DNA of 64,000 bases from Jannaschia helgolandensis (lineage in GTDB: Bacteria; Pseudomonadota; Alphaproteobacteria; Rhodobacterales; Rhodobacteraceae): contig NZ_FNZQ01000003.1 in the NCBI RefSeq assembly GCF_900109285.1, positions 1-64,000 on the forward strand, written 5' to 3'. The notes under the pieces are model-generated. The model saw only the letters and a list, made by a program, of their open reading frames with translations, was not told the DNA's origin and did not search any database. Below are positions 1 to 64,000 of the stretch, piece by piece. The number at the start of each line of letters is the position of its first letter. Within the stretch, counting starts at the first letter, position 1. A program made the position numbers and the translations under genes.

Positions 1-275
1 GGCTGCAACGCATAAAGACAGTCGTCGAGCGGGAGCAGAGTATGGCAGCGGAAGGCAATAACGACGGCTTCCTCTTCGGCGCTGAGAACCGTTGAGCGCG
101 GCTCCTTGGGCCCGGTCTTCTGATCTTCAACCGTTTGCCGCTTGCGCCACTTTGCAACCGTCTTGGGATTGATCCCAAGCTCTCGGCTCAACCCCGCGAT
201 CGAAGCTTGCGATCGCTGTATTGCTGCTCTGACGGCGTACGTGGTCGTGGCGCTGCCGTGACGAACTTGTCCCAT
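1..275 (-). CDS. IS481 family transposase, N-terminal part (cut by window edge)
   Basis: The reading frame starts at the ATG whose complement is 273-275, with AAGGAAG just upstream, and runs open to base 1. The protein begins MGQVRHGSATTT and carries a helix-turn-helix (LSRELGINPKTVAKWRKR, about residues 29-46), followed by a GPKEPRSTVLS linker and HTLLPLDDCLYALQ. This matches the N-terminus of IS481-family transposases, which use a DDE catalytic domain for cut-and-paste movement; that domain would lie left of the window. The sequence seen has no frameshift, so the element could be intact. The main caveat is that only about a quarter of the protein is visible. Confidence 0.85.
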   Translation of the reverse strand, partial: MGQVRHGSATTTYAVRAAIQRSQASIAGLSRELGINPKTVAKWRKRQTVEDQKTGPKEPRSTVLSAEEEAVVIAFRCHTLLPLDDCLYALQ

Positions 276-358
276 AGTGCTTCCTTCCAGTCCATCGAAT
301 GGATCGCACCATCAAACCGTGGGATCAAACACCTACGCCAGACTAACTTGTTCTCACA
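1..358 (-). mobile_element. end of an IS481-family insertion sequence
   Basis: The transposase fragment at 1-275 is preceded, on the minus strand, by about 80 noncoding bases that finish with TGTGAGAACAAGTTAG, which has the look of an IS481-type terminal inverted repeat. The exact terminus is uncertain by several bases because the other end lies left of the window, so the inverted repeats and any target duplication cannot be compared. Confidence 0.6.
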
Positions 359-389
359 ACGTCAACTTTAGCCAACGTGAGAGCCACAA

Positions 390-605
390 ATGTCCCAAGA
401 ATCCGTAACGAAGTCAGCCTTAGTAGACGAGCGCGAGGCCGCTTCGATCCTCTGCTACTCCGTGCGCGCCTTGCAGAATTGGCGTCACCGGGGCGGCGGC
501 CCTGACTTCGTGAAAGTGTCCAGCAGGTCAATCCGATATCGCCGGGCTGACCTCGACAAGTGGAACGCGGCGCGAACTGTCTCGAACACCTCTCAGACCA
601 TCTGA
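390..605 (+). CDS. AlpA/excisionase-like helix-turn-helix protein
   Basis: This 71-residue protein holds one winged helix-turn-helix of the HTH_17/AlpA type: the helix VDEREAASILCYSVRALQNW is followed by a wing with SSRSIRYRRADLDKW, which is the usual signature (a 'tolerant' YR/W wing) of small excisionase-like regulators on integrative elements. GTGAGAG lies upstream of the ATG. It sits between an IS end and a Rep-like gene, so it probably controls excision or replication of the mobile block rather than a chromosomal function. No integrase is visible in the window. The fold call is firm; the exact target is inferred from context only. Confidence 0.75.
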   Translation: MSQESVTKSALVDEREAASILCYSVRALQNWRHRGGGPDFVKVSSRSIRYRRADLDKWNAARTVSNTSQTI

Positions 606-670
606 CATTCAGTTTTGCCCCCGTCGAGTTGGTAGCGCGGCGGGGGATTTTGGGGCCGACAGGCTCAAAA

Positions 671-702
671 AAGGGCGCGAGGTGTCGTCACTTCGCGCCC
701 TT
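671..702 (+). terminator. intrinsic terminator-like hairpin after the AlpA-like gene
   Basis: AAGGGCGCGAGGTG, a TCGT loop and CACTTCGCGCCCTT form a long near-perfect stem with one bulged base, followed by CCTTT. It would separate the AlpA-like gene from the small gene and rep downstream. Confidence 0.6.
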
Positions 703-742
703 CCTTTGCCCGCCGTTAACCTTTCAATTTGAAAGCATCAAC

Positions 743-964
743 ATGACAAATACTCCCCCTTACAAGCTCCGGCTTGGGCTTATCACCGCGACTGTTTGGA
801 AGAACGACAGCTTCTTTTCGGTCGATTTCTCCCGGTCCTACAAAGACGCATCAGGGCATTGGCAGAGCACCACCAGCTATGCCCATGCCGATCTTCTGAA
901 CATCGCCAAGTGCGCAGAACGCGCAGAAAACTGGATCGCGAGGCAGACCAATGCGGACAAGTAA
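743..964 (+). CDS. small hypothetical protein of the mobile block
   Basis: The frame encodes 73 residues starting MTNTPPYKLRLG; I chose the ATG at 743 because it has GAAAG upstream and lies just after the terminator hairpin, while the longer frame to 560 runs back through the AlpA-like gene. The protein is basic and polar, with no membrane segment, signal peptide or recognised domain; the centre (WKNDSFFSVDFSRSYKD) and the C-terminal helix (LLNIAKCAERAENWIARQ) read like a small accessory protein seen beside Rep genes on integrated elements. Its last 14 bases overlap the longest possible start of the Rep-like gene, suggesting co-expression. Function is unknown. Confidence 0.65.
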   Translation: MTNTPPYKLRLGLITATVWKNDSFFSVDFSRSYKDASGHWQSTTSYAHADLLNIAKCAERAENWIARQTNADK

Positions 965-2342
965 CCGGCAAGCCGAGCGCGCCGCTCGGCCCCAAAACAA
1001 ATGCTACCCCGCCGGAGGCACAATCAAATCCGACGCCGAACAAAAACTGGAACCGTGCCAAAGGGGGGTGATTGTAGCACCCCCCTCTGCAAATACAGAC
1101 AGCCCGAGACATCCGCCAATTGTGCTGCACCGTGGTTTTGACACGCTGGCCCTCGCGGTGAAGGCAAATATCCCTGAAGACCTATTCCAGTATCTTGAAA
1201 AAGAGAAAGAACGCGCTGACGAAGAACGCCGCGACGTGCTGATCAATTTTAACAGCATCCAACTGCATCTGAAATCACACGGCGGCAGCGGGTATCGGTT
1301 CGTTGCTAGCGGCGGTGACGACGGGGCGTCGTGGTCTTTCAAAAAACCCAATAGCAAAGACCCTTGGGGCATCCGACTAAGCTTCGGGTCATATTTCATG
1401 GCCGTGCATGGGCTTGGCGCAGCAAAGGCACACGTCGATCATGTGCTTGAGCGGTTCGGCATCCGGTTCACTGACACCGATATCAGCATGTCCCGCGTCG
1501 ATTTTTGCGTAGACTTGTTAGCCCCCGATTTCGTCCTGATCCCCGACAACTTTGTCATGTCCAGCAGCACCGGACGGCGTGACCATATTACATTTGACGA
1601 TACGGTCGGGTTCGGCAAATCCGGTCGCACCACATCCGTCACGGTCGGCGCAGTCGCCAATCGACAGATCATCATCTACGACAAACGGGCAGAAATCATG
1701 GCCCACCAAAAACCGTATTGGTGGGAAATCTGGAACCATACCTTACGCAAGTTGAACAACGGCCCTGCCCCTTACGATACGTTACATAGCGAAAGGCTGG
1801 ACCCTACGTATCATATCCCTACGGCATTGGACCCAACCGATCCGACGCAAAGCCGTGTCTGGCGGGCAGAATTCCGCGCCGGTAAGAACCTGCTGAAAGA
1901 CACCTGGGGCATCCGCACATGGGCGGACCTGTTCGAAAAATTCGGTGATCTTTGCCGCCATTCAGGCGAGGTGGTCCGCTATACGGACCCGGCACCGTTG
2001 GACTTGAACCGCGCCCGCTGGCCCAATCACGTGTTCTGGGAAATCGCTTGCGCTGAAATGAACGACGATCTGACCGAAATGCGCAGCGGCGCGGACCCGA
2101 ACCCCTTGAAGGAAATTCACCGTGAGCAGCACATATCGACGATCTTTCGCAACATCCTCGGGTGCAGTATCGCGCTTGCGGCTTTGGAAGGGAAAAAGCC
2201 CGCCGATCTGCCCAATGTGTTTGATGCCACCGCGCAGCAGATGAAGGACGCGGTGCAGGCCGATTCCATCAAGACGGAACGGCAGTTGCGCGAAGCGTCG
2301 GAACGGTATGTGTTCATCCAGAAACCGGACGCCCCCATGTAA
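951..2342 (+). CDS. replication initiation (Rep_trans-like) protein of a mobile element
   Basis: The 463-residue protein resembles plasmid and phage rolling-circle replication initiators. A hydrophobic strand ends in a Tyr-containing motif (IIIYDKRAEI, about residue 238), and a later WRAEFRAGKNLLK (about residue 304) fits the conserved 'R.E.R' element of the Rep_trans family. In that family a tyrosine nicks the double-strand origin and stays linked to the 5' end; which tyrosine would do this here is not certain. The first 40 or so residues look poorly conserved, so a later start such as the GTG at 1069 is possible. It overlaps the small upstream gene and ends at a bidirectional terminator. 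An integrated plasmid or satellite element is the likeliest origin. Confidence 0.6.
   Translation: MRTSNRQAERAARPQNKCYPAGGTIKSDAEQKLEPCQRGVIVAPPSANTDSPRHPPIVLHRGFDTLALAVKANIPEDLFQYLEKEKERADEERRDVLINFNSIQLHLKSHGGSGYRFVASGGDDGASWSFKKPNSKDPWGIRLSFGSYFMAVHGLGAAKAHVDHVLERFGIRFTDTDISMSRVDFCVDLLAPDFVLIPDNFVMSSSTGRRDHITFDDTVGFGKSGRTTSVTVGAVANRQIIIYDKRAEIMAHQKPYWWEIWNHTLRKLNNGPAPYDTLHSERLDPTYHIPTALDPTDPTQSRVWRAEFRAGKNLLKDTWGIRTWADLFEKFGDLCRHSGEVVRYTDPAPLDLNRARWPNHVFWEIACAEMNDDLTEMRSGADPNPLKEIHREQHISTIFRNILGCSIALAALEGKKPADLPNVFDATAQQMKDAVQADSIKTERQLREASERYVFIQKPDAPM
1062..1086 (+). other. perfect 9-bp inverted repeat inside the 5' part of the Rep-like gene
   Basis: AGGGGGGTG, a seven-base loop ATTGTAG and CACCCCCCT form a perfect hairpin within the first 45 codons of the Rep-like reading frame. 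pT181-type replicons are known to place the nicking origin as a hairpin inside the 5' end of rep. The assignment as an origin is an inference; it could also limit translation of rep. Confidence 0.4.
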
Positions 2343-2368
2343 GATGAGGGACCGTCACCGGACAGCCG

Positions 2369-2398
2369 AAAGCGCCTTATGTAACATAGGGCGCTTTT
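2369..2398. terminator. bidirectional terminator between rep and the restriction-modification gene
   Basis: AAAGCGCC-T-TATG, a TAA triloop and CATA-G-GGCGCTTT make a 13-pair stem with one G-T wobble, followed by TTTT on the plus strand. It lies between convergent genes, 27 bases after the rep stop. Confidence 0.8.
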
Positions 2399-2416
2399 GC
2401 ATGTCCCGAGACAGCC

Positions 2417-4290
2417 TTACAGCGTCATGGTTATCGTGCGCATGATCCGATCGGTTTCCGACAGAATCTTGATGATCCGCTGATAGTGCTTCACATCGTC
2501 GAACGTCAGCGCCCGCCCCTTGCGATCCTTGAGCCATTTCTGCGCGGGCTGATAGCCCCCGATATAGAACCCCCAGGACACATCGGGGACTGCATCGAAA
2601 TATTGCGTCCCGTTGATCCAGACCTTGCCGCCGTCATGGTGCGGCTTGTCCACGACGTTGTCGCCGTCGCCCCGAAAGGCGTAGGGGGTCGCGCCGATGG
2701 CGGCGGGGACCATCAGGTGCAGCTTGCGCAGGGCCGCGCCCTTGGTCGAGATATCCCGGAATTCATCGGGGCTGGCGGGCCACGGGATGCGGGGAAAGTC
2801 GATTTTCAGGAACTCGGCATAGGTGTCGCGGTAGGCGGGGCAGTGCAGCACGCCATAGATGTAATCAAAGGTCTGGATTTCATCCGGTTCCCCGTGGGTG
2901 GGGTGGGTGGCCTTGGCTTTGAGTTTCTTCCAGACTTTCGGGTCAAAGTTGACACGGCGGGTTTGGTCGAGGTCTTGTGGATCGGGGTAGAGGTAGAGGG
3001 GGAAGACGGCAGATTGTGTGCTGCTCTCAGCGCATTTGGTTTCCATCATTCGGTCGACGATAAAGAAATGGTCTGGGGTTGGGTTTTTGTTGCTTCGGGC
3101 AGTAGCAAGCCCAATGTTTATTCCCCGCACAAAATGGCCCATGATTTTCTCAACTGGCCAACCGACAAACCCGCGAGATCGGCCAGAGTAGTAGATGAAT
3201 CTGCTATCGAACGGTCGATAAGCGATTGGCTCAATCGAAAAACTGGATTTGTGGTCAGTTAAGTCATCTTTGGCCCACTGATACCGCCAATCTCTGACGT
3301 CATTTGGTAAAGAATACTTTTTCCTGACTTCTGCTTCAGTTTGTTCCAGCATGTCTCTGACTGCTTGAGATACCCCAACCTTGTTACGGTGTATTGTTAG
3401 CTTATCTCTTTTGGTAACGACACCAGTTCCACCGACACCGAAAAATTCAGGGATGGACAGTCCTTCCCGATAGATCAATGCAGCGGCTTCGTCGTATTCT
3501 TCAAGCATAAACCACGGTGCCGTTGGAACGAGCTTCGTAGGACAGAGATTGAAACCGCCCCCCTCCAACGCCGCATATTTCCCCTTCCGGTCCCCCCACA
3601 GATCACCGTGGAAAACCTTGGCCAGACCCTCGCCACCGTCCTTTTTCTTCACGCCTATGATGATCGACACGCCTTGCTGAATATCAAAGACGTTCTTGTC
3701 GGGTTTGCCCTCTGGCGTGACCTCTTTTTTCTTTGCGTTGCCGTGCAGGTCCAGCACGTAAACCTTGTCAAAGGTCTTGAGCAGGTGCCAACGCATACCC
3801 CGAAAGGTCGGGTTATCCAGATAGCCGTGGTTGGTGATGAAGCCCAGCACGCCTTCGCCGTTCTTTTCGATCAGGTGCGAGGACATGCGGATGAATTTGA
3901 CATAAAGATCATTGAGCCATTTCGGGTTGCGCTCTTTCAGCTTCTCAACCCCGCCGGGTTCCTTTTTGTAATCATCCATCAGGTTGCCGATCCAACCCTC
4001 GGACACGCCGCCTTCGCCCAGATAAGGCGGGTTCCCGATCACGCACATGATGGGCATGTCGCGTTTGATAGTGTTGGCGCCCTTGGCCTCGCGCGATAGC
4101 CATTGGGTAAAGGGCAGGGTCTGGTTGGCAGGTTCGCCTTCCTCAAGCGAGTTGGTCAGATAGACCCCAAGGCGGGGCGGTTCCTTGGTGGGTTTGTAGC
4201 CCATTTCGGTCAGGATCATGTCCAGCTTCATGTGGCACATGGCATAGGACGCCATCAGCAACTCGAACCCGTGCAGGCGCGGGATCAGGT
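2417..4290 (-). pseudogene. type ISP-like restriction-modification enzyme, methylase catalytic and target-recognition part
   Basis: This is the C-terminal continuation of the gene starting at 5538. It has the adenine-methylase motif IV NPPY (VIGNPPYLGEGG, about 4025-4060), a following NDLYVKFIRMS segment, and the long C-terminal target-recognition and Type_ISP_C region (GVWYTPEP and NPPY together define this family). The first in-frame ATG of this part would be at 4312, but that upstream stretch is out of frame with the true protein. Joined, both parts give about 1045 residues, close to family members without a helicase. Without correction of the frame, the nuclease and methylase motif IV would be on separate polypeptides. 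It lies in the mobile block and may have arrived with it. Confidence 0.8.
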
Positions 4291-5538
4291 CTTGTCGATG
4301 TATTGCGACCACATGCCGGGGGCGATGCCCTGCACCTTTGGCGCGATCTGTTTGATGACCTCGGCCAGAAAGGTGCCGGTGCCGGTGGCAGGGTCAAGTA
4401 TCTGGACGCGGTGCACGTCCTTCTTGATCGTGACGGCCTTGCCCCGCTTGTCGGTCTGTCCGGTGTCCCAATCCAGCGTCACTTTCGATGTGTCGGCCAG
4501 ACCGTCCGGCAGGCCGAATTCGGTCTGCAACACCTCGTCCACCGCCCGCACGATGAAATTGACAACGGGTTCCGGTGTATACCAGACCCCTCGCGCCTTG
4601 CGCTTGGCCGGATTATAGGCGGCAAGGAAAGTTTCGTAAAAGTGCAGGAAGGGGTCATTCTGTCCCGTGAGCTTGCCAAAGCCCTCCATCAGCTTGCCCA
4701 CATCGCAGGCGCGGAACACTGCGGCCAGATCATCGATGATCCATGCGATCCGGTCGTCCAGGTCATAGCCCGCGACATAGCTGAACAGTGATCGTAGAAA
4801 GGGGTTGGATTTGGGCAGCAGTTCCAGCGCCTCTTGCCTGCTGAACGTGTCTAGCGTCGTGTCGTGCAGGCGGGCCGCGAACATGCCGTAGGCGATGGTT
4901 TCGGCGTAGATGTCGGCAAAGTCCTCAGGCGAGATATCATGGATCAGGTTTTCCTTGAACGCCTGATACTGCACGGCCAGTTCGCTGCGCAGTTCGGCGT
5001 CGTCGCGGAGGGTTTTACCAAGCACATCTTTAATTAGATTGGCCTTGCCTGCCATCCGTTCGGCCAGATCGCGCGGCGACGTAATTGTCTGTGGCCGCTG
5101 GGCGATAAAATCACGCAAGAGGTTTTCAAGTGCCGCGAATTGGTCAGGCTTGGGCTGAATGCCCATGACGAAATCCGCGATGGTAACGGATGCGACCAGA
5201 TCGCCATCGCGGTAAAAGTCCCAATCAAGGCAGTTCGTATAGATCAGGTTCGGCAAGGCGGCGCGGTAGCGGTCCTGCTGGTTCTTGTTCGCGTCTTTCA
5301 TGCCCTGGACGCCAATGTGCAGGTCTTTCGCCTCCACATGGCCGATGACAATATCACCCTTGGACACGATGAAATCGGGTGCTCCGCATTTGACGCGCTT
5401 GGGTTCGTTAAGGGCGGTGATGGCCGGGTCCAGCGCCGCGAACAGGGTTTCAAAGGCGGACCGATAGGAATGTTCGGTGGCGTTGCCGGTGGCATGGATC
5501 GCGGTCAAGCGGCTGACAAAATCGTCTACAGGTGACAA
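4285..5538 (-). pseudogene. type ISP-like restriction-modification enzyme, N-terminal part (frameshifted)
   Basis: These 417 residues carry a PD-(D/E)xK-like nuclease start (CGAPDF ... GHVEAKD, about residues 49-70), the helical spacer of type ISP/IIG enzymes, the GVWYTPEPVVNFIVR motif that opens the methylase domain, and the SAM-binding motif I (ILDPATGTGTFLAEV, about residue 380). The start is TTG at 5538, preceded by AAGGGA at a suitable distance. The frame ends at a TGA (4285-4287) just after MWSQYIDK, where the next frame continues with the expected LIPRLHGFELLMASYAM. Restoring one G at about 4291 joins the two parts. No SF2 helicase domain is present, unlike long LlaGI-type enzymes. Either a real inactivating mutation or a sequencing error explains it. 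Confidence 0.8.
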
Positions 5539-5783
5539 TACAACTATCCCTTATGGTTGCGCGACACTATCGGCGCACTTCGGCGCAATACAAGGGTCAG
5601 CGGCCAGCCATTTGGGCGGCGCGTTGGACGCAAAAACCATGGCCGCGCAGTTTTCGATAAGGCGTGATTCTAGTGCAACACCGACGTTTTACGCGATCCC
5701 GGCTTCCGATAAGCTTCCGGATTTTTCGACACAATTTTGCCGCATCGCGGCCATAACGCAAGTATCTGATTTTAAATAGATAT

Positions 5784-5859
5784 TGGTGCCCCCACACGGA
5801 CTCGAACCGCGGACCTACTGATTACAAATCAGTTGCTCTACCAGCTGAGCTATAGGGGC
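5784..5859 (-). tRNA. tRNA-Thr(TGT)
   Basis: The minus strand folds into a full cloverleaf: acceptor GCCCCTA with TGGGGGC, D arm AGCTCAGCTGGTAGAGC, anticodon arm ACTGATTTGTAATCAGT with anticodon TGT, T arm with GGTTCGAGTCC, and an encoded CCA. The mobile block lies directly beyond its 3' end, a usual integration position for site-specific elements. Confidence 0.97.
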
Positions 5860-5869
5860 ACACAGGCGA

Positions 5870-7522
5870 TCATCTAGCGGCGTCAGCGCGGGCAAGCAAG
5901 AGGACAGCAACAAGACCGACTGCTGTGATCACCAGTGCCGCCGGAGCAGCTTGCGAAAGGCGTTCCAGCGAGGCCTGGTCATGGACGCGGGTGGCCAGTG
6001 TATCGAAACCGAAAGGGCGCAAAAGCAACGTGGCCGGCAGCTCCTTCATCGCGTCCACAAACACCAGAAGCAGCGCCATCATCACCGATCCGCGCATCAG
6101 CGGCAGGTGAATTCTGCGCAATACACCGCCGGGTCCCTGTCCCAGGGATCGCGCGGCAAGTGGCAAAGACGGGGGGATGCGGCCCAGAGCAGCGTCCGCG
6201 GCACCTTGTCCGATCGCGAAGAACCGGACGACATAAGCAAAAATCAGGGCGATTGACGTTCCGGTCAGGATCAGCCCCGGATCCCATCCCGTGACAGCCA
6301 GAATACCGTCTGCCACACGATTGTCCAATGCCGCCAGCGGAATAAGAACACCCAAGCCCAATACTGCGCCGGGGGCGGCATAGCCGACTGTCGTGACCGG
6401 CAGCAACAGGCGTGGCAGGGCGCGACCCGTCATGCGCACTCCATAAGTCATGAACAGTGCCAGGCCGACTGTCAGGATAGCTGCCGTCCCTGCAACCGTC
6501 AGCGTGTTGAGCAGGGCACCGGCCAGACCTGGTGCCAGCCAGCCGTTGGCCTGAAACACAGCGTGCCAGCCCATCACCATGACCGGAAATCCGAAACCCA
6601 AGCTCAGCGGCAGAACACAGGCGAGCGTCGCCAGCCATGCCTTGGGCCCGGTGATCGCCGTCCGCTCAACCGGGCGCTGTGACCGCGCGGCCTGCCAGAA
6701 CCGGCGGCGGGCGCGGGATTTTCGTTCCAGCAAAACCAGCCCGGCGATGACCAGAAGGATAACGCAGGCGATCTGTGCCGCACCACCGGCGTTGCCGCCC
6801 TGAAGCCAGACGGTGAAGATGCCGGTCGTCAGCGTTTGCACCCCGAAGAAATCGACGACACCGAAATCATTCACACTCTCCATCATCACGACGGCTACGC
6901 CCGCAGCGATCGCAGGCCGGGCCAGCGGCAGGCCGACCGAGGCGAACCGCCGCCATGGGCCAGCGCCCAGAGCGCGCGCGACTTCATAGCCCGCGCCGGA
7001 TTGTTCGGCGAAGGCTGCGCGGGCCAGCAGAAAGACATACGGATACAGCGACAGACCGATGACGAGGACTGCGAAGGGCAGGGATCGTATTGCAGGAAAA
7101 GCATAATCTGCGGCGTTCGTCCAACCGAAGGTGGACCGCAAGGCGACCTGCACCGGTCCGGCATAGTCTAGGAAGTTGACCAGCGCATAAGCCCCTACGT
7201 AGGCCGGAATTGCCAGCGGCATCAGCATCGCCCAGGACAGCCAGCGGCGGCCCGGAAACTCGTGCATGGCGACCAACCAGGCAGTGCCGGTTCCGACTAC
7301 GGCAGCGAAGGCTCCGACCCCGGTCATCAGGATAAGCGTGTTTGCCAGATAGCGAGGCAATACAGTCGCCATCAGGTGCGGCCAGATGTTTTCGGACGGG
7401 TTCATGGCCATCCAGACGACGGCAAGAATCGGGACCAGCACCAGACCCGCGATTGCCAAGGCCCCGGCAGACCAGAGGTCGGGCCAGCGCAAGAGACGAG
7501 CCTGAGTGTTTCCGTCGGACAT
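5870..7522 (-). CDS. iron(III) ABC transporter permease, fused two-domain type
   Basis: This 550-residue inner-membrane protein consists of two tandem BPD_transp_1 permease domains with about twelve hydrophobic segments, as in SfuB/FbpB-type ferric iron importers. The N-terminal half shows SGALAIAGLVLVPILAVVWM and PLAIPAYVGAYALVNFLDYAG; the second half has PVTTVGYAAPGAVLGLGVL and the cytoplasmic loop LAARSLGQGPGGVLRRIHLPL, which is the EAA-type contact for the ATPase. It would carry iron from a periplasmic binding protein across the membrane. Neither the binding protein nor the ATPase is in the window, so it must work with subunits encoded elsewhere. The gene ends ten bases from tRNA-Thr. ATG at 7522 is the only good start. 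Confidence 0.9.
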   Translation of the reverse strand: MSDGNTQARLLRWPDLWSAGALAIAGLVLVPILAVVWMAMNPSENIWPHLMATVLPRYLANTLILMTGVGAFAAVVGTGTAWLVAMHEFPGRRWLSWAMLMPLAIPAYVGAYALVNFLDYAGPVQVALRSTFGWTNAADYAFPAIRSLPFAVLVIGLSLYPYVFLLARAAFAEQSGAGYEVARALGAGPWRRFASVGLPLARPAIAAGVAVVMMESVNDFGVVDFFGVQTLTTGIFTVWLQGGNAGGAAQIACVILLVIAGLVLLERKSRARRRFWQAARSQRPVERTAITGPKAWLATLACVLPLSLGFGFPVMVMGWHAVFQANGWLAPGLAGALLNTLTVAGTAAILTVGLALFMTYGVRMTGRALPRLLLPVTTVGYAAPGAVLGLGVLIPLAALDNRVADGILAVTGWDPGLILTGTSIALIFAYVVRFFAIGQGAADAALGRIPPSLPLAARSLGQGPGGVLRRIHLPLMRGSVMMALLLVFVDAMKELPATLLLRPFGFDTLATRVHDQASLERLSQAAPAALVITAVGLVAVLLLARADAAR

Positions 7523-7606
7523 GGCAACTGCGCTAGATCATTGCCGTTTGCCTGTCCAGCGCCCGAACGATAACGTGCTTTAAAAGACCTGAAGGGAATT
7601 GGGCCG

Positions 7607-8470
7607 TTGGACATCGCCATTCATCTCGGAGCGCATTGCACCGACGAGGATTTGATCCTCAAGACCCTGTCAGACAATCAGGAACTCATGCAGAAGCATT
7701 CGGTCGCCATTCCGCCTGCGGGCAAGGCCCGTCCGGCGATCCGCAAAGCGTTGCAGAGCGGTGGCAATCTGGTGCCGGGTATGGGCAATCCGCTGATCGC
7801 GGACCTGCTGGACAAGATAACAGCGGATCGTCTGGTACTGAGCTACGAAGGGTTTCTGGGCGTCTATGCCAAGGTGCTGTCCGGGGCATCGATCTACGAG
7901 GGGGCCGGACAAAGGGCACAAATGCTGCGCGATCTGTTTCCGGGTCATACGGTCGAGTTCTTTCTGGGCATCCGGAACCCCGCCACGTTCATTCCCGCAA
8001 TCTTCGAAGCCTCATCCGTCGACAATTTCAAGAGCTTCATCGAGGGCCACGATCTGTCGCAGGTCACATGGTCCGAACCCGTCGCTGCTCTGCGCGCAGC
8101 CTGCCCCGACGTGCCACTGACAATCTGGTGTAACGAGGATCTGCCTTTGATCTGGCCCGATGTCCTGCGCATCATTTCCGGTGTTGAGGCAGAGATGACG
8201 GGAGAGGATGCAATCTTGCGTCAGATCATGACACCGGGCGGGTTCATGCGGCTCAAGGGATATCTGCGCGACAATCCAGCCAAGGGCCTTCCGACGTGGC
8301 GCAAGGTCGTAACGGCGTTCCTTGGAAAATATGCCGACGAGGCCGCCGTCGCGCCCGACATTGACCTGCCTGGCTGGACTGACGAGATAATCGCCGGTCT
8401 GTCGGACCTTTATGAAGCGGACATCGCCCGGCTGAAGGCGATGGGCGATGTCACATTCATCGCCCCCTGA
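7607..8470 (+). CDS. conserved hypothetical protein, degenerate sulfotransferase-like
   Basis: The 287-residue soluble protein starts at TTG 7607 with GAAGGG upstream. It begins DIAIHLGAHCTDEDLILKTL, which sits where sulfotransferases have a GxHKTGTT phosphosulfate loop, but the lysine and threonines are missing. Later GIRNPATFIPAIFE resembles the 3'-phosphate-binding strand-helix of that fold. Similar proteins are common and unnamed in Rhodobacteraceae as far as I recall. It is divergent from the iron permease, 84 bases apart, and no operon partner is seen. Enzyme activity is doubtful because the cofactor loop is altered; a role is not known. Confidence 0.6.
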   Translation: MDIAIHLGAHCTDEDLILKTLSDNQELMQKHSVAIPPAGKARPAIRKALQSGGNLVPGMGNPLIADLLDKITADRLVLSYEGFLGVYAKVLSGASIYEGAGQRAQMLRDLFPGHTVEFFLGIRNPATFIPAIFEASSVDNFKSFIEGHDLSQVTWSEPVAALRAACPDVPLTIWCNEDLPLIWPDVLRIISGVEAEMTGEDAILRQIMTPGGFMRLKGYLRDNPAKGLPTWRKVVTAFLGKYADEAAVAPDIDLPGWTDEIIAGLSDLYEADIARLKAMGDVTFIAP

Positions 8471-8490
8471 TCGCAGGCGCGACCGCGTGG

Positions 8491-8778
8491 TCAGTTCATG
8501 CCCAACGCTTCCTTGTACATGTCCAGAATCGCCTCTTCCTCGGCGATATCATCGGCTTCGCGTTTACGCAGGGCGATGACCTTGCGCATCACCTTGGTGT
8601 CGTAGCCACGTCCCTTGGCTTCGGCCATGACTTCTTTCACCTGCTCGGCGATGTCCTTCTTTTCCTGTTCCAACCGCTCGATCCGCTCGATGAACTGACG
8701 CAGCTCGTCGGCGGTAACGCGATAGGTATCCGCAGGACCACTGTCGGCCCCTTCCGCGATGACGTGTAGATCTGCCAT
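8491..8778 (-). CDS. gapR: GapR nucleoid-associated protein (DUF2312)
   Basis: The 95-residue protein MADLHVIAEGADSG is a typical DUF2312 member: a long coiled coil (ELRQFIERIERLEQEKKDIAEQVKEV is its heptad region, about residues 25-51) then a basic DNA-contact segment (KGRGYDTKVMRKVIALRK) and an acidic C-terminus ending EEEAILDMYKEALGMN. GapR is known in Caulobacter to bind overtwisted, AT-rich DNA in front of replication and transcription and to stimulate topoisomerases. The ATG at 8778 has AGGAGCAGGG at a good distance; a longer frame upstream lacks similarity. It is divergent from a small membrane protein gene with 78 bases between them. Confidence 0.93.
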   Translation of the reverse strand: MADLHVIAEGADSGPADTYRVTADELRQFIERIERLEQEKKDIAEQVKEVMAEAKGRGYDTKVMRKVIALRKREADDIAEEEAILDMYKEALGMN

Positions 8779-8856
8779 TTTTCCCTGCTCCTCTTGTCGG
8801 GGTCTGGCGCCTTCGCTACCGCCGGGGCGAAGGTGATGCAATCGGGAGGATGGAAC

Positions 8857-9072
8857 ATGGCCGCAATGATCTGGATCGGCGCGCTGCTGGCGGGCCTGGG
8901 CGTGCTGGCGCTGCTGTATTGTATCGTCGTGGCCGTCCGCGCCAGGCGTCAGGGGCTAGAAGGGACTGCGATGGAGGCGAAACTGCGCCGCCTTGTCGCA
9001 CTGAATCTAGGGGCGCTGGCGTTGTCAGGCCTGGGACTGATGGTTCTGATTGTGGGAATTGTATTGGGTTGA
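8857..9072 (+). CDS. small two-segment membrane protein
   Basis: The 71-residue product starts MAAMIWIGALLAGLGVLALL; GGGAGGA precedes the ATG at 8857 at an ideal spacing, which rules out the longer frame from 8794. It has two membrane spans (about residues 4-23 and 47-69) joined by a basic loop with VRARRQGLEG and KLRRL, so both ends likely face the periplasm. There is no recognised domain. It sits between gapR, transcribed away from it, and a convergent SnoaL-like gene. Similar small membrane proteins next to gapR are plausible in this family but I cannot name a function. Confidence 0.7.
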   Translation: MAAMIWIGALLAGLGVLALLYCIVVAVRARRQGLEGTAMEAKLRRLVALNLGALALSGLGLMVLIVGIVLG

Positions 9073-9078
9073 TGCCGG

Positions 9079-9603
9079 TCAGGGCGCAGGCGGGATCTTC
9101 TCGCCCCTGTCGAACGCTTCCCATCCCTCGTCGTTGAAAACGTCCCGACCCAATTGCGCCAGAACATGCGGGAAATCGACCATTACCCAATTGTCGACAA
9201 TCTTGCCGTCGACCACCTTCCAGAAGTCCATATATCGGATCGTGACGCGCTTGCCCGTTGCGGCAATGCCCATGAATGGCCCGTGATGCGTCGCCTCCTG
9301 TCGCCCGAAAGCGGCGGCCCATTCGCCCATATAGAGACGCGCCTCATCAATGCAGACCTTGTCGCCAAAGGCCGCCTGAAATGGCTTCTGCCAGTTGTCC
9401 TGAAATTCCCGCAGCCCGGTCTTGTTTCCGCAGCCCTGATTGCCGTGCCAGCCAAAGCCTTCGGAAAAGAACTCTCCGATGTCGGCGATCCTGTGGTCGT
9501 TCAAGCCGTCCACCATACCTTCGATCACCGCGCGGGTGGATTCGGTTCTGGACAAATCCGTGTCGCGGGACAAAAGGGCCTGTTGTGGACGGGCACCTGC
9601 CAT
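9079..9603 (-). CDS. SnoaL-like (NTF2-fold) ester cyclase family protein
   Basis: The 174-residue protein starts at ATG 9603, behind AAGGAG, in preference to an upstream extension. It has the SnoaL/NTF2 pattern: an N-terminal helix (TRAVIEGMVDGLNDH), then FFSEGFGWHGNQGCGNKTGLREFQ, GDKVCIDEARLYMGEWAAAF, and the closing strand pair RVTIRYMDFWKVVDGKIVDNW. Members include polyketide cyclases and small-molecule hydratases, but most bacterial homologues of this kind have no assigned substrate. It is alone on its strand, 55 bases downstream of the glycan cluster and convergent with the small membrane gene. The fold call is firm, the reaction is unknown. Confidence 0.8.
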   Translation of the reverse strand: MAGARPQQALLSRDTDLSRTESTRAVIEGMVDGLNDHRIADIGEFFSEGFGWHGNQGCGNKTGLREFQDNWQKPFQAAFGDKVCIDEARLYMGEWAAAFGRQEATHHGPFMGIAATGKRVTIRYMDFWKVVDGKIVDNWVMVDFPHVLAQLGRDVFNDEGWEAFDRGEKIPPAP

Positions 9604-9658
9604 TTTTTGGCTCCTTCGATTGATACCGAGCGTAAGGGCTCCGGGTTTGACGGATGAA

Positions 9659-10408
9659 TCAGTCGACTTGCGGGCGCAGCTCAACGCGTTCCGTGCCGGG
9701 ACGCAACAGGGCAACCCCCATTTGAATCTGACGTGCAAAGCGCGTGAAGCGTTGACGTCGGCTGCGGTTCTGGGGGCGTTCCGCATTGGAAATCGCGCTG
9801 TTGATGGGGATCGGCGGGGCAAGGCCATAATGCGCGGCCATATCTATCTGGATGGCTTGCGCAGGGGCTGCCTGCCAGCGGAGAAGACCCGGTGTTTCGA
9901 CCAGGACAGCATCGGCAAGTGCTGCGACCTGGCTGGATCGATCAACCAGTTTGCGCGCACCTTCAGGCCAAAGCAGGTAGGCGGCAGCGCCGGTTCGATC
10001 TAGCCAAAGTCGCCGCACGGTTGGCAATTTCGGATGCGGGGCGCCCAGCAGTTTCATGCGACCGCGCGTTTCAAGACTAAGGTGTTCTAAGCCGGGCAGC
10101 CGTTCCGCCTGCAAAAGCAGCGGCACCGCATTAGGCATGAGCCAAGCGTCATCTTCGAGTACAAGGGTGGGTACACCCAATGCGATCACCCGATGCCATG
10201 CCGAACGGTGCGACAGGAGCGCGGCTTTTTCTGTCTCACGCAATGGCCTTTGCCAGCGGTCCCAGTTCATTTCCCCGGCAAGTCCTGGCAACTGGGACAC
10301 AGATACAGCTGGCACGATCTCCAATTCCAGCCGCAGGCTTTCCGCCTGAGCGGTTTGAAAAGCCAAACGCTTCGTTTCATGTGCAAGGTTTATGACCAGA
10401 GCGCGCAT
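9659..10408 (-). CDS. glycosyltransferase family 25
   Basis: The 249-residue protein starts MRALVINLAHETKRLAF, the nucleotide-sugar-binding start of GT25 enzymes, and has the catalytic-metal motif TLVLEDDAWL (about residue 83). The middle contains TGAAAYLLWPEGARKLVD, the usual acceptor-side helix. GT25 enzymes transfer galactose or other hexoses onto lipopolysaccharide core or lipooligosaccharide. The ATG at 10408 lies four bases after the stop of the preceding GT4 gene, so the two are probably translated together. It is the last gene of the glycan operon. The C-terminal 30 residues are basic. Confidence 0.85.
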   Translation of the reverse strand: MRALVINLAHETKRLAFQTAQAESLRLELEIVPAVSVSQLPGLAGEMNWDRWQRPLRETEKAALLSHRSAWHRVIALGVPTLVLEDDAWLMPNAVPLLLQAERLPGLEHLSLETRGRMKLLGAPHPKLPTVRRLWLDRTGAAAYLLWPEGARKLVDRSSQVAALADAVLVETPGLLRWQAAPAQAIQIDMAAHYGLAPPIPINSAISNAERPQNRSRRQRFTRFARQIQMGVALLRPGTERVELRPQVD

Positions 10409-10412
10409 CGGC

Positions 10413-11450
10413 TTAGTGGCCGAAATCTCCGGAGAAGACGCGCAGATACGCATCGACCACGGCATCTTTACTGAAATATTGCTCCAGCCGATCGCGCGCG
10501 GCTGCCACATAGGATGCAGCGAGGGCCTTATCATCGCGAATACGGGCCAAACCTGCGGCAATCGCGCTGTGATCGTCAATCTCGGTCATAATTCCATCAA
10601 TACCGTCGCGCATGAACCATTCCGGGCCTTCGGATCGGCTGGAGACGGTTGGCACTCCGGCTTGCCATGCTTCCAGCAGTGTATTTCCAAGGGGTTCGTG
10701 GCGGGAGGGCATGACGAAGGCATCGGCCGCTGCGATGGCGTGAATGGGTTCAGCTACCCAGCCTGAAAAACGTACGCGGTCGGCAATGCCAAGTTCATGT
10801 GTCAGGGCTTCCAAAGCGCCGCGTTCCTGTCCGTCGCCCAGCAACCACAGGTAAGCTCCGGGCAGTTGGGCCACTGCGCGGATCAGCACGTCAAAGCCCT
10901 TGCGAGGTACAAAGCGACCGCTGGCAGCCACCACGAAGGCATCTTCCGGGGTATCAAGGCTGGCGCGATCAATCGGTACAGGGACAATCTGGCGTGGAAA
11001 ATTCGAAATCGTCAGCATCGGTCTGGTCCAGCCAAGATCGCGGCAGCGTGTGCCGATACCAGGAACATTGCCGACAAGCGTATCGCATTTTCCGAAATGC
11101 TTGAGACTTTTAGGGAAATCACCCATTCGGGCGAGTTTCACCACACCGGGCCAACTGTGCAAAAGCCGACCCGCGCGTGGCATCCATGCCATCACGGCAT
11201 TCGGTTTCCAACGCTTCACCATGCGGTCCACCTGGACATGCGCAACCAGGGCCATTGGCGACAAACGACCGAAATTATTGTGGATCACCGGGCCCAGTGC
11301 TGCGACGTCCGCATCCCACGTCCGACCGGGCCGGATGACAAAACGCTGCTCCACACCACGGGCAGCAAAGGCCTGGGCAAGGTTCACGAAGAACCGCTCT
11401 GCCCCGCCTTCTTTGCCGAAGTGAATATGAAGGACACGTTCTACTGTCAT
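10413..11450 (-). CDS. glycosyltransferase family 4
   Basis: This 345-residue enzyme has the GT-B layout: an N-terminal Rossmann domain beginning VERVLHIHFGKEGGAERFFVN (acceptor side) and a C-terminal donor domain with VVAASGRFVPRKGFDVLIRA, then RVRFSGWVAEPIHAIAAAD and the glutamate motif MPSRHEPLGNTLLEAWQAG (the EX7E loop, about residue 255). It likely adds a sugar to a lipid- or oligosaccharide-linked acceptor at the cytoplasmic face of the inner membrane. It overlaps the upstream GT25 gene by four bases (ATGA) and lies four bases ahead of the second GT25. Sugar specificity cannot be read from the sequence. Confidence 0.9.
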   Translation of the reverse strand: MTVERVLHIHFGKEGGAERFFVNLAQAFAARGVEQRFVIRPGRTWDADVAALGPVIHNNFGRLSPMALVAHVQVDRMVKRWKPNAVMAWMPRAGRLLHSWPGVVKLARMGDFPKSLKHFGKCDTLVGNVPGIGTRCRDLGWTRPMLTISNFPRQIVPVPIDRASLDTPEDAFVVAASGRFVPRKGFDVLIRAVAQLPGAYLWLLGDGQERGALEALTHELGIADRVRFSGWVAEPIHAIAAADAFVMPSRHEPLGNTLLEAWQAGVPTVSSRSEGPEWFMRDGIDGIMTEIDDHSAIAAGLARIRDDKALAASYVAAARDRLEQYFSKDAVVDAYLRVFSGDFGH

Positions 11451-12202
11451 GCATCCCAGCCTTCGCGGCGGCGGTGGCGCGCCAGGGCCCGGCGATAGTC
11501 CAGCGCATAGAGAATCTGGTGCAGGAACTGCCTGAAACCGCTGCGCCGTGCGCTGCGTCGCGCGCCGCCAACGGTGCCAGTCGCGGCTTGCTGATCACCG
11601 AGCACTACGGGCGGTGGCAGGACAAGGGCGACCCGCAACCCGGTTTCCCAGATAAACTTCTGGTCCTCGTCCACAGGGCGAAAAAACGGCGGAACCCGCG
11701 CCACCAGCCGCGCGGCAGCGTCTTTCGTCAGTGCATAGCCAATCAGGCAGGTTGGCACCCGGTAGGGAATGCCGATCAGTACGCCATCCAGCAGTGCACG
11801 TGACGCACCGAGGGAAACCTGATCGTCCAGCGTGAAGAGCTTGACCATATCCCAATCACCCACGGTATCCGCGCTCAGGGCCGCCATTACGTTTGCAAGC
11901 TGGGACGTTGCAGCGAAATCGTCTTCGAAAATAAATCCGCCTGCCGCGATACCTTCGGCTATGCGCTGCCATGCTGAGATATGCGAAAGGTAGCAGCCGA
12001 TTTCAGCGGGGACGAGCGGGTAGCGGCCATCCTTCGCGTTGCGCGAGGCATCATATACGCGGGCGATCTCATCTTCTGGCAACGCCCAACCGTTTACGCC
12101 ATCCACACGCTCGAACAAAATGCCCTGCGCACCAAGAATTTCGTTCACTACATCAAGACGAGCCGTGTTGTCTGCGAGGTTGATGACGTAGACTGGCCAC
12201 AT
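11447..12202 (-). CDS. glycosyltransferase family 25
   Basis: The 251-residue protein begins MWPVYVINLADNTARLDVVN and has the GT25 metal-binding motif GFIFEDDFAATS (about residue 93). Other family marks are PAEIGCYLSHISAWQRI and PVDEDQKFIWETGL. It is a second, clearly different GT25 in the same operon, so the glycan probably carries two related linkages. The basic C-terminus (GGARRSARRSGFRQFLHQI) may hold it at the membrane. It starts one base after the FkbM-type gene ends and overlaps the next GT4 gene by four bases. Confidence 0.87.
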   Translation of the reverse strand: MWPVYVINLADNTARLDVVNEILGAQGILFERVDGVNGWALPEDEIARVYDASRNAKDGRYPLVPAEIGCYLSHISAWQRIAEGIAAGGFIFEDDFAATSQLANVMAALSADTVGDWDMVKLFTLDDQVSLGASRALLDGVLIGIPYRVPTCLIGYALTKDAAARLVARVPPFFRPVDEDQKFIWETGLRVALVLPPPVVLGDQQAATGTVGGARRSARRSGFRQFLHQILYALDYRRALARHRRREGWDA

Positions 12203-12203
12203 A

Positions 12204-12932
12204 TTATTGCACGCGGCTCAGTCGAACGTTTTTGCGTATGCGCCCGGCATCGACAAAACCCCTTGCGCAGACATCATCGATCATCGCTCGCGTGGCCTCT
12301 TCGCCGACGATGTGGGGATGCAACTCGACGATGATTTCGCGCAAGCCGGATAGTTCAGCCGCACGTAGCAGGTCTATCTCGGCACCTTCTACGTCCATCA
12401 CCAGCACAGTCGCACGTTCATCCGCAAGGACGTGATCAATTGGATCGCTTTCTACTGTTATTTTTTCCGCTTCCAACCCCCGGTCATAGATTGAGGATGA
12501 GACAACATTTTCATTCTGATAAAAGCTAATTGGCAACCCATCAACCGTGACCGCGCGCAATCGCAAGCGTGGGGTCATGCCATTTAGAGAGAAATTCTTC
12601 TGAATTATAGGCTCAAGTGCGGAATTCGCCTCAAATGAGGTTACATTGCCCGCACCCGCCAAATGATTGCACAAAAGGCTGACGACACCAACGCCAGTCC
12701 CGACTTCAACAACCTTGTCGCCAGGGCGCAAGGCCGCACGCACCAGTATGCGTTCCGGCGCCTCATAGCTGCCTTTAATGATGGCGGTGGAAACAGAGCG
12801 ACGCACCAGGGCCGGGTCACAGACAAGTCGCAACCCATCAAGTTTTGTCACCTTGCGCCCTATCATCCGATGCCAAAGCAAGCGCAAGTTGCAAAAAGGC
12901 GGCTTCGCGGCGGTAAGCACGTCAGCCATCAT
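12204..12932 (-). CDS. FkbM family methyltransferase
   Basis: The 242-residue protein has a SAM-binding motif I in the form VVEVGTGVGVVSLLCNHL (about residue 73) and the later FkbM signature VLVMDVEGAEIDLLRAAELS (about residues 172-192). FkbM-type enzymes O-methylate sugars and polyketides; in this context methylation of a glycan residue is the likely role. ATG at 12932 overlaps the stop of the upstream methyltransferase by four bases. The next gene starts one base after its stop. The start MMADVL could use either ATG. Confidence 0.88.
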   Translation of the reverse strand: MMADVLTAAKPPFCNLRLLWHRMIGRKVTKLDGLRLVCDPALVRRSVSTAIIKGSYEAPERILVRAALRPGDKVVEVGTGVGVVSLLCNHLAGAGNVTSFEANSALEPIIQKNFSLNGMTPRLRLRAVTVDGLPISFYQNENVVSSSIYDRGLEAEKITVESDPIDHVLADERATVLVMDVEGAEIDLLRAAELSGLREIIVELHPHIVGEEATRAMIDDVCARGFVDAGRIRKNVRLSRVQ

Positions 12933-13630
12933 TTCATCCCACTCATGAACCAGCCGGGCGATATTCCGCAGATGCTTTGCCCCCGGCGACCTGAAATCGT
13001 GTCGCCACGCAGCAGCAGTTTGGCGGTCAAGATGTCAAGCAACATCGCGATATGCAGCCGAAGCCGTGGAAACGGTCCGTACAAGCCGGGTACGACTGAC
13101 ACAGTGGAGCGCCGCCCCCAGACCAGAGGTTTAAGCTGCAAGGTCGAAAAGCCGGTCCGGCGGAAGGTCTCGCGCCACCAACTGGGCGTGGCGCGGGTAT
13201 AATCATCAGGATGACCGTGAATGCGGAACATGAACGGCACCATGACATGCACTTCTGCGCCCGGTTTCATGATCCGATAAAGCTCATCCAGCACTGCGCG
13301 CGCATCATAGATATGCTCAAGCGTGTTGAAGCATATGACAGCATCGAAGCTGTTGTCCGCGAAGGGCAATGGCTCTCCAGGTGTCACAAGGTGTGTCGGT
13401 TCGATTTTTGGGTCGATATTGACAGATTCAACCGTCAATCCTTTTGGAAGCAGCGGAAGGTAGCGGGCATTGCGACCGCCACCCATGTCGAGCACGCGAC
13501 CGGAAAGACTTAACGATGCCAGGTTTTCATACTCAAGCATTCTGAGCACCGACTGACCCTTGAATGCCGTTGTGATGTGGCGCCAACGGGCAAGAGTGGG
13601 GGCAGGAGGCGATACATAAATATAATTCAC
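12929..13630 (-). CDS. class I SAM-dependent methyltransferase
   Basis: The 233-residue protein has motif I as GRVLDMGGGRNARYLPLL (about residues 44-61), an acidic-loop strand SVNIDPKIEP, and the post-I motif FDAVICFNTLEHIYDARAVL (about residue 97) of Methyltransf_11 enzymes. The start is GTG at 13630, with AAAAAGGTG upstream in an unusually AT-rich stretch (13600-13675) that probably holds the operon promoter. It is the first of five tightly linked genes. The methyl acceptor is unknown; a sugar or lipid of the surface glycan is the natural guess from neighbours. Confidence 0.85.
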   Translation of the reverse strand: MNYIYVSPPAPTLARWRHITTAFKGQSVLRMLEYENLASLSLSGRVLDMGGGRNARYLPLLPKGLTVESVNIDPKIEPTHLVTPGEPLPFADNSFDAVICFNTLEHIYDARAVLDELYRIMKPGAEVHVMVPFMFRIHGHPDDYTRATPSWWRETFRRTGFSTLQLKPLVWGRRSTVSVVPGLYGPFPRLRLHIAMLLDILTAKLLLRGDTISGRRGQSICGISPGWFMSGMK

Positions 13631-13741
13631 TATTTATATACACCTTTTTAGCAATCTCTAGATTATTTTTCTGTTAGCAGCACGCCGCAGGCCTGACTAG
13701 CTCTAAGACCGGATTCGCCGGATATCATATCACCTGAATGA

Positions 13742-14818
13742 TCAGGCGTTTGGATGCCCGAGTTGCGTTCGATAAAGGCGAATCAACGCATCCGCTTCGG
13801 TTCGGATATCAAAGTGTCGTTCGACATGCGTGCGGGCCGCGGTTTGAAACGCATGAAGGCGGGTCGGGTCGGAAAGCAGCCCTGCCGTCGCCTGCTCGAG
13901 CTGCGACGCCGACCCTGGCTCAACAACAAAACCTGTTTTGGCCTCCACCACCAGTTCGCTGAACGCACCGACGTCTGAGGCGACTACGGGTACGCCGCAG
14001 GCCATCGCTTCGATCGGGGTCAGGCCAAATCCTTCCCAGCGTTGCGGGGCAATGTATACGTCCAGCGCCCGGTACCAATCCGCCATCTCCCAGACCGGCA
14101 CTTCATCGCGAAACAGGATGCGATCTTCCAGTCCCGCCGCACGTACGCGCTCTATCAGCCCGGCGAGAAAAGCTTCATCCTTTGGCACGGCACGGCCAAC
14201 CGCGACCGCCCGCAAGGACGGGATTCGGTTGCATAGCGCGATTGCAGCTTCGACAAAAAGGTCCGTGCCCTTTTGCGCCCGGATGCGACCGTAGCAGCCG
14301 ATCAGCAGGCCATCGGGGGGCAGGCGCAGCACTTCGCGGACAGCGCTGCGGTCCTTCGGCGGCGAAAAGGTAGCGTTGTCGATACCATGGTAGATCACCT
14401 GTGAGGGGCGTTCGAGATATGCAGCCGTTTTTTCGGACGTGGAGACGACCGCGTCCATCTGGCGAATGAGCCAGCGGGTGAGCCCGGTATGGTTTCGCTG
14501 GGATGCGGAAGTGAAGATCAACTTGAGCCGCTTGCGCAGCAAATGGCGCAGGGCCAGGCCGGCAATCATCTCAACATTGCGCCGGGCATGCCAGATGCGC
14601 TGTCCAGATGGGCCATGGCGCGACATGGTAAGCAATGCGAAGGCCGGAACCTGCGGAATTTCGGGCGGCATCGCAGGGGCGACAACGGCAACACGCATCA
14701 CGCGGGCCTGAAGCGGGATGAGCCGAACAATTGTCGCCGTGACTCCGGAAAGGCGACGTTTGAAATTAGGGACGAGTACGTCAATCTCATTCACGCAAAG
14801 GGTCGATGTCTGCGCCAT
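13742..14818 (-). CDS. glycosyltransferase family 4
   Basis: This 358-residue GT-B enzyme starts at ATG 14818, which has AGGAG eight bases upstream; a GTG three codons earlier is less well placed. It shows the donor-domain motifs LLIGCYGRIRAQKGTDLFVE (about residue 183), RILFRDEVPVWEMADWYRAL and the catalytic-loop APQRWEGFGLTPIEAMACG (EX7E, about residue 274). LPS core and capsule transferases of this kind use UDP- or GDP-sugars. It is separated by 111 AT-rich bases from the five-gene operon downstream on the same strand, so it may be transcribed on its own. Confidence 0.9.
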   Translation of the reverse strand: MAQTSTLCVNEIDVLVPNFKRRLSGVTATIVRLIPLQARVMRVAVVAPAMPPEIPQVPAFALLTMSRHGPSGQRIWHARRNVEMIAGLALRHLLRKRLKLIFTSASQRNHTGLTRWLIRQMDAVVSTSEKTAAYLERPSQVIYHGIDNATFSPPKDRSAVREVLRLPPDGLLIGCYGRIRAQKGTDLFVEAAIALCNRIPSLRAVAVGRAVPKDEAFLAGLIERVRAAGLEDRILFRDEVPVWEMADWYRALDVYIAPQRWEGFGLTPIEAMACGVPVVASDVGAFSELVVEAKTGFVVEPGSASQLEQATAGLLSDPTRLHAFQTAARTHVERHFDIRTEADALIRLYRTQLGHPNA

Positions 14819-15294
14819 TGGGTTCACTCCTGCCTGATCTTGTGCGCCGATCGCCGCGAGAGCGGCCCCCGTATGGCTTGGCCTGCTTGTGGCCCGGGGT
14901 TGTCTTCACCGGAGCCAGGCGGAAGCCATATTAAATGGAGTGGATATCTGCAAATGTCCTGATTCAGATGCCACTGAAGAGGTAACTTATTTACCCTCTT
15001 GCTCTGCGCCGACATTGACGAATGTGCTCCAGTTGAGCGTGGCATCTCGCTCCACGAAACCCCCTTAGTGTCGGTTTGTCTTACTGATTTATCCTGCGCC
15101 AAAGCTGCGGGCGATGCCATGCGTGATGGAATTCTTTGAAGGACACCGCAGGAATCCGAATTTCCGCCATATGTCGGTCAAGCGCGCAGCAAGGTGCCGA
15201 CGCGTGGGTTCAAACCACCTGAAATGCACTGCCATTGCTGTCTCACCGACGCTTTAGCCCGGTTCAGACCGAGGTCGTTGACTCGAATTTCAGA
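14819..15294. other. intergenic region between glycan and catabolic clusters
   Basis: About 475 bases lie between the divergent GT4 and GntR genes. I find no credible gene: the open frames on both strands lack ribosome sites and recognisable domains. A TTGACT at 15278-15283 could be a -35 element for the catabolic operon; the matching -10 is weak. Confidence 0.5.
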
Positions 15295-15323
15295 TTGGTC
15301 CACTGTCCAGACCAGTAGTCCAA
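15295..15323. promoter_or_regulatory. putative operator of the GntR/FadR-family regulator
   Basis: TTGGTC at 15295 and its inverted partners GACCAG and TCCAA form an imperfect dyad of the FadR-like TnGTnnnACnA style, 45-75 bases ahead of the regulator start. Because the regulator overlaps the transporter genes, a single site here could control itself and the whole operon. Confidence 0.45.
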
Positions 15324-15368
15324 ACGACGCCGGTGTCCGGTGTCGCGCCAGCCTGGGGAGGAGGGAGC

Positions 15369-16142
15369 ATGGACGTACGTACCCTTCTGTCGAAGGATGG
15401 GCCCGGACTGGGACGCGTCCCGCGCCAGTCGATGAAGGACACTATTGCCGACAAGCTGGCCACGCTCATCGCCACCAATGTGCTATCGGTGGGCGATGCC
15501 CTCCCGGCAGAGCGTGAACTGGCTGCGGCCTTGGGTGTCAGTCGCGAGACCATAAGGGGGGCGCTGCTGATCCTGTCCACGCGCGGTGTGCTTTCGGTCG
15601 TGCAGGGCGCACGGACAGTCGTGATCTCCGACGACCTGGGCGACATGGCACTGGCGGGGGTGCCGGCGAGGGCGACGGGTTGGGTGTTGGGGGATGTGCA
15701 CGATGCGCGCCTGCTGATCGAGGCACGGGTTGCGCGAATGGCGGCGGAGCGTATCGACACGCCGACCCTGACCCGATTGCACAACCAGATCGATGTTCAG
15801 GAAGCCACGATCGATGACCCTGTGCGATATCTGATCTCGGACCGGGAATTCCATCTCGGCATTTATCGCGCATGTGGCAACGCGGTTTTCTCGGACATTG
15901 CCGCTACACTTTATTCGCATCTGCTTGATCACCGCCGCCGCGTCGTCTCGCAGCCCGGTGCCATCGGCAACAGTATCGCGGACCATCGCGCCATCCTGGC
16001 CGCGCTGGAGGCCCGCGATGGCGATGCGGCAGTCGCGGCCTTTCAGGTCCATGAAAACCGTATCTACGAAACGACTCGTCAGATCCTTGTCGATGCAGGA
16101 CCGGCGACAACTGAAGCAACCGGAGGAGGACCCCGAAAATGA
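15369..16142 (+). CDS. GntR family (FadR subfamily) transcriptional regulator
   Basis: The 257-residue protein starts at ATG 15369 behind GGGGAGGAGGGAGC. The N-terminal winged helix-turn-helix has DALPAERELAAALGVSRETI and the wing LLILSTRGVLSVVQGARTVV (about residues 42-80); the C-terminal part is an FCD domain with LLIEARVARMAAERI, SDREFHLGIYRACGNAVF and a final DHRAILAALEARDGDAA, including the His/Asp positions that bind metal and acidic ligands. It most likely senses a sugar acid and represses the operon. Its stop overlaps the start of the binding-protein gene by four bases, so it is the first gene of the operon. Confidence 0.92.
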   Translation: MDVRTLLSKDGPGLGRVPRQSMKDTIADKLATLIATNVLSVGDALPAERELAAALGVSRETIRGALLILSTRGVLSVVQGARTVVISDDLGDMALAGVPARATGWVLGDVHDARLLIEARVARMAAERIDTPTLTRLHNQIDVQEATIDDPVRYLISDREFHLGIYRACGNAVFSDIAATLYSHLLDHRRRVVSQPGAIGNSIADHRAILAALEARDGDAAVAAFQVHENRIYETTRQILVDAGPATTEATGGGPRK

Positions 16143-17122
16143 TCAATCGCAGAACATTCACGCAGATGGCCACGGCCACGCTGACTGTCGCAACGCTGGG
16201 ACTGGCCGCGCCCGCCGCCGCACAGGGCAAGGGAGAGCTGGTCTATATGACGCCCGGCCTTGACCTTGCCTTCTGGCGATATGTTTCGGAAGGCGTGAAA
16301 AGCGTTGCAGAGGAGAATGGCTACGGCTTTTCAGCGCTCGACAGCACCAACGATCCGCAGACCCAGTTGCAAAACGCGCAGGACGCGATCGCGCGTGGCG
16401 TGGCGGGCATCGTGCTGTCGCCGACCGATAGTTCCACCGCCCCGGCGGTGCTGACGCTGGCGCAGAACGCCGGAATTCCTGTGGTGATTGCCGATATCGG
16501 AACCGACTCGGGTGAGTTCGTTTCGGTCATCGGGTCAAACAATTACGAAGGCGCGAACGGCGTCGGCGCAGCATTGGCCGCAGCGATGCAGGAGGAAGGA
16601 AAGGCTGACGGTACTATCGGCATCGTCGGCATCAGCCAGGCACGGCTAAACGGTCAGGCCAGGACCAAGGGCTTCAAGGACGCGGTGAACGAGGCGGGCA
16701 TCACCGGTGAAGCGGGATTGCAGCAGATGCAGGCCTATACCGCGGACGAGACCTTCAAGTTCACTCAGGATATGATCACGGCGAACCCAGGCATGACCGG
16801 CATGTTCGTGCAGACCGACGGGCCGACGCTGGGCGCGCTGCGCGCGATCAAGGCGGCGCGGATGGACGGCGACATTCTGGTCGGAGCGTTCGACGGTATC
16901 CCGGAGTTCGTGCCCCTGCTGCAATCGGGCGAGTTGGTCGTGTCGGGAATGCAGCAGCCCTACTTGATGGGTGTGCGGTCCGCTGAGGCAATGGTGGAGC
17001 ATCTGTCCGGTGGCACCCCCGAGAAGGAGATCACCGTGCCGATCCTGATCGTGACCAAGGACAACATCGAGGAGATGTTGCCCACGATCAAGGAGACGGT
17101 CTTCGCAAACGAAATGGAATGA
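16139..17122 (+). CDS. sugar ABC transporter substrate-binding protein (ribose/galactose type)
   Basis: The 327-residue precursor begins MINRRTFTQMATATLTVATL and ends its leader at PAAAQG, a Sec-type or Tat-like signal (RRTFTQ). The mature protein follows the periplasmic-binding/LacI pattern: VYMTPGLDLAFWRYVSEGVK, repeated NAQDAIARGVAGIVLSPTDS, and the hinge region DILVGAFDGIPEFVPLLQSG. It binds a sugar or sugar-lactone in the periplasm for the permease downstream. The gene overlaps gntR by four bases and is followed by a stable hairpin that would raise its relative expression. Confidence 0.92.
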   Translation: MINRRTFTQMATATLTVATLGLAAPAAAQGKGELVYMTPGLDLAFWRYVSEGVKSVAEENGYGFSALDSTNDPQTQLQNAQDAIARGVAGIVLSPTDSSTAPAVLTLAQNAGIPVVIADIGTDSGEFVSVIGSNNYEGANGVGAALAAAMQEEGKADGTIGIVGISQARLNGQARTKGFKDAVNEAGITGEAGLQQMQAYTADETFKFTQDMITANPGMTGMFVQTDGPTLGALRAIKAARMDGDILVGAFDGIPEFVPLLQSGELVVSGMQQPYLMGVRSAEAMVEHLSGGTPEKEITVPILIVTKDNIEEMLPTIKETVFANEME

Positions 17123-17137
17123 TCCGCTGACATCCGG

Positions 17138-17160
17138 CCGGGGCGGCGCGTTCGCCCCGG
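17138..17160 (+). other. intercistronic hairpin after the binding-protein gene
   Basis: CCGGGGCG, a GCGCGTT loop and CGCCCCGG make a perfect 8-bp GC stem between the binding protein and ATPase genes. Such hairpins are known to protect the upstream mRNA and give binding protein excess over membrane subunits; there is no T-run, so full termination is unlikely. Confidence 0.6.
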
Positions 17161-17182
17161 TCCATTGCCGATCCGGAATCTG

Positions 17183-19078
17183 ATGCTTCAATCCAATGCC
17201 CAGACCCGCGCCGAAGCGCTGTTGACCGCCCGCCGCGTCTCCAAGGCGTTCGGTCGAACACAGGCGCTGAGCGATGCGGCGCTGACCCTGCGTCCCGGTG
17301 AGGTGGTGGGTCTGCTGGGTGCCAACGGCGCGGGCAAATCGACCCTGTCTCGGATCATCTCGGGCCATATCCAGCCATCGGGCGGCGAGGTTCGCTTTGC
17401 CGGGGAACCGCTGACATTGACGTCGACGCGCGAAGCATTGCGCCGAGGTATCGCGCTTGTGGCGCAGGAGACGTCACTGGCACCCGATCTGACGGTTCTG
17501 GAAAACATATTCCTGCCCGATCTGGCGACGCCGGGACGTCTGTCTTTCGCCCGCATGCGGGCCAAGGCGAACGACCTGCTTCGGATGCTGGGCCACGAGC
17601 ATGTCCTTCCGCTCGACGCCGAAGTCCGCGGGCTGTCGGCGGCGCAGCGTCAACTGGTTGAGATTGCCAAGGCGCTGGCGCTGGACGCGCGGCTGGTGAT
17701 CTTCGATGAACCAACGGCGTCCCTGTCCGCGACCGAGGTGGATCGGTTGTTCGACATCATGGCACGGTTGCGCGACGGCGGCCGGGCGCTGGCCTTCGTG
17801 TCGCACCGGCTGGAGGAGGTCTTTGCGATCTGCGACCGCGTTACAGTCCTGCGTGAAGGGCATTGCGTCGCCGAGGATATCGCCACGTCGACCCTGACTC
17901 AGGGCGACATCATCCAGCATATGGTTGGCCGTGACATCGGCGCGATCTATTCGGCGCGCACGCCGACTGAAAGTATCGGCGAGACTGTGTTCGAGGTGCG
18001 CGGATTGCGCGCGATGCCTTGGGTCCGCGACATGTCGTTCTCAGTCCGCAGGGGCGAAATTCTCGGTCTGGGCGGGCTGGTCGGGGCCGGGCGGTCCGAG
18101 GCGGTCGAGGCGATCTGGGGCTTGCGCGCCCGTCAGGCGGGCGAAATCCTTGTGCGCGGGCAGGCAGTGCCGCTGCGCCGCCCCGCCGATGCGGTGCGGG
18201 CGGGGATCGGGTTCGTCGCCGAAGACCGCCGGGCCCAGAACATCGTCCCCGACATGAGTGTGCGGGAGAATCTGATGCTGGCGCAGATGGGGCAGCATAG
18301 CGGCTTCGGACGCGGCTTCGGCAAGCGTGCCGACCGGGTGGCCGATCTGCTCCGCGACCTTGGCCTGCCCGCTGACCGGCTGGATCAGAGCCTTCTGAAT
18401 TTTTCGGGCGGAATGCAGCAGAAGATCATCATCGCCCGCTGGCTTCTGACCGAACCGGAAATCCTGATCTTGGACGAACCGACCAAGGGGGTGGATATCG
18501 GCACCCGGTCACAGGTCTACCGGATGTTACAGGACGCGGCTGACGCCGGTCTGGCGGTGATCGTGATCTCGTCGGATTTCGAGGAATTGCTGGGCATCTG
18601 CGAACGGATCATCGTCGTCAGCGATGGCATCACCATCGCCGATCTGCCCGCCGACCGCCTGACCGAGGAAAAGCTGACACTGCTCGCCGCGCCGCGCACC
18701 TCGACTGCACGCAATCAGGCGCTTCTGCGCGACCTGGCGCGGGAACACGGCGGCGATGCTTTCTGGACGCTGTTGGACGGTGACGGCATCATCTGTCTGG
18801 CGCAGGCCGGAGCGGAGCTGGCAGGCCTGGTCCCCGGACAGGCGGCGGAGGCGCAGAAGACGCATATTCCCGCAGCCCTGACAGCGCGCGACGGGGTCTT
18901 TGTGACCGAGGCCGACGGCCAGCGACAAACCCTTCTGGTGCAGATGACCGACCGACGCGGACACGATTTGGGTTGGATCGGGCTGACATTGCCGGGGGAC
19001 GTGCCGCCGCCACCGCCGGATGGAATCCGTGGCCGCGTCCGTGCCCTGACCCGTGGCCCCGAGGAGGAGACCGCATGA
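17183..19078 (+). CDS. sugar ABC transporter ATP-binding protein with C-terminal extension
   Basis: The protein has two ATPase domains as in RbsA/MglA: Walker A GANGAGKST (about residue 44), signature LSAAQRQLVE and Walker B VIFDEPTAS in the first; a degenerate Walker A GGLVGAGRSE, signature FSGGMQQKI and ILDEPTKGVD in the second. Family members are about 500 residues long, but this one is 631: roughly residues 505-631 form an extra domain (from TSTARNQALLRDLAREHGGD on) with alternating strands that I do not recognise, ending in a proline-rich PPPPPDG linker and basic tail. ATG 17183 is preferred to an upstream TTG. It overlaps the permease by four bases. Confidence 0.9.
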   Translation: MLQSNAQTRAEALLTARRVSKAFGRTQALSDAALTLRPGEVVGLLGANGAGKSTLSRIISGHIQPSGGEVRFAGEPLTLTSTREALRRGIALVAQETSLAPDLTVLENIFLPDLATPGRLSFARMRAKANDLLRMLGHEHVLPLDAEVRGLSAAQRQLVEIAKALALDARLVIFDEPTASLSATEVDRLFDIMARLRDGGRALAFVSHRLEEVFAICDRVTVLREGHCVAEDIATSTLTQGDIIQHMVGRDIGAIYSARTPTESIGETVFEVRGLRAMPWVRDMSFSVRRGEILGLGGLVGAGRSEAVEAIWGLRARQAGEILVRGQAVPLRRPADAVRAGIGFVAEDRRAQNIVPDMSVRENLMLAQMGQHSGFGRGFGKRADRVADLLRDLGLPADRLDQSLLNFSGGMQQKIIIARWLLTEPEILILDEPTKGVDIGTRSQVYRMLQDAADAGLAVIVISSDFEELLGICERIIVVSDGITIADLPADRLTEEKLTLLAAPRTSTARNQALLRDLAREHGGDAFWTLLDGDGIICLAQAGAELAGLVPGQAAEAQKTHIPAALTARDGVFVTEADGQRQTLLVQMTDRRGHDLGWIGLTLPGDVPPPPPDGIRGRVRALTRGPEEETA

Positions 19079-20052
19079 CTGACACCATCCCGACGCCGCG
19101 CCGTCCCAACCCGTTGGGCGGGATTGTCCGCAGTCTGGAATTCCGGATGCTGGGGCTGGCCCTGTTGCTGGCGATCATTCTGTCGCTCTCGTCACCGTAC
19201 TTTCTGACGGAACGGAACATCTTCAACATTTTGGACCAGTCTGTCGTAATCGGGATCGTTGCGGTAGGCATGACCTTTGTCATCCTGACCGGGGGCATCG
19301 ACCTGTCGGTGGGCGCGGTGTTCGGCTTGACGGGCATCGTATTGGCGCTGGCGCTGAAGGCGATTCCGATCGTTCTGGCGGTGCCGGTTGCGGTCGCGGC
19401 GGGGGCGGGGATCGGGCTGTTCTCCGGCGTGTTGATCGCGGTATTCGGGCTGGCACCCTTCGTTGTCACGCTGGGGATCATGGCGATCGGGCGCAGCCTG
19501 TCGTTCATCCTGTCGGGGCAGAGGTCGATCTCGGGTCTGCCACCCGATCTGGACGCAATCGTCTATTCCACGTTCCTTGGCATCCCGGCGAACGTTCTGT
19601 TCCTGCTGGCGCTCTATCTCGCAGCCTGGGGTTATCTGACCTACACCAAGGGCGGACGCACCATTTATGCCATCGGGTCGAACGTCGAGGCAGCGCGCGC
19701 GGCAGGCTTGTCGACGCTGGTCTATTCGATCCTGCCCTACGTGGTGTCCGGTGCGCTGGCATCGGTGGCCGTGACGTTCAGTCTGGCGCAGGTGATGTCC
19801 GCCGATCCGCTCGCGGGTAACGGGCTGGAACTGGATGCCATCGCCGCCGTCGTGATCGGCGGGGCGAGTCTATATGGCGGGCGCGGGTCGATCATCGGAA
19901 CGCTGCTTGGGGTGCTGATCATGGTGATGATCCGCAACGGTTTGAACCTGATGGGGGTGTCGCCATTCTGGCAGGGCACCGCCATCGGGTCGATCATAAT
20001 CATCGCACTTTTGGCCGAACGGCTGATCAACATGCGGTCGGCACGGGGGTAG
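19075..20052 (+). CDS. sugar ABC transporter permease (RbsC type)
   Basis: The 325-residue inner-membrane protein starts at ATG 19075, behind GAGGAGGAGA. It has eight to ten membrane spans and the BPD_transp_2 signatures FVILTGGIDLSVGAVFGL (about residue 79), GGRTIYAIGSNVEAARAAG (cytoplasmic coupling loop) and AIAAVVIGGASLYGGRGS near the end. It forms the channel together with the two-domain ATPase and the binding protein encoded just upstream. Four bases of overlap with the ATPase gene and four bases of spacing to the next enzyme gene place it inside one operon. Confidence 0.93.
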   Translation: MTDTIPTPRRPNPLGGIVRSLEFRMLGLALLLAIILSLSSPYFLTERNIFNILDQSVVIGIVAVGMTFVILTGGIDLSVGAVFGLTGIVLALALKAIPIVLAVPVAVAAGAGIGLFSGVLIAVFGLAPFVVTLGIMAIGRSLSFILSGQRSISGLPPDLDAIVYSTFLGIPANVLFLLALYLAAWGYLTYTKGGRTIYAIGSNVEAARAAGLSTLVYSILPYVVSGALASVAVTFSLAQVMSADPLAGNGLELDAIAAVVIGGASLYGGRGSIIGTLLGVLIMVMIRNGLNLMGVSPFWQGTAIGSIIIIALLAERLINMRSARG

Positions 20053-20056
20053 GGGG

Positions 20057-22003
20057 ATGACGGACAATCCATCGCGGGCCATTGCGCTCTATGGAACCGA
20101 GGAAGCAATTAGGCCGCCGCGCGTGCTACGCGCAGGAAAGCTCTCGGCGGAGCTGGAGGCCGGCAACCTGCGCTATATTCGCTGGGACGGAGAAGAAGTG
20201 CTGCGTGCCGTATCCTTCATCGTGCGCGACAAGGATTGGGGCACCTACAATCCCGAGATTTCCGGGCTGAAAGTGACGGAAGAGGCGGATCGCTTCGTCG
20301 TGACGCTGCATGCCGTCGCGGGCGACGCCGATCAGGCCTTTGCCTATGACGCGCGGATCGAAGGGCGGGCGGACGGCACGCTGACCTTCCACGGACGGGG
20401 CGGTACGGACAGCGGGTTCCTGACCAATCGCACCGGCTTCGTCATCCTTCACCCGATCGATGGCATCGCCGGTGCGCCGGTGACGGTCACCCATACCGAC
20501 GGCATGACGGTCGAAACGGTTTTTCCCGAGATCATCGACCCGGTGCAGCCGATGATGGGCCTGCGCGCGCTGGCTCACACCACACCCGGCGGCCTGCATG
20601 TCGACACCCTGATGGAGGGCGACACCTATGAGATGGAGGATCAGCGGAACTGGACCGATGCCTCCTACAAGACATATGTGCGACCGCTGGCGCTACCGTG
20701 GCCATATCGGATCGAGCCGGGCGAAATCATCGACCAGACAATCACGGTGACCGTCTCCGGTGCGATAGCGACGGCGGATGCCAGCGGTGTGCTGATGCTG
20801 ACTCCGGGCGTGACTGTCGGGCGCATGCCGCCGCTGGGGCTGGGCCTTCGGCCCGAGAACGCCGAGACAACACTGAGTGCCGCCGATGCGGTTCGCGATC
20901 TGGGGCCCGCTTATCTGGTGCTGCACCACGACCCGCGCGCCGGGCACGACCGCGCCACGCTGGAACGCCAACTTGAGGCAGCAACTGCAATCGGCGCGGA
21001 GCCGTGGCTGGAGGCCGTAATAACGGCCACGGATGATGCTGGGGCTGTGGCCGAGGTGAGCGCCCTAGGTGCGCTTGCAAAGGCCGTGAACCGTCCATTC
21101 GGGACGATACTGCTGTCGCCTGCGCCCGATCTGAAATGCACGTTGCCGGGATCGGTCTGGCCGCCCGCGCCCGATGCAGCAACGCTCTACGCCGCCGCCC
21201 GCACGGCATTTCCGGGCGTTCGTATCGGCGGAGGTATGTTCAGCTATTTCACCGAACTCAACCGAAAGCGGCCACCGCTGGACGAGCTGGATCTGATCGG
21301 TTTCACCACGTCTCCGATGGTGCACGCGGGCGATGATCGGTCGGTGATGGAAACGCGCGAGGCGCATCCGGCCATTGTCGCATCGGTCAACGCCATTTCC
21401 GCGGACACACCATGGGCGGTCGGGCCGTCGGCCATCGGTGTGCGGGACAATCCCTATGGCGCATCGGCAAAGGATAATCCGAACAATATCCGCCAGGCGA
21501 TGAACCGCAACGATCCGCGCCAGCGTGGCCTGCTGGGGGCGGCCTGGGCGTTGGGATATATCGCCGATTTTGCGCGGGGGGGCGCGGCAGGCATCGCTTT
21601 GGGCGCACCGACCGGCCCGTTCGGCGTGTTGTCGTCGCCGACCGACGATCCGGAACCGTGGTACGATGGCGACGGCGGGCTTTACCCGGTATTTCACGTT
21701 CTGCGCGGGTTGGCCCACCAGCGGGAAGTGCCGATCCTGTCGCTGAACCTGCGCCCCGCCGATCCGGTGACGGGCCTGGCTTTGCGCGTTTCCGATGCGA
21801 CTGAAATCTGGCTCGCCAATACCGGGGCGGACCCCACGACGGTGACGATCGCGGGGCAGGGACGCTTAACAGTCGCCGTCTTGGATGCCGGCAGTTTCGC
21901 GGGGGCAGCCCGCGCGCGCGATCACATGGACAATCTGACGAAACATGAGGGCCCAATCACGCTCGACGGCTTTGCCGTGGTGCGGATTCGGGTGGAGGAC
22001 TGA
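20057..22003 (+). CDS. D-apionate lactonase-like protein
   Basis: This 648-residue cytoplasmic protein has three parts: an N-terminal beta domain (LRAGKLSAELEAGNLRYIRW, VRDKDWGTYNPEISGL, then MEDQRNWTDASYKTYVRP near residue 195), a central TIM-barrel-like region (about 270-540, with GLGLRPENAETTLS and IGGGMFSYFTELNRKRPP), and a short C-terminal beta domain. This layout agrees with what I remember of ApnL, the D-apionate lactonase of bacterial apiose breakdown, which is encoded beside similar ABC systems. No signal peptide is present. The sugar lactone used here is not provable by eye; other ApnL steps such as an apionate oxidoisomerase are absent from the window. Confidence 0.6.
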   Translation: MTDNPSRAIALYGTEEAIRPPRVLRAGKLSAELEAGNLRYIRWDGEEVLRAVSFIVRDKDWGTYNPEISGLKVTEEADRFVVTLHAVAGDADQAFAYDARIEGRADGTLTFHGRGGTDSGFLTNRTGFVILHPIDGIAGAPVTVTHTDGMTVETVFPEIIDPVQPMMGLRALAHTTPGGLHVDTLMEGDTYEMEDQRNWTDASYKTYVRPLALPWPYRIEPGEIIDQTITVTVSGAIATADASGVLMLTPGVTVGRMPPLGLGLRPENAETTLSAADAVRDLGPAYLVLHHDPRAGHDRATLERQLEAATAIGAEPWLEAVITATDDAGAVAEVSALGALAKAVNRPFGTILLSPAPDLKCTLPGSVWPPAPDAATLYAAARTAFPGVRIGGGMFSYFTELNRKRPPLDELDLIGFTTSPMVHAGDDRSVMETREAHPAIVASVNAISADTPWAVGPSAIGVRDNPYGASAKDNPNNIRQAMNRNDPRQRGLLGAAWALGYIADFARGGAAGIALGAPTGPFGVLSSPTDDPEPWYDGDGGLYPVFHVLRGLAHQREVPILSLNLRPADPVTGLALRVSDATEIWLANTGADPTTVTIAGQGRLTVAVLDAGSFAGAARARDHMDNLTKHEGPITLDGFAVVRIRVED

Positions 22004-22004
22004 T

Positions 22005-23003
22005 ATGCACCTGTTGATAATCGGCGCGGCTGGGATGATCGGTCACAAGCTGGCCGAAAAAGTCGCGGCGACGGGAATGATCGGGGATCGGAAGGTCGAC
22101 GTACTGACCCTGGCAGACGTGATCGAACCCGAAGCGGCGACGGACTTCGACGGTGAGCGTCGGGCAATGGCCGTGGATCTGTCCCAGGGTGGCACGGCAG
22201 AGCGCATGATCGCGGACCAGCCCGATGTGGTGGTCCATCTTGCCGCCATCGTTTCGGGCGAGGCGGAAGCGGATTTCGACAAGGGCTACCGCATAAATCT
22301 TGACGGCACGCGGATGTTGTTCGACGCCATCCGGCTGACTCAAGGCTATGTCCCGCGCGTCGTCTACGCCTCGTCGCTGGCGGTCTTCGGGGCGCCGTTT
22401 CCGGACCGTATCCCCGATGACTTCCACCTGACGCCGCTGACCAGTTACGGCACCCAGAAGGCGATAGGCGAGTTGCTGCTGGACGATTATTCGCGGCGCG
22501 GTTTTCTCGACGGAGTCGGCATCCGCTTTCCGACGATCTGCATCCGACCGGGCAAGCCGAACAAGGCGGCCTCCGGTTTCTTTTCGGGAATCCTGCGCGA
22601 GCCGCTGAACGGACAGGACGCAGTGCTGCCTGTCCCGGACGACGTCCGCCATTGGCACGCCAGCCCGCGTGCCGCCGTGGGCTTCATCGAACACGCTGCC
22701 AGCATGGATACGGCGCGTCTGGGTCATGCGCGCAACCTGACGATGCCGGGTGTATCAGCCACCGTAGGCGACCAGATCGCGGCGCTGCGCGCGGTCGCGG
22801 GTGACGGGGCCGTCGCCCACATCCGACGTCAGCCCGACGAGACAATCGCCCGAATCGTCGCCGGATGGCCACGTGACCTCGACACTGCCCGTGCCCGCGA
22901 CATGGGCTTCAAGGCTGAAACCTCGTTCCGCGAAATCATCCAGATTTACGTGGACGACGAATTGGGCGGCGTCCTGCCGTCCGAACCTGCATCGCCCCGA
23001 TAG
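22005..23003 (+). CDS. denD: D-erythronate dehydrogenase-like NAD-dependent epimerase/dehydratase family protein
   Basis: The 332-residue protein is an extended short-chain dehydrogenase: nucleotide loop LIIGAAGMIGHKLAEKV (GxxGxxG, residues 7-13), then VVHLAAIVSGEAEADFDKGY, catalytic VVYASSLAVFGAP and LTSYGTQKAIGELLLDDYSR with Tyr-x3-Lys (about residue 148). DenD oxidises D-erythronate at C2 in sugar-acid catabolism, and the stretches GIRFPTICIRPGKPNKAASG and VLPVPDDVRHWHASPRAAVG are typical for it. One base separates its start from the lactonase stop. It therefore likely acts on the acid released by the lactonase. Confidence 0.8.
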   Translation: MHLLIIGAAGMIGHKLAEKVAATGMIGDRKVDVLTLADVIEPEAATDFDGERRAMAVDLSQGGTAERMIADQPDVVVHLAAIVSGEAEADFDKGYRINLDGTRMLFDAIRLTQGYVPRVVYASSLAVFGAPFPDRIPDDFHLTPLTSYGTQKAIGELLLDDYSRRGFLDGVGIRFPTICIRPGKPNKAASGFFSGILREPLNGQDAVLPVPDDVRHWHASPRAAVGFIEHAASMDTARLGHARNLTMPGVSATVGDQIAALRAVAGDGAVAHIRRQPDETIARIVAGWPRDLDTARARDMGFKAETSFREIIQIYVDDELGGVLPSEPASPR

Positions 23004-23044
23004 TGAATGGTGCGTATGCTTCATACCAAGGGAGGAACTTCAAC

Positions 23045-24061
23045 ATGACCAGACATAGTTTGGCGGCCGCCACGGCCATCGGCCTTGTGCTATCCGCGGG
23101 AGGCGTTGCGGCGCAGACGACAAAACTCAGCATTCAGAACCATCAGGCACCCGAATCGACATCGGGCCGGATGATCGCCGACTTTGTCGAAAACGTAACC
23201 CGCATGTCCGGCGGCGACATCGAGATCGAGATGTTCTACTCGGCTTCGGTTGTGAAATCGGCCGAGACGTTCGACGCCGCCGCGACCGGCATCCTTGACT
23301 GCGACATGACCAACGGCAGCTATCAGACCGGCAAGAACCCGGCGTTCCAGTTTGTCGCCGACACCATGGGTGGCTATGACTCACCGTTGGAATATCAAGC
23401 CTGGGTTAACGTCGGTGGCGGGCGGGAACAGATAAATGCGCTCTATAATCCTTTTGGAATGACCTTTATCGGGGCCGCTGTCGGCGGGCAGGAATCGCTG
23501 AGTTCGACACGTCCGCTGAACGGGCCCGCGGATTTGGAGGGGTTCAAGTTCCGCTCGCCTCCGGGGATGGAATCGGAAATTTTCGCCAAGCTGGGTGCAT
23601 CGCCCATCGTGATGGATTTCACCGAAATCTTCACCGCACTGGAAACCGGCATCATCGACGGCGCCGATGCCTCGTCTCTGGCCAACAACGTCGGGCTGGG
23701 CATCTACGACATCGCCAAGCACACCACGTATCCGGGCTTCCATTCGATGTCTGCGGACCATCTGGCATGTCGGACCGAGGTCTGGGACGCGATCCCGGAC
23801 GCGCACAAGGCAATCATCGAGACGGCGCATCGGGCCATGGCGATGGACCTGATGATGAACACGCTGGTCGAGAACGGCGAGGCATTGGCGACGCTGCCCG
23901 ATCAGGGGGTCGTCGTCTATGATTGGTCGGCGGAGGATCGCGCCACGTTCCGTGCTGCGGCGCAGGATGCCTGGTCCGAGTGGGCTGAAAAGACGCCTGA
24001 AACGGCTGCCATCGTCCAAAGCCATCGCGACTTCATCAAGCGGATCGGCTTGGGAGAGTAA
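23045..24061 (+). CDS. TRAP transporter substrate-binding protein (DctP family)
   Basis: The 338-residue precursor starts at ATG 23045 behind GGGAGGAA, with a signal peptide ending VAAQTT (about residue 24). The mature part is DctP-like: TKLSIQNHQAPESTSGRMI, FKFRSPPGMESEIFAKLGAS (the arginine that binds a carboxylate is in KFRSP, near residue 180) and LETGIIDGADASS. It would deliver an organic acid to a DctQM membrane pair, but none follows; a hairpin and then tRNA-Gly come next. It is thus an orphan receptor that may serve a permease elsewhere, or a remnant of a lost system. It is probably co-transcribed with the dehydrogenase 41 bases upstream. Confidence 0.9.
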   Translation: MTRHSLAAATAIGLVLSAGGVAAQTTKLSIQNHQAPESTSGRMIADFVENVTRMSGGDIEIEMFYSASVVKSAETFDAAATGILDCDMTNGSYQTGKNPAFQFVADTMGGYDSPLEYQAWVNVGGGREQINALYNPFGMTFIGAAVGGQESLSSTRPLNGPADLEGFKFRSPPGMESEIFAKLGASPIVMDFTEIFTALETGIIDGADASSLANNVGLGIYDIAKHTTYPGFHSMSADHLACRTEVWDAIPDAHKAIIETAHRAMAMDLMMNTLVENGEALATLPDQGVVVYDWSAEDRATFRAAAQDAWSEWAEKTPETAAIVQSHRDFIKRIGLGE

Positions 24062-24068
24062 CGATTCC

Positions 24069-24093
24069 GGCCCCCTGAGGACCTTGGGGGGCC
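24069..24093 (+). terminator. terminator-like hairpin after the TRAP binding protein
   Basis: GGCCCCC and GGGGGCC pair around a TGAGGACCTTG loop eight bases after the stop. No T-run follows, so it may slow rather than stop transcription; it marks the end of the catabolic operon. Confidence 0.5.
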
Positions 24094-24279
24094 GATGATC
24101 GTGCATCATGCTGGCAGTAATATGCGACTGTTGCGATTGGATCTGATGATCGGCCGTGCCAATTGCCAATGCCTGAAACAACAGACCGTGCCCGAGAAAC
24201 CCAGTTCCGTATTCAAGCTTTCGGTAACATACAGTCGAGCGGTTCGACTGAACCCTAATCAGTCTTCGTATGTCACCCC

Positions 24280-24311
24280 CCAAAACAGAAAGGCCGCCCG
24301 GAGGCGGCCTT
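24280..24311 (-). terminator. intrinsic terminator of tRNA-Gly
   Basis: On the minus strand AAGGCCGCC, loop TCCG and GGCGGCCTT form a perfect 9-bp stem followed by TCTGTTTT, 31 bases beyond the tRNA 3' end. Confidence 0.85.
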
Positions 24312-24341
24312 GTCTGATTAACCGTGGGTATTCGGTTATTT

Positions 24342-24416
24342 TGGAGCGGGCGAGGCGATTCGAACGCCCGACCCTAACCTTGGCAAGGTTATGCTCTACC
24401 CCTGAGCTACGCCCGC
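24342..24416 (-). tRNA. tRNA-Gly(GCC)
   Basis: The minus strand gives a full cloverleaf: acceptor GCGGGCG with CGCCCGC, D arm with AGCTCAGGGGTAGAGC, anticodon arm AACCTTGCCAAGGTT (anticodon GCC), T arm with GTTCGAATC and encoded CCA. Confidence 0.97.
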
Positions 24417-24547
24417 CCTCTTCAATGTGGGTCAGATAGGAAAACCGGACCGTCGGTGCAAGCGGAAAAACCAACGCTTCGGCGAAAAGATATGTGCTTC
24501 GCGCCGATGTCGGTACGGATGTTTCGTCCGTCCCCGATACAGCGGGA

Positions 24548-25270
24548 TCAGTAGTCAGCCAGACCCGTTGCCGTGAAGTTGTCGATTGCGAAATATTCGT
24601 TATTCGCACCAGCCGAGGCATCCGACCCGAAACCGAAGTTGATGTTCTCGCGCGGATTTTCCTGCAGGTTCTTCACCGTGATGGAGATATTGGACATGGC
24701 ATCCACTCTGTCCGGATTTCCACCCAGGTTCACGGCCTTATCGATTTCAGTATAACGGATGATGATACCGCGTTCGGCAAGATCGCTGGCTGCGGTGAAG
24801 GTGGGAACGCCCTGATCGACGGTCACGCTGCCAACGGCCTGACCGTCGATGAAGACGGTGCCGGTATCGCCATCGAAGTCGTCCATGGCATACAGGTCGA
24901 AAGCAAACGAAGCTTCGGTTGCATTCGGATCGATTGCGAAGTCGCGGGACACGCCGGGCAGACCGCTCGTGTTCTCGATTGGTCCAAGCACATTGCCGAT
25001 ACCGTTCATTTCCTGGGCTGTGGCACCGGACCAGCCTTCTGACCCGTTGTCGAACCCGGACGCGTATTGCAGGCCTACGACCGTATCGGTCGATGTCCCG
25101 CTCAGTTCCTCGTCGACGGTTCCTGCGAGCGATCGCATCCCGACCCCGATGATGTCGGTGGAATACAGGCCGACGGCAGTGACGGCAGCCGCAAGTACCA
25201 CATAATCTACTGTGACGGCCCCACGCGAATTGCGGAGGAATTTACGGAAATGGGCAACATTCGTACGCAT
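24548..25270 (-). CDS. pilin-like (Flp-type N-terminus) protein with a beta-sandwich-like domain
   Basis: The 240-residue protein begins like a Flp/TadE-type pilin: a short basic leader FRKFLRNSRG followed by AVTVDYVVLAAAVTAVGLYS, where cleavage after Gly would leave the hydrophobic helix with a Glu+5 position changed to Asp (VTVD). After residue 65 comes an acidic segment of about 175 residues without cysteines, rich in strands, with SFAFDLYAMDDFDGDTGTVF and RIDAMSNISITV-type strands and GFGSDASAGANNEYFAIDNF; it recalls beta-sandwich modules of secreted Rhodobacteraceae proteins. No tad assembly genes are nearby. It may be a minor pilin, a pseudopilin or a membrane-anchored surface protein; the call rests on the N-terminus. 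Confidence 0.65.
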   Translation of the reverse strand: MRTNVAHFRKFLRNSRGAVTVDYVVLAAAVTAVGLYSTDIIGVGMRSLAGTVDEELSGTSTDTVVGLQYASGFDNGSEGWSGATAQEMNGIGNVLGPIENTSGLPGVSRDFAIDPNATEASFAFDLYAMDDFDGDTGTVFIDGQAVGSVTVDQGVPTFTAASDLAERGIIIRYTEIDKAVNLGGNPDRVDAMSNISITVKNLQENPRENINFGFGSDASAGANNEYFAIDNFTATGLADY

Positions 25271-25427
25271 GGCAGTACTCGATTCATATTAGGCTGTCAT
25301 CTTTGATAGCCCCAACTTCTGGCATGCAGACGAACTTTTCACGGCCGAATTGGGGCGGTTGAGATCGAGTTGGCGAACAATTCATGGTAAACTGTCGTGA
25401 TCGTTTCCTCCGCCGCCAGACGACGTC

Positions 25428-28400
25428 TCAGTCCAGCTCTACCAACAGGTCTTTCGCATCGATCTGCGCTCCGGGGCCGACATGCAGCGCGGCAACGGTG
25501 GCGTCACGGTCCGCATGAAGGCCGGTTTCCATCTTCATCGCCTCGATCGTCAACAGCAGATCGCCCTTTTTCACCTTTGCCCCGACCGTGACCGCGACCG
25601 ACGCCACGACGCCGGGCATCGGCGCACCGATGTGATCGGCATTCCCAACCGCCGCTTTGGGCCGCTTGGCCGCAGTGCCTGCAACGCCGCGATCCGGCAC
25701 ACGGATCGTTCGCGGCTGGCCGTTCAGTTCGAAAAAGACGCGGACCTCGCCATCGGGGTTGGTCTCGCCCCGTGCAACGCAACGGATTTCCAGCGTCTTG
25801 CCGGGGTCGATTTCGGCATGTGTCTCGTCGCCCGGCTCCATTCCATAAAAGAACACCGGCGTCGGCAGGGCGCGCACCGGACCATAGGTCGCATGGCGTT
25901 CTGCGTAATCGGTAAAGACCTTCGGATACATCAGATAGCCGTTCAGATCCTCGTTATCGATCTCCTGATCCAGCCTGTTCGACAGCTCCTTGCGCATCTC
26001 TTCAAGCGGGGCTGGCGGCAGGTGCTTGCCCGGCCGCTCGGTCAGTGGCTTTTCGCCTTTCAGCACTTTCTTCTGCAAATCCCTGGGCCAGCCGCCAGGG
26101 GGCTGCCCCAGATTGCCGCGCATCATGTCGATGACCGATTCCGGAAAGCTTACTTCGAAGCTCGGGTCCACCACCTGATCGACGGTCAGGCCCTGCGCCA
26201 CCATCATCAATGCCATGTCACCCACCACCTTGGACGATGGTGTGACCTTCACGATGTCACCGAACATCCGGTTCACGTCCGAATACATCTGTGCGACCTC
26301 GTGCCAGCGCTCTTCCAGTCCCATGGACCGGGCCTGCGCCTTGAGATTGGTGAACTGCCCGCCCGGCATTTCGTGCAGGTAAACCTCTGACGACGGCGCC
26401 TGCATGCCGCTCTCGAACGCCAGATACTGCGCCCGAACGGCTTCCCAGTAATCCGACATCCGCCGCACGGCGTCCTTGTCAAGCCCCGGATCGCGGGAGT
26501 TGCCCTGCAACGCGGCCAGAATGGTGCCGAAGGTTGCCTGACTGGTGTTGCCCGAAAACGAGTCCATCGCCACATCCGCTGCGTCCACGCCCATTTCGGT
26601 CGCGGCCAGGATCGTGGCGCTGGCGATGCCCGCCGTGTCATGCGTGTGAAAGTGGACTGGAATGCCAACTTCTTCCTTCAATGCCTTGATCAACACGCGC
26701 GCGCCGGCAGGCTTCAAAAGTCCGGCCATGTCTTTCAGACCCAGCACATGCGCCCCTGCCGCCTCCAGTTGTCTGGCCATGTCGACATAGTATTTGAGGT
26801 CGTATTTCGCACGGTCCGGGTCCAGCAGGTCGCCGGTATAGCAGACCGTCCCTTCGCAGACGCGGCCCGTGTCAATTACCGCATCCATCGCGACGCGCAT
26901 GTTCTCGACCCAGTTGAGGCTGTCGAACACGCGGAAGATATCCACACCCGTCTCAGCGGCCTGCGCCACGAAGGATTGTACCACGTTATCGGGATAGTTG
27001 GTGTATCCCACGCCGTTCGACGCCCGCAGAAGCATCTGGGTGCAGATGTTCGGCATCGCTGCCCGCAGGTCGCGCAGACGTTGCCACGGACATTCCTGCA
27101 GGAACCGATAGGCTACGTCGAAGGTCGCGCCGCCCCAGCACTCCACCGACAGAAGCTGCGGCAGGTTGCTTGCATAGACCGGGGCCGCGCGCACCATGTC
27201 GATCGATCGCATCCGCGTTGCCAGCAGAGACTGATGCCCGTCCCGCATTGTCGTGTCCGTCAGCAGCAGGCGGTCGCGCGACAACATCCAGTCGGCCAGT
27301 CCCTTGGCCCCATCACGGTCCAGGATCTGCTTTGTGCCAGCAGGCGGCGTATCGGCAAGTTGCGGTGGCACCTTGGGGGCGCGGATGTCGGCGTGGGGCC
27401 GCGGCCGACCTTCGGTCTCGGGGTGACCATTGACGGAAATATCGGCGATATAGGTCAGGATTTTGGTGGCGCGGTCACGCTGCACCTTGAAATCGAACAA
27501 CTCGGGCGTCGTGTCGATAAAGGTCGTGGAATAATCGTAGGACAGGAATTTCGGGTGCTGCAGCAGGTTCACGACGAAGGGAATGTTCGTGCTGACACCC
27601 CGGATGCGGAACTCGCGCAGCGCCCGGTCCATCCGTTTGATCGCCGCCTCGGGCGTGCGGGCCCAGGCCGTTACCTTGGTCAGCAGGCTATCGTAGTATC
27701 GCGTGATAACCGCCCCGGAATAGGCCGTGCCGCCGTCCAGACGGATGCCCATGCCTGTGGCACTGCGATAGGTCGTGATACGGCCATAGTCAGGGATGAA
27801 GTTGTTCTGCGGGTCTTCGGTTGTAACCCGGCATTGTACTGCGTGGCCGTCCAGCGTGACATCATACTGCGATGCGACGCCCGTCGCCTCGGTCAGGGAT
27901 TTGCCTTCGGCGATCAGGATCTGCGCGCGCACGATGTCGATGCCTGTGACTTCCTCGGTCACAGTATGTTCGACCTGAACGCGGGGGTTCACTTCGATGA
28001 AATAGAACTCGCCCGAGTCCATATCCATCAGGAACTCGACCGTGCCCGCGCATTCGTAATTCACATGCTCGCAGATTTTCTTGCCCAGCGAACAGATGTG
28101 ATCGCGCTGCGTCTCCGACAGATACGGGGCAGGTGCGCGCTCCACGACCTTCTGGTTGCGCCGTTGAACCGAACAATCACGCTCGTACAGGTGATAGATG
28201 TTGCCGTGACTGTCGCCCAGGATCTGCACTTCGACGTGGCGAGCGCGGGTGATCATCTTCTCCAGATATCCCTCGCCGTTACCGAACGCGGCCTCCGCTT
28301 CACGACGCCCCTCCAGCACTTTCTCCTCCAGCTCGTCCTCGGACAGAATTGGACGCATTCCGCGCCCGCCGCCGCCCCAGCTGGCCTTCAGCATCAGGGG

Positions 28401-28868
28401 ATAGCCGACCTCCGCAGCTTGTTTCTTCACCAGCTTCATGTCGTCACCCAGCACATCCGTCGCCGGGATCACCGGCACGCCTGCCGCGATTGCCACCTGC
28501 CGGGCACTGGCCTTGTCGCCGAGTGCCCGCATGGTTTCGGCTCTGGGACCGATGAAGGTAATGTCATTCTCGGCACAGGCATCCACAAACACGGGGTTTT
28601 CCGACAACAACCCATATCCGGGGTGGATCGCATCCGCCCCCGACGCCTTGGCCACGCGAATGATTTCAGGGATCGACAGGTAGGCCGCGACCGGGCCCAG
28701 CCCTTCGCCGATACGGTAAGCTTCGTCCGCTTTGAACCGGTGCAGGCTCAGTTTGTCCTCTTCGGCGTAAACAGCGACGGTCTTTTTGCCCATCTCGTTG
28801 GCCGCGCGCATGACGCGGATGGCGATTTCACCCCGGTTCGCGATCAGGATTTTCTTGAAGTCGGCCAT
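25428..28868 (-). CDS. pyc: pyruvate carboxylase
   Basis: The 1146-residue enzyme has the complete single-chain architecture: biotin carboxylase (about residues 1-455, from FKKILIANRGEIAIRVMRAA, ATP loop KASWGGGGRGMR, and FIEVNPRVQVEHTVTEEVTG), carboxyltransferase (about 525-800, with LLTDTTMRDGHQSLLATRMR, metal-site HFHTHDTAG), allosteric/linker region, and a C-terminal biotinyl domain with TIEAMKMETGLHADRD. It converts pyruvate, bicarbonate and ATP to oxaloacetate, refilling the citrate cycle. ATG at 28868 is best, as AGGGGA lies eight bases ahead; an ATG two codons earlier is possible and a longer frame to 29045 is not. The gene is divergent from uvrD by 216 bases. Confidence 0.98.
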   Translation of the reverse strand: MADFKKILIANRGEIAIRVMRAANEMGKKTVAVYAEEDKLSLHRFKADEAYRIGEGLGPVAAYLSIPEIIRVAKASGADAIHPGYGLLSENPVFVDACAENDITFIGPRAETMRALGDKASARQVAIAAGVPVIPATDVLGDDMKLVKKQAAEVGYPLMLKASWGGGGRGMRPILSEDELEEKVLEGRREAEAAFGNGEGYLEKMITRARHVEVQILGDSHGNIYHLYERDCSVQRRNQKVVERAPAPYLSETQRDHICSLGKKICEHVNYECAGTVEFLMDMDSGEFYFIEVNPRVQVEHTVTEEVTGIDIVRAQILIAEGKSLTEATGVASQYDVTLDGHAVQCRVTTEDPQNNFIPDYGRITTYRSATGMGIRLDGGTAYSGAVITRYYDSLLTKVTAWARTPEAAIKRMDRALREFRIRGVSTNIPFVVNLLQHPKFLSYDYSTTFIDTTPELFDFKVQRDRATKILTYIADISVNGHPETEGRPRPHADIRAPKVPPQLADTPPAGTKQILDRDGAKGLADWMLSRDRLLLTDTTMRDGHQSLLATRMRSIDMVRAAPVYASNLPQLLSVECWGGATFDVAYRFLQECPWQRLRDLRAAMPNICTQMLLRASNGVGYTNYPDNVVQSFVAQAAETGVDIFRVFDSLNWVENMRVAMDAVIDTGRVCEGTVCYTGDLLDPDRAKYDLKYYVDMARQLEAAGAHVLGLKDMAGLLKPAGARVLIKALKEEVGIPVHFHTHDTAGIASATILAATEMGVDAADVAMDSFSGNTSQATFGTILAALQGNSRDPGLDKDAVRRMSDYWEAVRAQYLAFESGMQAPSSEVYLHEMPGGQFTNLKAQARSMGLEERWHEVAQMYSDVNRMFGDIVKVTPSSKVVGDMALMMVAQGLTVDQVVDPSFEVSFPESVIDMMRGNLGQPPGGWPRDLQKKVLKGEKPLTERPGKHLPPAPLEEMRKELSNRLDQEIDNEDLNGYLMYPKVFTDYAERHATYGPVRALPTPVFFYGMEPGDETHAEIDPGKTLEIRCVARGETNPDGEVRVFFELNGQPRTIRVPDRGVAGTAAKRPKAAVGNADHIGAPMPGVVASVAVTVGAKVKKGDLLLTIEAMKMETGLHADRDATVAALHVGPGAQIDAKDLLVELD

Positions 28869-29084
28869 CTGCATGTCCCCTGGGTCTGTGGATGACGAAG
28901 TGGTAACGGCATCGCTGCGGCGCGGCAACTGCGTGTGTCGGACAGGCGCCGACCGTTCCGCAAGATGTTCCATTAAGATCCCCCTCGCGACTGCAGGATA
29001 GTTCGATATGCCGATATCGGCGCAGGCAGAACGCAACACGAACACGGGGTTCCCTCGCGGGCATGCACGTTCTATTCATCCCGC

Positions 29085-31505
29085 ATGAATGATTTTGACG
29101 ATTCCGACGCCTTTGAATCCGCCAGCCTGTCGTCGCGCGCGATGGCGGCCCGGCCCGCGCCCTACATGGATGGGCTGAACCCGGCGCAATTGCTGGCTGT
29201 CAACACGCTCGACGGTCCGGTTCTGATGCTGGCCGGGGCGGGCACGGGCAAAACCCGCGCCCTGACCGCGCGAATTGCGCATCTTATGGCATCGGGGCAG
29301 GCGCGTCCGAACGAAATCCTCGCCGTGACCTTTACCAACAAGGCCGCGCGCGAAATGCGCGAACGGGTCGGTGGCATGATGGGACAGGTGGCCGAAGGCA
29401 TGCCGTGGCTTGGCACCTTCCATTCGGTCTGCGTCAAGCTGCTGCGCCGTCACGCCGAACTGGTCGGGCGCAAGATCCCGGTGAACGGCGAGGTGCGCGA
29501 CCTGCACCTGAAATCCAACTTCACAATCCTCGACACCGACGATCAGCTACGCCTGCTCAAACAGCTCATCATCGCCACCGGGATCGACGAGAAGAAATGG
29601 CCACCCCGGATGCTGGCGGGCATCATTGACCATTGGAAAAACCGCGCCTGGACCCCCGACAAGGTCCCCGCGCATGAGGCGGAGGCCTTCAACGGCAAGG
29701 GGGTGGTGCTCTACCGCGAATATCAGGATCGCCTGCTGACCCTGAACGCCGTCGATTTCGGCGACCTGTTGCTGCATGTCATCGGCATCTTTCAGGCCCA
29801 TGACGACATTCTGGCCAAATACCGCGCATGGTTCAAATACATCCTCGTCGACGAATATCAGGATACGAACGTCGCCCAGTACATGTGGCTGCGGCTGCTC
29901 GCCGGGGGGCACCGCAACATCTGCTGCGTCGGCGACGACGACCAATCCATCTATGGCTGGCGCGGGGCCGAGGTCGGCAATATCCTGCGCTTCGAGAAGG
30001 ACTTCGAGGGTGCGGAAATCATCCGCCTCGAACAGAACTACCGCTCCACCCCCCACATCCTCGCCGCCGCCTCCGCGGTGATCGCGGGCAACCAGGGACG
30101 TTTGGGCAAGACCCTCTGGACCGAAGCAGAGGAGGGCGAAAAGGTCTGCCTGATCGGGCACTGGGACGGGGACGAGGAAGCGCGTTGGATCGGTGAAGAC
30201 GCCGAAAGCCTCGCGCGCGGGACACGCGGTCTCGACCCGTTTTCGCTCGATGACATGGCGATTCTGCTGCGCGCCTCGCACCAGATGCGCGCCTTTGAAG
30301 ACCGCTTCCTGACCATCGGTCTGCCCTACCGCGTCATCGGCGGACCACGCTTCTACGAGCGTCTCGAAATCCGTGATGCGATGGCCTATTTCCGCGTCGT
30401 CGTGTCACCGGACGACGATCTGGCGTTCGAACGCGTCGTCAATACGCCCAAACGCGGCTTGGGCGACAAGGCCCAACAGACGATTCAGGTCATGGCCCGG
30501 ACGAACGGCGTGTCCTTGCTGGAAGGCGCGCGGCTTTGTGTCTTGTCCAAGACCATCGGCGGCAAGGGCGGCAAGGCGCTGGACGAACTCGTCAAAGGCT
30601 TTGATCGCTGGCGGTCGGAACTGCTCGACGGACGCGACCACATCCATCTGGCCGAGGAGATTCTCGACGAATCCGGCTATACCACCTTCTGGCAGAACGA
30701 AAAGACGCCCGAAGCCCCCGGTCGCCTCGAAAACCTCAAGGAACTGGTCAAGGCGCTGGAGGGGTTCGAGAACCTGCAAGGTTTCCTCGAACACGTCTCG
30801 CTGATCATGGACAACGAACAATCCCAGTCCGAGCCGATGATCACCCTGATGACCCTGCACGGTGCCAAGGGGCTTGAATTTCCGGTCGTCTACTTGCCCG
30901 GATGGGAAGACGGGTTGTTTCCATCGCAACGCTCGATGGACGAGTCGGGCGTCAAGGGACTGGAGGAGGAGCGGCGGCTGGCCTACGTCGGCATCACCCG
31001 CGCCGAAGAAATCTGCACGATCAGCTTTGCCGCCAACCGCCGCGTCTATGGCCAGTGGCAATCGGCATTACCATCGCGTTTCATCGACGAACTACCCGCC
31101 GAGCACGTCGAGGTGCTGACACCCCCCGGTCTCTACGGTGGCGGTTTCGGCACGAACACGATGGCCGAGGCACAACACGATGCAATGTCCGGCGGCGTCG
31201 AATCTGACATGCCCGCCAAGGCCGCCAAGGCCGACGTCTATAACTCGCCGGGCTGGCGACGCCTGCAATCGAACACGGCGCGCCCGACGATGCAGCCATC
31301 GGAGGCCAGGAACCTGACCATCGATGCCAACGCCGTTTCGGCCTTCGCCGTCGATGATCGCGTGTTCCACACCAAGTTCGGCTATGGCGCTGTGATTGCC
31401 ATCGAAGGCGACAAGCTGGAGGTCACGTTCGACAAGGCCGGGACGAAGAAGATTGTCGGTCGGTTCCTGATGGGAGCTGATCAGGCCGGAGATGTGCCGT
31501 TTTGA
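29085..31505 (+). CDS. uvrD: UvrD/PcrA-type ATP-dependent DNA helicase
   Basis: The 806-residue SF1A helicase has the expected motifs in order: Q-motif LNPAQLLAV, Walker A LAGAGTGKTRAL (about residue 50), motif Ia AVTFTNKAAREM, motif II DEYQDTN, motif III GDDDQSIYGWRGA, motif IV EQNYRST, motif V TLMTLHGAKGLEFPVV and motif VI VGITRAEE. The C-terminus carries the Tudor-like segment VFHTKFGYGAVIAIEG, known in PcrA/UvrD to contact RNA polymerase. It unwinds DNA 3' to 5' in nucleotide excision and mismatch repair. About 25 extra N-terminal residues precede the helicase core. Downstream it faces the CcsR-like array on the opposite strand. Confidence 0.97.
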   Translation: MNDFDDSDAFESASLSSRAMAARPAPYMDGLNPAQLLAVNTLDGPVLMLAGAGTGKTRALTARIAHLMASGQARPNEILAVTFTNKAAREMRERVGGMMGQVAEGMPWLGTFHSVCVKLLRRHAELVGRKIPVNGEVRDLHLKSNFTILDTDDQLRLLKQLIIATGIDEKKWPPRMLAGIIDHWKNRAWTPDKVPAHEAEAFNGKGVVLYREYQDRLLTLNAVDFGDLLLHVIGIFQAHDDILAKYRAWFKYILVDEYQDTNVAQYMWLRLLAGGHRNICCVGDDDQSIYGWRGAEVGNILRFEKDFEGAEIIRLEQNYRSTPHILAAASAVIAGNQGRLGKTLWTEAEEGEKVCLIGHWDGDEEARWIGEDAESLARGTRGLDPFSLDDMAILLRASHQMRAFEDRFLTIGLPYRVIGGPRFYERLEIRDAMAYFRVVVSPDDDLAFERVVNTPKRGLGDKAQQTIQVMARTNGVSLLEGARLCVLSKTIGGKGGKALDELVKGFDRWRSELLDGRDHIHLAEEILDESGYTTFWQNEKTPEAPGRLENLKELVKALEGFENLQGFLEHVSLIMDNEQSQSEPMITLMTLHGAKGLEFPVVYLPGWEDGLFPSQRSMDESGVKGLEEERRLAYVGITRAEEICTISFAANRRVYGQWQSALPSRFIDELPAEHVEVLTPPGLYGGGFGTNTMAEAQHDAMSGGVESDMPAKAAKADVYNSPGWRRLQSNTARPTMQPSEARNLTIDANAVSAFAVDDRVFHTKFGYGAVIAIEGDKLEVTFDKAGTKKIVGRFLMGADQAGDVPF

Positions 31506-31582
31506 CAGGAGGACACTTGCATCAGATCGGGATGGGTATTCGGGTCTGATCGTAAAATGGGGCCCACGGAAGTATCCAGAAC

Positions 31583-31627
31583 CAAAAAAACCGCGATGCC
31601 CAAGGGAGGAAGGGCATCGCGGTTTCT
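31583..31627 (-). terminator. intrinsic terminator formed by the last CcsR-like hairpin
   Basis: On the minus strand AAACCGCGATGCCC and GGGCATCGCGGTTT pair perfectly around TTCCTCCCTT, followed by a run of seven T (plus-strand A run 31584-31590). It would end the ccaF1-array transcript while leaving the last loop motif exposed. Confidence 0.9.
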
Positions 31628-31800
31628 GTTTTGGCAACCGCCTCGTGGGAGGACGGGGCGTCGCCGGTTCGATCGCAGCGCCATCGGGAGGAAACGCGCC
31701 TGGATCGAATGTCTGTCACCGAACACGCGCTGGGCGGGAACGGTTCCGTAATTTCTGCGAAGGCTCCGGCGACGCTCCAATCGGGAGGAAATGAGCGCCA
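31583..31800 (-). ncRNA. CcsR-like hairpins 5 to 8 with one decayed copy
   Basis: Hairpin 5 (about 31769-31800), a decayed copy (about 31719-31747), hairpin 6 (about 31672-31706), hairpin 7 (about 31634-31671) and hairpin 8 (31587-31625) follow. Loops 5, 6 and 7 carry UUCCUCCC or GUCCUCCC; the decayed loop reads UUCCCGCCC. How these are cut into individual RNAs cannot be read from sequence. Confidence 0.65.
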
Positions 31801-31811
31801 CCGGTCCTTCA

Positions 31812-31885
31812 CGTCGCCCGTTCCCCAAGGGAGGAGGAGAGGTTCGGGCGGGTCCCCGGCCTAAGGGAGGAGGAAGACCGGGAAT
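31812..31885 (-). ncRNA. CcsR-like unit, hairpins 3 and 4
   Basis: Hairpin 3 (31853-31882) pairs CCCGGUCU with AGGCCGGG (one mismatch) around UCCUCCUCCCUU. Hairpin 4 (31815-31850) pairs CGCCCG with CGGGCG and GG with CC around UCUCCUCCUCCCUU. These two loops carry the longest form of the motif, CCUCCUCCC. Confidence 0.75.
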
Positions 31886-31892
31886 AGGTGCG

Positions 31893-31970
31893 ACGGTCGG
31901 ATCAAGGGAGGAAGAGATCGCCGCCGCGTATCCCGTATCGCCCAAGGGAGGAGAGGGCGATCCGGGTATT
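31893..31970 (-). ncRNA. CcsR-like unit, hairpins 1 and 2
   Basis: The first hairpin (about 31931-31967) pairs AUCGCCC with GGGCGAU around UCUCCUCCCUU, with a second stem layer after one mismatch. The second (about 31894-31925) pairs GAUC with GAUC and an outer GC stem with bulges around UCUUCCUCCCUU. Two such hairpins per RNA is the known CcsR layout. Confidence 0.75.
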
Positions 31971-31972
31971 CT

Positions 31973-32194
31973 TTACTTGCCGTAGGCCGCTTCCAGAGCG
32001 ACGCCGCGGATCATCGAGCGGCTCAGGCCCAGATCTGCCAGGTCACGGTTCGACAGGGCGGCAAGCTCGGACACGGTGTTGCGATAGGTGCGCCATTTGC
32101 TATAATCTGCACGTGCAGTTTCGATGCGGGTGATCAGACGGTCACGCAGCGTGCTGGCGATGGCACCGGTATTGCCATATGTGGTATAAGCCAT
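31973..32194 (-). CDS. ccaF1: DUF1127 family protein, CcaF1-like
   Basis: The 73-residue protein has the DUF1127 core at its C-terminus: SELAALSNRDLADLGLSRSM followed by IRGVALEAAYGK. The N-terminal half is helical and basic (TLRDRLITRIETARADYSKW). In Rhodobacter sphaeroides the equivalent CcaF1 is encoded just ahead of CcsR RNAs and acts as an RNA-binding protein affecting their maturation and turnover; DUF1127 proteins elsewhere bind RNA as well. The stop lies three bases from the start of the hairpin array, on the same strand. The ATG at 32194 is preceded by AAGAGGAAG inside a palindrome that may regulate its translation. Confidence 0.9.
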   Translation of the reverse strand: MAYTTYGNTGAIASTLRDRLITRIETARADYSKWRTYRNTVSELAALSNRDLADLGLSRSMIRGVALEAAYGK

Positions 32195-32235
32195 GATATC
32201 TTCCTCTTATAAGAGGCTTCTGCCTCTGGTGCGTC
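32195..32235 (-). promoter_or_regulatory. 5' leader of the CcaF1-like gene with competing hairpins
   Basis: On the minus strand AGAGGC-AGAA-GCCTCT (32212-32227) can form a hairpin, and CCTCTTATAAGAGG (32203-32216) a second that includes the Shine-Dalgarno AAGAGG. Both use the same CCTCT stretch, so they exclude each other; one leaves the ribosome site open, the other closes it. Confidence 0.45.
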
Positions 32236-32398
32236 CCGGCCCCATTGCCGGTCGGCTTGTTGTTTCGTTGATGGGAAGATGGGGCGGTTGCTGCGCATGC
32301 ACAATACTCAGAACATTCAATGCCGCTATGCAGCATTTGCATAGCGAAAGAGCGTCATTACCGCAGATATCTGCCGGTATCGCGAAACCTTTATACCT

Positions 32399-33598
32399 AT
32401 GCCTGGGATGAGTGCGCTAAGCCATCCGGGCTTCCGTGCGTATTTCTTCGCAGCAGTGCCCTTGGTCCAGGCCCTTTGGGCACAGCGCGTCACGCTGGGC
32501 TGGCTGGCGTGGCAGGTTTCGGGTTCCCCCGCGTTTGTCGGCTTCATCGCGGCGCTCGGGCTGGCCCCAATGATCATTGCGGGGCCTGTCTTCGGCGTTG
32601 TGGTGGATCGCTCCGATATTCGCCGGGCGCTGATGGCGACCTCGGGTGGCATGTGTGCCCTGCTGGTTCTGGCCGCGTTGATTGCGGGCGGGCCGGGGTT
32701 GGGAAAGATCGGGCTTGCCATCCTGGCGTTGGCCATCGGGCTGGTTACGGCGGCACATCACCCCGTCCGTATGTCGCTGGGTCCGCGTCTTGTGCCTATG
32801 GCGGACGTGCCTGCCGTGGTGGCGCTTTCGGCGCTGAACTTTAATCTGGGCCGGATGATCGGGCCGGTGCTGACAGGCCTTGCCATCGCATCGGTCGGGC
32901 CGGTGGCGACACTCTGGATGTCGGCGGCGCTATACCTGCCGATGCTGGTGGCCGTCCGGTGGATGGACCCGCGGCCGTTGCCGCTGATGCCGCACATTTC
33001 GGTCTTGCGCGGCATCGGGGAGGGATTGCGGTATCTGGCGGGAAACCGCGTCGCGCGGCAAGCTTTGATCCTGACGGCGGCGATCGCCGTATTGGTGCGG
33101 GGATATCTGGAGTTGTTGCCGGTCATGGCCGAAGGTGTACACGCGCGCGGGGCCGAGGGTCTGGGGCTGCTGACCGCTGCCGCGGGTGTCGGCGCGGTAA
33201 TCGCGGCGCTGGCCAAGACGGCGGGTGTAGGGCAGGGCGGCATTTCCCCGATTACCCGCGCATTGCTGGTGGTCGGTGTTCTGTCGCTGGCGGCGCTTGG
33301 CCTGTCGCAAAGCTGGTGGGCGGCGCTGGGCTGGACGGCTGTGGCGGGCTTTGCCTCGACCTTCTGCGGCGTCAGCCTTCAGGCCGCGGTGCAGGAGGAT
33401 CTGCCCGACAACCTGCGCGGTCGCGTCATGTCGCTCTGGGTGGTGGTGGGCATCGGAGCGGTGGCCGTCGGCTCGGGTGCGCTGGGCTGGCTGGCTGCCG
33501 GGTTCGGCTTGCAGTCCATCCTGATCTGGACCGGAGGCCTTGGCGGCGTTGTGGCGCTGGCGCTGGCCTTGCCATCAGGCGCGGGGCGGGCCACCTAG
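32399..33598 (+). CDS. MFS transporter (EntS-like exporter family)
   Basis: The 399-residue inner-membrane protein has about twelve hydrophobic segments and the MFS features of the EntS/MFS_3 group: an A-motif region VFGVVVDRSDIRRALM between spans 2 and 3, VTAAHHPVRMSLGPRLVPMA after span 4, and FCGVSLQAAVQEDLPDNLRGRVMSL in the second half. Such proteins export siderophores, drugs or metabolites with protons. The ATG at 32399 has no clear ribosome site and an ATG three codons later is possible. It is divergent from the DUF1127 gene and 30 bases ahead of mrp. Substrate is unknown. Confidence 0.85.
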   Translation: MPGMSALSHPGFRAYFFAAVPLVQALWAQRVTLGWLAWQVSGSPAFVGFIAALGLAPMIIAGPVFGVVVDRSDIRRALMATSGGMCALLVLAALIAGGPGLGKIGLAILALAIGLVTAAHHPVRMSLGPRLVPMADVPAVVALSALNFNLGRMIGPVLTGLAIASVGPVATLWMSAALYLPMLVAVRWMDPRPLPLMPHISVLRGIGEGLRYLAGNRVARQALILTAAIAVLVRGYLELLPVMAEGVHARGAEGLGLLTAAAGVGAVIAALAKTAGVGQGGISPITRALLVVGVLSLAALGLSQSWWAALGWTAVAGFASTFCGVSLQAAVQEDLPDNLRGRVMSLWVVVGIGAVAVGSGALGWLAAGFGLQSILIWTGGLGGVVALALALPSGAGRAT

Positions 33599-33628
33599 GC
33601 CGTAACCGCCCCTTTGGAGGTCTCAGCG

Positions 33629-34705
33629 ATGTCCCTTTCCCGCGACGATGTAACCCGTGCCCTGTCCACCATCGAGACGCCGGACGGTGGCAATATCGTC
33701 TCGGGCGACATGATCCGTGCGCTGATTGTCGACGGCGACGCCGTAAGGTTCGTGATCGAGGTGCCGTCCGCCGAGATCGCCAAAGTGTCCGAGCCGCTGC
33801 GCGCCGCCGCCGAACGCGTCGTCGCGGCACTGCCGGGTGCGGGCCGGGTACAGGCCGTGCTGACCGCACCGACCGCTGAAAAGGCCCCGCCGTCGCTGAA
33901 GATCGGCGGCCATCCCAAGCCGCAGGAGGGGCCAATGCGCGTGCCGGGGGTAAAACGCGTGCTGGCCATTGCCTCGGGCAAGGGTGGAGTCGGCAAATCC
34001 ACCGTCAGTTCCAACCTGGCCGTTGCGCTGGCCCGGCAGGGGCGCAAGGTCGGCCTGCTTGACGGCGATATTCACGGACCCAGCCAACCGCGCATGATGG
34101 GAGCCACGCAGCGTCCCGCCTCGCCGGACGGCAAGTCGATCATTCCGTTGCAGGCTCACGGGGTTACGCTGATGTCGATCGGCCTGATGCTGGCCGAGGA
34201 CAAGGCCGTCATCTGGCGCGGCCCGATGCTGATGGGCGCACTGCAACAGATGATGGGGCAGGTGCAGTGGGACCACTACGACGGAGAGCTGGATATTCTG
34301 ATCGTCGATCTGCCGCCGGGAACGGGCGACGTGCAACTGACACTCTGCACCAAGGCAGTGGTCGAGGGGGCTATTGTCGTGTCGACGCCGCAGGATGTCG
34401 CGCTTCTGGATGCGCGCAAGGCGCTGGATATGTTCGCATCGCTGAAGACACCTGTGTTGGGCCTGATTGAGAACATGTCGCTCTTCCATTGTCCCGAATG
34501 CGGGCACGAGGCGCATATCTTCGGTCATGGCGGTGTTGCGACGGAAGCGGCGCGTCTTGGATTGCCGTTTCTGGGCGCATTGCCGATCGATCTGGACACA
34601 CGGCTGGCCGGGGATGCCGGAACGCCGGTCGCGCTGGGCGATGGCGTGATGGCTGACGCCTTTGCCGGAATCGCGGGCCGCCTGATCGCGAACGGCCACG
34701 CCTGA
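33629..34705 (+). CDS. apbC: Mrp/ApbC family iron-sulfur carrier ATPase
   Basis: The 358-residue protein starts at ATG 33629 behind TTGGAGG. An N-terminal DUF59 (MIP18-like) domain ([20 protein letters not shown]) is joined by a linker to a SIMIBI P-loop ATPase with [13 protein letters not shown] (about residue 117), [18 protein letters not shown] and [12 protein letters not shown]. The C-terminal [14 protein letters not shown] keeps the CxxC pair that binds a bridging Fe-S cluster at the dimer interface. It carries and inserts Fe-S clusters in the cytoplasm. No Fe-S assembly partner is next to it; the dcw regulatory region follows. Confidence 0.94.
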
Positions 34706-34824
34706 TCGGACTGTCCGCTGGAATCTTGTGCCACTTCATGGTCCGACCTTCGTGGTCTCAGGGTCGGCAGGGTTTTGCCGAAATCGAATCCGCACCTATC
34801 CGTGATTCGCAAATCGGGCCTAAT

Positions 34825-34955
34825 GCGTCAGAGTTGCCTTACTGAGAGCATCTTTCTGGATGAGAGGAATGCTTCTTTAGGGCCGTAAGAAGCGGCGCGC
34901 GCGTGTGTTTCGGCTCAAATTTGGCTTTCATGTGCGGATTCCGCAACTCTGACGC
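34825..34955. repeat. 13-bp inverted repeat separated by 105 bases
   Basis: GCGTCAGAGTTGC at 34825-34837 and its exact complement GCAACTCTGACGC at 34943-34955. The arms are too far apart for a simple hairpin; they could border a small inserted element or serve as paired protein sites. Confidence 0.5.
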
Positions 34956-35019
34956 GGGATCGCGGGATTTATCTCCACTCAAGTTTTTAACCATACCTGC
35001 CAATAATTGTTGCTTTACG

Positions 35020-35033
35020 CACAACATGTTGTG
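35020..35033. promoter_or_regulatory. perfect 14-bp palindrome
   Basis: CACAACATGTTGTG lies 11 bases before the DnaA-box-like pair. It has the size of a dimeric regulator site, but I do not recognise the regulator. Confidence 0.45.
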
Positions 35034-35043
35034 CCACCCCTGC

Positions 35044-35076
35044 CTATCCACAAGTTTACCCACATCCTGTGGATAA
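35044..35076. promoter_or_regulatory. inverted pair of DnaA-box-like sites
   Basis: CTATCCACA at 35044-35052 (one mismatch to TTATCCACA) faces TGTGGATAA at 35068-35076, the exact complement of the consensus box. The 15-base spacer is AT-rich. They could link dcw expression to DnaA activity. Confidence 0.5.
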
Positions 35077-35080
35077 AAAA

Positions 35081-35108
35081 TGTGGGATGAAGTGGCATAA
35101 AAAGGGTT
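35081..35108 (+). promoter_or_regulatory. MraZ-binding decamer repeats
   Basis: Three copies of a TGGGN-type element follow each other at ten-base spacing: GTGGGATGAA, GTGGCATAAA and AAGGGTTCCC. MraZ is known to repress its own operon by binding such direct repeats just ahead of the transcription start. Confidence 0.7.
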
Positions 35109-35442
35109 CCCCGACCGCCTCAGGCGTGGCATCAACTCCCTACAGAGAAACGGGGAGGATCGAGGCGCAGACCTCCAACCCCTACAAAAGCAAAAACTTG
35201 AGGCAGGTTAGACAGGCACCCCCCACATATCTCTGAACGACAGAAGATCCGGACGCGCGCAGTACTCAATACATCCCCCCAGGTGGCAGCGCGCCATGGA
35301 CGCCCGACACGGACTCCGAGCAGGGTTCACATGCCGGGAGAACAGGGCGGACCGGGTTTTGGCAGAGACCTGGTTCGCCCGATTTCATTTTCAGGGGCAT
35401 TGCAACGGCGGGTCGTAAGGCCGCCACGACAGGACGGATCGG

Positions 35443-35949
35443 TTGGAGCAGCGTTTCCGGGGCACCAGCACCCACAAGGTGGATGTGAAGGGCAGGGTTT
35501 CCATTCCCGCCGACTTCCGCCGTGTGCTCGATGCCTGCGATCCCGACCGCGAGGCAGGGACGAACCCGCACATGATCCTGTGTTTCGGCGATGGTCGGTT
35601 TCCATATTACACTGCCTACACCGCGCAGGGCGTCGCCGAGATGGGCGAGATGATCGAGGACATGGACGAGGGCGACCCGCACCGCGAGGCGTTGGAGGAC
35701 TATTTTTATTCGCAGGCCGAAACCATCAGCATCGACGACAGCGGTCGGCTGATCCTGAACGCCGCATTGCGCAGTCGCATCGGCATCACAGATCAGGCCG
35801 TCTTTGCCGGCAAGGGCAAGACTTTCCGCATTCATTCGCCCGCTGCCCCCGAAGCCGCGACCAGCCGTTTGGGTCAGGTTCTGGCCGATCTGCCAGAAGG
35901 GGTGCCGATCACGTCGTTGCTGCCAAAGAAGCGGCGTTCCGTCGACTGA
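35443..35949 (+). CDS. mraZ: division/cell wall cluster transcriptional repressor MraZ
   Basis: The 168-residue protein has two SpoVT-AbrB DNA-binding domains: the first at [20 protein letters not shown] (about residues 12-31), the second at [20 protein letters not shown] with [17 protein letters not shown]. MraZ forms a ring of subunits that binds direct repeats ahead of its own gene. It starts at TTG 35443 with AGGA eight bases upstream, and the repeats lie 330 bases earlier. It is the first gene of the dcw operon and its stop is fused (TGATG) to a nine-codon open frame that leads into rsmH. Confidence 0.94.
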
Positions 35950-35978
35950 TGGAGCTGTTGCAGGCCCATCCCGCATGA
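35949..35978 (+). CDS. nine-codon open frame coupling mraZ to rsmH
   Basis: The mraZ stop TGA shares a base with an ATG at 35949, which opens a frame encoding MELLQAHPA and ends at a TGA that overlaps the rsmH start (ATGA, 35975-35978). Ribosomes leaving mraZ could thus reach rsmH by two re-starts. Whether the peptide itself is made is not known. Confidence 0.35.
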
Positions 35979-36946
35979 GTGAGTCCGCCGCGCCACATGT
36001 TCCGGTTCTTCTGGCCGCGATTCTGGAAAACGTGGCCCCGGTTCAGGGGCTGTGGTTGGATGGCACCATGGGCGCCGGGGGATACACCCGGGGGCTGTTG
36101 GAGGCGGGCGCGGACCGGGTGATCGGTCTGGACCGCGATCCGCTGGCCCACCAGATGGCGCGCGACTGGGCAGATGGGCGGGTAACACTTGTGAAGAGCG
36201 TATTCTCGAAGATGGATGAGGTGGGTGAGGCTGTGGACGGCGTCGTTCTGGATCTGGGCGTCAGCTCAATGCAACTGGACCTTGCTGATCGTGGCTTCAG
36301 TTTCATGCGTGACGGGCCACTGGACATGCGGATGGGCGATGACGGTCCGACCGCCGCTGATCTGGTCAATGAGATGGACGAGGGTAGGCTGGCCGACATC
36401 CTGCACCGCTACGGCGAGGAGCGTGCCGCGCGTCGCATCGCCAGGTCAATCGTGCGTCGTCGGGCCGAAATGCCGTTCGCCACAACGCTGGATCTGGCAG
36501 AAACCGTAGCTGCCAACCTGCCGCGTCAGAAGCCGGGTCAGAGTCATCCCGCGACCCGCAGTTTTCAGGCCATCCGCATCGCCGTGAACGATGAGTTCGG
36601 CGAACTGGCGGAAGGCCTGCAAGCTGCTGAAAGAACGCTTAAACCCGGCGGATGGCTGGCCGTCGTCTCGTTCCATTCGGTTGAAGACCGGGCGGTCAAG
36701 CGCTTCCTTGCCGACCGCGCCGATGCGGGTGGTGGTGGCAGCCGGTATGCGCCCGAACGCGCCGCCCGCCGCGCGGCATTCGAAATTACGCATAAGGCCA
36801 TCGGGCCGACAGACGGGGAAATCGCCGGAAATCCGCGCGCGCGATCAGCCCGGTTGCGCCTGGCAAGACGCACCGATGCGCCCGCAGGCCGGGTCGATCG
36901 GCGGGCGCTTGGCCTGCCTGAACCAGTTCGTCTGGGAGCGATCTGA
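35975..36946 (+). CDS. rsmH: 16S rRNA (cytosine(1402)-N(4))-methyltransferase RsmH
   Basis: The 323-residue enzyme (formerly MraW) starts at ATG 35975, where similarity begins with [20 protein letters not shown] motif I is [20 protein letters not shown] (about residues 27-46), followed by [30 protein letters not shown], and later [20 protein letters not shown] and [17 protein letters not shown], the diagnostic end motif. It methylates C1402 of 16S rRNA in the ribosomal P site. Its stop overlaps the ftsL start by one base (TGATG). Confidence 0.97.
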
Positions 36947-37407
36947 TGCGAATTCTGCTTTATGCGCTCTCCGTTTCGGTTGTCGTGATCCTGGCTTTTT
37001 GGGCCTATGGCGAGGGTTATGAGACCCGCGCCACAGAGCGCGATGTCGCCCGGCTGGAGCGTACGATTGGCGCGCGCCATCAGGAGTTGTCGATGTTGCG
37101 TGCAGAATGGGCCTATCTGAATCGCCCCGACCGTCTGCAAGAGCTGGCTGAGATGAATTTCGAGACACTGGGCCTGATCCCGCTGGCTCCCGATCATTTT
37201 GCGCTCGCCGATCAGGTCGGCTATCCACCGCCCGCGCCGCTCGCACTGCCAACGCCGCCCGCATCGCCGCAGGTCTGGGCCGAAGGGGAAGCGCTGGAGC
37301 AGAAGATAGGCGATGTCATCGTCATGACATATCGTTTCGGTGCCGATGCCAAGCCGCGGGTGATATCGCCGCCAACTCTGGCCGATGACGGGGAGCAGCT
37401 TCCATGA
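36946..37407 (+). CDS. ftsL: cell division protein FtsL
   Basis: The 153-residue product is a short bitopic membrane protein: a membrane span at the extreme N-terminus (LLYALSVSVVVILAFWAYGE), then a periplasmic coiled coil (RATERDVARLERTIGARHQE) with the FtsL mark LRAEWAYLNRPDRLQELAEM. A proline-rich tail of about 60 residues follows, longer than in E. coli FtsL. It belongs to the FtsQLB complex that activates FtsWI. Position between rsmH and ftsI supports the call because the sequence family is weakly conserved. Confidence 0.88.
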   Translation: MRILLYALSVSVVVILAFWAYGEGYETRATERDVARLERTIGARHQELSMLRAEWAYLNRPDRLQELAEMNFETLGLIPLAPDHFALADQVGYPPPAPLALPTPPASPQVWAEGEALEQKIGDVIVMTYRFGADAKPRVISPPTLADDGEQLP

Positions 37408-39200
37408 TCCGCCGCCGCCGCGCCCGAGTCCTCGCCACCGATCCTTTCGTGCCTGTGAACCCGACCGTGCCGCGTCCCCAGACGACGGTCGTAGTACCGC
37501 GCGAAAACCCCGAAAAGGTCCGCTCGCGCGCCGAACGGCGGTTGAAATTCACCACCGTCTGTTTCGTGCTCGGCTTTGCGGTCATCGGTCTGAAGATGGG
37601 CACGATTGCCGCCACCGACGCCCGCGAGCCAGCGACCGGCGGGCTGGCCGGGGCCGACATCGTTTCGGCCCGCGCCGATATCACTGATCGCGAAGGCCGC
37701 GTTTTGGCCACGAACGTCACGGCAACCGCGCTCTATGCGCAGCCGCGCCTGATGATCAACCCGCTGACAGCCGCAGAAGGACTGGCCCAGATTTTCCCCG
37801 ACATGGAAGTCGAGGTGTGGCAGAAGCGTTTTACGTCCGGGTCCAAGTTCTACTGGCTCAAAGGCAATATCTCACCCGAGCAGCAGCAGGCGGTGCACGA
37901 TCTGGGCGAACCGGGACTGCTGTTCGGTCAACGTGAAATGCGCGTCTATCCCAACGGCCAGCTGGCCGGTCATATTCTGGGTGGCGCGCGATATGGCCAA
38001 CAGGACGTGCGGGCGGCGGAAATCAAGGGCGTCGCCGGTGTCGAGGCGGAGTTCGACGACTATCTCAGCGACCCTGCGCGCGAGGGTGCTCCGCTGCGCC
38101 TGTCGATCGATGTATCGGTGCAGACAGCGATGGAGCGCGTGTTGGCGTCGGGCATGCGGCTGATGTCGGCCAAGGGTGCAGCGGGCGTTCTGATGGACGT
38201 GAATACCGGAGAGATCGTCTCGATGGCGTCACTTCCGGACTTCGATCCCAACAGTCGCCCGGCTCCCCCGACCGAGGGCACTCCGGGGGATAGTCCGCTG
38301 TTCAACCGCGCAGTGCAGGGCGTCTATGAGCTCGGATCCGTGTTCAAGATACTGACCATTGCACAATCGCTCGAATTGGGCCTGACAAATTCGGGTACGA
38401 TAATCGACACGAGCGGCCCGTTGCGGCAGGGTCGCTTCAGTATCCGTGACTTCGACGACTATGGCGACCGGCTTTCGGTGACGGACGTGATTGTGAAATC
38501 GTCGAACATCGGCACGGCAAGGATAGCATTGGAAATCGGTGCGGAGCGGCAGCAGAGCTTTTTGAAATCGCTGGGCCTTTTCGAATCCACCCCGGTCGAG
38601 CTGGCCGAGGCGCCGGGGGCACATCCCCTCGTGCCTGCCCGCTGGCCGGACATCTCCACCATGACCATCAGCTATGGTCACGGGATATCGGTCTCGCCGC
38701 TGCATCTGGCGACGGCCTATGCCTCGGTCCTAAATGGTGGAACGCGCGTGCAGCCGACGCTTCTGGCCCGCGAGGGGCCTGTCGAGCCAGGGCCGCGCAT
38801 CGTCAGCTCTCGCGTTTCCGCCGAGGCACGCAACATGTTGCGGCAGGTGGTGACGCGCGGCACCGCCTCGCTGGCCGAGGTCGAAGGTTATCAGATCGGC
38901 GGCAAGACCGGCACTGCGGACAAGCCCAGCCCGGCCGGTGGATACTACGATGACAAGACGATCTCGACTTTTGCGGGTGTCTTTCCCGCGCAGGATCCGA
39001 AGTATGTGATCGTCGTCACGCTGGACGAGCCCAGCATCGAGGCCGCGGGACAGTTGCGGAGAACCGCCGGCTGGACGGCAGTGCCGATCGCGTCGGAACT
39101 GGTTCGGCGGGTCGCGCCATTACTGGGGCTGCGGCCCGATTTCGATCCGGGCGTGGATACTTTCGGTGAATATCTGACCCAGACCGCCGCGCAGCGATAA
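37404..39200 (+). CDS. ftsI: peptidoglycan transpeptidase FtsI (PBP3)
   Basis: The 598-residue class B penicillin-binding protein has a basic cytoplasmic tail, one membrane span (FTTVCFVLGFAVIGLKMGTI, about residues 46-65), the dimerisation domain with ADITDREGRVLATNVT, and the transpeptidase domain: SVFK (SxxK, in VYELGSVFKILTIAQSLE), SSN (VIVKSSNIGTARI) and KTG (QIGGKTGTADKPS). The catalytic serine forms 3-4 crosslinks in septal peptidoglycan. Start ATG overlaps the ftsL stop by four bases. The gap of 62 bases to murE is one of the largest in the cluster. Confidence 0.96.
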   Translation: MIRRRRARVLATDPFVPVNPTVPRPQTTVVVPRENPEKVRSRAERRLKFTTVCFVLGFAVIGLKMGTIAATDAREPATGGLAGADIVSARADITDREGRVLATNVTATALYAQPRLMINPLTAAEGLAQIFPDMEVEVWQKRFTSGSKFYWLKGNISPEQQQAVHDLGEPGLLFGQREMRVYPNGQLAGHILGGARYGQQDVRAAEIKGVAGVEAEFDDYLSDPAREGAPLRLSIDVSVQTAMERVLASGMRLMSAKGAAGVLMDVNTGEIVSMASLPDFDPNSRPAPPTEGTPGDSPLFNRAVQGVYELGSVFKILTIAQSLELGLTNSGTIIDTSGPLRQGRFSIRDFDDYGDRLSVTDVIVKSSNIGTARIALEIGAERQQSFLKSLGLFESTPVELAEAPGAHPLVPARWPDISTMTISYGHGISVSPLHLATAYASVLNGGTRVQPTLLAREGPVEPGPRIVSSRVSAEARNMLRQVVTRGTASLAEVEGYQIGGKTGTADKPSPAGGYYDDKTISTFAGVFPAQDPKYVIVVTLDEPSIEAAGQLRRTAGWTAVPIASELVRRVAPLLGLRPDFDPGVDTFGEYLTQTAAQR

Positions 39201-39262
39201 ACCGTGGTCCATGGACGGCGCGGGCAGTGCACGTTAGGGCATTCCCGTGTCGGGGGAAGAAG

Positions 39263-40717
39263 ATGCAGAAGACGCTTTCTGAACTGGGATTGACGGGGGC
39301 GGCCGACCTTCGGATCGGCGGATTGTCGGTCGATAACCGCAAGACGCGCCCCGGTGATCTGTTCGCGGCCCTGCCCGGCGCCGTGACCCATGGCGCGCGA
39401 TTTGCCGCCGATGCGCTGAACCGCGGGGCCGTCGCGATTCTGACAGACCCCGCCGGGGCTGCTATCCTGCCCGAAGGGACACCCGCCATCGTGGTCGAAG
39501 ACCCGCGTGCCGCATTGGCCTTCGCCGCCGCCCTGATGGCCGGGTCGCAGCCTGACGTGATGGTCGCGGTCACCGGCACCAACGGCAAGACCAGCGTTGC
39601 CAGTTTCACCCGTCAGTTATGGGAGACGATGGGGTTCTCCGCGGCGAATATCGGCACGACGGGCGTCGAAGGCGCATTCCATGCCTCCTCCGTCCATACG
39701 ACGCCGGAACCGATCACGCTGCACCGTCTGCTGGCAGACATGGCCGATGCAGGTATCACCCATGCGGCGATGGAGGCTTCGTCCCACGGTTTGGACCAGC
39801 GCCGTCTGGAAGCGGTGCGCCTGGCAGCTGCCGGCTTCACCAATCTGACTCAGGACCACCTTGATTATCACGGCACTATGGAGGCCTATCTGGCCGCCAA
39901 GGCAGGGCTGTTCGACCGTCTTCTTCCCGGTGACGGGGTCGCGGTCGTGAATCTGGATGATCCGCATGGGCCGGACATCGCCGCAGCCTGCGAAAGTCGC
40001 GGGCAGGAGATCATCGGTGTCGGTCGCAACGCCGCCGCGCGGATCCTGCTGACAGGCCAGCGGTTCGATGCCACCGGGCAGCAGGTCCTGTTCCGCTGGC
40101 AGGGGCGCGCGCATTCGGTCCGGCTGGATCTGATCGGCGGGTTCCAGGCTGCCAACGCCCTTTTGGCAGCAGGGCTGGTGATCGGCGGCGGCGAAGACCC
40201 CGAGGCGACTTTTGCCGCCTTGCCGAGTTTGACCGGTGTGCGCGGGCGTATGCAACTGGCCGCGTCCCGCCATGGCGGTGCGGCGGTCTTCGTCGATTAT
40301 GCCCACACGCCCGATGCCGTTGCGACCGCGTTGCAAGCGCTGCGCCCGCACGTCATGGGTCGGATCGTTGCCATCGTCGGCGCGGGCGGCGATCGTGACA
40401 CCGGCAAGCGACCCCTGATGGGAGCCGCCGCAGCCGAACATGCCGACGTGGTGATCGTCACAGACGACAACCCAAGGTCGGAAGACCCGGCCACAATCCG
40501 TATCGCCGTAATGCAGGGTGCACCGGGTGCCATCGAAATCGGCGACCGGGCCGAGGCGATCCTGCGCGGGACGAGTATGTTGGAACCGGGTGATGCACTG
40601 CTGATCATGGGTAAGGGCCACGAAAGCGGTCAGACCGTCGGCGATATGGTTCTGCCCTTCGACGATGTGGAACAGGCGTCGCTGTCGGTCGCCGCACTCG
40701 AAGGACGGGAGGCATGA
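39263..40717 (+). CDS. murE: UDP-N-acetylmuramoyl-tripeptide synthetase MurE (meso-DAP adding)
   Basis: The 484-residue Mur ligase starts at ATG 39263 behind GGGGGAAG rather than an upstream GTG. It contains the UDP-binding N-terminal domain, the ATP loop VTGTNGKTSVASFTRQLWE (about residue 107), the carbamylated-lysine region HLDYHGTMEAYLAAKAGLF and the DNPR motif (VTDDNPRSEDPATIRI, about residue 404), which is the known mark of meso-diaminopimelate rather than lysine addition. It acts in the cytoplasm on UDP-MurNAc-L-Ala-D-Glu. Overlaps murF by four bases. Confidence 0.97.
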   Translation: MQKTLSELGLTGAADLRIGGLSVDNRKTRPGDLFAALPGAVTHGARFAADALNRGAVAILTDPAGAAILPEGTPAIVVEDPRAALAFAAALMAGSQPDVMVAVTGTNGKTSVASFTRQLWETMGFSAANIGTTGVEGAFHASSVHTTPEPITLHRLLADMADAGITHAAMEASSHGLDQRRLEAVRLAAAGFTNLTQDHLDYHGTMEAYLAAKAGLFDRLLPGDGVAVVNLDDPHGPDIAAACESRGQEIIGVGRNAAARILLTGQRFDATGQQVLFRWQGRAHSVRLDLIGGFQAANALLAAGLVIGGGEDPEATFAALPSLTGVRGRMQLAASRHGGAAVFVDYAHTPDAVATALQALRPHVMGRIVAIVGAGGDRDTGKRPLMGAAAAEHADVVIVTDDNPRSEDPATIRIAVMQGAPGAIEIGDRAEAILRGTSMLEPGDALLIMGKGHESGQTVGDMVLPFDDVEQASLSVAALEGREA

Positions 40718-42102
40718 CGCTCTGGTCCGCGACAGATGCCGCAGCGGCGACCGGCGGCACGACGCAGGGTGACTGGGACGTTGATGGCTTCGGCATCGAC
40801 AGCCGCACGATACGGCCTGGCCAGATGTTCGTGGCGCTGAAGGCGGCGCGCGATGGCCATGATTTCGTGCGCGCCGCGCTGGACGCCGGCGCCACCGCCG
40901 CGCTGGTGGATCGTATTCCCGACGGCTGCGAAGATGCGCCTTTGCTGGTGGTGGGCAACGTGCAGACCGCGCTGGAGGCTCTGGGCCGGGCCGGTCGCGC
41001 CCGTACGGGTGCCAAGGTGATTGCGGTGACAGGAAGCGTCGGCAAGACCTCGACCAAGGAAATGCTGCGGCACTGTCTGTCGTCGCAGGGACTCACCCAT
41101 GCAGCGATCAAGTCCTACAACAACCATTGGGGCGTGCCGCTGACATTGGCCGCGATCCCGGTCGAGGCCGATTTCGCCGTCGTCGAGATCGGTATGAATC
41201 ACCCCGGAGAAATCGCGCCCTTGACCGCCATGGTCGCGCCCGACGTGGCCATGGTCATCAACGTATCAGCCGTGCACATGGAGGCTTTTGCCGACGGCGT
41301 GCCGGGTATCGCCCGCGAGAAGGCGTCGATCTTCGATGGCCTTGTCGCAGGGGGCACTGCGATCTGGAACGCGGATTTGGAGGTTTCCACGATTCTTGCG
41401 CGTCAGGGTACGGTGTCGTTCGGTCGGGTCGAGACGGCCGATTGGCGTCTGCTCGACGTCAATGCCGGGTCCGACAACACCAGTTGCGCCGCCTCGACGC
41501 CGCTGGGCCCGATCATGTTCCGTATCGGTGCCCCCGGCGCGCATTTCGCGATGAATGCGTTGGCGTCTTTGGCTGCCGTTCATGCTGTCGGAGCCGATGT
41601 GGCGCGCGCGGCACTTCGCCTGATGGACTGGACCCCGCCCGAGGGACGGGGCCAGCGCCACGCCGTCCTGCTGCACCCCGATCAAGCGCCGGTCGACCTG
41701 ATCGACGATGCCTACAACGCCAATCCGGCTTCGGTCGGCGCGGCACTGGATCTGCTGGCGGCGACGCATGTGCCGCGCCGTGCCCGTCGGATCGCTATTC
41801 TGGGCGATATGAAGGAACTGGGTCAGACAGGACCCGACCTGCATGCCGGGCTGGCAGAGCATCCGGCGATGGACACGATCGATATGGTCCACACCGTCGG
41901 GCCGCTGATGCGGCGGCTGCACGATGCCGTGCGTCCCGATCAGCGTGGACATCACGAGGACGACACACTCCGGTTGGCCGTGCACCTGCGCGACATGGTG
42001 CGGCCGGGCGATGCGGTCCTGGTCAAAGGATCGCTTTCTATGAAGATGGCCACGCTGGTCGAAGGTTTGCGCGCGTTGGATGACGCGAAGCCAAAAGGAT
42101 AA
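40714..42102 (+). CDS. murF: UDP-N-acetylmuramoyl-tripeptide--D-alanyl-D-alanine ligase MurF
   Basis: The 462-residue ligase has the N-terminal [20 protein letters not shown]-type domain (here [16 protein letters not shown]), the ATP-binding loop [20 protein letters not shown] (about residue 104), [11 protein letters not shown] and [10 protein letters not shown] in the central domain, and [20 protein letters not shown] with [13 protein letters not shown] in the C-terminal domain. It attaches D-Ala-D-Ala to complete the UDP-MurNAc-pentapeptide. ATG overlaps the murE stop by four bases; mraY starts seven bases after its stop. Confidence 0.97.
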
Positions 42103-42109
42103 AATCAAG

Positions 42110-43192
42110 ATGCTGTATTGGCTGACAAAGCTTTCGGACGGCGGCGACCTATTCAACCTTTTCAACTATATTACCGTGCGGGCTGGCGGTGCGTTCTTCA
42201 CCGCGCTGATTTTCGGTTTCGTGTTCGGACCTCCCCTTATCAACCTGTTGCGTCGTCAGCAGGGCAAGGGCCAGCCGATCCGCCCCGACGGACCAGAGAC
42301 GCATTTCGCCAAGGCCGGGACTCCCACCATGGGCGGTGTGCTGATCCTGGGGGCAGTTATGGTGTCGACGCTGTTGTTCGGGCGGCTCGATAATATCTAT
42401 GTCTGGCTGGTGCTGGGCGTCACGATCAGCTTCGGGGCCATCGGCTTCGTCGACGATTACGCCAAGGTCAGTGCAGGCAACGCCAAGGGTGTGTCCGGTC
42501 GCGTGCGATTGCTGCTGGGATTCGTGATCGCGACCGTTGCGGGCGTCGTAGCCATGTGGGCGCATCCGGACACGTTGCAGGGTCAGTTGGCGGTTCCCTT
42601 CTTCAAGAACGTGCTTTTGAACATGGGATATTTCTATATTCCGTTCATCATGATCGTCATTGTGGGGTCCGCGAATGCGGTCAATCTTACCGACGGTCTG
42701 GATGGTCTTGCGATCATGCCGGTGATGATTGCAGCGGGAACTTTGGGCGTGATCTCCTATGCCGTCGGACGCATCGATTTTACCGAATATCTTGACGTCC
42801 ACTACGTCCCCGGCACGGGGGAACTTCTGATCTTCTGCGCCGGGCTGATTGGCGGGGGTCTTGGTTTCCTGTGGTATAACGCCCCGCCCGCCGCGGTGTT
42901 CATGGGCGACACGGGATCGCTGGCTCTGGGGGGCGGATTGGGCACGATCGCCGTTGTGACCAAGCATGAATTGGTCTGGGCCATCATCGGCGGGCTGTTC
43001 GTGGTCGAGGCGCTTTCGGTCATCATCCAGGTCGTCTATTTCAAGTCGACGGGCAAACGTGTGTTCCTGATGGCTCCGATCCACCATCACTTCGAGAAAA
43101 AGGGCTGGGCAGAACCGCAGGTTGTCATTCGCTTCTGGATCATCGCGCTGATTCTGGCGCTGATCGGGCTGGCAACTTTGAAGATACGCTGA
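42110..43192 (+). CDS. mraY: phospho-N-acetylmuramoyl-pentapeptide-transferase MraY
   Basis: The 360-residue inner-membrane enzyme starts at ATG 42110 behind AAAAGGA; an upstream start in the murF end is not needed. About ten spans are present, along with all catalytic marks: [23 protein letters not shown] (Asp pair), [12 protein letters not shown] and [15 protein letters not shown], and [13 protein letters not shown] near the end (the histidine cluster). It transfers phospho-MurNAc-pentapeptide to undecaprenyl phosphate, making lipid I. The stop is fused by one base to the next gene. Confidence 0.97.
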
Positions 43193-43593
43193 TGGTGATC
43201 CGAAGAACCGAAGACATGATCGCGAAGATGGCCCCGGAACGACTGGAGGGTCTCTTTGCGTTCGCCACGTCAGACGATGACGCGCTTGTGCGGCAGGCCG
43301 TGGCCACGATCCGGGAGCCAGAAGGGCTGTCGCTCATACTTCCGTTGGACGTCGCGCAGAGGGCCGGTCTGGACGTTTCACAGCCAATGGCATGTCTGAC
43401 GCTGAATGTCGCATCGGCCCTTTACGGCGTCGGGCTGACTGCTGCCGTTGCTACCGCGCTGGCCTGCGAAAATATCGCTTGCAACATGGTCGCGGGACAT
43501 CACCACGATCATGCTTTCGTGCCCGCAAACGATGCTGATCGTGCGCTTTCGGTTCTGCATATGCGCTCCGCCGCCGAGGTTCCGGATGTTTAG
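43192..43593 (+). CDS. ACT-domain (ACT_3-like) protein inserted in the dcw cluster
   Basis: The 133-residue protein resembles small single-ACT proteins of the ACT_3/ DUF2241 kind: VIRRTEDMIAKMAPERLEGL, then FATSDDDALVRQAVATIREP, a catalogue strand LSLILPLDVAQRAGLD and GVGLTAAVATALACENIACN with VAGHHHDHAFVPANDADRAL. ACT domains usually bind amino acids, but the small stand-alone type has no defined partner. The start is fused to the mraY stop (TGATG), so it is co-expressed with cell-wall genes; in most dcw clusters mraY is followed directly by murD. It overlaps the next small gene by eight bases. A role in amino-acid sensing for wall synthesis would be speculation. Confidence 0.75.
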   Translation: MVIRRTEDMIAKMAPERLEGLFAFATSDDDALVRQAVATIREPEGLSLILPLDVAQRAGLDVSQPMACLTLNVASALYGVGLTAAVATALACENIACNMVAGHHHDHAFVPANDADRALSVLHMRSAAEVPDV

Positions 43594-43813
43594 GCGTTAT
43601 CTTGAATGGCGCACGCGCCGCGCGGGGCCACCCGTCTCGCTCAGCGTGCGGGCGGCGCGGTATGGAGCATTGGCCTTCGCCATCGCCCTGGCGATCATGG
43701 CCGTGCCGGTCTGGCAGGGCACACGCGACGCGGTCGATGCCCCGCCGCTGAATCCCGATCAGCCGTGGGAGGCGCTGCGCCAGATGGGCCGCGACATGGG
43801 GGCGGACGCATGA
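43586..43813 (+). CDS. small single-span membrane protein before murD
   Basis: The 75-residue product starts [16 protein letters not shown], a strongly basic cytoplasmic tail, then has one membrane span ([18 protein letters not shown], about residues 26-43) and a periplasmic tail with a [20 protein letters not shown] ending. It overlaps the ACT gene by eight bases and murD by four, so the frame is supported by context. I do not recognise a family. By its topology it resembles small division or wall-synthesis accessory proteins, but nothing stronger can be said. Confidence 0.6.
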
Positions 43814-45186
43814 TCCCGGTGCGCGGCTTCGAGGGGGCAACGGTTGCCGTGCTGGGTCTCGGCCGGTCCGGTCTGACCGCCGCCCGGGCCTTGCGCGCAG
43901 GGGGGGCGACGGTGCTGACGTGGGACGACGGCACATCAGGGCGCGACACCGCGCAGGCCGAGGGGTTCGAGGTGCGCGATCTGACCAGGCCCGGCGCATT
44001 TGACGGGGTCGTGACGCTGGTTACATCGCCCGGCATACCGCACCTTTATCCTGCGCCGCATCCGGTAATCCGGGCCGCCTGGGACGCGGGTGTGGCGGTC
44101 GACAACGACATCGGGTTGTTCTTTCGATCGCTGGACCACGCGGCACCGCGCACCGTCTGCGTAACCGGATCGAATGGTAAATCGACGACCTCCGCCCTGT
44201 TGCATCACATCCTGACCAGCACCGGAAAGACCGCATATCTGGCGGGGAACATCGGGCGCGGTGTCCTGGACCTCGATATGCCGGGCGAAGATGACATCGT
44301 GATTCTGGAACTCAGCAGTTATCAGACCGAACTGGCGCGCAGCCTGACGCCGGATATCTGCGTCTTCACCAACCTGTCGCCCGATCATCTGGACCGTCAT
44401 GCCGGATTGGGCGGATACTTTGCCGCCAAGCGCCGCCTGTTCGCCGAAGGCGGGCCGGATCGAGCCGTGATCGGCGTGGACGAGGACGAGGGCCGCTTTC
44501 TAGCAAACCAGTTGCAGGAAGCGCCGGTCGATGACCGGGTGATCCGCGTCTCGACCGGCAAGCTGACCGGGCCGGGCTGGCTGGTCACCGTCAAGAAGGG
44601 CTGGCTGTCCGAACATCGCAAGGGCCGTCAGGTCGCCAGCGTAGATCTGCGGGACATTCCGGGCCTGCCGGGGCGGCACAATCATCAGAACGCCTGCGCC
44701 GCATGGGGTGCGGCGCGGGCCCTGGGCTTGGGCCCGCGCGATATCGAAGCCGGGTTGCGAACCTATCCCGGCCTGCCGCACCGCTCGCAACTGATCGCGA
44801 CCCGCGATGGCGTGACCTATGTCAACGACAGCAAGGCCACCAATGTGGATGCCGCGGCGCAGGCATTGCAGGCTTTCAAATCCATCCGCTGGATCTGTGG
44901 CGGGTTGCAGAAGGATGGCGGGTTGGAGGGTCTGCACCCGCATCTGGGCAACGTCGCTCGCGCTTATGTCATAGGGCGCGAGGCCGAGGCTTTCGCACTT
45001 GCACTGGGACCGGGCGTCGAGACCGAGATCTGCACCGATATGGCCACCGCCGTCGCCCGTGCCTATACCGATGCGCAACCGGGCGATACGGTTCTGCTGG
45101 CCCCTGCGGCGGCGAGTTTCGACCAATACGACAGCTTCGAACGGCGCGGCGAGGATTTCGCCACCCAGGTTGCGGCGCTGACCTGA
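43810..45186 (+). CDS. murD: UDP-N-acetylmuramoylalanine--D-glutamate ligase MurD
   Basis: The 458-residue ligase begins with a UDP-binding Rossmann start ([20 protein letters not shown], about residue 9), then the ATP loop [20 protein letters not shown] (about residue 115), [24 protein letters not shown] with the carbamylated-lysine stretch [12 protein letters not shown], and C-terminal [20 protein letters not shown] and [12 protein letters not shown]. It adds D-Glu to UDP-MurNAc-L-Ala. ATG at 43810 overlaps the small membrane gene by four bases; the upstream frame extension is not used. A GC-rich hairpin follows, so the dcw transcript may pause or end here. Confidence 0.97.
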
Positions 45187-45195
45187 CCCAGACGT

Positions 45196-45229
45196 GCGAC
45201 GGGCAGGACCGCGGCGTTCTGCCCGTCGC
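45196..45229 (+). terminator. hairpin after murD
   Basis: GCGACGGGCAG and CTGCCCGTCGC form a perfect 11-bp stem, ten bases after the murD stop. No T-run follows, so termination efficiency is uncertain; ftsW and murG are not in the window. Confidence 0.55.
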
Positions 45230-45411
45230 GATGACTTGTCCTTAGTATACCGTACCGACTGTCCGGACGGTTTAGCAGACAGCCGCACAGGCGATGAAAC
45301 ATCGGTCCTGCCCAGCAAGGCGACAGACGGAGGGGCTGGACGCCGGGCATCCGCGTGGCGATGATGTGCTCGACAAACGGGCAGCGTGCCCGAAAGACAG
45401 GAGGAACTGCC

Positions 45412-45672
45412 ATGCCCCTATCGACGATCAGGATCGAGGATGAGGTTTTCGTCGCCGAAGGTGCCGTTGGCATCGGCGCCGTTCGGGAGGTTACGCCGAA
45501 GACGCTGACAGTCTATTTCGAAGGGTATGGCGATGTGGAACTGGGGCCGGATCACATCACCTCGGCGCATGACGGCAAGGTCGTTGTCGACCCGACGAAG
45601 CTGCCGCAGGATTTGCAGGACCGTCTCGATCACATTCACGATGGCGAGTATCGCAACATATCCGAGACATGA
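45412..45672 (+). CDS. small conserved hypothetical protein
   Basis: The 86-residue soluble protein starts at ATG 45412, behind ACAGGAGGAA, an excellent ribosome site. It is acidic and strand-rich (STIRIEDEVFVAEGAVGIGA, TPKTLTVYFEGYGDVELGPD, SAHDGKVVVDPTKLP) with a final helix DRLDHIHDGEYRN. The first half reads like a small PRC-barrel or DUF2171-type fold, which bind metals or RNA in a few cases, but I would not assign one. Neighbours are murD upstream and a convergent DUF502 gene. Function is unknown. Confidence 0.75.
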   Translation: MPLSTIRIEDEVFVAEGAVGIGAVREVTPKTLTVYFEGYGDVELGPDHITSAHDGKVVVDPTKLPQDLQDRLDHIHDGEYRNISET

Positions 45673-45940
45673 CCGTTTGCTCTGCCGCGCTGCGGTTCAG
45701 GTGCCTGCAACGCCGGAAACTCAGAAACCTGAACAGGTCAGCGCGCCCCGTATCGTCTGTGGCGTACGCTGGGTTGATCTGCGCCAATGCCGGGACCTGC
45801 GGCGTCATGCCCTGCTGAGACGTCAGCCCCGACCGCAAACACACCGGATCCAAGCGCCATCCGGTCATTTCATCGGATGAACCGGGCCAAGTCCCAAACG
45901 GATGCTACGTCGAGGAAGCCATCCTGCTGTCCGATTGAAT

Positions 45941-46654
45941 TCAGGTTTCGGGCGGCGCGAGGTCTGGAATCGTTTCACTTGGCGTCTTGCTGCCAGGGTA
46001 TACGAGGCCCGCGGAAATCACGAGCTTGGCCGCATCCTCCACCGACATATCCAGAATCACCACGTCTTCGGCCGGAACGAACAGCAGGAAGCCGGACGTC
46101 GGGTTCGGCGTCGTCGGCAGGAAGATCGACATCATCGGCACGCCAGCCCGCGCCGCGATTTCGCCCTTGGCTGAGGTCGAGATGAACCCGAGTGCCCAAA
46201 TTCCCTGACGTGGGTATTCGATCAGACAGGCATTTTCGAAACTGGATTGATCCTGCGCCAGAATGGTCTCGGCGATTTGCTTGAGTCCGCCATAGACCGA
46301 ACGGACGACCGGCATCGTCTGCACCAGGTTTTCTGCCCATCGCAGCACTGACCGACCGATCAGGCCCTTGGCGCCCCAGCCTATGATCAAAGTGAAGAGG
46401 AAGAAGAACGCGACCCCGATGCCCCGGATGTCGAGGTCGATGTCGAAGCGCTGCAACAGCCAGATATCGGGGCGATAGCGGGCCGGGACGAACGGCAGGA
46501 CCCAGCTGTCGATCCAGCCGATGATCGACCAGATCAGCCAGAACGTCAGACCGATGGGCGCGATCACGATCAGTCCGGTCAGGAAATAATTCCTGAGACG
46601 GGTAATCAGGCCGGGGCGCGTCGGGCGCAGGGGCAGGTCGTCGCCGATGGGCAT
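45941..46654 (-). CDS. DUF502 family membrane protein
   Basis: The 237-residue protein has two membrane spans near the N-terminus (LRNYFLTGLIVIAPIGLTFW and GIGVAFFFLFTLIIGWGAKG) and the DUF502 core: TMPVVRSVYGGLKQIAETIL, then SSFENACLIEYPRQGIWALG, PTTPNPTSGFLLFVP and a final EDVVILDMSVEDAAKLVISAG. The family is widespread in bacteria and plants (COV-like proteins) and has no established biochemical role. It is a single gene, convergent with the small hypothetical upstream. Confidence 0.88.
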   Translation of the reverse strand: MPIGDDLPLRPTRPGLITRLRNYFLTGLIVIAPIGLTFWLIWSIIGWIDSWVLPFVPARYRPDIWLLQRFDIDLDIRGIGVAFFFLFTLIIGWGAKGLIGRSVLRWAENLVQTMPVVRSVYGGLKQIAETILAQDQSSFENACLIEYPRQGIWALGFISTSAKGEIAARAGVPMMSIFLPTTPNPTSGFLLFVPAEDVVILDMSVEDAAKLVISAGLVYPGSKTPSETIPDLAPPET

Positions 46655-46939
46655 AGAGTGCAGATCCCGTTGGGTTTAGCTCGACATAGGCCGCGCGCCG
46701 GGCGGGGACAAGCGGAGGTCCGCCCGTCAGACCGTCCAGACGAGCAATCTGTAGCACAACGCGCCAACCGTCGGGGCCACTATGCCCGTCCCGGTTGGTC
46801 CATCAGAGTTGAAAAGGGGGGCGGGGCGAAGCCAGATGTCCGCCTCCGGGCGTTTGCCGTGCCGACGGTCGCGGGGTCAGACAGCCACAAGAATCAGCAG
46901 ACGGTTCGTGCCGGGGGCGGACAGGACGGTATGGACCCG

Positions 46940-47803
46940 CTAATAGGTATCGCCGGACACGTATGTCGCCGCCGCCTCCAACGCGCGGTCCAATGCGGCG
47001 GCAGGATCGGCGCCCTGCGCCTCGGCGGCGATATGGGCCGCCATGAAAGTGTCGCCCGCGCCGGTGACCCGCGTGACCATGACTGACCGGGGCATGCGTG
47101 CAATCACGCCGCCGGGATGCGCGCAGGCCGTCGTCCGTGAACCGTCGGTAACCAAAGCGCGGTGCAACCCGCGTTTTCTGAGGGTTTCAGCGGCGGTGGG
47201 CGCATCGGGCTGCGGCGCGTGCAACAACAAACCAGCTTCTTCGAGGTTCACGTAGAGTGTAGCCGAGCCATGCGTCAGGAAAGGCAGCAGGCGTTCGGCC
47301 TTGCCGGGCGAAGCGGGCGCAATCCGCAGGTCGGCGTGCGCGAACCTTGCGTCGGCGGCGATTTGACCCAGCAGATCCTGCGTCAGGTTGCCGTCAACGG
47401 CGATCGGGCCGGTGAAATTCAGTCCCTCCAGCGGGCGCAGCACCTTGTCTCCCGCCGCCTCAAGCGAATGGGCATCGGCGATGGCGGCGATCAGCCCGTT
47501 GCCACCCTCGACCGCCATGTAGACATCCGTGGGCAGGTCCTCGGAGCGATAGAGCATCTCCGTCACCAGACCCAGCCGTTCCAGAGCCGCGACCAGCTCA
47601 TCCCCTTCCACATCGCGGCCTACGACCGACAGCAAGGCAGGCGTCATGCCATAGGCCTTGGCGGCCATCGCGATATTCAGGGCCACGCCACCGGGCAGGC
47701 GCACGATACGGCCCGGTACGTCGGACCCTTTGTGCATATGCGCATTGGACCGTCCGATGACGTCCCACAGGACCGAGCCGATGCAGAGAATATCCGGTGT
47801 CAT
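46940..47803 (-). CDS. PfkB family carbohydrate kinase
   Basis: The 287-residue ribokinase-like enzyme starts at ATG 47803 (TPDILCIGSVLWDVIG); an upstream extension lacks similarity. Marks of the family are RLPGGVALNIAMAAKAYGM (substrate loop, about residue 38), and the C-terminal VTRVTGAGDTFMAAHIA with the catalytic Asp in GAGD (about residue 255). Related alphaproteobacterial kinases act on pseudouridine, adenosine or sugars; a pseudouridine kinase usually has a psuG partner, which is not seen next to it. ATP-dependent phosphorylation of a sugar or nucleoside is safe to state, the substrate is not. Confidence 0.85.
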   Translation of the reverse strand: MTPDILCIGSVLWDVIGRSNAHMHKGSDVPGRIVRLPGGVALNIAMAAKAYGMTPALLSVVGRDVEGDELVAALERLGLVTEMLYRSEDLPTDVYMAVEGGNGLIAAIADAHSLEAAGDKVLRPLEGLNFTGPIAVDGNLTQDLLGQIAADARFAHADLRIAPASPGKAERLLPFLTHGSATLYVNLEEAGLLLHAPQPDAPTAAETLRKRGLHRALVTDGSRTTACAHPGGVIARMPRSVMVTRVTGAGDTFMAAHIAAEAQGADPAAALDRALEAAATYVSGDTY

Positions 47804-47880
47804 GCACGCCGGTCTGCCCCATGGACGGGTCCGGGTAAAGTCGAGGGATTCATGCATCCGGTACGGTCCGGACGGAGCCG

Positions 47881-48594
47881 TCAGACCGGCGGCAGCATTC
47901 CGGGGCCGGACGCGATGCCCCACCGGGCCTCGTTCGCTTCGATGGCGGCGAGGCGCTCGGGGGTTTTGGGGTGGCTCATCAACCAGGCCGGAGCACCGTG
48001 TCCGCCCATGCCGGTCAGTTTACCCAGCTTTTCGAGAAGCGTCTTTTGCGGCCCGGTCCCGATGCCCGCCTTGACCAGCAGGGCGCTGGCGTAGGCGTCG
48101 GCCTCGTATTCGTCCTGTCGCGACAGGCGCGCGGCGACCATACTGGCCAGAGTGTTCGCAACCCATGGTCCGATACCAGGAAGGAAACGGCCCAATACGC
48201 CCGCCAGCACCACGCGAATCGCGTTCTGTCCCGAGAAGTCGATCAGCCGTCGCCGGGCATGGCCCAGTGCGACGTGCCCCATCTCATGCGCGACGACCGA
48301 GGCCATCTCGGCCGCCGTAACTTCGCCCGCGTCGAATTTTCGGACAAAGCCGCGCGTCAGGAAGATGCGCCCGTCGGGGGCGGCAAGTCCATTCACCGGC
48401 TCGACTTCGTGCACGTTCACAACAATGCGGTCGAGGTCGAGAACTTCGGCCATCCGCACGAATTCCCGCTCCAGAATCGGATGATTGAGCGGGGTCGACG
48501 TCTCGTCCATCTGCTTTTTCAGTCGCCACGCCGAAAACAGCCACAGGACAAGACCGTAGCCGATTGCAATCAGGAGGGCGGGCAGTTTCAGCAT
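47881..48594 (-). CDS. M48 family membrane-associated metalloprotease
   Basis: The 237-residue protein has an N-terminal membrane anchor (LKLPALLIAIGYGLVLWLFS), then the peptidase domain with the zinc-binding SVVAHEMGHVALGHARRRL (HExxH, about residue 121) and the third ligand in RQDEYEADAYASALLVKAG. The substrate loop VEPVNGLAAPDGRIFLTRGF is typical of HtpX/YcaL-like enzymes. The end has SHPKTPERLAAIEA, the usual closing motif. It likely takes part in membrane-protein or envelope quality control. Start at ATG 48594 is chosen because the longer frame would place unrelated residues ahead of the anchor. It is 77 bases ahead of the kinase gene on the same strand. Confidence 0.9.
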   Translation of the reverse strand: MLKLPALLIAIGYGLVLWLFSAWRLKKQMDETSTPLNHPILEREFVRMAEVLDLDRIVVNVHEVEPVNGLAAPDGRIFLTRGFVRKFDAGEVTAAEMASVVAHEMGHVALGHARRRLIDFSGQNAIRVVLAGVLGRFLPGIGPWVANTLASMVAARLSRQDEYEADAYASALLVKAGIGTGPQKTLLEKLGKLTGMGGHGAPAWLMSHPKTPERLAAIEANEARWGIASGPGMLPPV

Positions 48595-48671
48595 CTTCAA
48601 AGATATGGGGCCACAACCCGTGAATTGGAACCGTGTTCGCACACCGGTGTTGACCGGGCAGGAGGCGACCG

Positions 48672-49160
48672 ATGCCGGACTGGATGACCTATGCGGTGGA
48701 TGCCGCCATTCTCGTGCCTGTTATGGTGTTTTTCGTGCGTCTTGCCGGGTTGCGGGCGTTTTCCAAGATGTCGTCTTACGACTTCGCCGTCACGGTGGCC
48801 TTCGGTTCGGTGCTGGCGGCGACGGTGGTGAATCCCGGCGTGACGCTCTGGCAAGGCATCGCAGGGATGGCTGCGCTTTTTACGGTGCAATGGCTGATCG
48901 GCCTGGCGCGATCGCGATCGGACGCAGTCGAATATGTTGCCGACAACAGTCCCGTCGTCCTTATGCGAGATGGCAAGGTCATCATGGCGAACCTGACCGC
49001 GACACGCGTCACCATGTCCGACTTGCGGGCCAAATTGCGCGAGGCGAACGTGCTGTCATTTGACGAGGTGCGCGCCGTGGTTCTGGAAACGACGGGAGAT
49101 GTCAGCGTATTGCACGGTGACCATCTGGATGATGCCTTGTTGAACGACGTGATCCGATGA
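48672..49160 (+). CDS. DUF421 family (YetF-like) membrane protein
   Basis: The 162-residue protein has about three membrane spans (VDAAILVPVMVFFVRLAGLR, FAVTVAFGSVLAATVVNPGV, IAGMAALFTVQWLIGLARSR) and the cytoplasmic DUF421/YetF domain: NSPVVLMRDGKVIMANLTAT, then DLRAKLREANVLSFDEVRAV and VLETTGDVSVLHG. Family members are small envelope proteins of unknown action; some are stress-linked. ATG at 48672 has GGAGG upstream (CAGGAGGCGACCG). It is divergent from the M48 protease and convergent with the VWA protein gene, seven bases away. Confidence 0.9.
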   Translation: MPDWMTYAVDAAILVPVMVFFVRLAGLRAFSKMSSYDFAVTVAFGSVLAATVVNPGVTLWQGIAGMAALFTVQWLIGLARSRSDAVEYVADNSPVVLMRDGKVIMANLTATRVTMSDLRAKLREANVLSFDEVRAVVLETTGDVSVLHGDHLDDALLNDVIR

Positions 49161-49167
49161 TCGGTGC

Positions 49168-50352
49168 CTAGCGGGTCAGCAGTTTCATGCCCCGGCTCAG
49201 ACCTTGCAGCGTCATCGGCACCATCCGATCGTCGAAAAGTTCGCGGATCATACGGACGGAATGGGTATGGTCCCAATGGCTGCGGGGCAGGGGGTTGATC
49301 CACAGGTTCGATACCCATTGATCGCGCGCGCGGGTCAGCCAGACCTGTCCCGGCTCCTCGTTCCAATGTTCGTTCGCACCGCCCGCATAGGCGATTTCAT
49401 AGGGGGACATGGAGGCATCACCGACGAAGATGGCGCGATAATCGGAACCATACTTGTTCAGGATGTCGCGGGTCGGTGTTACGGCGTCCCAGCGGCGGCG
49501 GTTATCTTTCCAGACCCCCTCGTAAAGGCAATTGTGGAAGTAGAAATGCTCCAGCGTCCGGAACTCGGCGCGGGCGGCACTGAACAATTCTTCGACGACC
49601 TTGATATGCGGGTCCATGCTGCCGCCGACGTCGAGGAACAGAAGCACCTTGACCGCGTTGCGCCGCTCGGGCCGGGTCTTGACGTCCAGATAGCCCGCCT
49701 TCGCGGTAGAGCGGATCGTATCGTCCAGATCCAGCTCGTCCGCAGCCCCGTCACGGGCCCAGGCCCGCAGGCGTTTGAGCGCGACCTTTATGTTGCGCGT
49801 GCCCAGTTCGACCTGATCGTCCATATTGCGGAATTCGCGCTTGTCCCAGACCTTGACGGCACGCTGATGACGGCTCTCGTCCTGCCCGATCCGTACACCT
49901 TCGGGATTATAGCCATAGGCTCCGAATGGCGAAGTCCCGGCGGTGCCGATCCATTTCGACCCACCCTGATGACGGCCTTGCTGTTCTTTCAGCCGCTCTT
50001 TCAGTGTTTCCATCAGCTTGTCGAACCCTCCAAGGGCCTCGATCTCGGCGCGTTCTTCGGGGGTCAGCAACTTTTCGGCCTGCTTTTCCAGCCAGTCCTG
50101 GGGCAGGTCGACGGCATTCAACACCTCCTGCGTCGAGATGTTTTCCAGCCCTTCGAAGGTTGCGGCAAAGGCGCGGTCGAAGCGGTCGATATGGCGCTCG
50201 TCTTTCACCAGAACGGTGCGGGCCAGATAATAGAAAGTTTCGACATCGTAGGTGGCGAGACCTGCTGCCAGCCCTTCCAGGAAGGCCAGGTGTTCGTGCA
50301 TCGACACCGGAACGCCCAGGGTGCGCAACGTGCCGAAGAACCTCAGGAACAC
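49168..50352 (-). CDS. CoxE-like VWA domain-containing protein
   Basis: The 394-residue protein begins like other CoxE-type proteins with MFLRFFGTLRTLGVPVSMHE (GTG start at 50352; a longer frame exists but has poor similarity). The C-terminal half has a von Willebrand A domain with the MIDAS-like VLLFLDVGGSMDPHIKVVEE (DxGxS, about residue 240) and a later FVGDASMSPYEI. CoxE/VWA proteins act together with MoxR-type AAA ATPases to insert metal or remodel protein complexes. A MoxR gene occurs 3 kb upstream on the same strand, separated by two other genes. The start is 12 bases after the stop of a small membrane gene. Confidence 0.87.
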   Translation of the reverse strand: MFLRFFGTLRTLGVPVSMHEHLAFLEGLAAGLATYDVETFYYLARTVLVKDERHIDRFDRAFAATFEGLENISTQEVLNAVDLPQDWLEKQAEKLLTPEERAEIEALGGFDKLMETLKERLKEQQGRHQGGSKWIGTAGTSPFGAYGYNPEGVRIGQDESRHQRAVKVWDKREFRNMDDQVELGTRNIKVALKRLRAWARDGAADELDLDDTIRSTAKAGYLDVKTRPERRNAVKVLLFLDVGGSMDPHIKVVEELFSAARAEFRTLEHFYFHNCLYEGVWKDNRRRWDAVTPTRDILNKYGSDYRAIFVGDASMSPYEIAYAGGANEHWNEEPGQVWLTRARDQWVSNLWINPLPRSHWDHTHSVRMIRELFDDRMVPMTLQGLSRGMKLLTR

Positions 50353-50363
50353 GATATGGCCGT

Positions 50364-50525
50364 CTAAAGCCGCGTCAAAACGATGATGCCCAGCACACCG
50401 ACGATGGCCCCCATCAGAGCCCAGACAGCAGCCCATTGGGCGATGTCGAACCCGTTTCCGTTGCGACGATAAGCGGTAAACCCGCCAAGAAGAGCGCCGA
50501 TGGCGGCTGTGATGAGTGGTAGCAT
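50364..50525 (-). CDS. small membrane protein ahead of the VWA gene
   Basis: This frame of 53 residues runs from ATG 50525 to TAG 50364. It encodes two membrane segments (MLPLITAAIGALLGGFTAYR and WAAVWALMGAIVGVLGIIVL) with a polar RRNGNGFDIAQ loop between them. It sits 9 bases after the DUF2927 gene and 12 ahead of the VWA gene on the same strand. It is below the length of many gene finders. Similar short proteins ahead of CoxE-like genes occur in Rhodobacteraceae as far as I recall, but no function is known. Confidence 0.65.
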   Translation of the reverse strand: MLPLITAAIGALLGGFTAYRRNGNGFDIAQWAAVWALMGAIVGVLGIIVLTRL

Positions 50526-50534
50526 AAGTGTGCT

Positions 50535-51911
50535 TTACGCGCCGGGGCGCAGGCCCGCAACCTCGACTGCCCTGATCGCCAGAACTTCGTCGCCCCAGGC
50601 ATATCTGCCCCAGGCCAGCCCTTCGCGGCGGATGCGCGCGGCTTCGGATGATGCACCCTGCAATGCCGTGGCTTCTGACCGCAGCAGCAGCAGTGTTGCC
50701 AGAAGCGAGGCGTTCTGTGCGTCGTCGGCCGCGGGAATCGCTTCGTCCAGAATGCTCAGCGCGGAGTCCGCCTGCCCGGACGACAGGGCAAAGGCTGCCA
50801 GTTGTACCGCGACCTGCGCGGAATGGATGCTGTTGCCAGTCAGTTGTTTGTACATGGCGGCGGACTCGAGGAACGCCGCAATGGCGATGTCGCCGTCCAT
50901 GGGCAAGGCCGCCCGCCCCAAGGCCAGATGCGAAAACGCCAGCCGTTCATCTTGCCATCCGGCGGCCTGCGCCAGCGCCACGGCGTTCTTGGCATGGGTC
51001 AGACGCGCCGTGCTGGACACATCCGGCGACAAGGCGCCCTGAATGGCCTTGCTCCAGCGCTCCGTCGCTTCGGGCGTGGCCCCGCGGTCAGCCACACGCC
51101 CACTGGGATTCACCCGAGCCAGAATTGCCGGGAGCCGTGCCGCGACCTGTGCCTGCGACATGCCGGATTGCAGACTGGAGTCATATGTCGCTCGCAATAA
51201 CATCATATCATAGGACGTCAGCACTACATTCACGTTGTCGTCGTTGAAGGTCGAATATGGCAGGCGATACAAATCGTTGAGGGGGCCCACAGCCTGCGCC
51301 AGCTCTTCGTGGAGGCAATCGCGGATTTCCTGAGGACTGACGTCATACGGCAGGAAAATACTGGCGCGGGTACGTGTGGTTAGCGTCGTCCAGTCGATCT
51401 CGGGACTGAAGCGTTTTGCCAGATAGTCGCTCCATCCCGCAACGCGCGGCACCACGAAACAGGCGGCACCGGGAACGAAACGTTGCAGCGTCTTGCGGGG
51501 CAGGGCGGAAATCGTGATCGACCCCATTTCGCCCGCTTCGGCACGGCGGATGTCGATCTTTGCCTCGCCGCGCAAGCGCACCAGCAGGTCGTCCAGATCG
51601 GGCTGCAGCGTCGGCGGCAGGGATGTGCCGGTCGCGTTTTCGACGGCAACGGTGATCGGGCCTTCGTAACGGGTGAAGGTGTTCAACTGACGCCCGGTTT
51701 CCAGCTGAAATGTCAGCGCCATGAAGTCGCGGGCCAGTTGCGCATTGGGTTGCACAGGCAGGCGCATCGCGGGCGCACCGCTGAACCGGCGCGGGGCCGG
51801 CAGTGCATCGGTGATATTGGCGATCGTGGCGCGCGTGGCCTGCGGAGCAAGACCCGGTGTTGCGCAAGATGCCAGCGCCATGACGGCGAGGCCGGCGAGC
51901 GATTTCAGCAT
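50535..51911 (-). CDS. DUF2927 lipoprotein
   Basis: The 458-residue precursor starts MLKSLAGLAVMALASCATPG, a lipoprotein signal with lipobox LASC; acylation of Cys16 would anchor it in a membrane. The mature part carries the DUF2927 region: LPVQPNAQLARDFMALTFQL, then FVPGAACFVVPRVAGWSDYL and RDCLHEELAQAVGPLNDLYR with LPYSTFNDDNVNVVLTSYDM, which resembles an inactive zincin-like fold (HEELAQ). The C-terminal 180 residues are helical and repeat-like (ALGRAALPMDGDIAIAAFLE), possibly TPR-type. Common in Rhodobacteraceae, role unknown. The ATG at 51911 is chosen to start at the signal sequence. Confidence 0.83.
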   Translation of the reverse strand: MLKSLAGLAVMALASCATPGLAPQATRATIANITDALPAPRRFSGAPAMRLPVQPNAQLARDFMALTFQLETGRQLNTFTRYEGPITVAVENATGTSLPPTLQPDLDDLLVRLRGEAKIDIRRAEAGEMGSITISALPRKTLQRFVPGAACFVVPRVAGWSDYLAKRFSPEIDWTTLTTRTRASIFLPYDVSPQEIRDCLHEELAQAVGPLNDLYRLPYSTFNDDNVNVVLTSYDMMLLRATYDSSLQSGMSQAQVAARLPAILARVNPSGRVADRGATPEATERWSKAIQGALSPDVSSTARLTHAKNAVALAQAAGWQDERLAFSHLALGRAALPMDGDIAIAAFLESAAMYKQLTGNSIHSAQVAVQLAAFALSSGQADSALSILDEAIPAADDAQNASLLATLLLLRSEATALQGASSEAARIRREGLAWGRYAWGDEVLAIRAVEVAGLRPGA

Positions 51912-52291
51912 GAGCACACCGTTCTTCGGACAGGCGCGCACCGCGAATGCGGATGGATGCGGGTATGCCTACAAGCCTGACTGGACAAAAGGACGTGCGG
52001 CGCGATGGGGCCGCTGGCATGGGCCATGGTCACCAACGTGCGGTCGTCTGCCATGACCGGGAGAATCCCGATTGTTTCCATTTCCATGTCGTAACTGCTC
52101 GCATCTTTGTGCTTTGTGTCAAGGCTATGCGGTCAATGTGGCCGGATTGGGGCATGGACAAGGCGACGTTGGGCGAAGGCTCGCCGAAACGGGAGGATCG
52201 GGGTGGCGTATGATCCCTGATGTCGGCTCGCGCCCCGGAACACGGTTTCGCGGATTTTCGCGCGCTGCAATCCGGTTGGAAACTCCCAACC
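51912..52291. other. intergenic region of about 380 bases
   Basis: No credible gene is seen; open frames on both strands have no ribosome site or recognised domain. It should contain the promoter of the DUF2927 operon. A GGTTGG/CCAACC stem at 52274-52291 just after the CDF stop may act as a weak terminator on the minus strand. Confidence 0.5.
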
Positions 52292-53188
52292 TCAGGGCGT
52301 TAGATCGACAACGTTCCCGCTTTTTTTCTTGTGATCCGGTTCGACATGTATCGAAATCGCCGCGCCTTCCAGTGCGACTGTCAGGGCAGCCTCGATCCGA
52401 TCGCAGATCGCATGGGATTCCGATACCGTCATCTTGCCCGGAACGATCAGATGGAATTCGACGAAGGTGGTCTGTCCCGTCTGTCTCATCCGGAGATCGT
52501 GGGCCTGAAGCGCCCCTTCCCCGTTCGCGGCGATGATGGTCTCGACCCTGCTGCAGATATCGGAATCAGGTGCCTCGTCCATCAACCCACCGATCGACGA
52601 CCGCATCAGAACCCAGCCGGACCAGAGCACGTTGACTGCCACCACAAGGGCGATCACCGGGTCGATCCAGTTCCAACCGCTCAACTGGGCCAGAATGAGG
52701 CCAAAGATAACGCCCACCGATGTGATGACATCGGTCATCAGATGTCGCCCGTCCGCTGCAAGCGCTGGCGACCGGATGCGGGCCCCCCAACGGATCAGAA
52801 CAAGTGCCCAGACGACATTGAGCAGCGTTGCAAGTCCATTGACGGCCAGTCCGGCCGCGGGCGCGTCAAGCGCGCGGGGCGAACGCAGGGCCGTGACAGC
52901 TTCCTGCATGATAAGGATCGCCGCCAGGACGATCATCGCCCCTTCCATCACCGCCGAAAGGTATTCCGCCTTGCTGTGCCCGTAGGGGTGATTGGCATCG
53001 GGCGGCCTGGCGCTGATCCTGATCGCGACCAGGGCCATGACTGCTGCCACGATGTTGACGACACTTTCGAGTGCGTCTGAATAAAGGGCGACGCTGCCCG
53101 TCATTCTGAAGGCGATCCATTTCAGGGCAAGCACGACGATCCCAAGGATGATCGTACCGACCGCCAGTTTGCTCGCATCCAGTGTCAC
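52292..53188 (-). CDS. cation diffusion facilitator (CDF) family transporter
   Basis: The 298-residue protein has six membrane spans and a cytoplasmic C-terminal domain. TM2 reads SVALYSDALESVVNIVAAVM, TM5 AADGRHLMTDVITSVGVIFG (the His/Asp pair), and the inter-domain loop ANHPYGHSKAEYLSAVMEGA is the family mark. The C-terminal domain (QAHDLRMRQTGQTTFVEFHL to SIHVEPDH) binds metal in dimers. CDF proteins export Zn, Fe, Mn or Co against protons. In TM2 the usual Asp-x3-Asp is Glu-x3-Asn, so the metal preference may differ from zinc-type YiiP. It lies between MoxR and DUF2927 genes on the same strand. Confidence 0.92.
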   Translation of the reverse strand: MTLDASKLAVGTIILGIVVLALKWIAFRMTGSVALYSDALESVVNIVAAVMALVAIRISARPPDANHPYGHSKAEYLSAVMEGAMIVLAAILIMQEAVTALRSPRALDAPAAGLAVNGLATLLNVVWALVLIRWGARIRSPALAADGRHLMTDVITSVGVIFGLILAQLSGWNWIDPVIALVVAVNVLWSGWVLMRSSIGGLMDEAPDSDICSRVETIIAANGEGALQAHDLRMRQTGQTTFVEFHLIVPGKMTVSESHAICDRIEAALTVALEGAAISIHVEPDHKKKSGNVVDLTP

Positions 53189-53282
53189 GTTGCTTCAACC
53201 CGCCAGCATTGCGTAGATGGCTGATCTTTCACTCGCCCGCCCCGATGGCAACACGACCGGCAGCGCGCCGCCGTTCATATCC

Positions 53283-54122
53283 CTATCGGCCGCCGCGCGC
53301 CATGAAAGCCAGCCGTTCGAACAGATGCACGTCCTGTTCGTTCTTCAGAAGTGCGCCGTGCAGGCGCGGCAGGGCGGAGTTGGCATCGGCCTTCAGATCA
53401 TCGGCTGTCAGATCCTCGGCAAGCAACAGCTTCAGCCAGTCCAGCATTTCCGACGTTGACGGTTTCTTCTTCAATCCTTGTTGATCGCGCACCGCGAAGA
53501 ACTGCGTCAGCGCCGTCGTGAGAAGCGACTGCTTGATGCCCGGATGATGCACTTCGACGATGCGGCGCAGCGTTTCGATGTCCGGGAAACGGATGTAATG
53601 AAAAAAGCAACGGCGCAGAAAGGCGTCCGGCAGCTCCTTTTCGTTGTTCGAGGTGATGATGACGATGGGGCGATGCCTGGCGCGGATCGTCTCGCCCGTT
53701 TCGTAAACGTGGAACTCCATCCGGTCGAGTTCCTGCAACAGATCGTTCGGAAACTCGATATCCGCCTTGTCCACCTCGTCGATCAACAGGACGACGCGTT
53801 CGTCCGCATCAAAGGCCTGCCAAAGCTTGCCCTTGCGGATGTAGTTGGAAATGTCGTGGACCCGCTCATCCCCCAACTGGCTGTCGCGCAGGCGGGACAC
53901 GGCATCGTATTCATACAGGCCCTGTTGCGCGCGCGTGGTCGATTTCACCGCCCATTCCAGAATTGGAACGCCAAGCGCGGCGGCGACCTGACGGGCCAGT
54001 TCGGTTTTTCCCGTTCCCGGCTCCCCCTTGACCAGAAGCGGACGTTCCAACGTGATTGCCGCGTTGACGGCCACCGAAAGGTCGTCGGTTGCTACATAGT
54101 CCTTGGTGCCTTCAAACTGCAT
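53283..54122 (-). CDS. MoxR family AAA+ ATPase
   Basis: The 279-residue ATPase starts MQFEGTKDYVATDDLSVAVN, with ATG 54122 preferred although an ATG four codons earlier is possible. Walker A is LLVKGEPGTGKTELARQVAA (about residue 34), Walker B VVLLIDEVDKADIEFPNDLL (about 106), sensor 1 RPIVIITSNNEKELPDAFLRR, and the C-terminal lid follows. MoxR ATPases act as chaperones with VWA proteins for metal-centre or complex assembly. A CoxE-like VWA gene lies downstream on the strand, but two unrelated genes are between them. No terminator is visible before the CDF gene. Confidence 0.93.
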   Translation of the reverse strand: MQFEGTKDYVATDDLSVAVNAAITLERPLLVKGEPGTGKTELARQVAAALGVPILEWAVKSTTRAQQGLYEYDAVSRLRDSQLGDERVHDISNYIRKGKLWQAFDADERVVLLIDEVDKADIEFPNDLLQELDRMEFHVYETGETIRARHRPIVIITSNNEKELPDAFLRRCFFHYIRFPDIETLRRIVEVHHPGIKQSLLTTALTQFFAVRDQQGLKKKPSTSEMLDWLKLLLAEDLTADDLKADANSALPRLHGALLKNEQDVHLFERLAFMARGGR

Positions 54123-54305
54123 TCCGCATCCCATTCGCAGGTCCCGTTTGGCGCGCAACCTAACAGTCGCCCCCCTTGGCGCAAGCAGAGCTTCGCGGGG
54201 CGTGACAAGCCCCCGAACCTGTTGTAAGCGCGGCGATAGAGGGCCCGGTTCGGTTCATCGCCTAAGACAGAACCTGCAACGGACCGGTGCGAAGGAGCGA
54301 CGACT

Positions 54306-54728
54306 ATGAAAGCCGAAACCTTTCTCCCATCCGACTACACGCCCGCTGAGGGCGAGCCGTTCATGAACGAGCGTCAGACGGAGTATTTCCGCCGTAAGCT
54401 GAACGCCTGGAAAACCGACCTTCTGGAAGAGACCGAGCGCACGCTGGAAGGTCTGCAGGGTGCCGCCCGAAGCATTCCGGACATCGCTGACCGTGCGTCC
54501 GAGGAAACCGATCGGTCGATCGAACTGCGGACACGTGACCGGCAGCGCAAGCTGATTACCAAGATCGATGCGGCCCTGCGCCGGATCGAGGATGGCGAAT
54601 ACGGGTATTGCGAAAAGACCGGTGAGCCGATTTCGCTCAAGCGTCTGGATGCCCGCCCCATCGCCACCATGACGGTCGAGGCGCAGGAAACGCACGAACG
54701 CCGCGAGAAGGTCCACCGCGACGACTGA
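54306..54728 (+). CDS. dksA: DksA family RNA polymerase-binding regulator, zinc-finger degenerate
   Basis: The 140-residue protein has the DksA coiled coil (ERQTEYFRRKLNAWKTDLLE ... DRASEETDRSIELRTRDRQR), with the tip Asp and Ala at RASEETDR that enter the polymerase secondary channel, and a globular end GEYGYCEKTGEPISLKRLDA. Only the first zinc-ligand Cys is kept (about residue 101): the four positions read C, T, T, A instead of four Cys. A C-T-A-A type DksA in Rhodobacter sphaeroides is known to work without zinc. It would act with ppGpp on rRNA and amino acid promoters. Start at ATG 54306 is behind GAAGGAG. Confidence 0.93.
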   Translation: MKAETFLPSDYTPAEGEPFMNERQTEYFRRKLNAWKTDLLEETERTLEGLQGAARSIPDIADRASEETDRSIELRTRDRQRKLITKIDAALRRIEDGEYGYCEKTGEPISLKRLDARPIATMTVEAQETHERREKVHRDD

Positions 54729-54732
54729 TCCG

Positions 54733-55857
54733 ATGATCGCCTCTGCGGTCTTGGCGTCCGACGTCACCGTTCTGGGCGCGGGAATTGCCGGGCTGGCCAT
54801 GGCCGTTGCCTGCGCGCAACGGGGCCGCTCTGTGACAGTGATCGAACAGGCAGCGGCACTGACGGATATCGGTGCAGGGTTGCAGATCGCGCCGAACGGC
54901 GGGCGCGTGCTGGCGGCCCTGGGTGTCACGCCCCGCGCGATTGCAAGCCGCGCTGTCCACGTGATCGACGGGGTCTCGGGAAAATCCGTGATCCGAATGC
55001 CGCTCGGTCCCGGTTTCCGGCTGATCCACCGGGCCGACCTGATCTCCGCACTGGCCGACCGTGCCGCCGATGTGGGTGTAACGCTTCGGCTCGATACCAG
55101 GGTCACCGACATCGCGGATGGCGGGCGAGCCCTGCACCTGAGCGAAGATACCGCAATGCCCACGGCCCGACTGATCGGGGCTGACGGTGCACGGGGCAGG
55201 GCAAGGGCATTTGTTGAGCCGGACCACCGCGGCGCCTTTACCGGACAGGTCGCATGGCGTGCCATCGTCCCGGTCGATCAATGGCCAGCGGAGGCGCAGA
55301 TCCACACCGGAAACGGCCGTCATCTGGTCTGCTACCCCCTGCGCGACGGCCGGGCGCTGAACATCGTGGCGGTCGAGGAACGGACTGCATGGACCGAGGC
55401 GGGCTGGTCGCATACCGACGACCCCGCGCATCTGCGCGCCGCCTTCGCCGGGTACGCCACCCCGATCCGTAGGTTGCTGGACCGGGTCGAAACCGTGCAT
55501 CTGTGGGGCCTGATGGATCATGGAGCAACGCCGCGGTGGACGCGCGGGGCCTGCACGTTGATCGGGGACGCGGCGCACCCGACGCTGCCGTTTCTGGCGC
55601 AGGGCGCGAACCTCGCGCTGGAGGACGCATTGACATTGGCAGCCATGCTGGACGATCCGGCAGGGTGGGAGGCGGCGCGCCGTCCCCGCGTTGCGCGCGC
55701 ATTGGCCGTGGCCCGGTCAAACGCCCGGAATTATCATCTGTCAGGGGCGAAACGCATTCTCGGCCATGGGGCGCTGCGTACGCTCAACGTCATCCGGCCG
55801 ACCGCGATGCTGGGCCGCTACGACTGGCTTTACAATCACGATGTGACGGCGGGTTGA
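54733..55857 (+). CDS. FAD-dependent monooxygenase (salicylate hydroxylase-like)
   Basis: The 374-residue flavoprotein has the class A monooxygenase motifs: the Rossmann loop VTVLGAGIAGLAMAVACAQR (GxGxxG, about residue 12), the middle DG motif in LIGADGARGRARAFVEPD (about residue 155), and the ribityl-binding end TLIGDAAHPTLPFLAQGANL (about residue 280). Such enzymes hydroxylate aromatic acids using NAD(P)H and O2. The active-site sequence does not fix the substrate; salicylate- or 3-hydroxybenzoate-like compounds are the usual ones. It starts four bases after the dksA stop, an unusual partner. Confidence 0.88.
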   Translation: MIASAVLASDVTVLGAGIAGLAMAVACAQRGRSVTVIEQAAALTDIGAGLQIAPNGGRVLAALGVTPRAIASRAVHVIDGVSGKSVIRMPLGPGFRLIHRADLISALADRAADVGVTLRLDTRVTDIADGGRALHLSEDTAMPTARLIGADGARGRARAFVEPDHRGAFTGQVAWRAIVPVDQWPAEAQIHTGNGRHLVCYPLRDGRALNIVAVEERTAWTEAGWSHTDDPAHLRAAFAGYATPIRRLLDRVETVHLWGLMDHGATPRWTRGACTLIGDAAHPTLPFLAQGANLALEDALTLAAMLDDPAGWEAARRPRVARALAVARSNARNYHLSGAKRILGHGALRTLNVIRPTAMLGRYDWLYNHDVTAG

Positions 55858-55878
55858 GCCCGCCGACACGCCAGACAC

Positions 55879-56256
55879 TCAGGCGTCTTCCATCGCGCCG
55901 CCGGCCTCTTTCCAGTCACCGATGCCACCGACATTCGTGACCGAGGAGAATCCCATTTCGGTCAGCGTCTTGCCCGCCAGTGCCGCCTGACCCCCCGCAC
56001 CGCAGACGAGATACAGTTTCGCATCCTTCTTGAGCGCGGCATTGTGATATGGGCTGGCATCGTCTGCGGCGAATTCGATGAACCCGCGCGGCACACGGAC
56101 GGCCCCGGCGATGGTGCCGGTCTTGGCGATGTCGGCACTGTCGCGCACGTCGACGAATGTCGCGTCTGCGTCCTTGTGGTGGGCGATGGCCTCGGCTGCC
56201 TTGATACGGGGCACTTCGGCGTTGGCCGCCTCGAGATAGTCCTTTGCAGATTTCAT
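55879..56256 (-). CDS. rhodanese-like domain protein
   Basis: The 125-residue protein is one rhodanese domain: AHHKDADATFVDVRDSADIA (the substrate loop VDVR), then GAVRVPRGFIEFAADDASPY and the active-site loop YLVCGAGGQAALAGKTLTEM with catalytic Cys at about residue 86, followed by GFSSVTNVGGIGDWKEAGG. It transfers sulfane sulfur. ATG at 56256 has GAAAGGATC upstream. It is a single gene between convergent FAD monooxygenase and the idonate dehydrogenase. Confidence 0.9.
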   Translation of the reverse strand: MKSAKDYLEAANAEVPRIKAAEAIAHHKDADATFVDVRDSADIAKTGTIAGAVRVPRGFIEFAADDASPYHNAALKKDAKLYLVCGAGGQAALAGKTLTEMGFSSVTNVGGIGDWKEAGGAMEDA

Positions 56257-56337
56257 CGTCTGATCCTTTCGGGTGGTCCGGCAAATGCCGGTCGGAAACA
56301 AAGCTGCCGCAGTCAGGCGTCGATGGCAATGTGCGCT

Positions 56338-57369
56338 TCAGCCGAAGTCGATCTGCGCCTTTATCGCCTGACTGCGGTCGCTTGCGATTTCGAACGCCTG
56401 AACCGCCGCGTCGATGCCCAGCGTATGCGTAATCAGCGGCGAGACGTCGATCAGGCCTTTGCGCATCAGGCTGACACCAGTTTGAAATTCCTCGTGAAAG
56501 CGGAACGAGCCTTTAAGCGACAGCTCCTTCGCGGTCAGCGCCTGCATCGGGATGCTCATGTCCCCGCCCAGCCCCAACTGCATCACGATGCCGCGAGGCC
56601 GCATCGCCGGGATGCCCGCTGCCAGCGCCTGCGCCGCGCCGGAACACTCGAACATGACGTCGAAGGTGCCCTTGTCGCCTGTGAACCGGGCCAGCCCGTC
56701 GGGCGTGTCAGCCATGTTGACCACGTCGTCCGCACCGATCCGCTTGGCCATCGCCAAGGTGAAATCCGACAGGTCGGTCGCCACGATGCGATCCGCCCCG
56801 GCGCGGCGGGCCGACAGGATGGACAGGATACCGATAGGGCCACAGCCGGTCACCAGCACCGACTTGCCGACCATTCCTCCGGCCAGCCGCGTCGCGTGCA
56901 GGGTGACGGCCAGCGGTTCCGCCATCGCGGCCTCCCCGGCGGTCAGGCCATCGGCCACGGCGCATTGGCTTGCGTCGGCGTTCAGCACCTGATGGAATGC
57001 ACCCTGAATATGCGGAAACGGCATGGCGGACCCATAGAACCGCATGTTCATGCAATGGTTCGGCACCCCCTCCAGACAATAGCGGCAATGCCCGCAGGGC
57101 CGCGATGGTGAGACGGCGACCAGCTGCCCGACCGCCAGATCTGTGACACCCTCGCCCAGGGACGTGACATGGCCCGCCACTTCGTGCCCCAGGACCATCG
57201 GCTCGCGCAGGCGAATCGTGCCGAACCCGCCATGTTGGTAATAATGCAGGTCCGACCCACATATGCCGCCCGCCGCCATCTTGATCTGAACTTCGCCAGG
57301 GCCGGGGGACGACACCTCCTGCTCCTCGATGCGAAGGTCGCGGGCGGCGTGGATGACGATGGATTTCAT
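56338..57369 (-). CDS. idnD: L-idonate 5-dehydrogenase (zinc alcohol dehydrogenase family)
   Basis: The 343-residue enzyme has zinc-binding GGICGSDLHYYQHGGFGTIR (catalytic Cys, about residue 37), the GHE motif in VLGHEVAGHVTSLGEGV, the structural-zinc cysteines in SRPCGHCRYCLEGVPNHCMN (about 93-107) and the NAD loop SVLVTGCGPIGILSILSA. It is close to L-idonate 5-dehydrogenase, which oxidises L-idonate to 5-keto-D-gluconate. It is divergent from a gluconate 5-dehydrogenase-like gene with 53 bases between starts, which supports the substrate. An acid-sugar alcohol substrate outside idonate remains possible. Confidence 0.85.
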   Translation of the reverse strand: MKSIVIHAARDLRIEEQEVSSPGPGEVQIKMAAGGICGSDLHYYQHGGFGTIRLREPMVLGHEVAGHVTSLGEGVTDLAVGQLVAVSPSRPCGHCRYCLEGVPNHCMNMRFYGSAMPFPHIQGAFHQVLNADASQCAVADGLTAGEAAMAEPLAVTLHATRLAGGMVGKSVLVTGCGPIGILSILSARRAGADRIVATDLSDFTLAMAKRIGADDVVNMADTPDGLARFTGDKGTFDVMFECSGAAQALAAGIPAMRPRGIVMQLGLGGDMSIPMQALTAKELSLKGSFRFHEEFQTGVSLMRKGLIDVSPLITHTLGIDAAVQAFEIASDRSQAIKAQIDFG

Positions 57370-57422
57370 GGGGATGGCTCGCTAAGGGGAAGGGCACCCC
57401 AACCTTGCAGCGGAGCCCGCCC

Positions 57423-58190
57423 ATGTCCACGACCCTCTTCGATCTGACCGGAAAGCGCGCGTTGATCACCGGATCGTCACAAGGCATCGGGTTTGCACTG
57501 GCCAGGGGGCTTGCGGCGGCAGGGGCGTCCATCGTCCTGAACGGGAGGACTGCGGACAAACTGATGCAGGCCGCCGAAACCCTGCGCGGCGAAGGCGCGA
57601 CGGTCGAAACGCTGGCCTTCGATGCGACCGATCACGATGCCGTCCGCACCGCCATCGACGGGTTCGAGGCCGACACCGGACACATCGACATCCTTGTCAA
57701 CAATGCCGGGATGCAGCATCGCACCGCGTTGGAAGATTTCCCCGCCGACGCTTTCGAACGTCTGCTGCAAACCAATATCGCCAGCGTTTTCCACGTCGGT
57801 CAGGCGGTCGCGCGCCACATGATTGCGCGTGGCGCTGGCAAGATCGTAAACATTTGCTCGGTCCAGTCCGCGCTCGCCCGTCCCGGCATCGCGCCGTATA
57901 CGGCCACCAAGGGGGCCGTCGCGAACCTGACCAAGGGCATGGCGACCGACTGGGCGAAGCACGGTCTGCAATGCAACGGGCTGGCCCCCGGCTATTTCGA
58001 CACGCCGTTGAACAAGGCGCTGGTCGAGGATCCGAAGTTCACCGAATGGCTTTCGAACCGCACTCCGGCAGGTCGCTGGGGCAAGGTCGAGGAATTGGTC
58101 GGGGCCTGTATTTTCCTGTCCTCCGAGGCGTCCAGCTTCGTCAACGGCACGGTCGTCTATGTCGACGGCGGGATCACCGCCTCGCTCTAG
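57423..58190 (+). CDS. idnO: gluconate 5-dehydrogenase-like SDR
   Basis: The 255-residue short-chain dehydrogenase starts at ATG 57423. It has the cofactor loop KRALITGSSQGIGFALARGL (GxxxGxG, about residue 17), NNAG (DILVNNAGMQHRTALEDF), Ser in VNICSVQSALARPGIAPY and the Tyr-x3-Lys pair in YTATKGAVANLTKGM (about residue 160). The pattern LTGKRALITGSSQGIGFALA fits IdnO, which reduces 5-keto-D-gluconate to D-gluconate. With idnD it would complete idonate catabolism to gluconate. A shared control region lies between them. Confidence 0.85.
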   Translation: MSTTLFDLTGKRALITGSSQGIGFALARGLAAAGASIVLNGRTADKLMQAAETLRGEGATVETLAFDATDHDAVRTAIDGFEADTGHIDILVNNAGMQHRTALEDFPADAFERLLQTNIASVFHVGQAVARHMIARGAGKIVNICSVQSALARPGIAPYTATKGAVANLTKGMATDWAKHGLQCNGLAPGYFDTPLNKALVEDPKFTEWLSNRTPAGRWGKVEELVGACIFLSSEASSFVNGTVVYVDGGITASL

Positions 58191-58364
58191 GCCCCGGCAA
58201 ACGTCAGACGATCAGGATGGCACAGGCCGACCTGCGCCCCGCGCGGTCGGCTCTGACTTGGCCGTCACGTCTGCGTCAGACATCGGCATCCCCTGCGCTG
58301 CGGATTTGACGCGCGGCCTGCAATCCGGGAAAGCAGTGCGACCCCAATGCTCGAGGCCGCCGAT

Positions 58365-60536
58365 ATGCAGATCGACATACCCCTGACCCGCGACCTCGTG
58401 CTGATCGGAGGCGGCCACGCCCATGCTCTGGTGATGCGCCGATGGGGTATGAAGCCGCTTCCGGGCGCGCGGCTGACCGTGATCAATCCGGGGCCAACCG
58501 CACCCTATACCGGCATGTTGCCCGGCCATGTCGCGGGGCACTACAGCCGCGATGATCTGGACATTGATCTGGTGCGGCTGGCCCGGTTCTGCGGGGCGCG
58601 GCTGATCGACGGGGCGGTCGATGCGCTGGATGCCGATGCACGCGTCATGCACATCGAAGGCTGGGGCGATCTGAAATACGACGTGGCCTCGCTCGATGTC
58701 GGAATTACGGCGGAAATGCCGGAAATCGAAGGGTTCGCCGATCATGGCACCGGGGCCAAACCCCTGGGACAGTATGCCAATCGCTGGCGCGCCTTCCTGC
58801 GCGCGATCGAGGTCGGGGACACTGCCCCCGAGGTGGCGGTGATCGGCGGCGGCGTTGCCGGGGTCGAGCTGTCGCTGGCCATGGCCCATGCTTTGCGCAA
58901 CGTGAGCAAGAGACCTGTAATCACAGTGCTGGAAGCGGCGGATCAGACCACCGGCACCGGCCCGAAGGCGCGCGCCAGGCTGATGCAAGCGATGGATGCG
59001 CTCGGCGTCACCCTGCGGACCGGCGCGCAGGTCGAGCGGATCGCGGCGGATCACGTCGCCCTGTTGGACGGCAGCCGCATCGCCGCGGCCTTTACCGTCG
59101 CCAGCGCCGGGGCCCGCCCCCATGCATGGATTGCGGATACGGGGTTGCCTTTGGAAAACGGCTTTGTCCGTGTGACCGAAACCCTGTCGGTCGAAGGATA
59201 CGACACACTTTTCGCGGTGGGCGACTGCGCCCATCTGACCCATGCGCCCCGACCCAAGGCGGGGGTATTCGCGGTGCGTGAGGCACCGATCCTGCATGAC
59301 AATCTGCGCGCCGTTTTGACGGGTGGCAAGATGCGCGCCTTTCATCCGCAGAAGCACTATCTCAAGCTGATTTCACTAGGTGGAAAATCCGCCCTGGCGG
59401 AACGGGGCGGGCTGACGGTTTCGGGGCCGCTGCTCTGGCGCTGGAAAGATCATATCGACCGCAGTTTCATGGACAAGCTGACCGATTTGCCCGCCATGCC
59501 CGCGCCCCGGCTTCCTGCAGTGCGCGCGCTGGGCGGCGATACCGCGAAACCCCTCTGCGCGGGATGCGGGTCCAAGATCGCGGGCGATTCACTGGCGCAA
59601 GCCCTGACCGTATTGCCGCCGCCCGCCCGCGCCGATGTGTTGTCGCGCCCCGGCGACGATGCGGCCGTCTTGGCACATGGCGCGCGCAAACAGGTGATGA
59701 CCACCGATCATCTGCGTGCCTTTACTGCCGATCCCGTGACCCTGACCCGCATTGCCGCCGTTCATGCCCTGGGTGACATCTGGGCCATGGGCGCGTCCCC
59801 GCAGGCCGCCTTGTCCAGTGTCACCCTGCCAAGGATGTCCAGGACGTTACAGGCCCGGACCCTTGCGGAAGTCCTGCGCACCGCATCCGAAGTGATGCGT
59901 GCGGCGGGCGCGGATCTTGTCGGTGGTCATTCCACCATGGGCTCCGAAACGGTGATCGGCTTTTCGCTGACCGGCCTGTGCGATGGCGATCCCATCGGCC
60001 ACGACGGTGCGCAGTCCGGCGACGCCCTCATCCTGACGCGCCCCATCGGCACCGGCGTCATTCTGGCCGCTGAAATGGCCGGACAGGCACGCGGCACAAA
60101 TGTCCAGGCCATGCTGCGGCGGATGGGGACGCCACAGGGCGATGCCGCGGCGATCCTGTCCGGCGCGCAAGCGATGACCGACGTGACCGGTTTCGGGCTG
60201 GCTGGGCATCTGTTGGCGATCTGCAAGGCAAGCGGTGTGGGCGCGCAGATCGTGCTGGACGCCGTGCCGGTCTATGACGGCGCGCTGGATCTGTCTGCGG
60301 CGGGGCATTTTTCCTCGCTCCATGCCGACAATCTGCGCGGTGCGCCGGTAACATATCATGACCCGCAAGACCCGAAGTTTGCCTTGCTGCACGATCCGCA
60401 GACAGCCGGTGGTCTGCTGGCCGCCGTTCCCGCCAACCAGGCCGATTTTCTGATCGAACGACTTTGCGCCGCAGGTCACGTTGCTGCCCGCATCGGTCGA
60501 TTCACCGACGACGCGCCCCGCATCGTCTGCGCCTAG
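58365..60536 (+). CDS. selD: selenide, water dikinase SelD fused to an N-terminal FAD/NAD(P) oxidoreductase domain
   Basis: The 723-residue protein combines two domains. Residues 1-375 form a Ndh2-like flavoprotein domain with RDLVLIGGGHAHALVMRRWG, a second nucleotide loop VAVIGGGVAGVELSLAMAHA and FAVGDCAHLTHAPRPKAGVF. From about 395 on is SelD with LCAGCGSKIAGDSLAQAL (the catalytic Cys and Lys are kept, the second Cys is Ser), RPGDDAAVL, LVGGHSTMGSETVIGFSLTG and TDVTGFGLAGHLLAICK. SelD makes selenophosphate from selenide and ATP. The flavin domain may reduce selenium compounds for it. I chose ATG 58365; an ATG six codons earlier is possible. Confidence 0.92.
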   Translation: MQIDIPLTRDLVLIGGGHAHALVMRRWGMKPLPGARLTVINPGPTAPYTGMLPGHVAGHYSRDDLDIDLVRLARFCGARLIDGAVDALDADARVMHIEGWGDLKYDVASLDVGITAEMPEIEGFADHGTGAKPLGQYANRWRAFLRAIEVGDTAPEVAVIGGGVAGVELSLAMAHALRNVSKRPVITVLEAADQTTGTGPKARARLMQAMDALGVTLRTGAQVERIAADHVALLDGSRIAAAFTVASAGARPHAWIADTGLPLENGFVRVTETLSVEGYDTLFAVGDCAHLTHAPRPKAGVFAVREAPILHDNLRAVLTGGKMRAFHPQKHYLKLISLGGKSALAERGGLTVSGPLLWRWKDHIDRSFMDKLTDLPAMPAPRLPAVRALGGDTAKPLCAGCGSKIAGDSLAQALTVLPPPARADVLSRPGDDAAVLAHGARKQVMTTDHLRAFTADPVTLTRIAAVHALGDIWAMGASPQAALSSVTLPRMSRTLQARTLAEVLRTASEVMRAAGADLVGGHSTMGSETVIGFSLTGLCDGDPIGHDGAQSGDALILTRPIGTGVILAAEMAGQARGTNVQAMLRRMGTPQGDAAAILSGAQAMTDVTGFGLAGHLLAICKASGVGAQIVLDAVPVYDGALDLSAAGHFSSLHADNLRGAPVTYHDPQDPKFALLHDPQTAGGLLAAVPANQADFLIERLCAAGHVAARIGRFTDDAPRIVCA

Positions 60537-61579
60537 CCCGTCAGGTCGATGACCTGCTGCGCCACGCGGGCCAGCGCCGCTTCTGTCATGTCGGGCAGGT
60601 CGATCACCCCGATCTCCGTCTGACCCGACGCCTCGGGGCGGCGATAGCGCGGGTCGTAGTGATGCTCGATCAGCTCTTCGGCCAGCCCGGTGTAATCGCC
60701 CGCTGTGGCCAACGCATGCCACGTCTCGATCCGTTCGCGCGGTTGGTAGGGGCGCAGCGTCTCGATCCGCTGCCGCAGCAACTCCGCATCGGCCATCAGG
60801 TCAGGATAGGTCGTCGTCAGGAATGCCGCGCGTGTGGGTATGCTGGCCCGCAGGCGCACGACTTCGGCCCGTGCCATCGCCGACCAGATCGCTGGCGGCA
60901 GCAGAACGCGCCCGATGGCGTTGCTTTCGGCCTCCATGAACAACGGACGGCCTGGGTCCAGCCCGATCAGCGCCGCCGCCAGACGCGACTCGAACATCTT
61001 CTGTGCGGGTTGCCCATCAGACCAGCCACCGAAATTCGATCCGCGGTGGTTCGCCAGACCCTCCAGGTCGACGACCTGCGCGCCGCCCTTGGCCAGATGG
61101 TGCAGCAGTTGCGTCTTGCCCGTGCCCGTTCCGCCGTCGATCAGCACGATCCGCAGGCCCAGCGACCGATCGTAGAGCATCTCCACCACTAGCCGTCGAT
61201 ATGCCTTGTATCCGCCTTCCAGCACAGTCACCCGCCAGCCGATCTGGTCGAAGATGATGCCCACCGACCCGGATCGCTGTCCACCGCGCCAGCAATAAAT
61301 CATCGGTCGCCAGCCGCCGTCGCGGTCCGCCAGCGGCCCTTCCAGATGCGCGGCCACGTTGCGCGACACCAACGCGGCCCCGATCTTGCGGGCCAAAAAG
61401 CGGTCCTGCTGCACATATATCGTGCCGACGCGCGCCCGCTCTTCGTCCGTCAGCGCGGGCAGATTGATCGCGCCGGGGATGTGATCCTCGGCGAACTCGG
61501 ATGGTGCACGCACGTCGATGATATCGTCGACGTCGAGCGTGCCAAGGCCGGGCAGGGCGGTCAGGGTGTGGCGTTGCAT
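60533..61579 (-). CDS. mnmH: tRNA 2-selenouridine synthase MnmH (SelU)
   Basis: The 348-residue enzyme has an N-terminal rhodanese domain with the catalytic Cys in MIYCWRGGQRSGSVGIIFDQ (about residue 90), and a P-loop ATPase domain with VLIDGGTGTGKTQLLHHLAK (about residue 149). Its partner SelD is encoded on the other strand, ending at the same CTAG: both genes use that tetranucleotide for their TAG stops. MnmH turns 2-thiouridine at tRNA position 34 into 2-selenouridine with selenophosphate. Genes for selenocysteine (selA, selB) are not in the window, so this modification is the visible use of selenophosphate. Confidence 0.93.
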   Translation of the reverse strand: MQRHTLTALPGLGTLDVDDIIDVRAPSEFAEDHIPGAINLPALTDEERARVGTIYVQQDRFLARKIGAALVSRNVAAHLEGPLADRDGGWRPMIYCWRGGQRSGSVGIIFDQIGWRVTVLEGGYKAYRRLVVEMLYDRSLGLRIVLIDGGTGTGKTQLLHHLAKGGAQVVDLEGLANHRGSNFGGWSDGQPAQKMFESRLAAALIGLDPGRPLFMEAESNAIGRVLLPPAIWSAMARAEVVRLRASIPTRAAFLTTTYPDLMADAELLRQRIETLRPYQPRERIETWHALATAGDYTGLAEELIEHHYDPRYRRPEASGQTEIGVIDLPDMTEAALARVAQQVIDLTG

Positions 61580-61626
61580 CGGACCTCGCGGGGTTCAGCG
61601 CGTCGTGACGTGCCCCGCAGGCAAGG

Positions 61627-62244
61627 TCAACCTGTCGCCACAGCGTGATCCGCCGTGATGGATCCGGTCAGCACCCGGCGAGCGTTCGGCAAATCGTTGC
61701 CCTCGGCCCGCGCCAGCGAATCTTCGGGCGACAATCCGTGCGCCCCCCAACGCTCCACAAGACGTGTTCGCAACACGGCCTCAGGCACCTGCAGGGCAAC
61801 TGTCGCATCCCACAACGGATGAAGCTCGCGCCACGGATCTTCGTCAAGCAACAGGTAATTACCTTCGAAAATCGCGATCTCCGCTGTCAGGCGCCCGCTG
61901 TCCGGAACTGTTGCATCTGCCGCCCGGTCGAAAGTCGGGAAAATCGGGGAGCCGTTCGCGCGTGCCGCCCGCACCAATGCCAGAAGGCCCGGCACATCGA
62001 AGGTTTCGGGCGCACCTTTGCGGGCACGCAGCCCCAGATCGTCCAGCGTTGCATTGTCCAGATGAAAGCCGTCCATCGGCACGACCTGCGCCGAACGCCC
62101 GCGCCGCACGATGGCTTCGGCCAGCGGTTCCGTTACCGTGGACTTACCGGCGGCGGGTGGCCCCGCCACGGCGATCAGCCGTCGGCCCGGTGGCAACGCC
62201 ACCAGCTTATCGGCCAATGTCTCCAGATCGACGGCGTCAGGCAA
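61627..62244 (-). CDS. P-loop kinase of the uridine kinase/FrcK type
   Basis: The 205-residue protein has Walker [21 protein letters not shown] (about residue 25), [35 protein letters not shown] and [16 protein letters not shown], which is the pattern of YggC/FrcK-like kinases related to uridine and pantothenate kinase. It probably phosphorylates a sugar or nucleoside; fructokinase activity has been proposed for relatives. The start is uncertain: TTG 62244 overlaps the aroQ stop by eight bases, and an ATG at 62274 gives ten extra residues. It is co-transcribed with aroQ. Confidence 0.8.
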
Positions 62245-62662
62245 GACGTGTCGCAAGCCAGCGCAGCGCCGCACGGTATCCCTCTACCCCCAGACCGGCG
62301 ATCACTGCGTCGGCTCGCCCCGAAACATAGGAGTGGTGTCGGAACGCTTCGCGTTTGTGGATGTTGGAAATATGAACCTCCACGACCGGCCCCTGATAGG
62401 CATTCAGCGCATCCAGAATGGCGATGGACGTATGCGAATAGGCACCGGGGTTGATGACGATGCCGTCGCGCGCGCCCCGCGCCTCCTGTATCCAATCAAC
62501 CAGTTGTCCCTCGTGGTTCGACTGCCGGAACTCCAGCGTGGCAAGGTCCATCGCCCGGCAGGACGCCTCGACATCGACCAGCGTGTCGGAACCATAGAGA
62601 TGCGGTTCCCGCTGCCCCAGAAGGTTCAGGTTCGGTCCGTTGAGGATCAGGATATCGGCCAT
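62237..62662 (-). CDS. aroQ: type II 3-dehydroquinate dehydratase AroQ
   Basis: The 141-residue enzyme starts [20 protein letters not shown], with the catalytic Arg and Tyr in the lid ([11 protein letters not shown]; about residues 18-23), [17 protein letters not shown], the site [16 protein letters not shown] and the C-terminal [20 protein letters not shown]. It converts 3-dehydroquinate to 3-dehydroshikimate in the shikimate pathway. It forms dodecamers in family members. The gene is followed by an overlapping kinase gene; no other shikimate gene is in the window. Confidence 0.97.
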
Positions 62663-63025
62663 GGCGTGTCCCTCGCGGTCGGGCGTTTCAATCGGAGTAG
62701 CGCAGCCCGCGCGTCAATCCAACCGTCCTGCGTTCTGGCCCTATGATACGAGCAACTCATAGGTCCAGAGGGTCGCGGGGACTTGATCGACAGGTCGACC
62801 TGAACGACCGTCACGTCCAGAGGACACGGAATTGGCCCATCAAACTGCCTTGCGCCGCACAGCGACGACCCTGATCGGGGGCGATCGCACGGCCAAGTCC
62901 GTCGCGGTCACGCTGATGGATGCGATGGATGCGCCGCCAGATCTCTCCGTCGTCGATTAGCCACGGGTCCCGCACAGGACCTGTCTGCAAACGGCCCGGT
63001 CCGGGTCCGTGACACAAGGTCCGCC
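62663..63025. other. intergenic region between aroQ and the flavoprotein gene
   Basis: These 363 bases lie between divergent genes and should hold both promoters. I see no gene, tRNA or strong repeat; the only short frames lack ribosome sites. Confidence 0.5.
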
Positions 63026-64000
63026 ATGAACACCCCCGATCCTGCACCGACGCCTGCCACCGCCACCGCCGCCAGATTGCCCGCCCGCGCCCGTGTGGTC
63101 ATCATCGGCGGGGGGGCCGTTGGCGTCTCATCCCTCTATCATCTGGCCAAGCTGGGCTGGACCGATTGCATCCTGCTGGAGCGCAACGAACTGACCGCCG
63201 GGTCGACCTGGCATGCAGCCGGCAACTGCCCGAACTTTGCTGGAAGCTGGGCCGTGATGAATATCCAGCGCTATTCCATGGCGCTCTATCGTGGGCTGGC
63301 CGAAGCGGTCGATTACCCGATGAATTACCACGTCACGGGTGCAATACGGCTGGCACATACCGCAGAGCGAATGCAGGAATTCGAGCATGTGCGCGCAATG
63401 GGCAGCCTTCAGGGCCTGAAACTGTCGATGATGGACCTGCCCGAGATCGGCAATCGCCATCCGATGTGTGAAACGCATGATCTGACCGGGGGGCTATGGG
63501 ACCCGGAGGATGGCGACATCGACCCGGCCCAGTTGACACAGGCACTGGCCAAGGGTGCGCGCGACCTGGGTGCCAAAATTGTCCGCCACTGCCCGGCCAC
63601 GGGCGTGACCCGCGACGGCGACGGCTGGATCGTGCATACGGATGCAGGTGATATTGCCTGCGACAAGGTGGTGAATGCCGCCGGATACTACGCCGCCCGC
63701 GTCGCAGAATGGTTCGAGCCGCATGGCCGCCCGCCATTGCCGATGACCGTCATGTCGCACCAGTATCTGCTGACCGAGCCGATCCCGGAGATCGTGGCAT
63801 GGACCAAGCAGCATGGGCACAAGATGCCGATGATCCGCGACCCGGATGTCAGCTATTACCTGCGACAGGAAAAGACTGGCCTGAACCTTGGCCCGTATGA
63901 GCGGGCGTGCCGATCCGAATGGACCAATGGCGACATGCCCGAGGATTTCAGCTTTCAGCTTTGGCAGGACGATCTTGACCGGTTGGAGGATTATATCGCC
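63026..64000 (+). CDS. dimethylglycine/sarcosine dehydrogenase-like flavoprotein, N-terminal part (cut by window edge)
   Basis: From ATG 63026 (AAGG upstream) the frame stays open for 325 codons to the end of the window. After a 20-residue Ala/Pro-rich start comes the FAD loop RVVIIGGGAVGVSSLYHLAK (GxGxxG, about residues 24-43), LLERNELTAGSTWHAAGNCP (the His that may carry flavin covalently) and the DAO-domain end VNAAGYYAARVAEWF, SHQYLLTEPIPEI and MIRDPDVSYYLRQEKTGLNL. Full-length relatives are about 800 residues with a C-terminal GcvT-like domain that hands the one-carbon unit to tetrahydrofolate. These enzymes demethylate glycine betaine derivatives. The substrate is not fixed by what is visible. 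Confidence 0.87.
   Translation, partial: MNTPDPAPTPATATAARLPARARVVIIGGGAVGVSSLYHLAKLGWTDCILLERNELTAGSTWHAAGNCPNFAGSWAVMNIQRYSMALYRGLAEAVDYPMNYHVTGAIRLAHTAERMQEFEHVRAMGSLQGLKLSMMDLPEIGNRHPMCETHDLTGGLWDPEDGDIDPAQLTQALAKGARDLGAKIVRHCPATGVTRDGDGWIVHTDAGDIACDKVVNAAGYYAARVAEWFEPHGRPPLPMTVMSHQYLLTEPIPEIVAWTKQHGHKMPMIRDPDVSYYLRQEKTGLNLGPYERACRSEWTNGDMPEDFSFQLWQDDLDRLEDYIA

Follow-up and report, generated by a model that had tools for sequence, protein, structure and literature searches.

Among the closest known counterparts of the locus analyzed here is ccaF1-CcsR of Rhodobacter sphaeroides, in which a DUF1127 gene is followed by co-directional stem-loops with anti-Shine-Dalgarno (anti-SD) sequences and by a terminator (PMC10253847, PMC3927594). 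According to the sections of PMC10253847 on which we draw, CcaF1 binds RNA and acts on the transcript of ccaF1-CcsR, RNase E cuts the CcsR RNAs into separate RNAs, and C1 metabolism and stress defence are reported as the processes on which these RNAs act; R. sphaeroides is also reported not to survive the loss of ccaF1. The same sections give the name CIN1 to DUF1127 genes that come with CcsR-like RNAs, and for the R. sphaeroides locus they name RpoHI and RpoHII and no LysR regulator. Similar elements have been described as SmelA075 and SmelA099, with CCUCCUCCC loops, as RSs0680a, with two stem-loops (PMC3927594), and as the cuckoo motif, with 2–4 hairpins (PMC4504443). Because there are four CcsR RNAs and two stem-loops are reported for RSs0680a, the papers imply that R. 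sphaeroides probably has eight hairpins (four RNAs of two hairpins each), the number in the array described below.

Anti-SD motifs are also found in the AbcR small RNAs, where they are unpaired and aimed at transporter solute-binding mRNAs (PMC7143759). In Agrobacterium, VtlR binds the promoters of abcR1, vrsA and atu1667 and activates abcR1, and more than 250 genes are changed in a vtlR mutant; atu1667, whose role is reported as unknown, is an orthologue of BAB1_0914 and BAB2_0512 (PMC7486931, as cited in part), which PMC12595884 compares with DUF1127 genes. The circuit has diverged in S. meliloti, where AbcR is not controlled by LsrB (PMC7486931).

Organization and folding of the hairpin array

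The window, a stretch of 64,000 nucleotides of the Jannaschia helgolandensis genome, carries on its minus strand a ccaF1-like gene for a 73-aa DUF1127 protein (31973..32194; PF06568, E 1e-13), which is probably RNA-binding. Among 94 stretches encoding relatives, the closest belongs to Jannaschia marina (L001), with 78% identity. The stop codon of the gene ends at 31973 and the hairpins run from 31966 to 31586, so that the array lies directly behind the gene on the same strand, as the earlier note had described. The minus strand contains eight CCTCCC sites from 31604 to 31951, and every one of them is placed at the loop of a separate stem. Hairpins 1 (31932..31966), 2 (31890..31924), 3 (31853..31884), 4 (31815..31850) and 5 (31766..31804, with a stem reaching 31812-31757) were delimited by folding and cross-species comparison. 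Hairpins 6 (31668..31709) and 7 (31639..31660) align poorly between species and have weak consensus folds. Hairpin 8 (31586..31627), in which 96 of 96 cells are paired across six species, is an intrinsic terminator of 16 pairs followed by a T-run in the DNA, which bears out the proposal that the last hairpin doubles as a U-run terminator; a terminator pattern scanner did not list it, probably because the scanner limits loops to 8 bases.

All eight loops contain UCCUCCC, and two of the eight have the full nonamer CCUCCUCCC, which occurs 7 times in L001 and 2 times in the window locus. An unconstrained RNA fold of 31580-31975 forms all eight hairpins at -184.3 kcal/mol (z -6.7), and none of 100 shuffles was as stable. 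In this fold the motif UCCUCCC is fully unpaired in hairpins 1, 2, 3, 4, 6 and 8, while hairpin 5 has two inner pairs within the motif and hairpin 7 pairs its first U. Against the 8 hairpins of the array, 2000 dinucleotide shuffles averaged 0.43 and never exceeded 4 and, with the array masked, no other 395-base stretch of the window has more than 2. The central claim of the earlier note, eight tandem hairpins exposing UCCUCCC in their loops, is thus upheld far above the level of shuffled sequence.

Distances between successive hairpins are 41, 38, 36, 49, 97, 40 and 42 bases. A regular spacing of about 40 bases, as had been claimed, therefore describes most gaps and fails for one, the 97 bases between hairpins 5 and 6, and two-hairpin units are not clearly visible in the spacing. 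The long gap includes a 56-base spacer without an anti-SD loop (31710..31765, minus strand), and a spacer of 50–60 bases with no common fold occupies the matching place in all six species. A ninth, degenerate hairpin was considered for this gap and is not claimed, because the gap folds differently in each of the six species.

We examined selection on the array in a set consisting of the window and five Jannaschia loci, L001-L005, each of which has eight hairpins at matching positions (counts in other loci are 9 in L006, 10 in L059 and 7 in L014). Aligned hairpin by hairpin, 451 of 490 cells are paired; of the 85 consensus pairs, 30 have changed on both sides, 17 on one and 38 are unchanged. 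Alignment is poor for hairpins 6 and 7, whose consensus folds are weak, and for L005 in hairpin 2. Paired changes at 30 of 85 positions in six species agree with the idea that the stems vary around a fixed loop and that selection acts on loop and fold, and the loop is conserved in related genomes, the property on whose absence the earlier note would have given up its reading. The minus strand also has an open frame of 154 codons (31481-31945), which could in principle encode a repeat protein. The frame runs through the terminator, however, the hairpin spacings are mostly not multiples of three and the stems covary; on the spacing and the covariation we rejected a coding function, to which we attach almost no credence.

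Folding does not by itself assign a strand: the reverse complement of the array likewise folds into hairpins, with GGA in their loops, and CsrB-like sponges are RNAs that bind a CsrA/RsmA-type protein through GGA loops. If the plus strand were the functional RNA, its GGGAGGA loops could act as such a sponge. Wobble pairs argue otherwise. When G-U and A-C pairs were detected on equal terms, minus-strand stems contained 412 G-U against 169 A-C over 549 hairpins, and locus by locus G-U was more frequent in 66 of 77, less frequent in 7 and equal in 4; a detector favouring G-U gave the same outcome. Because G-U exceeds A-C in the stems, the minus strand is most likely the functional RNA. In addition, a U-run follows the last hairpin on the minus strand only, and the arrays sit behind a co-directional DUF1127 gene. 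A plus-strand sponge, rejected on the G-U excess, is in our estimate very improbable.

Gene order, co-directional anti-SD stem-loops and terminator match the published R. sphaeroides locus. The assignment to the ccaF1-CcsR (CIN1/cuckoo) kind, a known type of small-RNA locus, is supported by this comparison of sequences, as the earlier note had held. A covariance-model search gave a divided answer, in that ar14 and CcsR1 are among the best matches on the array and both fall below their gathering thresholds. At gathering, Rfam found two tRNAs elsewhere in the whole window and nothing at the array; for Rfam, then, the region is indeed left empty, as the earlier note expected of gene callers. Under loose limits, ar14 (RF02344; gathering 58.8) matched the locus at 44.6 (E 9e-7), 36.4 and 31.4 bits, and the three best ar14 places in the genome are all here; CcsR1 (RF02791; gathering 65.3) matched at 25.0 (E 1e-3) and 21.7 bits; and ar7 (29.4 bits) and some unrelated families also matched, all below gathering. 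Because these scores fail the thresholds, the locus is not a formal member of RF02791 or RF02344. The same holds for many relatives. In 32 scanned loci, which include the window's own locus (L081) and the second DUF1127 gene of this genome (L082), ar14 reached gathering in 6 (L021, L023, L058, L066, L073 and L080) and CcsR1 in none, though most have arrays. Rfam at its thresholds thus misses most of these arrays, and the threshold or seed of the CcsR1 model may be too narrow.

Arrays in related genomes

We retained the best 80 of the 94 stretches in genome contigs that encode DUF1127 relatives. Behind the DUF1127 gene, 74 of these 80 loci have a chain of two or more hairpins, with at least 5 hairpins in 53, at least 8 in 29 and at least 10 in 20; the longest chain has 23 (L023, Loktanella atrilutea). 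A stray hairpin may inflate some of these counts; in the window, for example, the scanner chains a ninth site past the terminator. Five of the 80 loci have no hairpin and one has a single hairpin. The same scan of the best 80 of 94 detected no chain of at least two on the reverse strand (0/80) or in upstream DNA (0/80).

An array pattern defined as three TCCTCCC with gaps of 20–50 bases, and independent of the DUF1127 search, was present in 81 of 198 family genomes, each from another genus, compared with 6 for the reversed pattern. Thirty of the loci found in this way were taken and 27 were readable; a DUF1127-like motif lies just upstream in 23 of the 27, and a VtlR-like box (up to 3 mismatches, 700 bases) in 21. 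L191, L196 and L198, with two hairpins only and no DUF1127 motif, may be chance matches. L194 (G567) has 24 hairpins at 427-1586 after orientation, arranged in near-identical repeats of about 140 bases, and because the repeats are so alike this array apparently arose by recent tandem growth. A class-wide search recovered the pattern in 3 of 5 family genomes. Outside the family it was at control level (8 of 380 genomes versus 8 of 385 for the reversed pattern), and none of the readable loci there had more than one hairpin or a DUF1127 motif.

Not every DUF1127 gene is followed by an array. A plasmid tblastn search with the DUF1127 protein gave 206 matching records, of which eight loci were examined, five from Rhizobiales and three from Rhodobacterales. 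Within these 8 of 206, L221, L222, L223 and L226 (Rhizobiales) have groups of hairpins near the DUF1127 gene, L227 (Rhizobiales) has one close hairpin, the Paracoccus plasmid L225 has five hairpins behind the gene, and the Rhodobacterales loci L224 and L228 show no array at the gene. This genome has two DUF1127 genes, and the other one, L142 (G000:C5:1250500-1252500), lacks an array and is preceded by a box-like ATGCAAAAAGCACATAGCGGACATT. A further arrangement was seen in Mesorhizobium amorphae L080 (1456-2130), where two tandem DUF1127 genes, themselves preceded by a VtlR-like box, lie ahead of two three-hairpin modules that both scored as ar14.

Chains of 2 to 23 hairpins in 74 of the best 80 of 94 loci, and the 24 hairpins of L194 in near-identical repeats, are what one would expect of an array that stays unprocessed as one multivalent RNA, soaking up SD sites with hairpin number as the dose. 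R. sphaeroides CcsR RNAs are, however, cut separately by RNase E (PMC10253847, sections cited), and we regard an uncut array as unlikely. The role of the array could instead be local, as a 3′ UTR that tunes, protects or terminates the DUF1127 mRNA or as a decoy for the DUF1127 protein, given that the last hairpin is a terminator and that CcaF1 binds RNA and acts on the ccaF1-CcsR transcript (PMC10253847). Against a loop that matters only in its own transcript, eight stems built around one shared core sequence in the loop, and chain lengths from 2 to 23, favour many partners, and the CcsR RNAs act on C1 metabolism and stress defence in the cited sections of the same paper; a purely local role is, in our judgement, improbable. 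We prefer a processed array acting on other mRNAs.

The upstream box and the VtlR homologue

A 26-base block upstream of the DUF1127 gene, ATGCAAATGCTGCATAGCGGCATTGA (32317..32342, minus strand), is well kept in an alignment of 8 promoter regions and constitutes a VtlR/LsrB-type box. It matches 13 of the 15 positions of the VtlR motif printed in PMC12595884, which is a Brucella motif; a shorter printed form, GCAT-N3-TG-N3-T, fits apart from GG in place of TG. Within the 400 bases ahead of the match start, the VtlR motif was found with up to 3 mismatches in 58, and with up to 2 in 40, of the best 80 of 94 loci, compared with 0 of 78 in control windows 700–1100 upstream and 1 of 78 at 1050–1450 downstream. 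Every one of the 58 belongs to the 74 array loci of this set, of which 16 have no box at up to 3 mismatches, and the box is present in none of the six arrayless loci. This locus has the genome's single mismatch-free copy of a relaxed box. The 15-base box alone did not yield a genome-wide regulon, which was rejected at 79 sites with up to 2 mismatches versus 23 for the reversed pattern. On plasmids, 2 of the 8 loci examined out of 206 have a box with up to 3 mismatches, upstream in L222 and only downstream of the gene start in L223, and the Paracoccus array L225 has none at this limit; because of these counts we confine the generality of the box to chromosomal Rhodobacterales loci.

The genome encodes a VtlR homologue, a 302-aa LysR protein at about C8:321983-322891 with 40% identity over 294 columns to the query, a Mesorhizobium amorphae LysR gene directly downstream of trxB and near an ar15 match. 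A forward search of this genome with the C-terminal part of the query gave 4.4e-41 (next 8.4e-23), and the reverse search returned the Mesorhizobium gene at 1.5e-73 (next 1.8e-40), making the two reciprocal best matches. Identification by trxB-vtlR synteny was abandoned, since trxB here adjoins Lrp-type and sulfate adenylyltransferase-like genes instead. To judge from the box and the homologue, a VtlR-like regulator may switch the array on. A limited literature search found no paper joining CcsR, LysR and Rhodobacter and, in titles and the starts of abstracts, none linking VtlR or LsrB to CcsR.

A weak candidate promoter, TTG-N17-CCCCAT (32279..32304, minus strand), was recognized in the 8-sequence promoter alignment, in which all 8 sequences share TTG and part of the second element unchanged. 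It may be RpoH-type, a label that rests partly on the wider RpoH consensus. The second element ends in CAT here, in contrast to the TAT that accompanies TTG in the reported R. sphaeroides rsp_0557 promoter (PMC10673084, section cited).

Candidate targets, proposed mechanism and known systems

The loop of hairpin 8 together with two stem bases has a 12-base complement, CCAAGGGAGGAA, of which the 3.56 Mb genome contains two exact copies, one in the array and one in the SD stretch (23026..23037, plus strand) of a candidate target gene with coding from 23045. This gene encodes a TRAP DctP solute-binding protein (PF03480 E 2.5e-42; NF037995 E 4.3e-26). Duplexes of the site with the loop strings of hairpins 1, 4, 5 and 8 have energies of -23.2, -23.2, -17.9 and -23.8 kcal/mol, values that exclude the cost of opening the stems. 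A search of 20 genus genomes yielded 25 homologous proteins in 19, including the gene itself and a paralogue, and GGGAGGA precedes the start in 21 of the 25 (20 of 24 without the gene itself) as counted by eye; it precedes 2 of 50 gene-like ORFs delimited in the window with a crude caller, one being the DctP gene. The longest complement reaches 12 bases in the gene and in one homologue and 10 in two others; the rest have 5 to 9, and in some of these it lies outside the SD. In the four closest homologues the lengths are 9, 6, 8 and 10. Strong SDs may have other causes, above all in transporter genes that are highly expressed, and the sequences therefore argue only moderately for solute-binding transporter mRNAs as targets.

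We think it quite probable that the locus is transcribed as a regulated unit of the ccaF1-CcsR (CIN1) kind, working as follows. Order, strand, fold, loop conservation, terminator, box and VtlR homologue are observed; the steps that connect them are predicted. A VtlR/LsrB-type LysR regulator, perhaps with an RpoH-type sigma factor, would activate the unit. One transcript would both code for the CcaF1-like protein and yield the anti-SD RNAs, the gene and the array being presumably co-transcribed. By analogy with R. sphaeroides, RNase E, helped by the DUF1127 protein, would cut it into RNAs of one to a few hairpins. The loops, which would copy the 3′ end of 16S rRNA, could then pair with strong GGGAGGA sites, and pairing at ribosome-binding sites would block translation starts. 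Transporter solute-binding proteins are the likeliest targets that can be named.

The locus adds one more genome to those with a known unit, a small RNA together with an RNA-binding protein. Novelty may lie in the comparison of relatives: the breadth of the arrays, a roughly tenfold range in hairpin number and the VtlR-like box. The box, the range of array lengths and the candidate target in the window are additions to the earlier note. Most arrays lie behind a box resembling that of a regulator whose study, as far as the cited sections describe it, has centred on Brucella, Agrobacterium and Sinorhizobium, which joins two questions, that of CcsR-type RNA control and that of how VtlR/LsrB reaches genes without a bound promoter. 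It is conceivable, if doubtful, that VtlR/LsrB of Rhodobacteraceae works largely through ccaF1-CcsR arrays: it would switch on one transcript whose hairpins repress mRNAs for transporters and metabolism, and the number of hairpins (2 to more than 20, changed by tandem growth and loss) would be an evolvable dose. On this reading, an RNA behind the DUF1127 target of Agrobacterium VtlR could partly explain why more than 250 genes change and few promoters are bound.

Compared with R. sphaeroides ccaF1-CcsR1-4, the locus shares the DUF1127 gene, the anti-SD stem-loops behind it and the terminator. It differs in its CcsR1 scores, which are below gathering, in a nonamer confined to two of the eight loops, in one gap of 97 bases and in a VtlR-type box, whereas RpoHI and RpoHII are named for R. 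sphaeroides in the sections cited. AbcR RNAs (ar15), as described in the cited sections, have anti-SD motifs in common with the array, but they comprise three stem-loops with two motifs and are encoded beside lsrB/vtlR, whereas the array lies behind a DUF1127 gene. Several hairpins with anti-SD loops are shared with ar14 and with SmelA075 and SmelA099 of Rhizobiales, which we infer to be the same RNAs; these have three or four hairpins compared with eight here. The cuckoo/CIN1 elements have the same combination of variable stems and a constant CCUCCUCCC-type loop; cuckoo is described, in the section cited, with 2–4 hairpins, in contrast to the eight of this locus and the 23–24 reached in its relatives.
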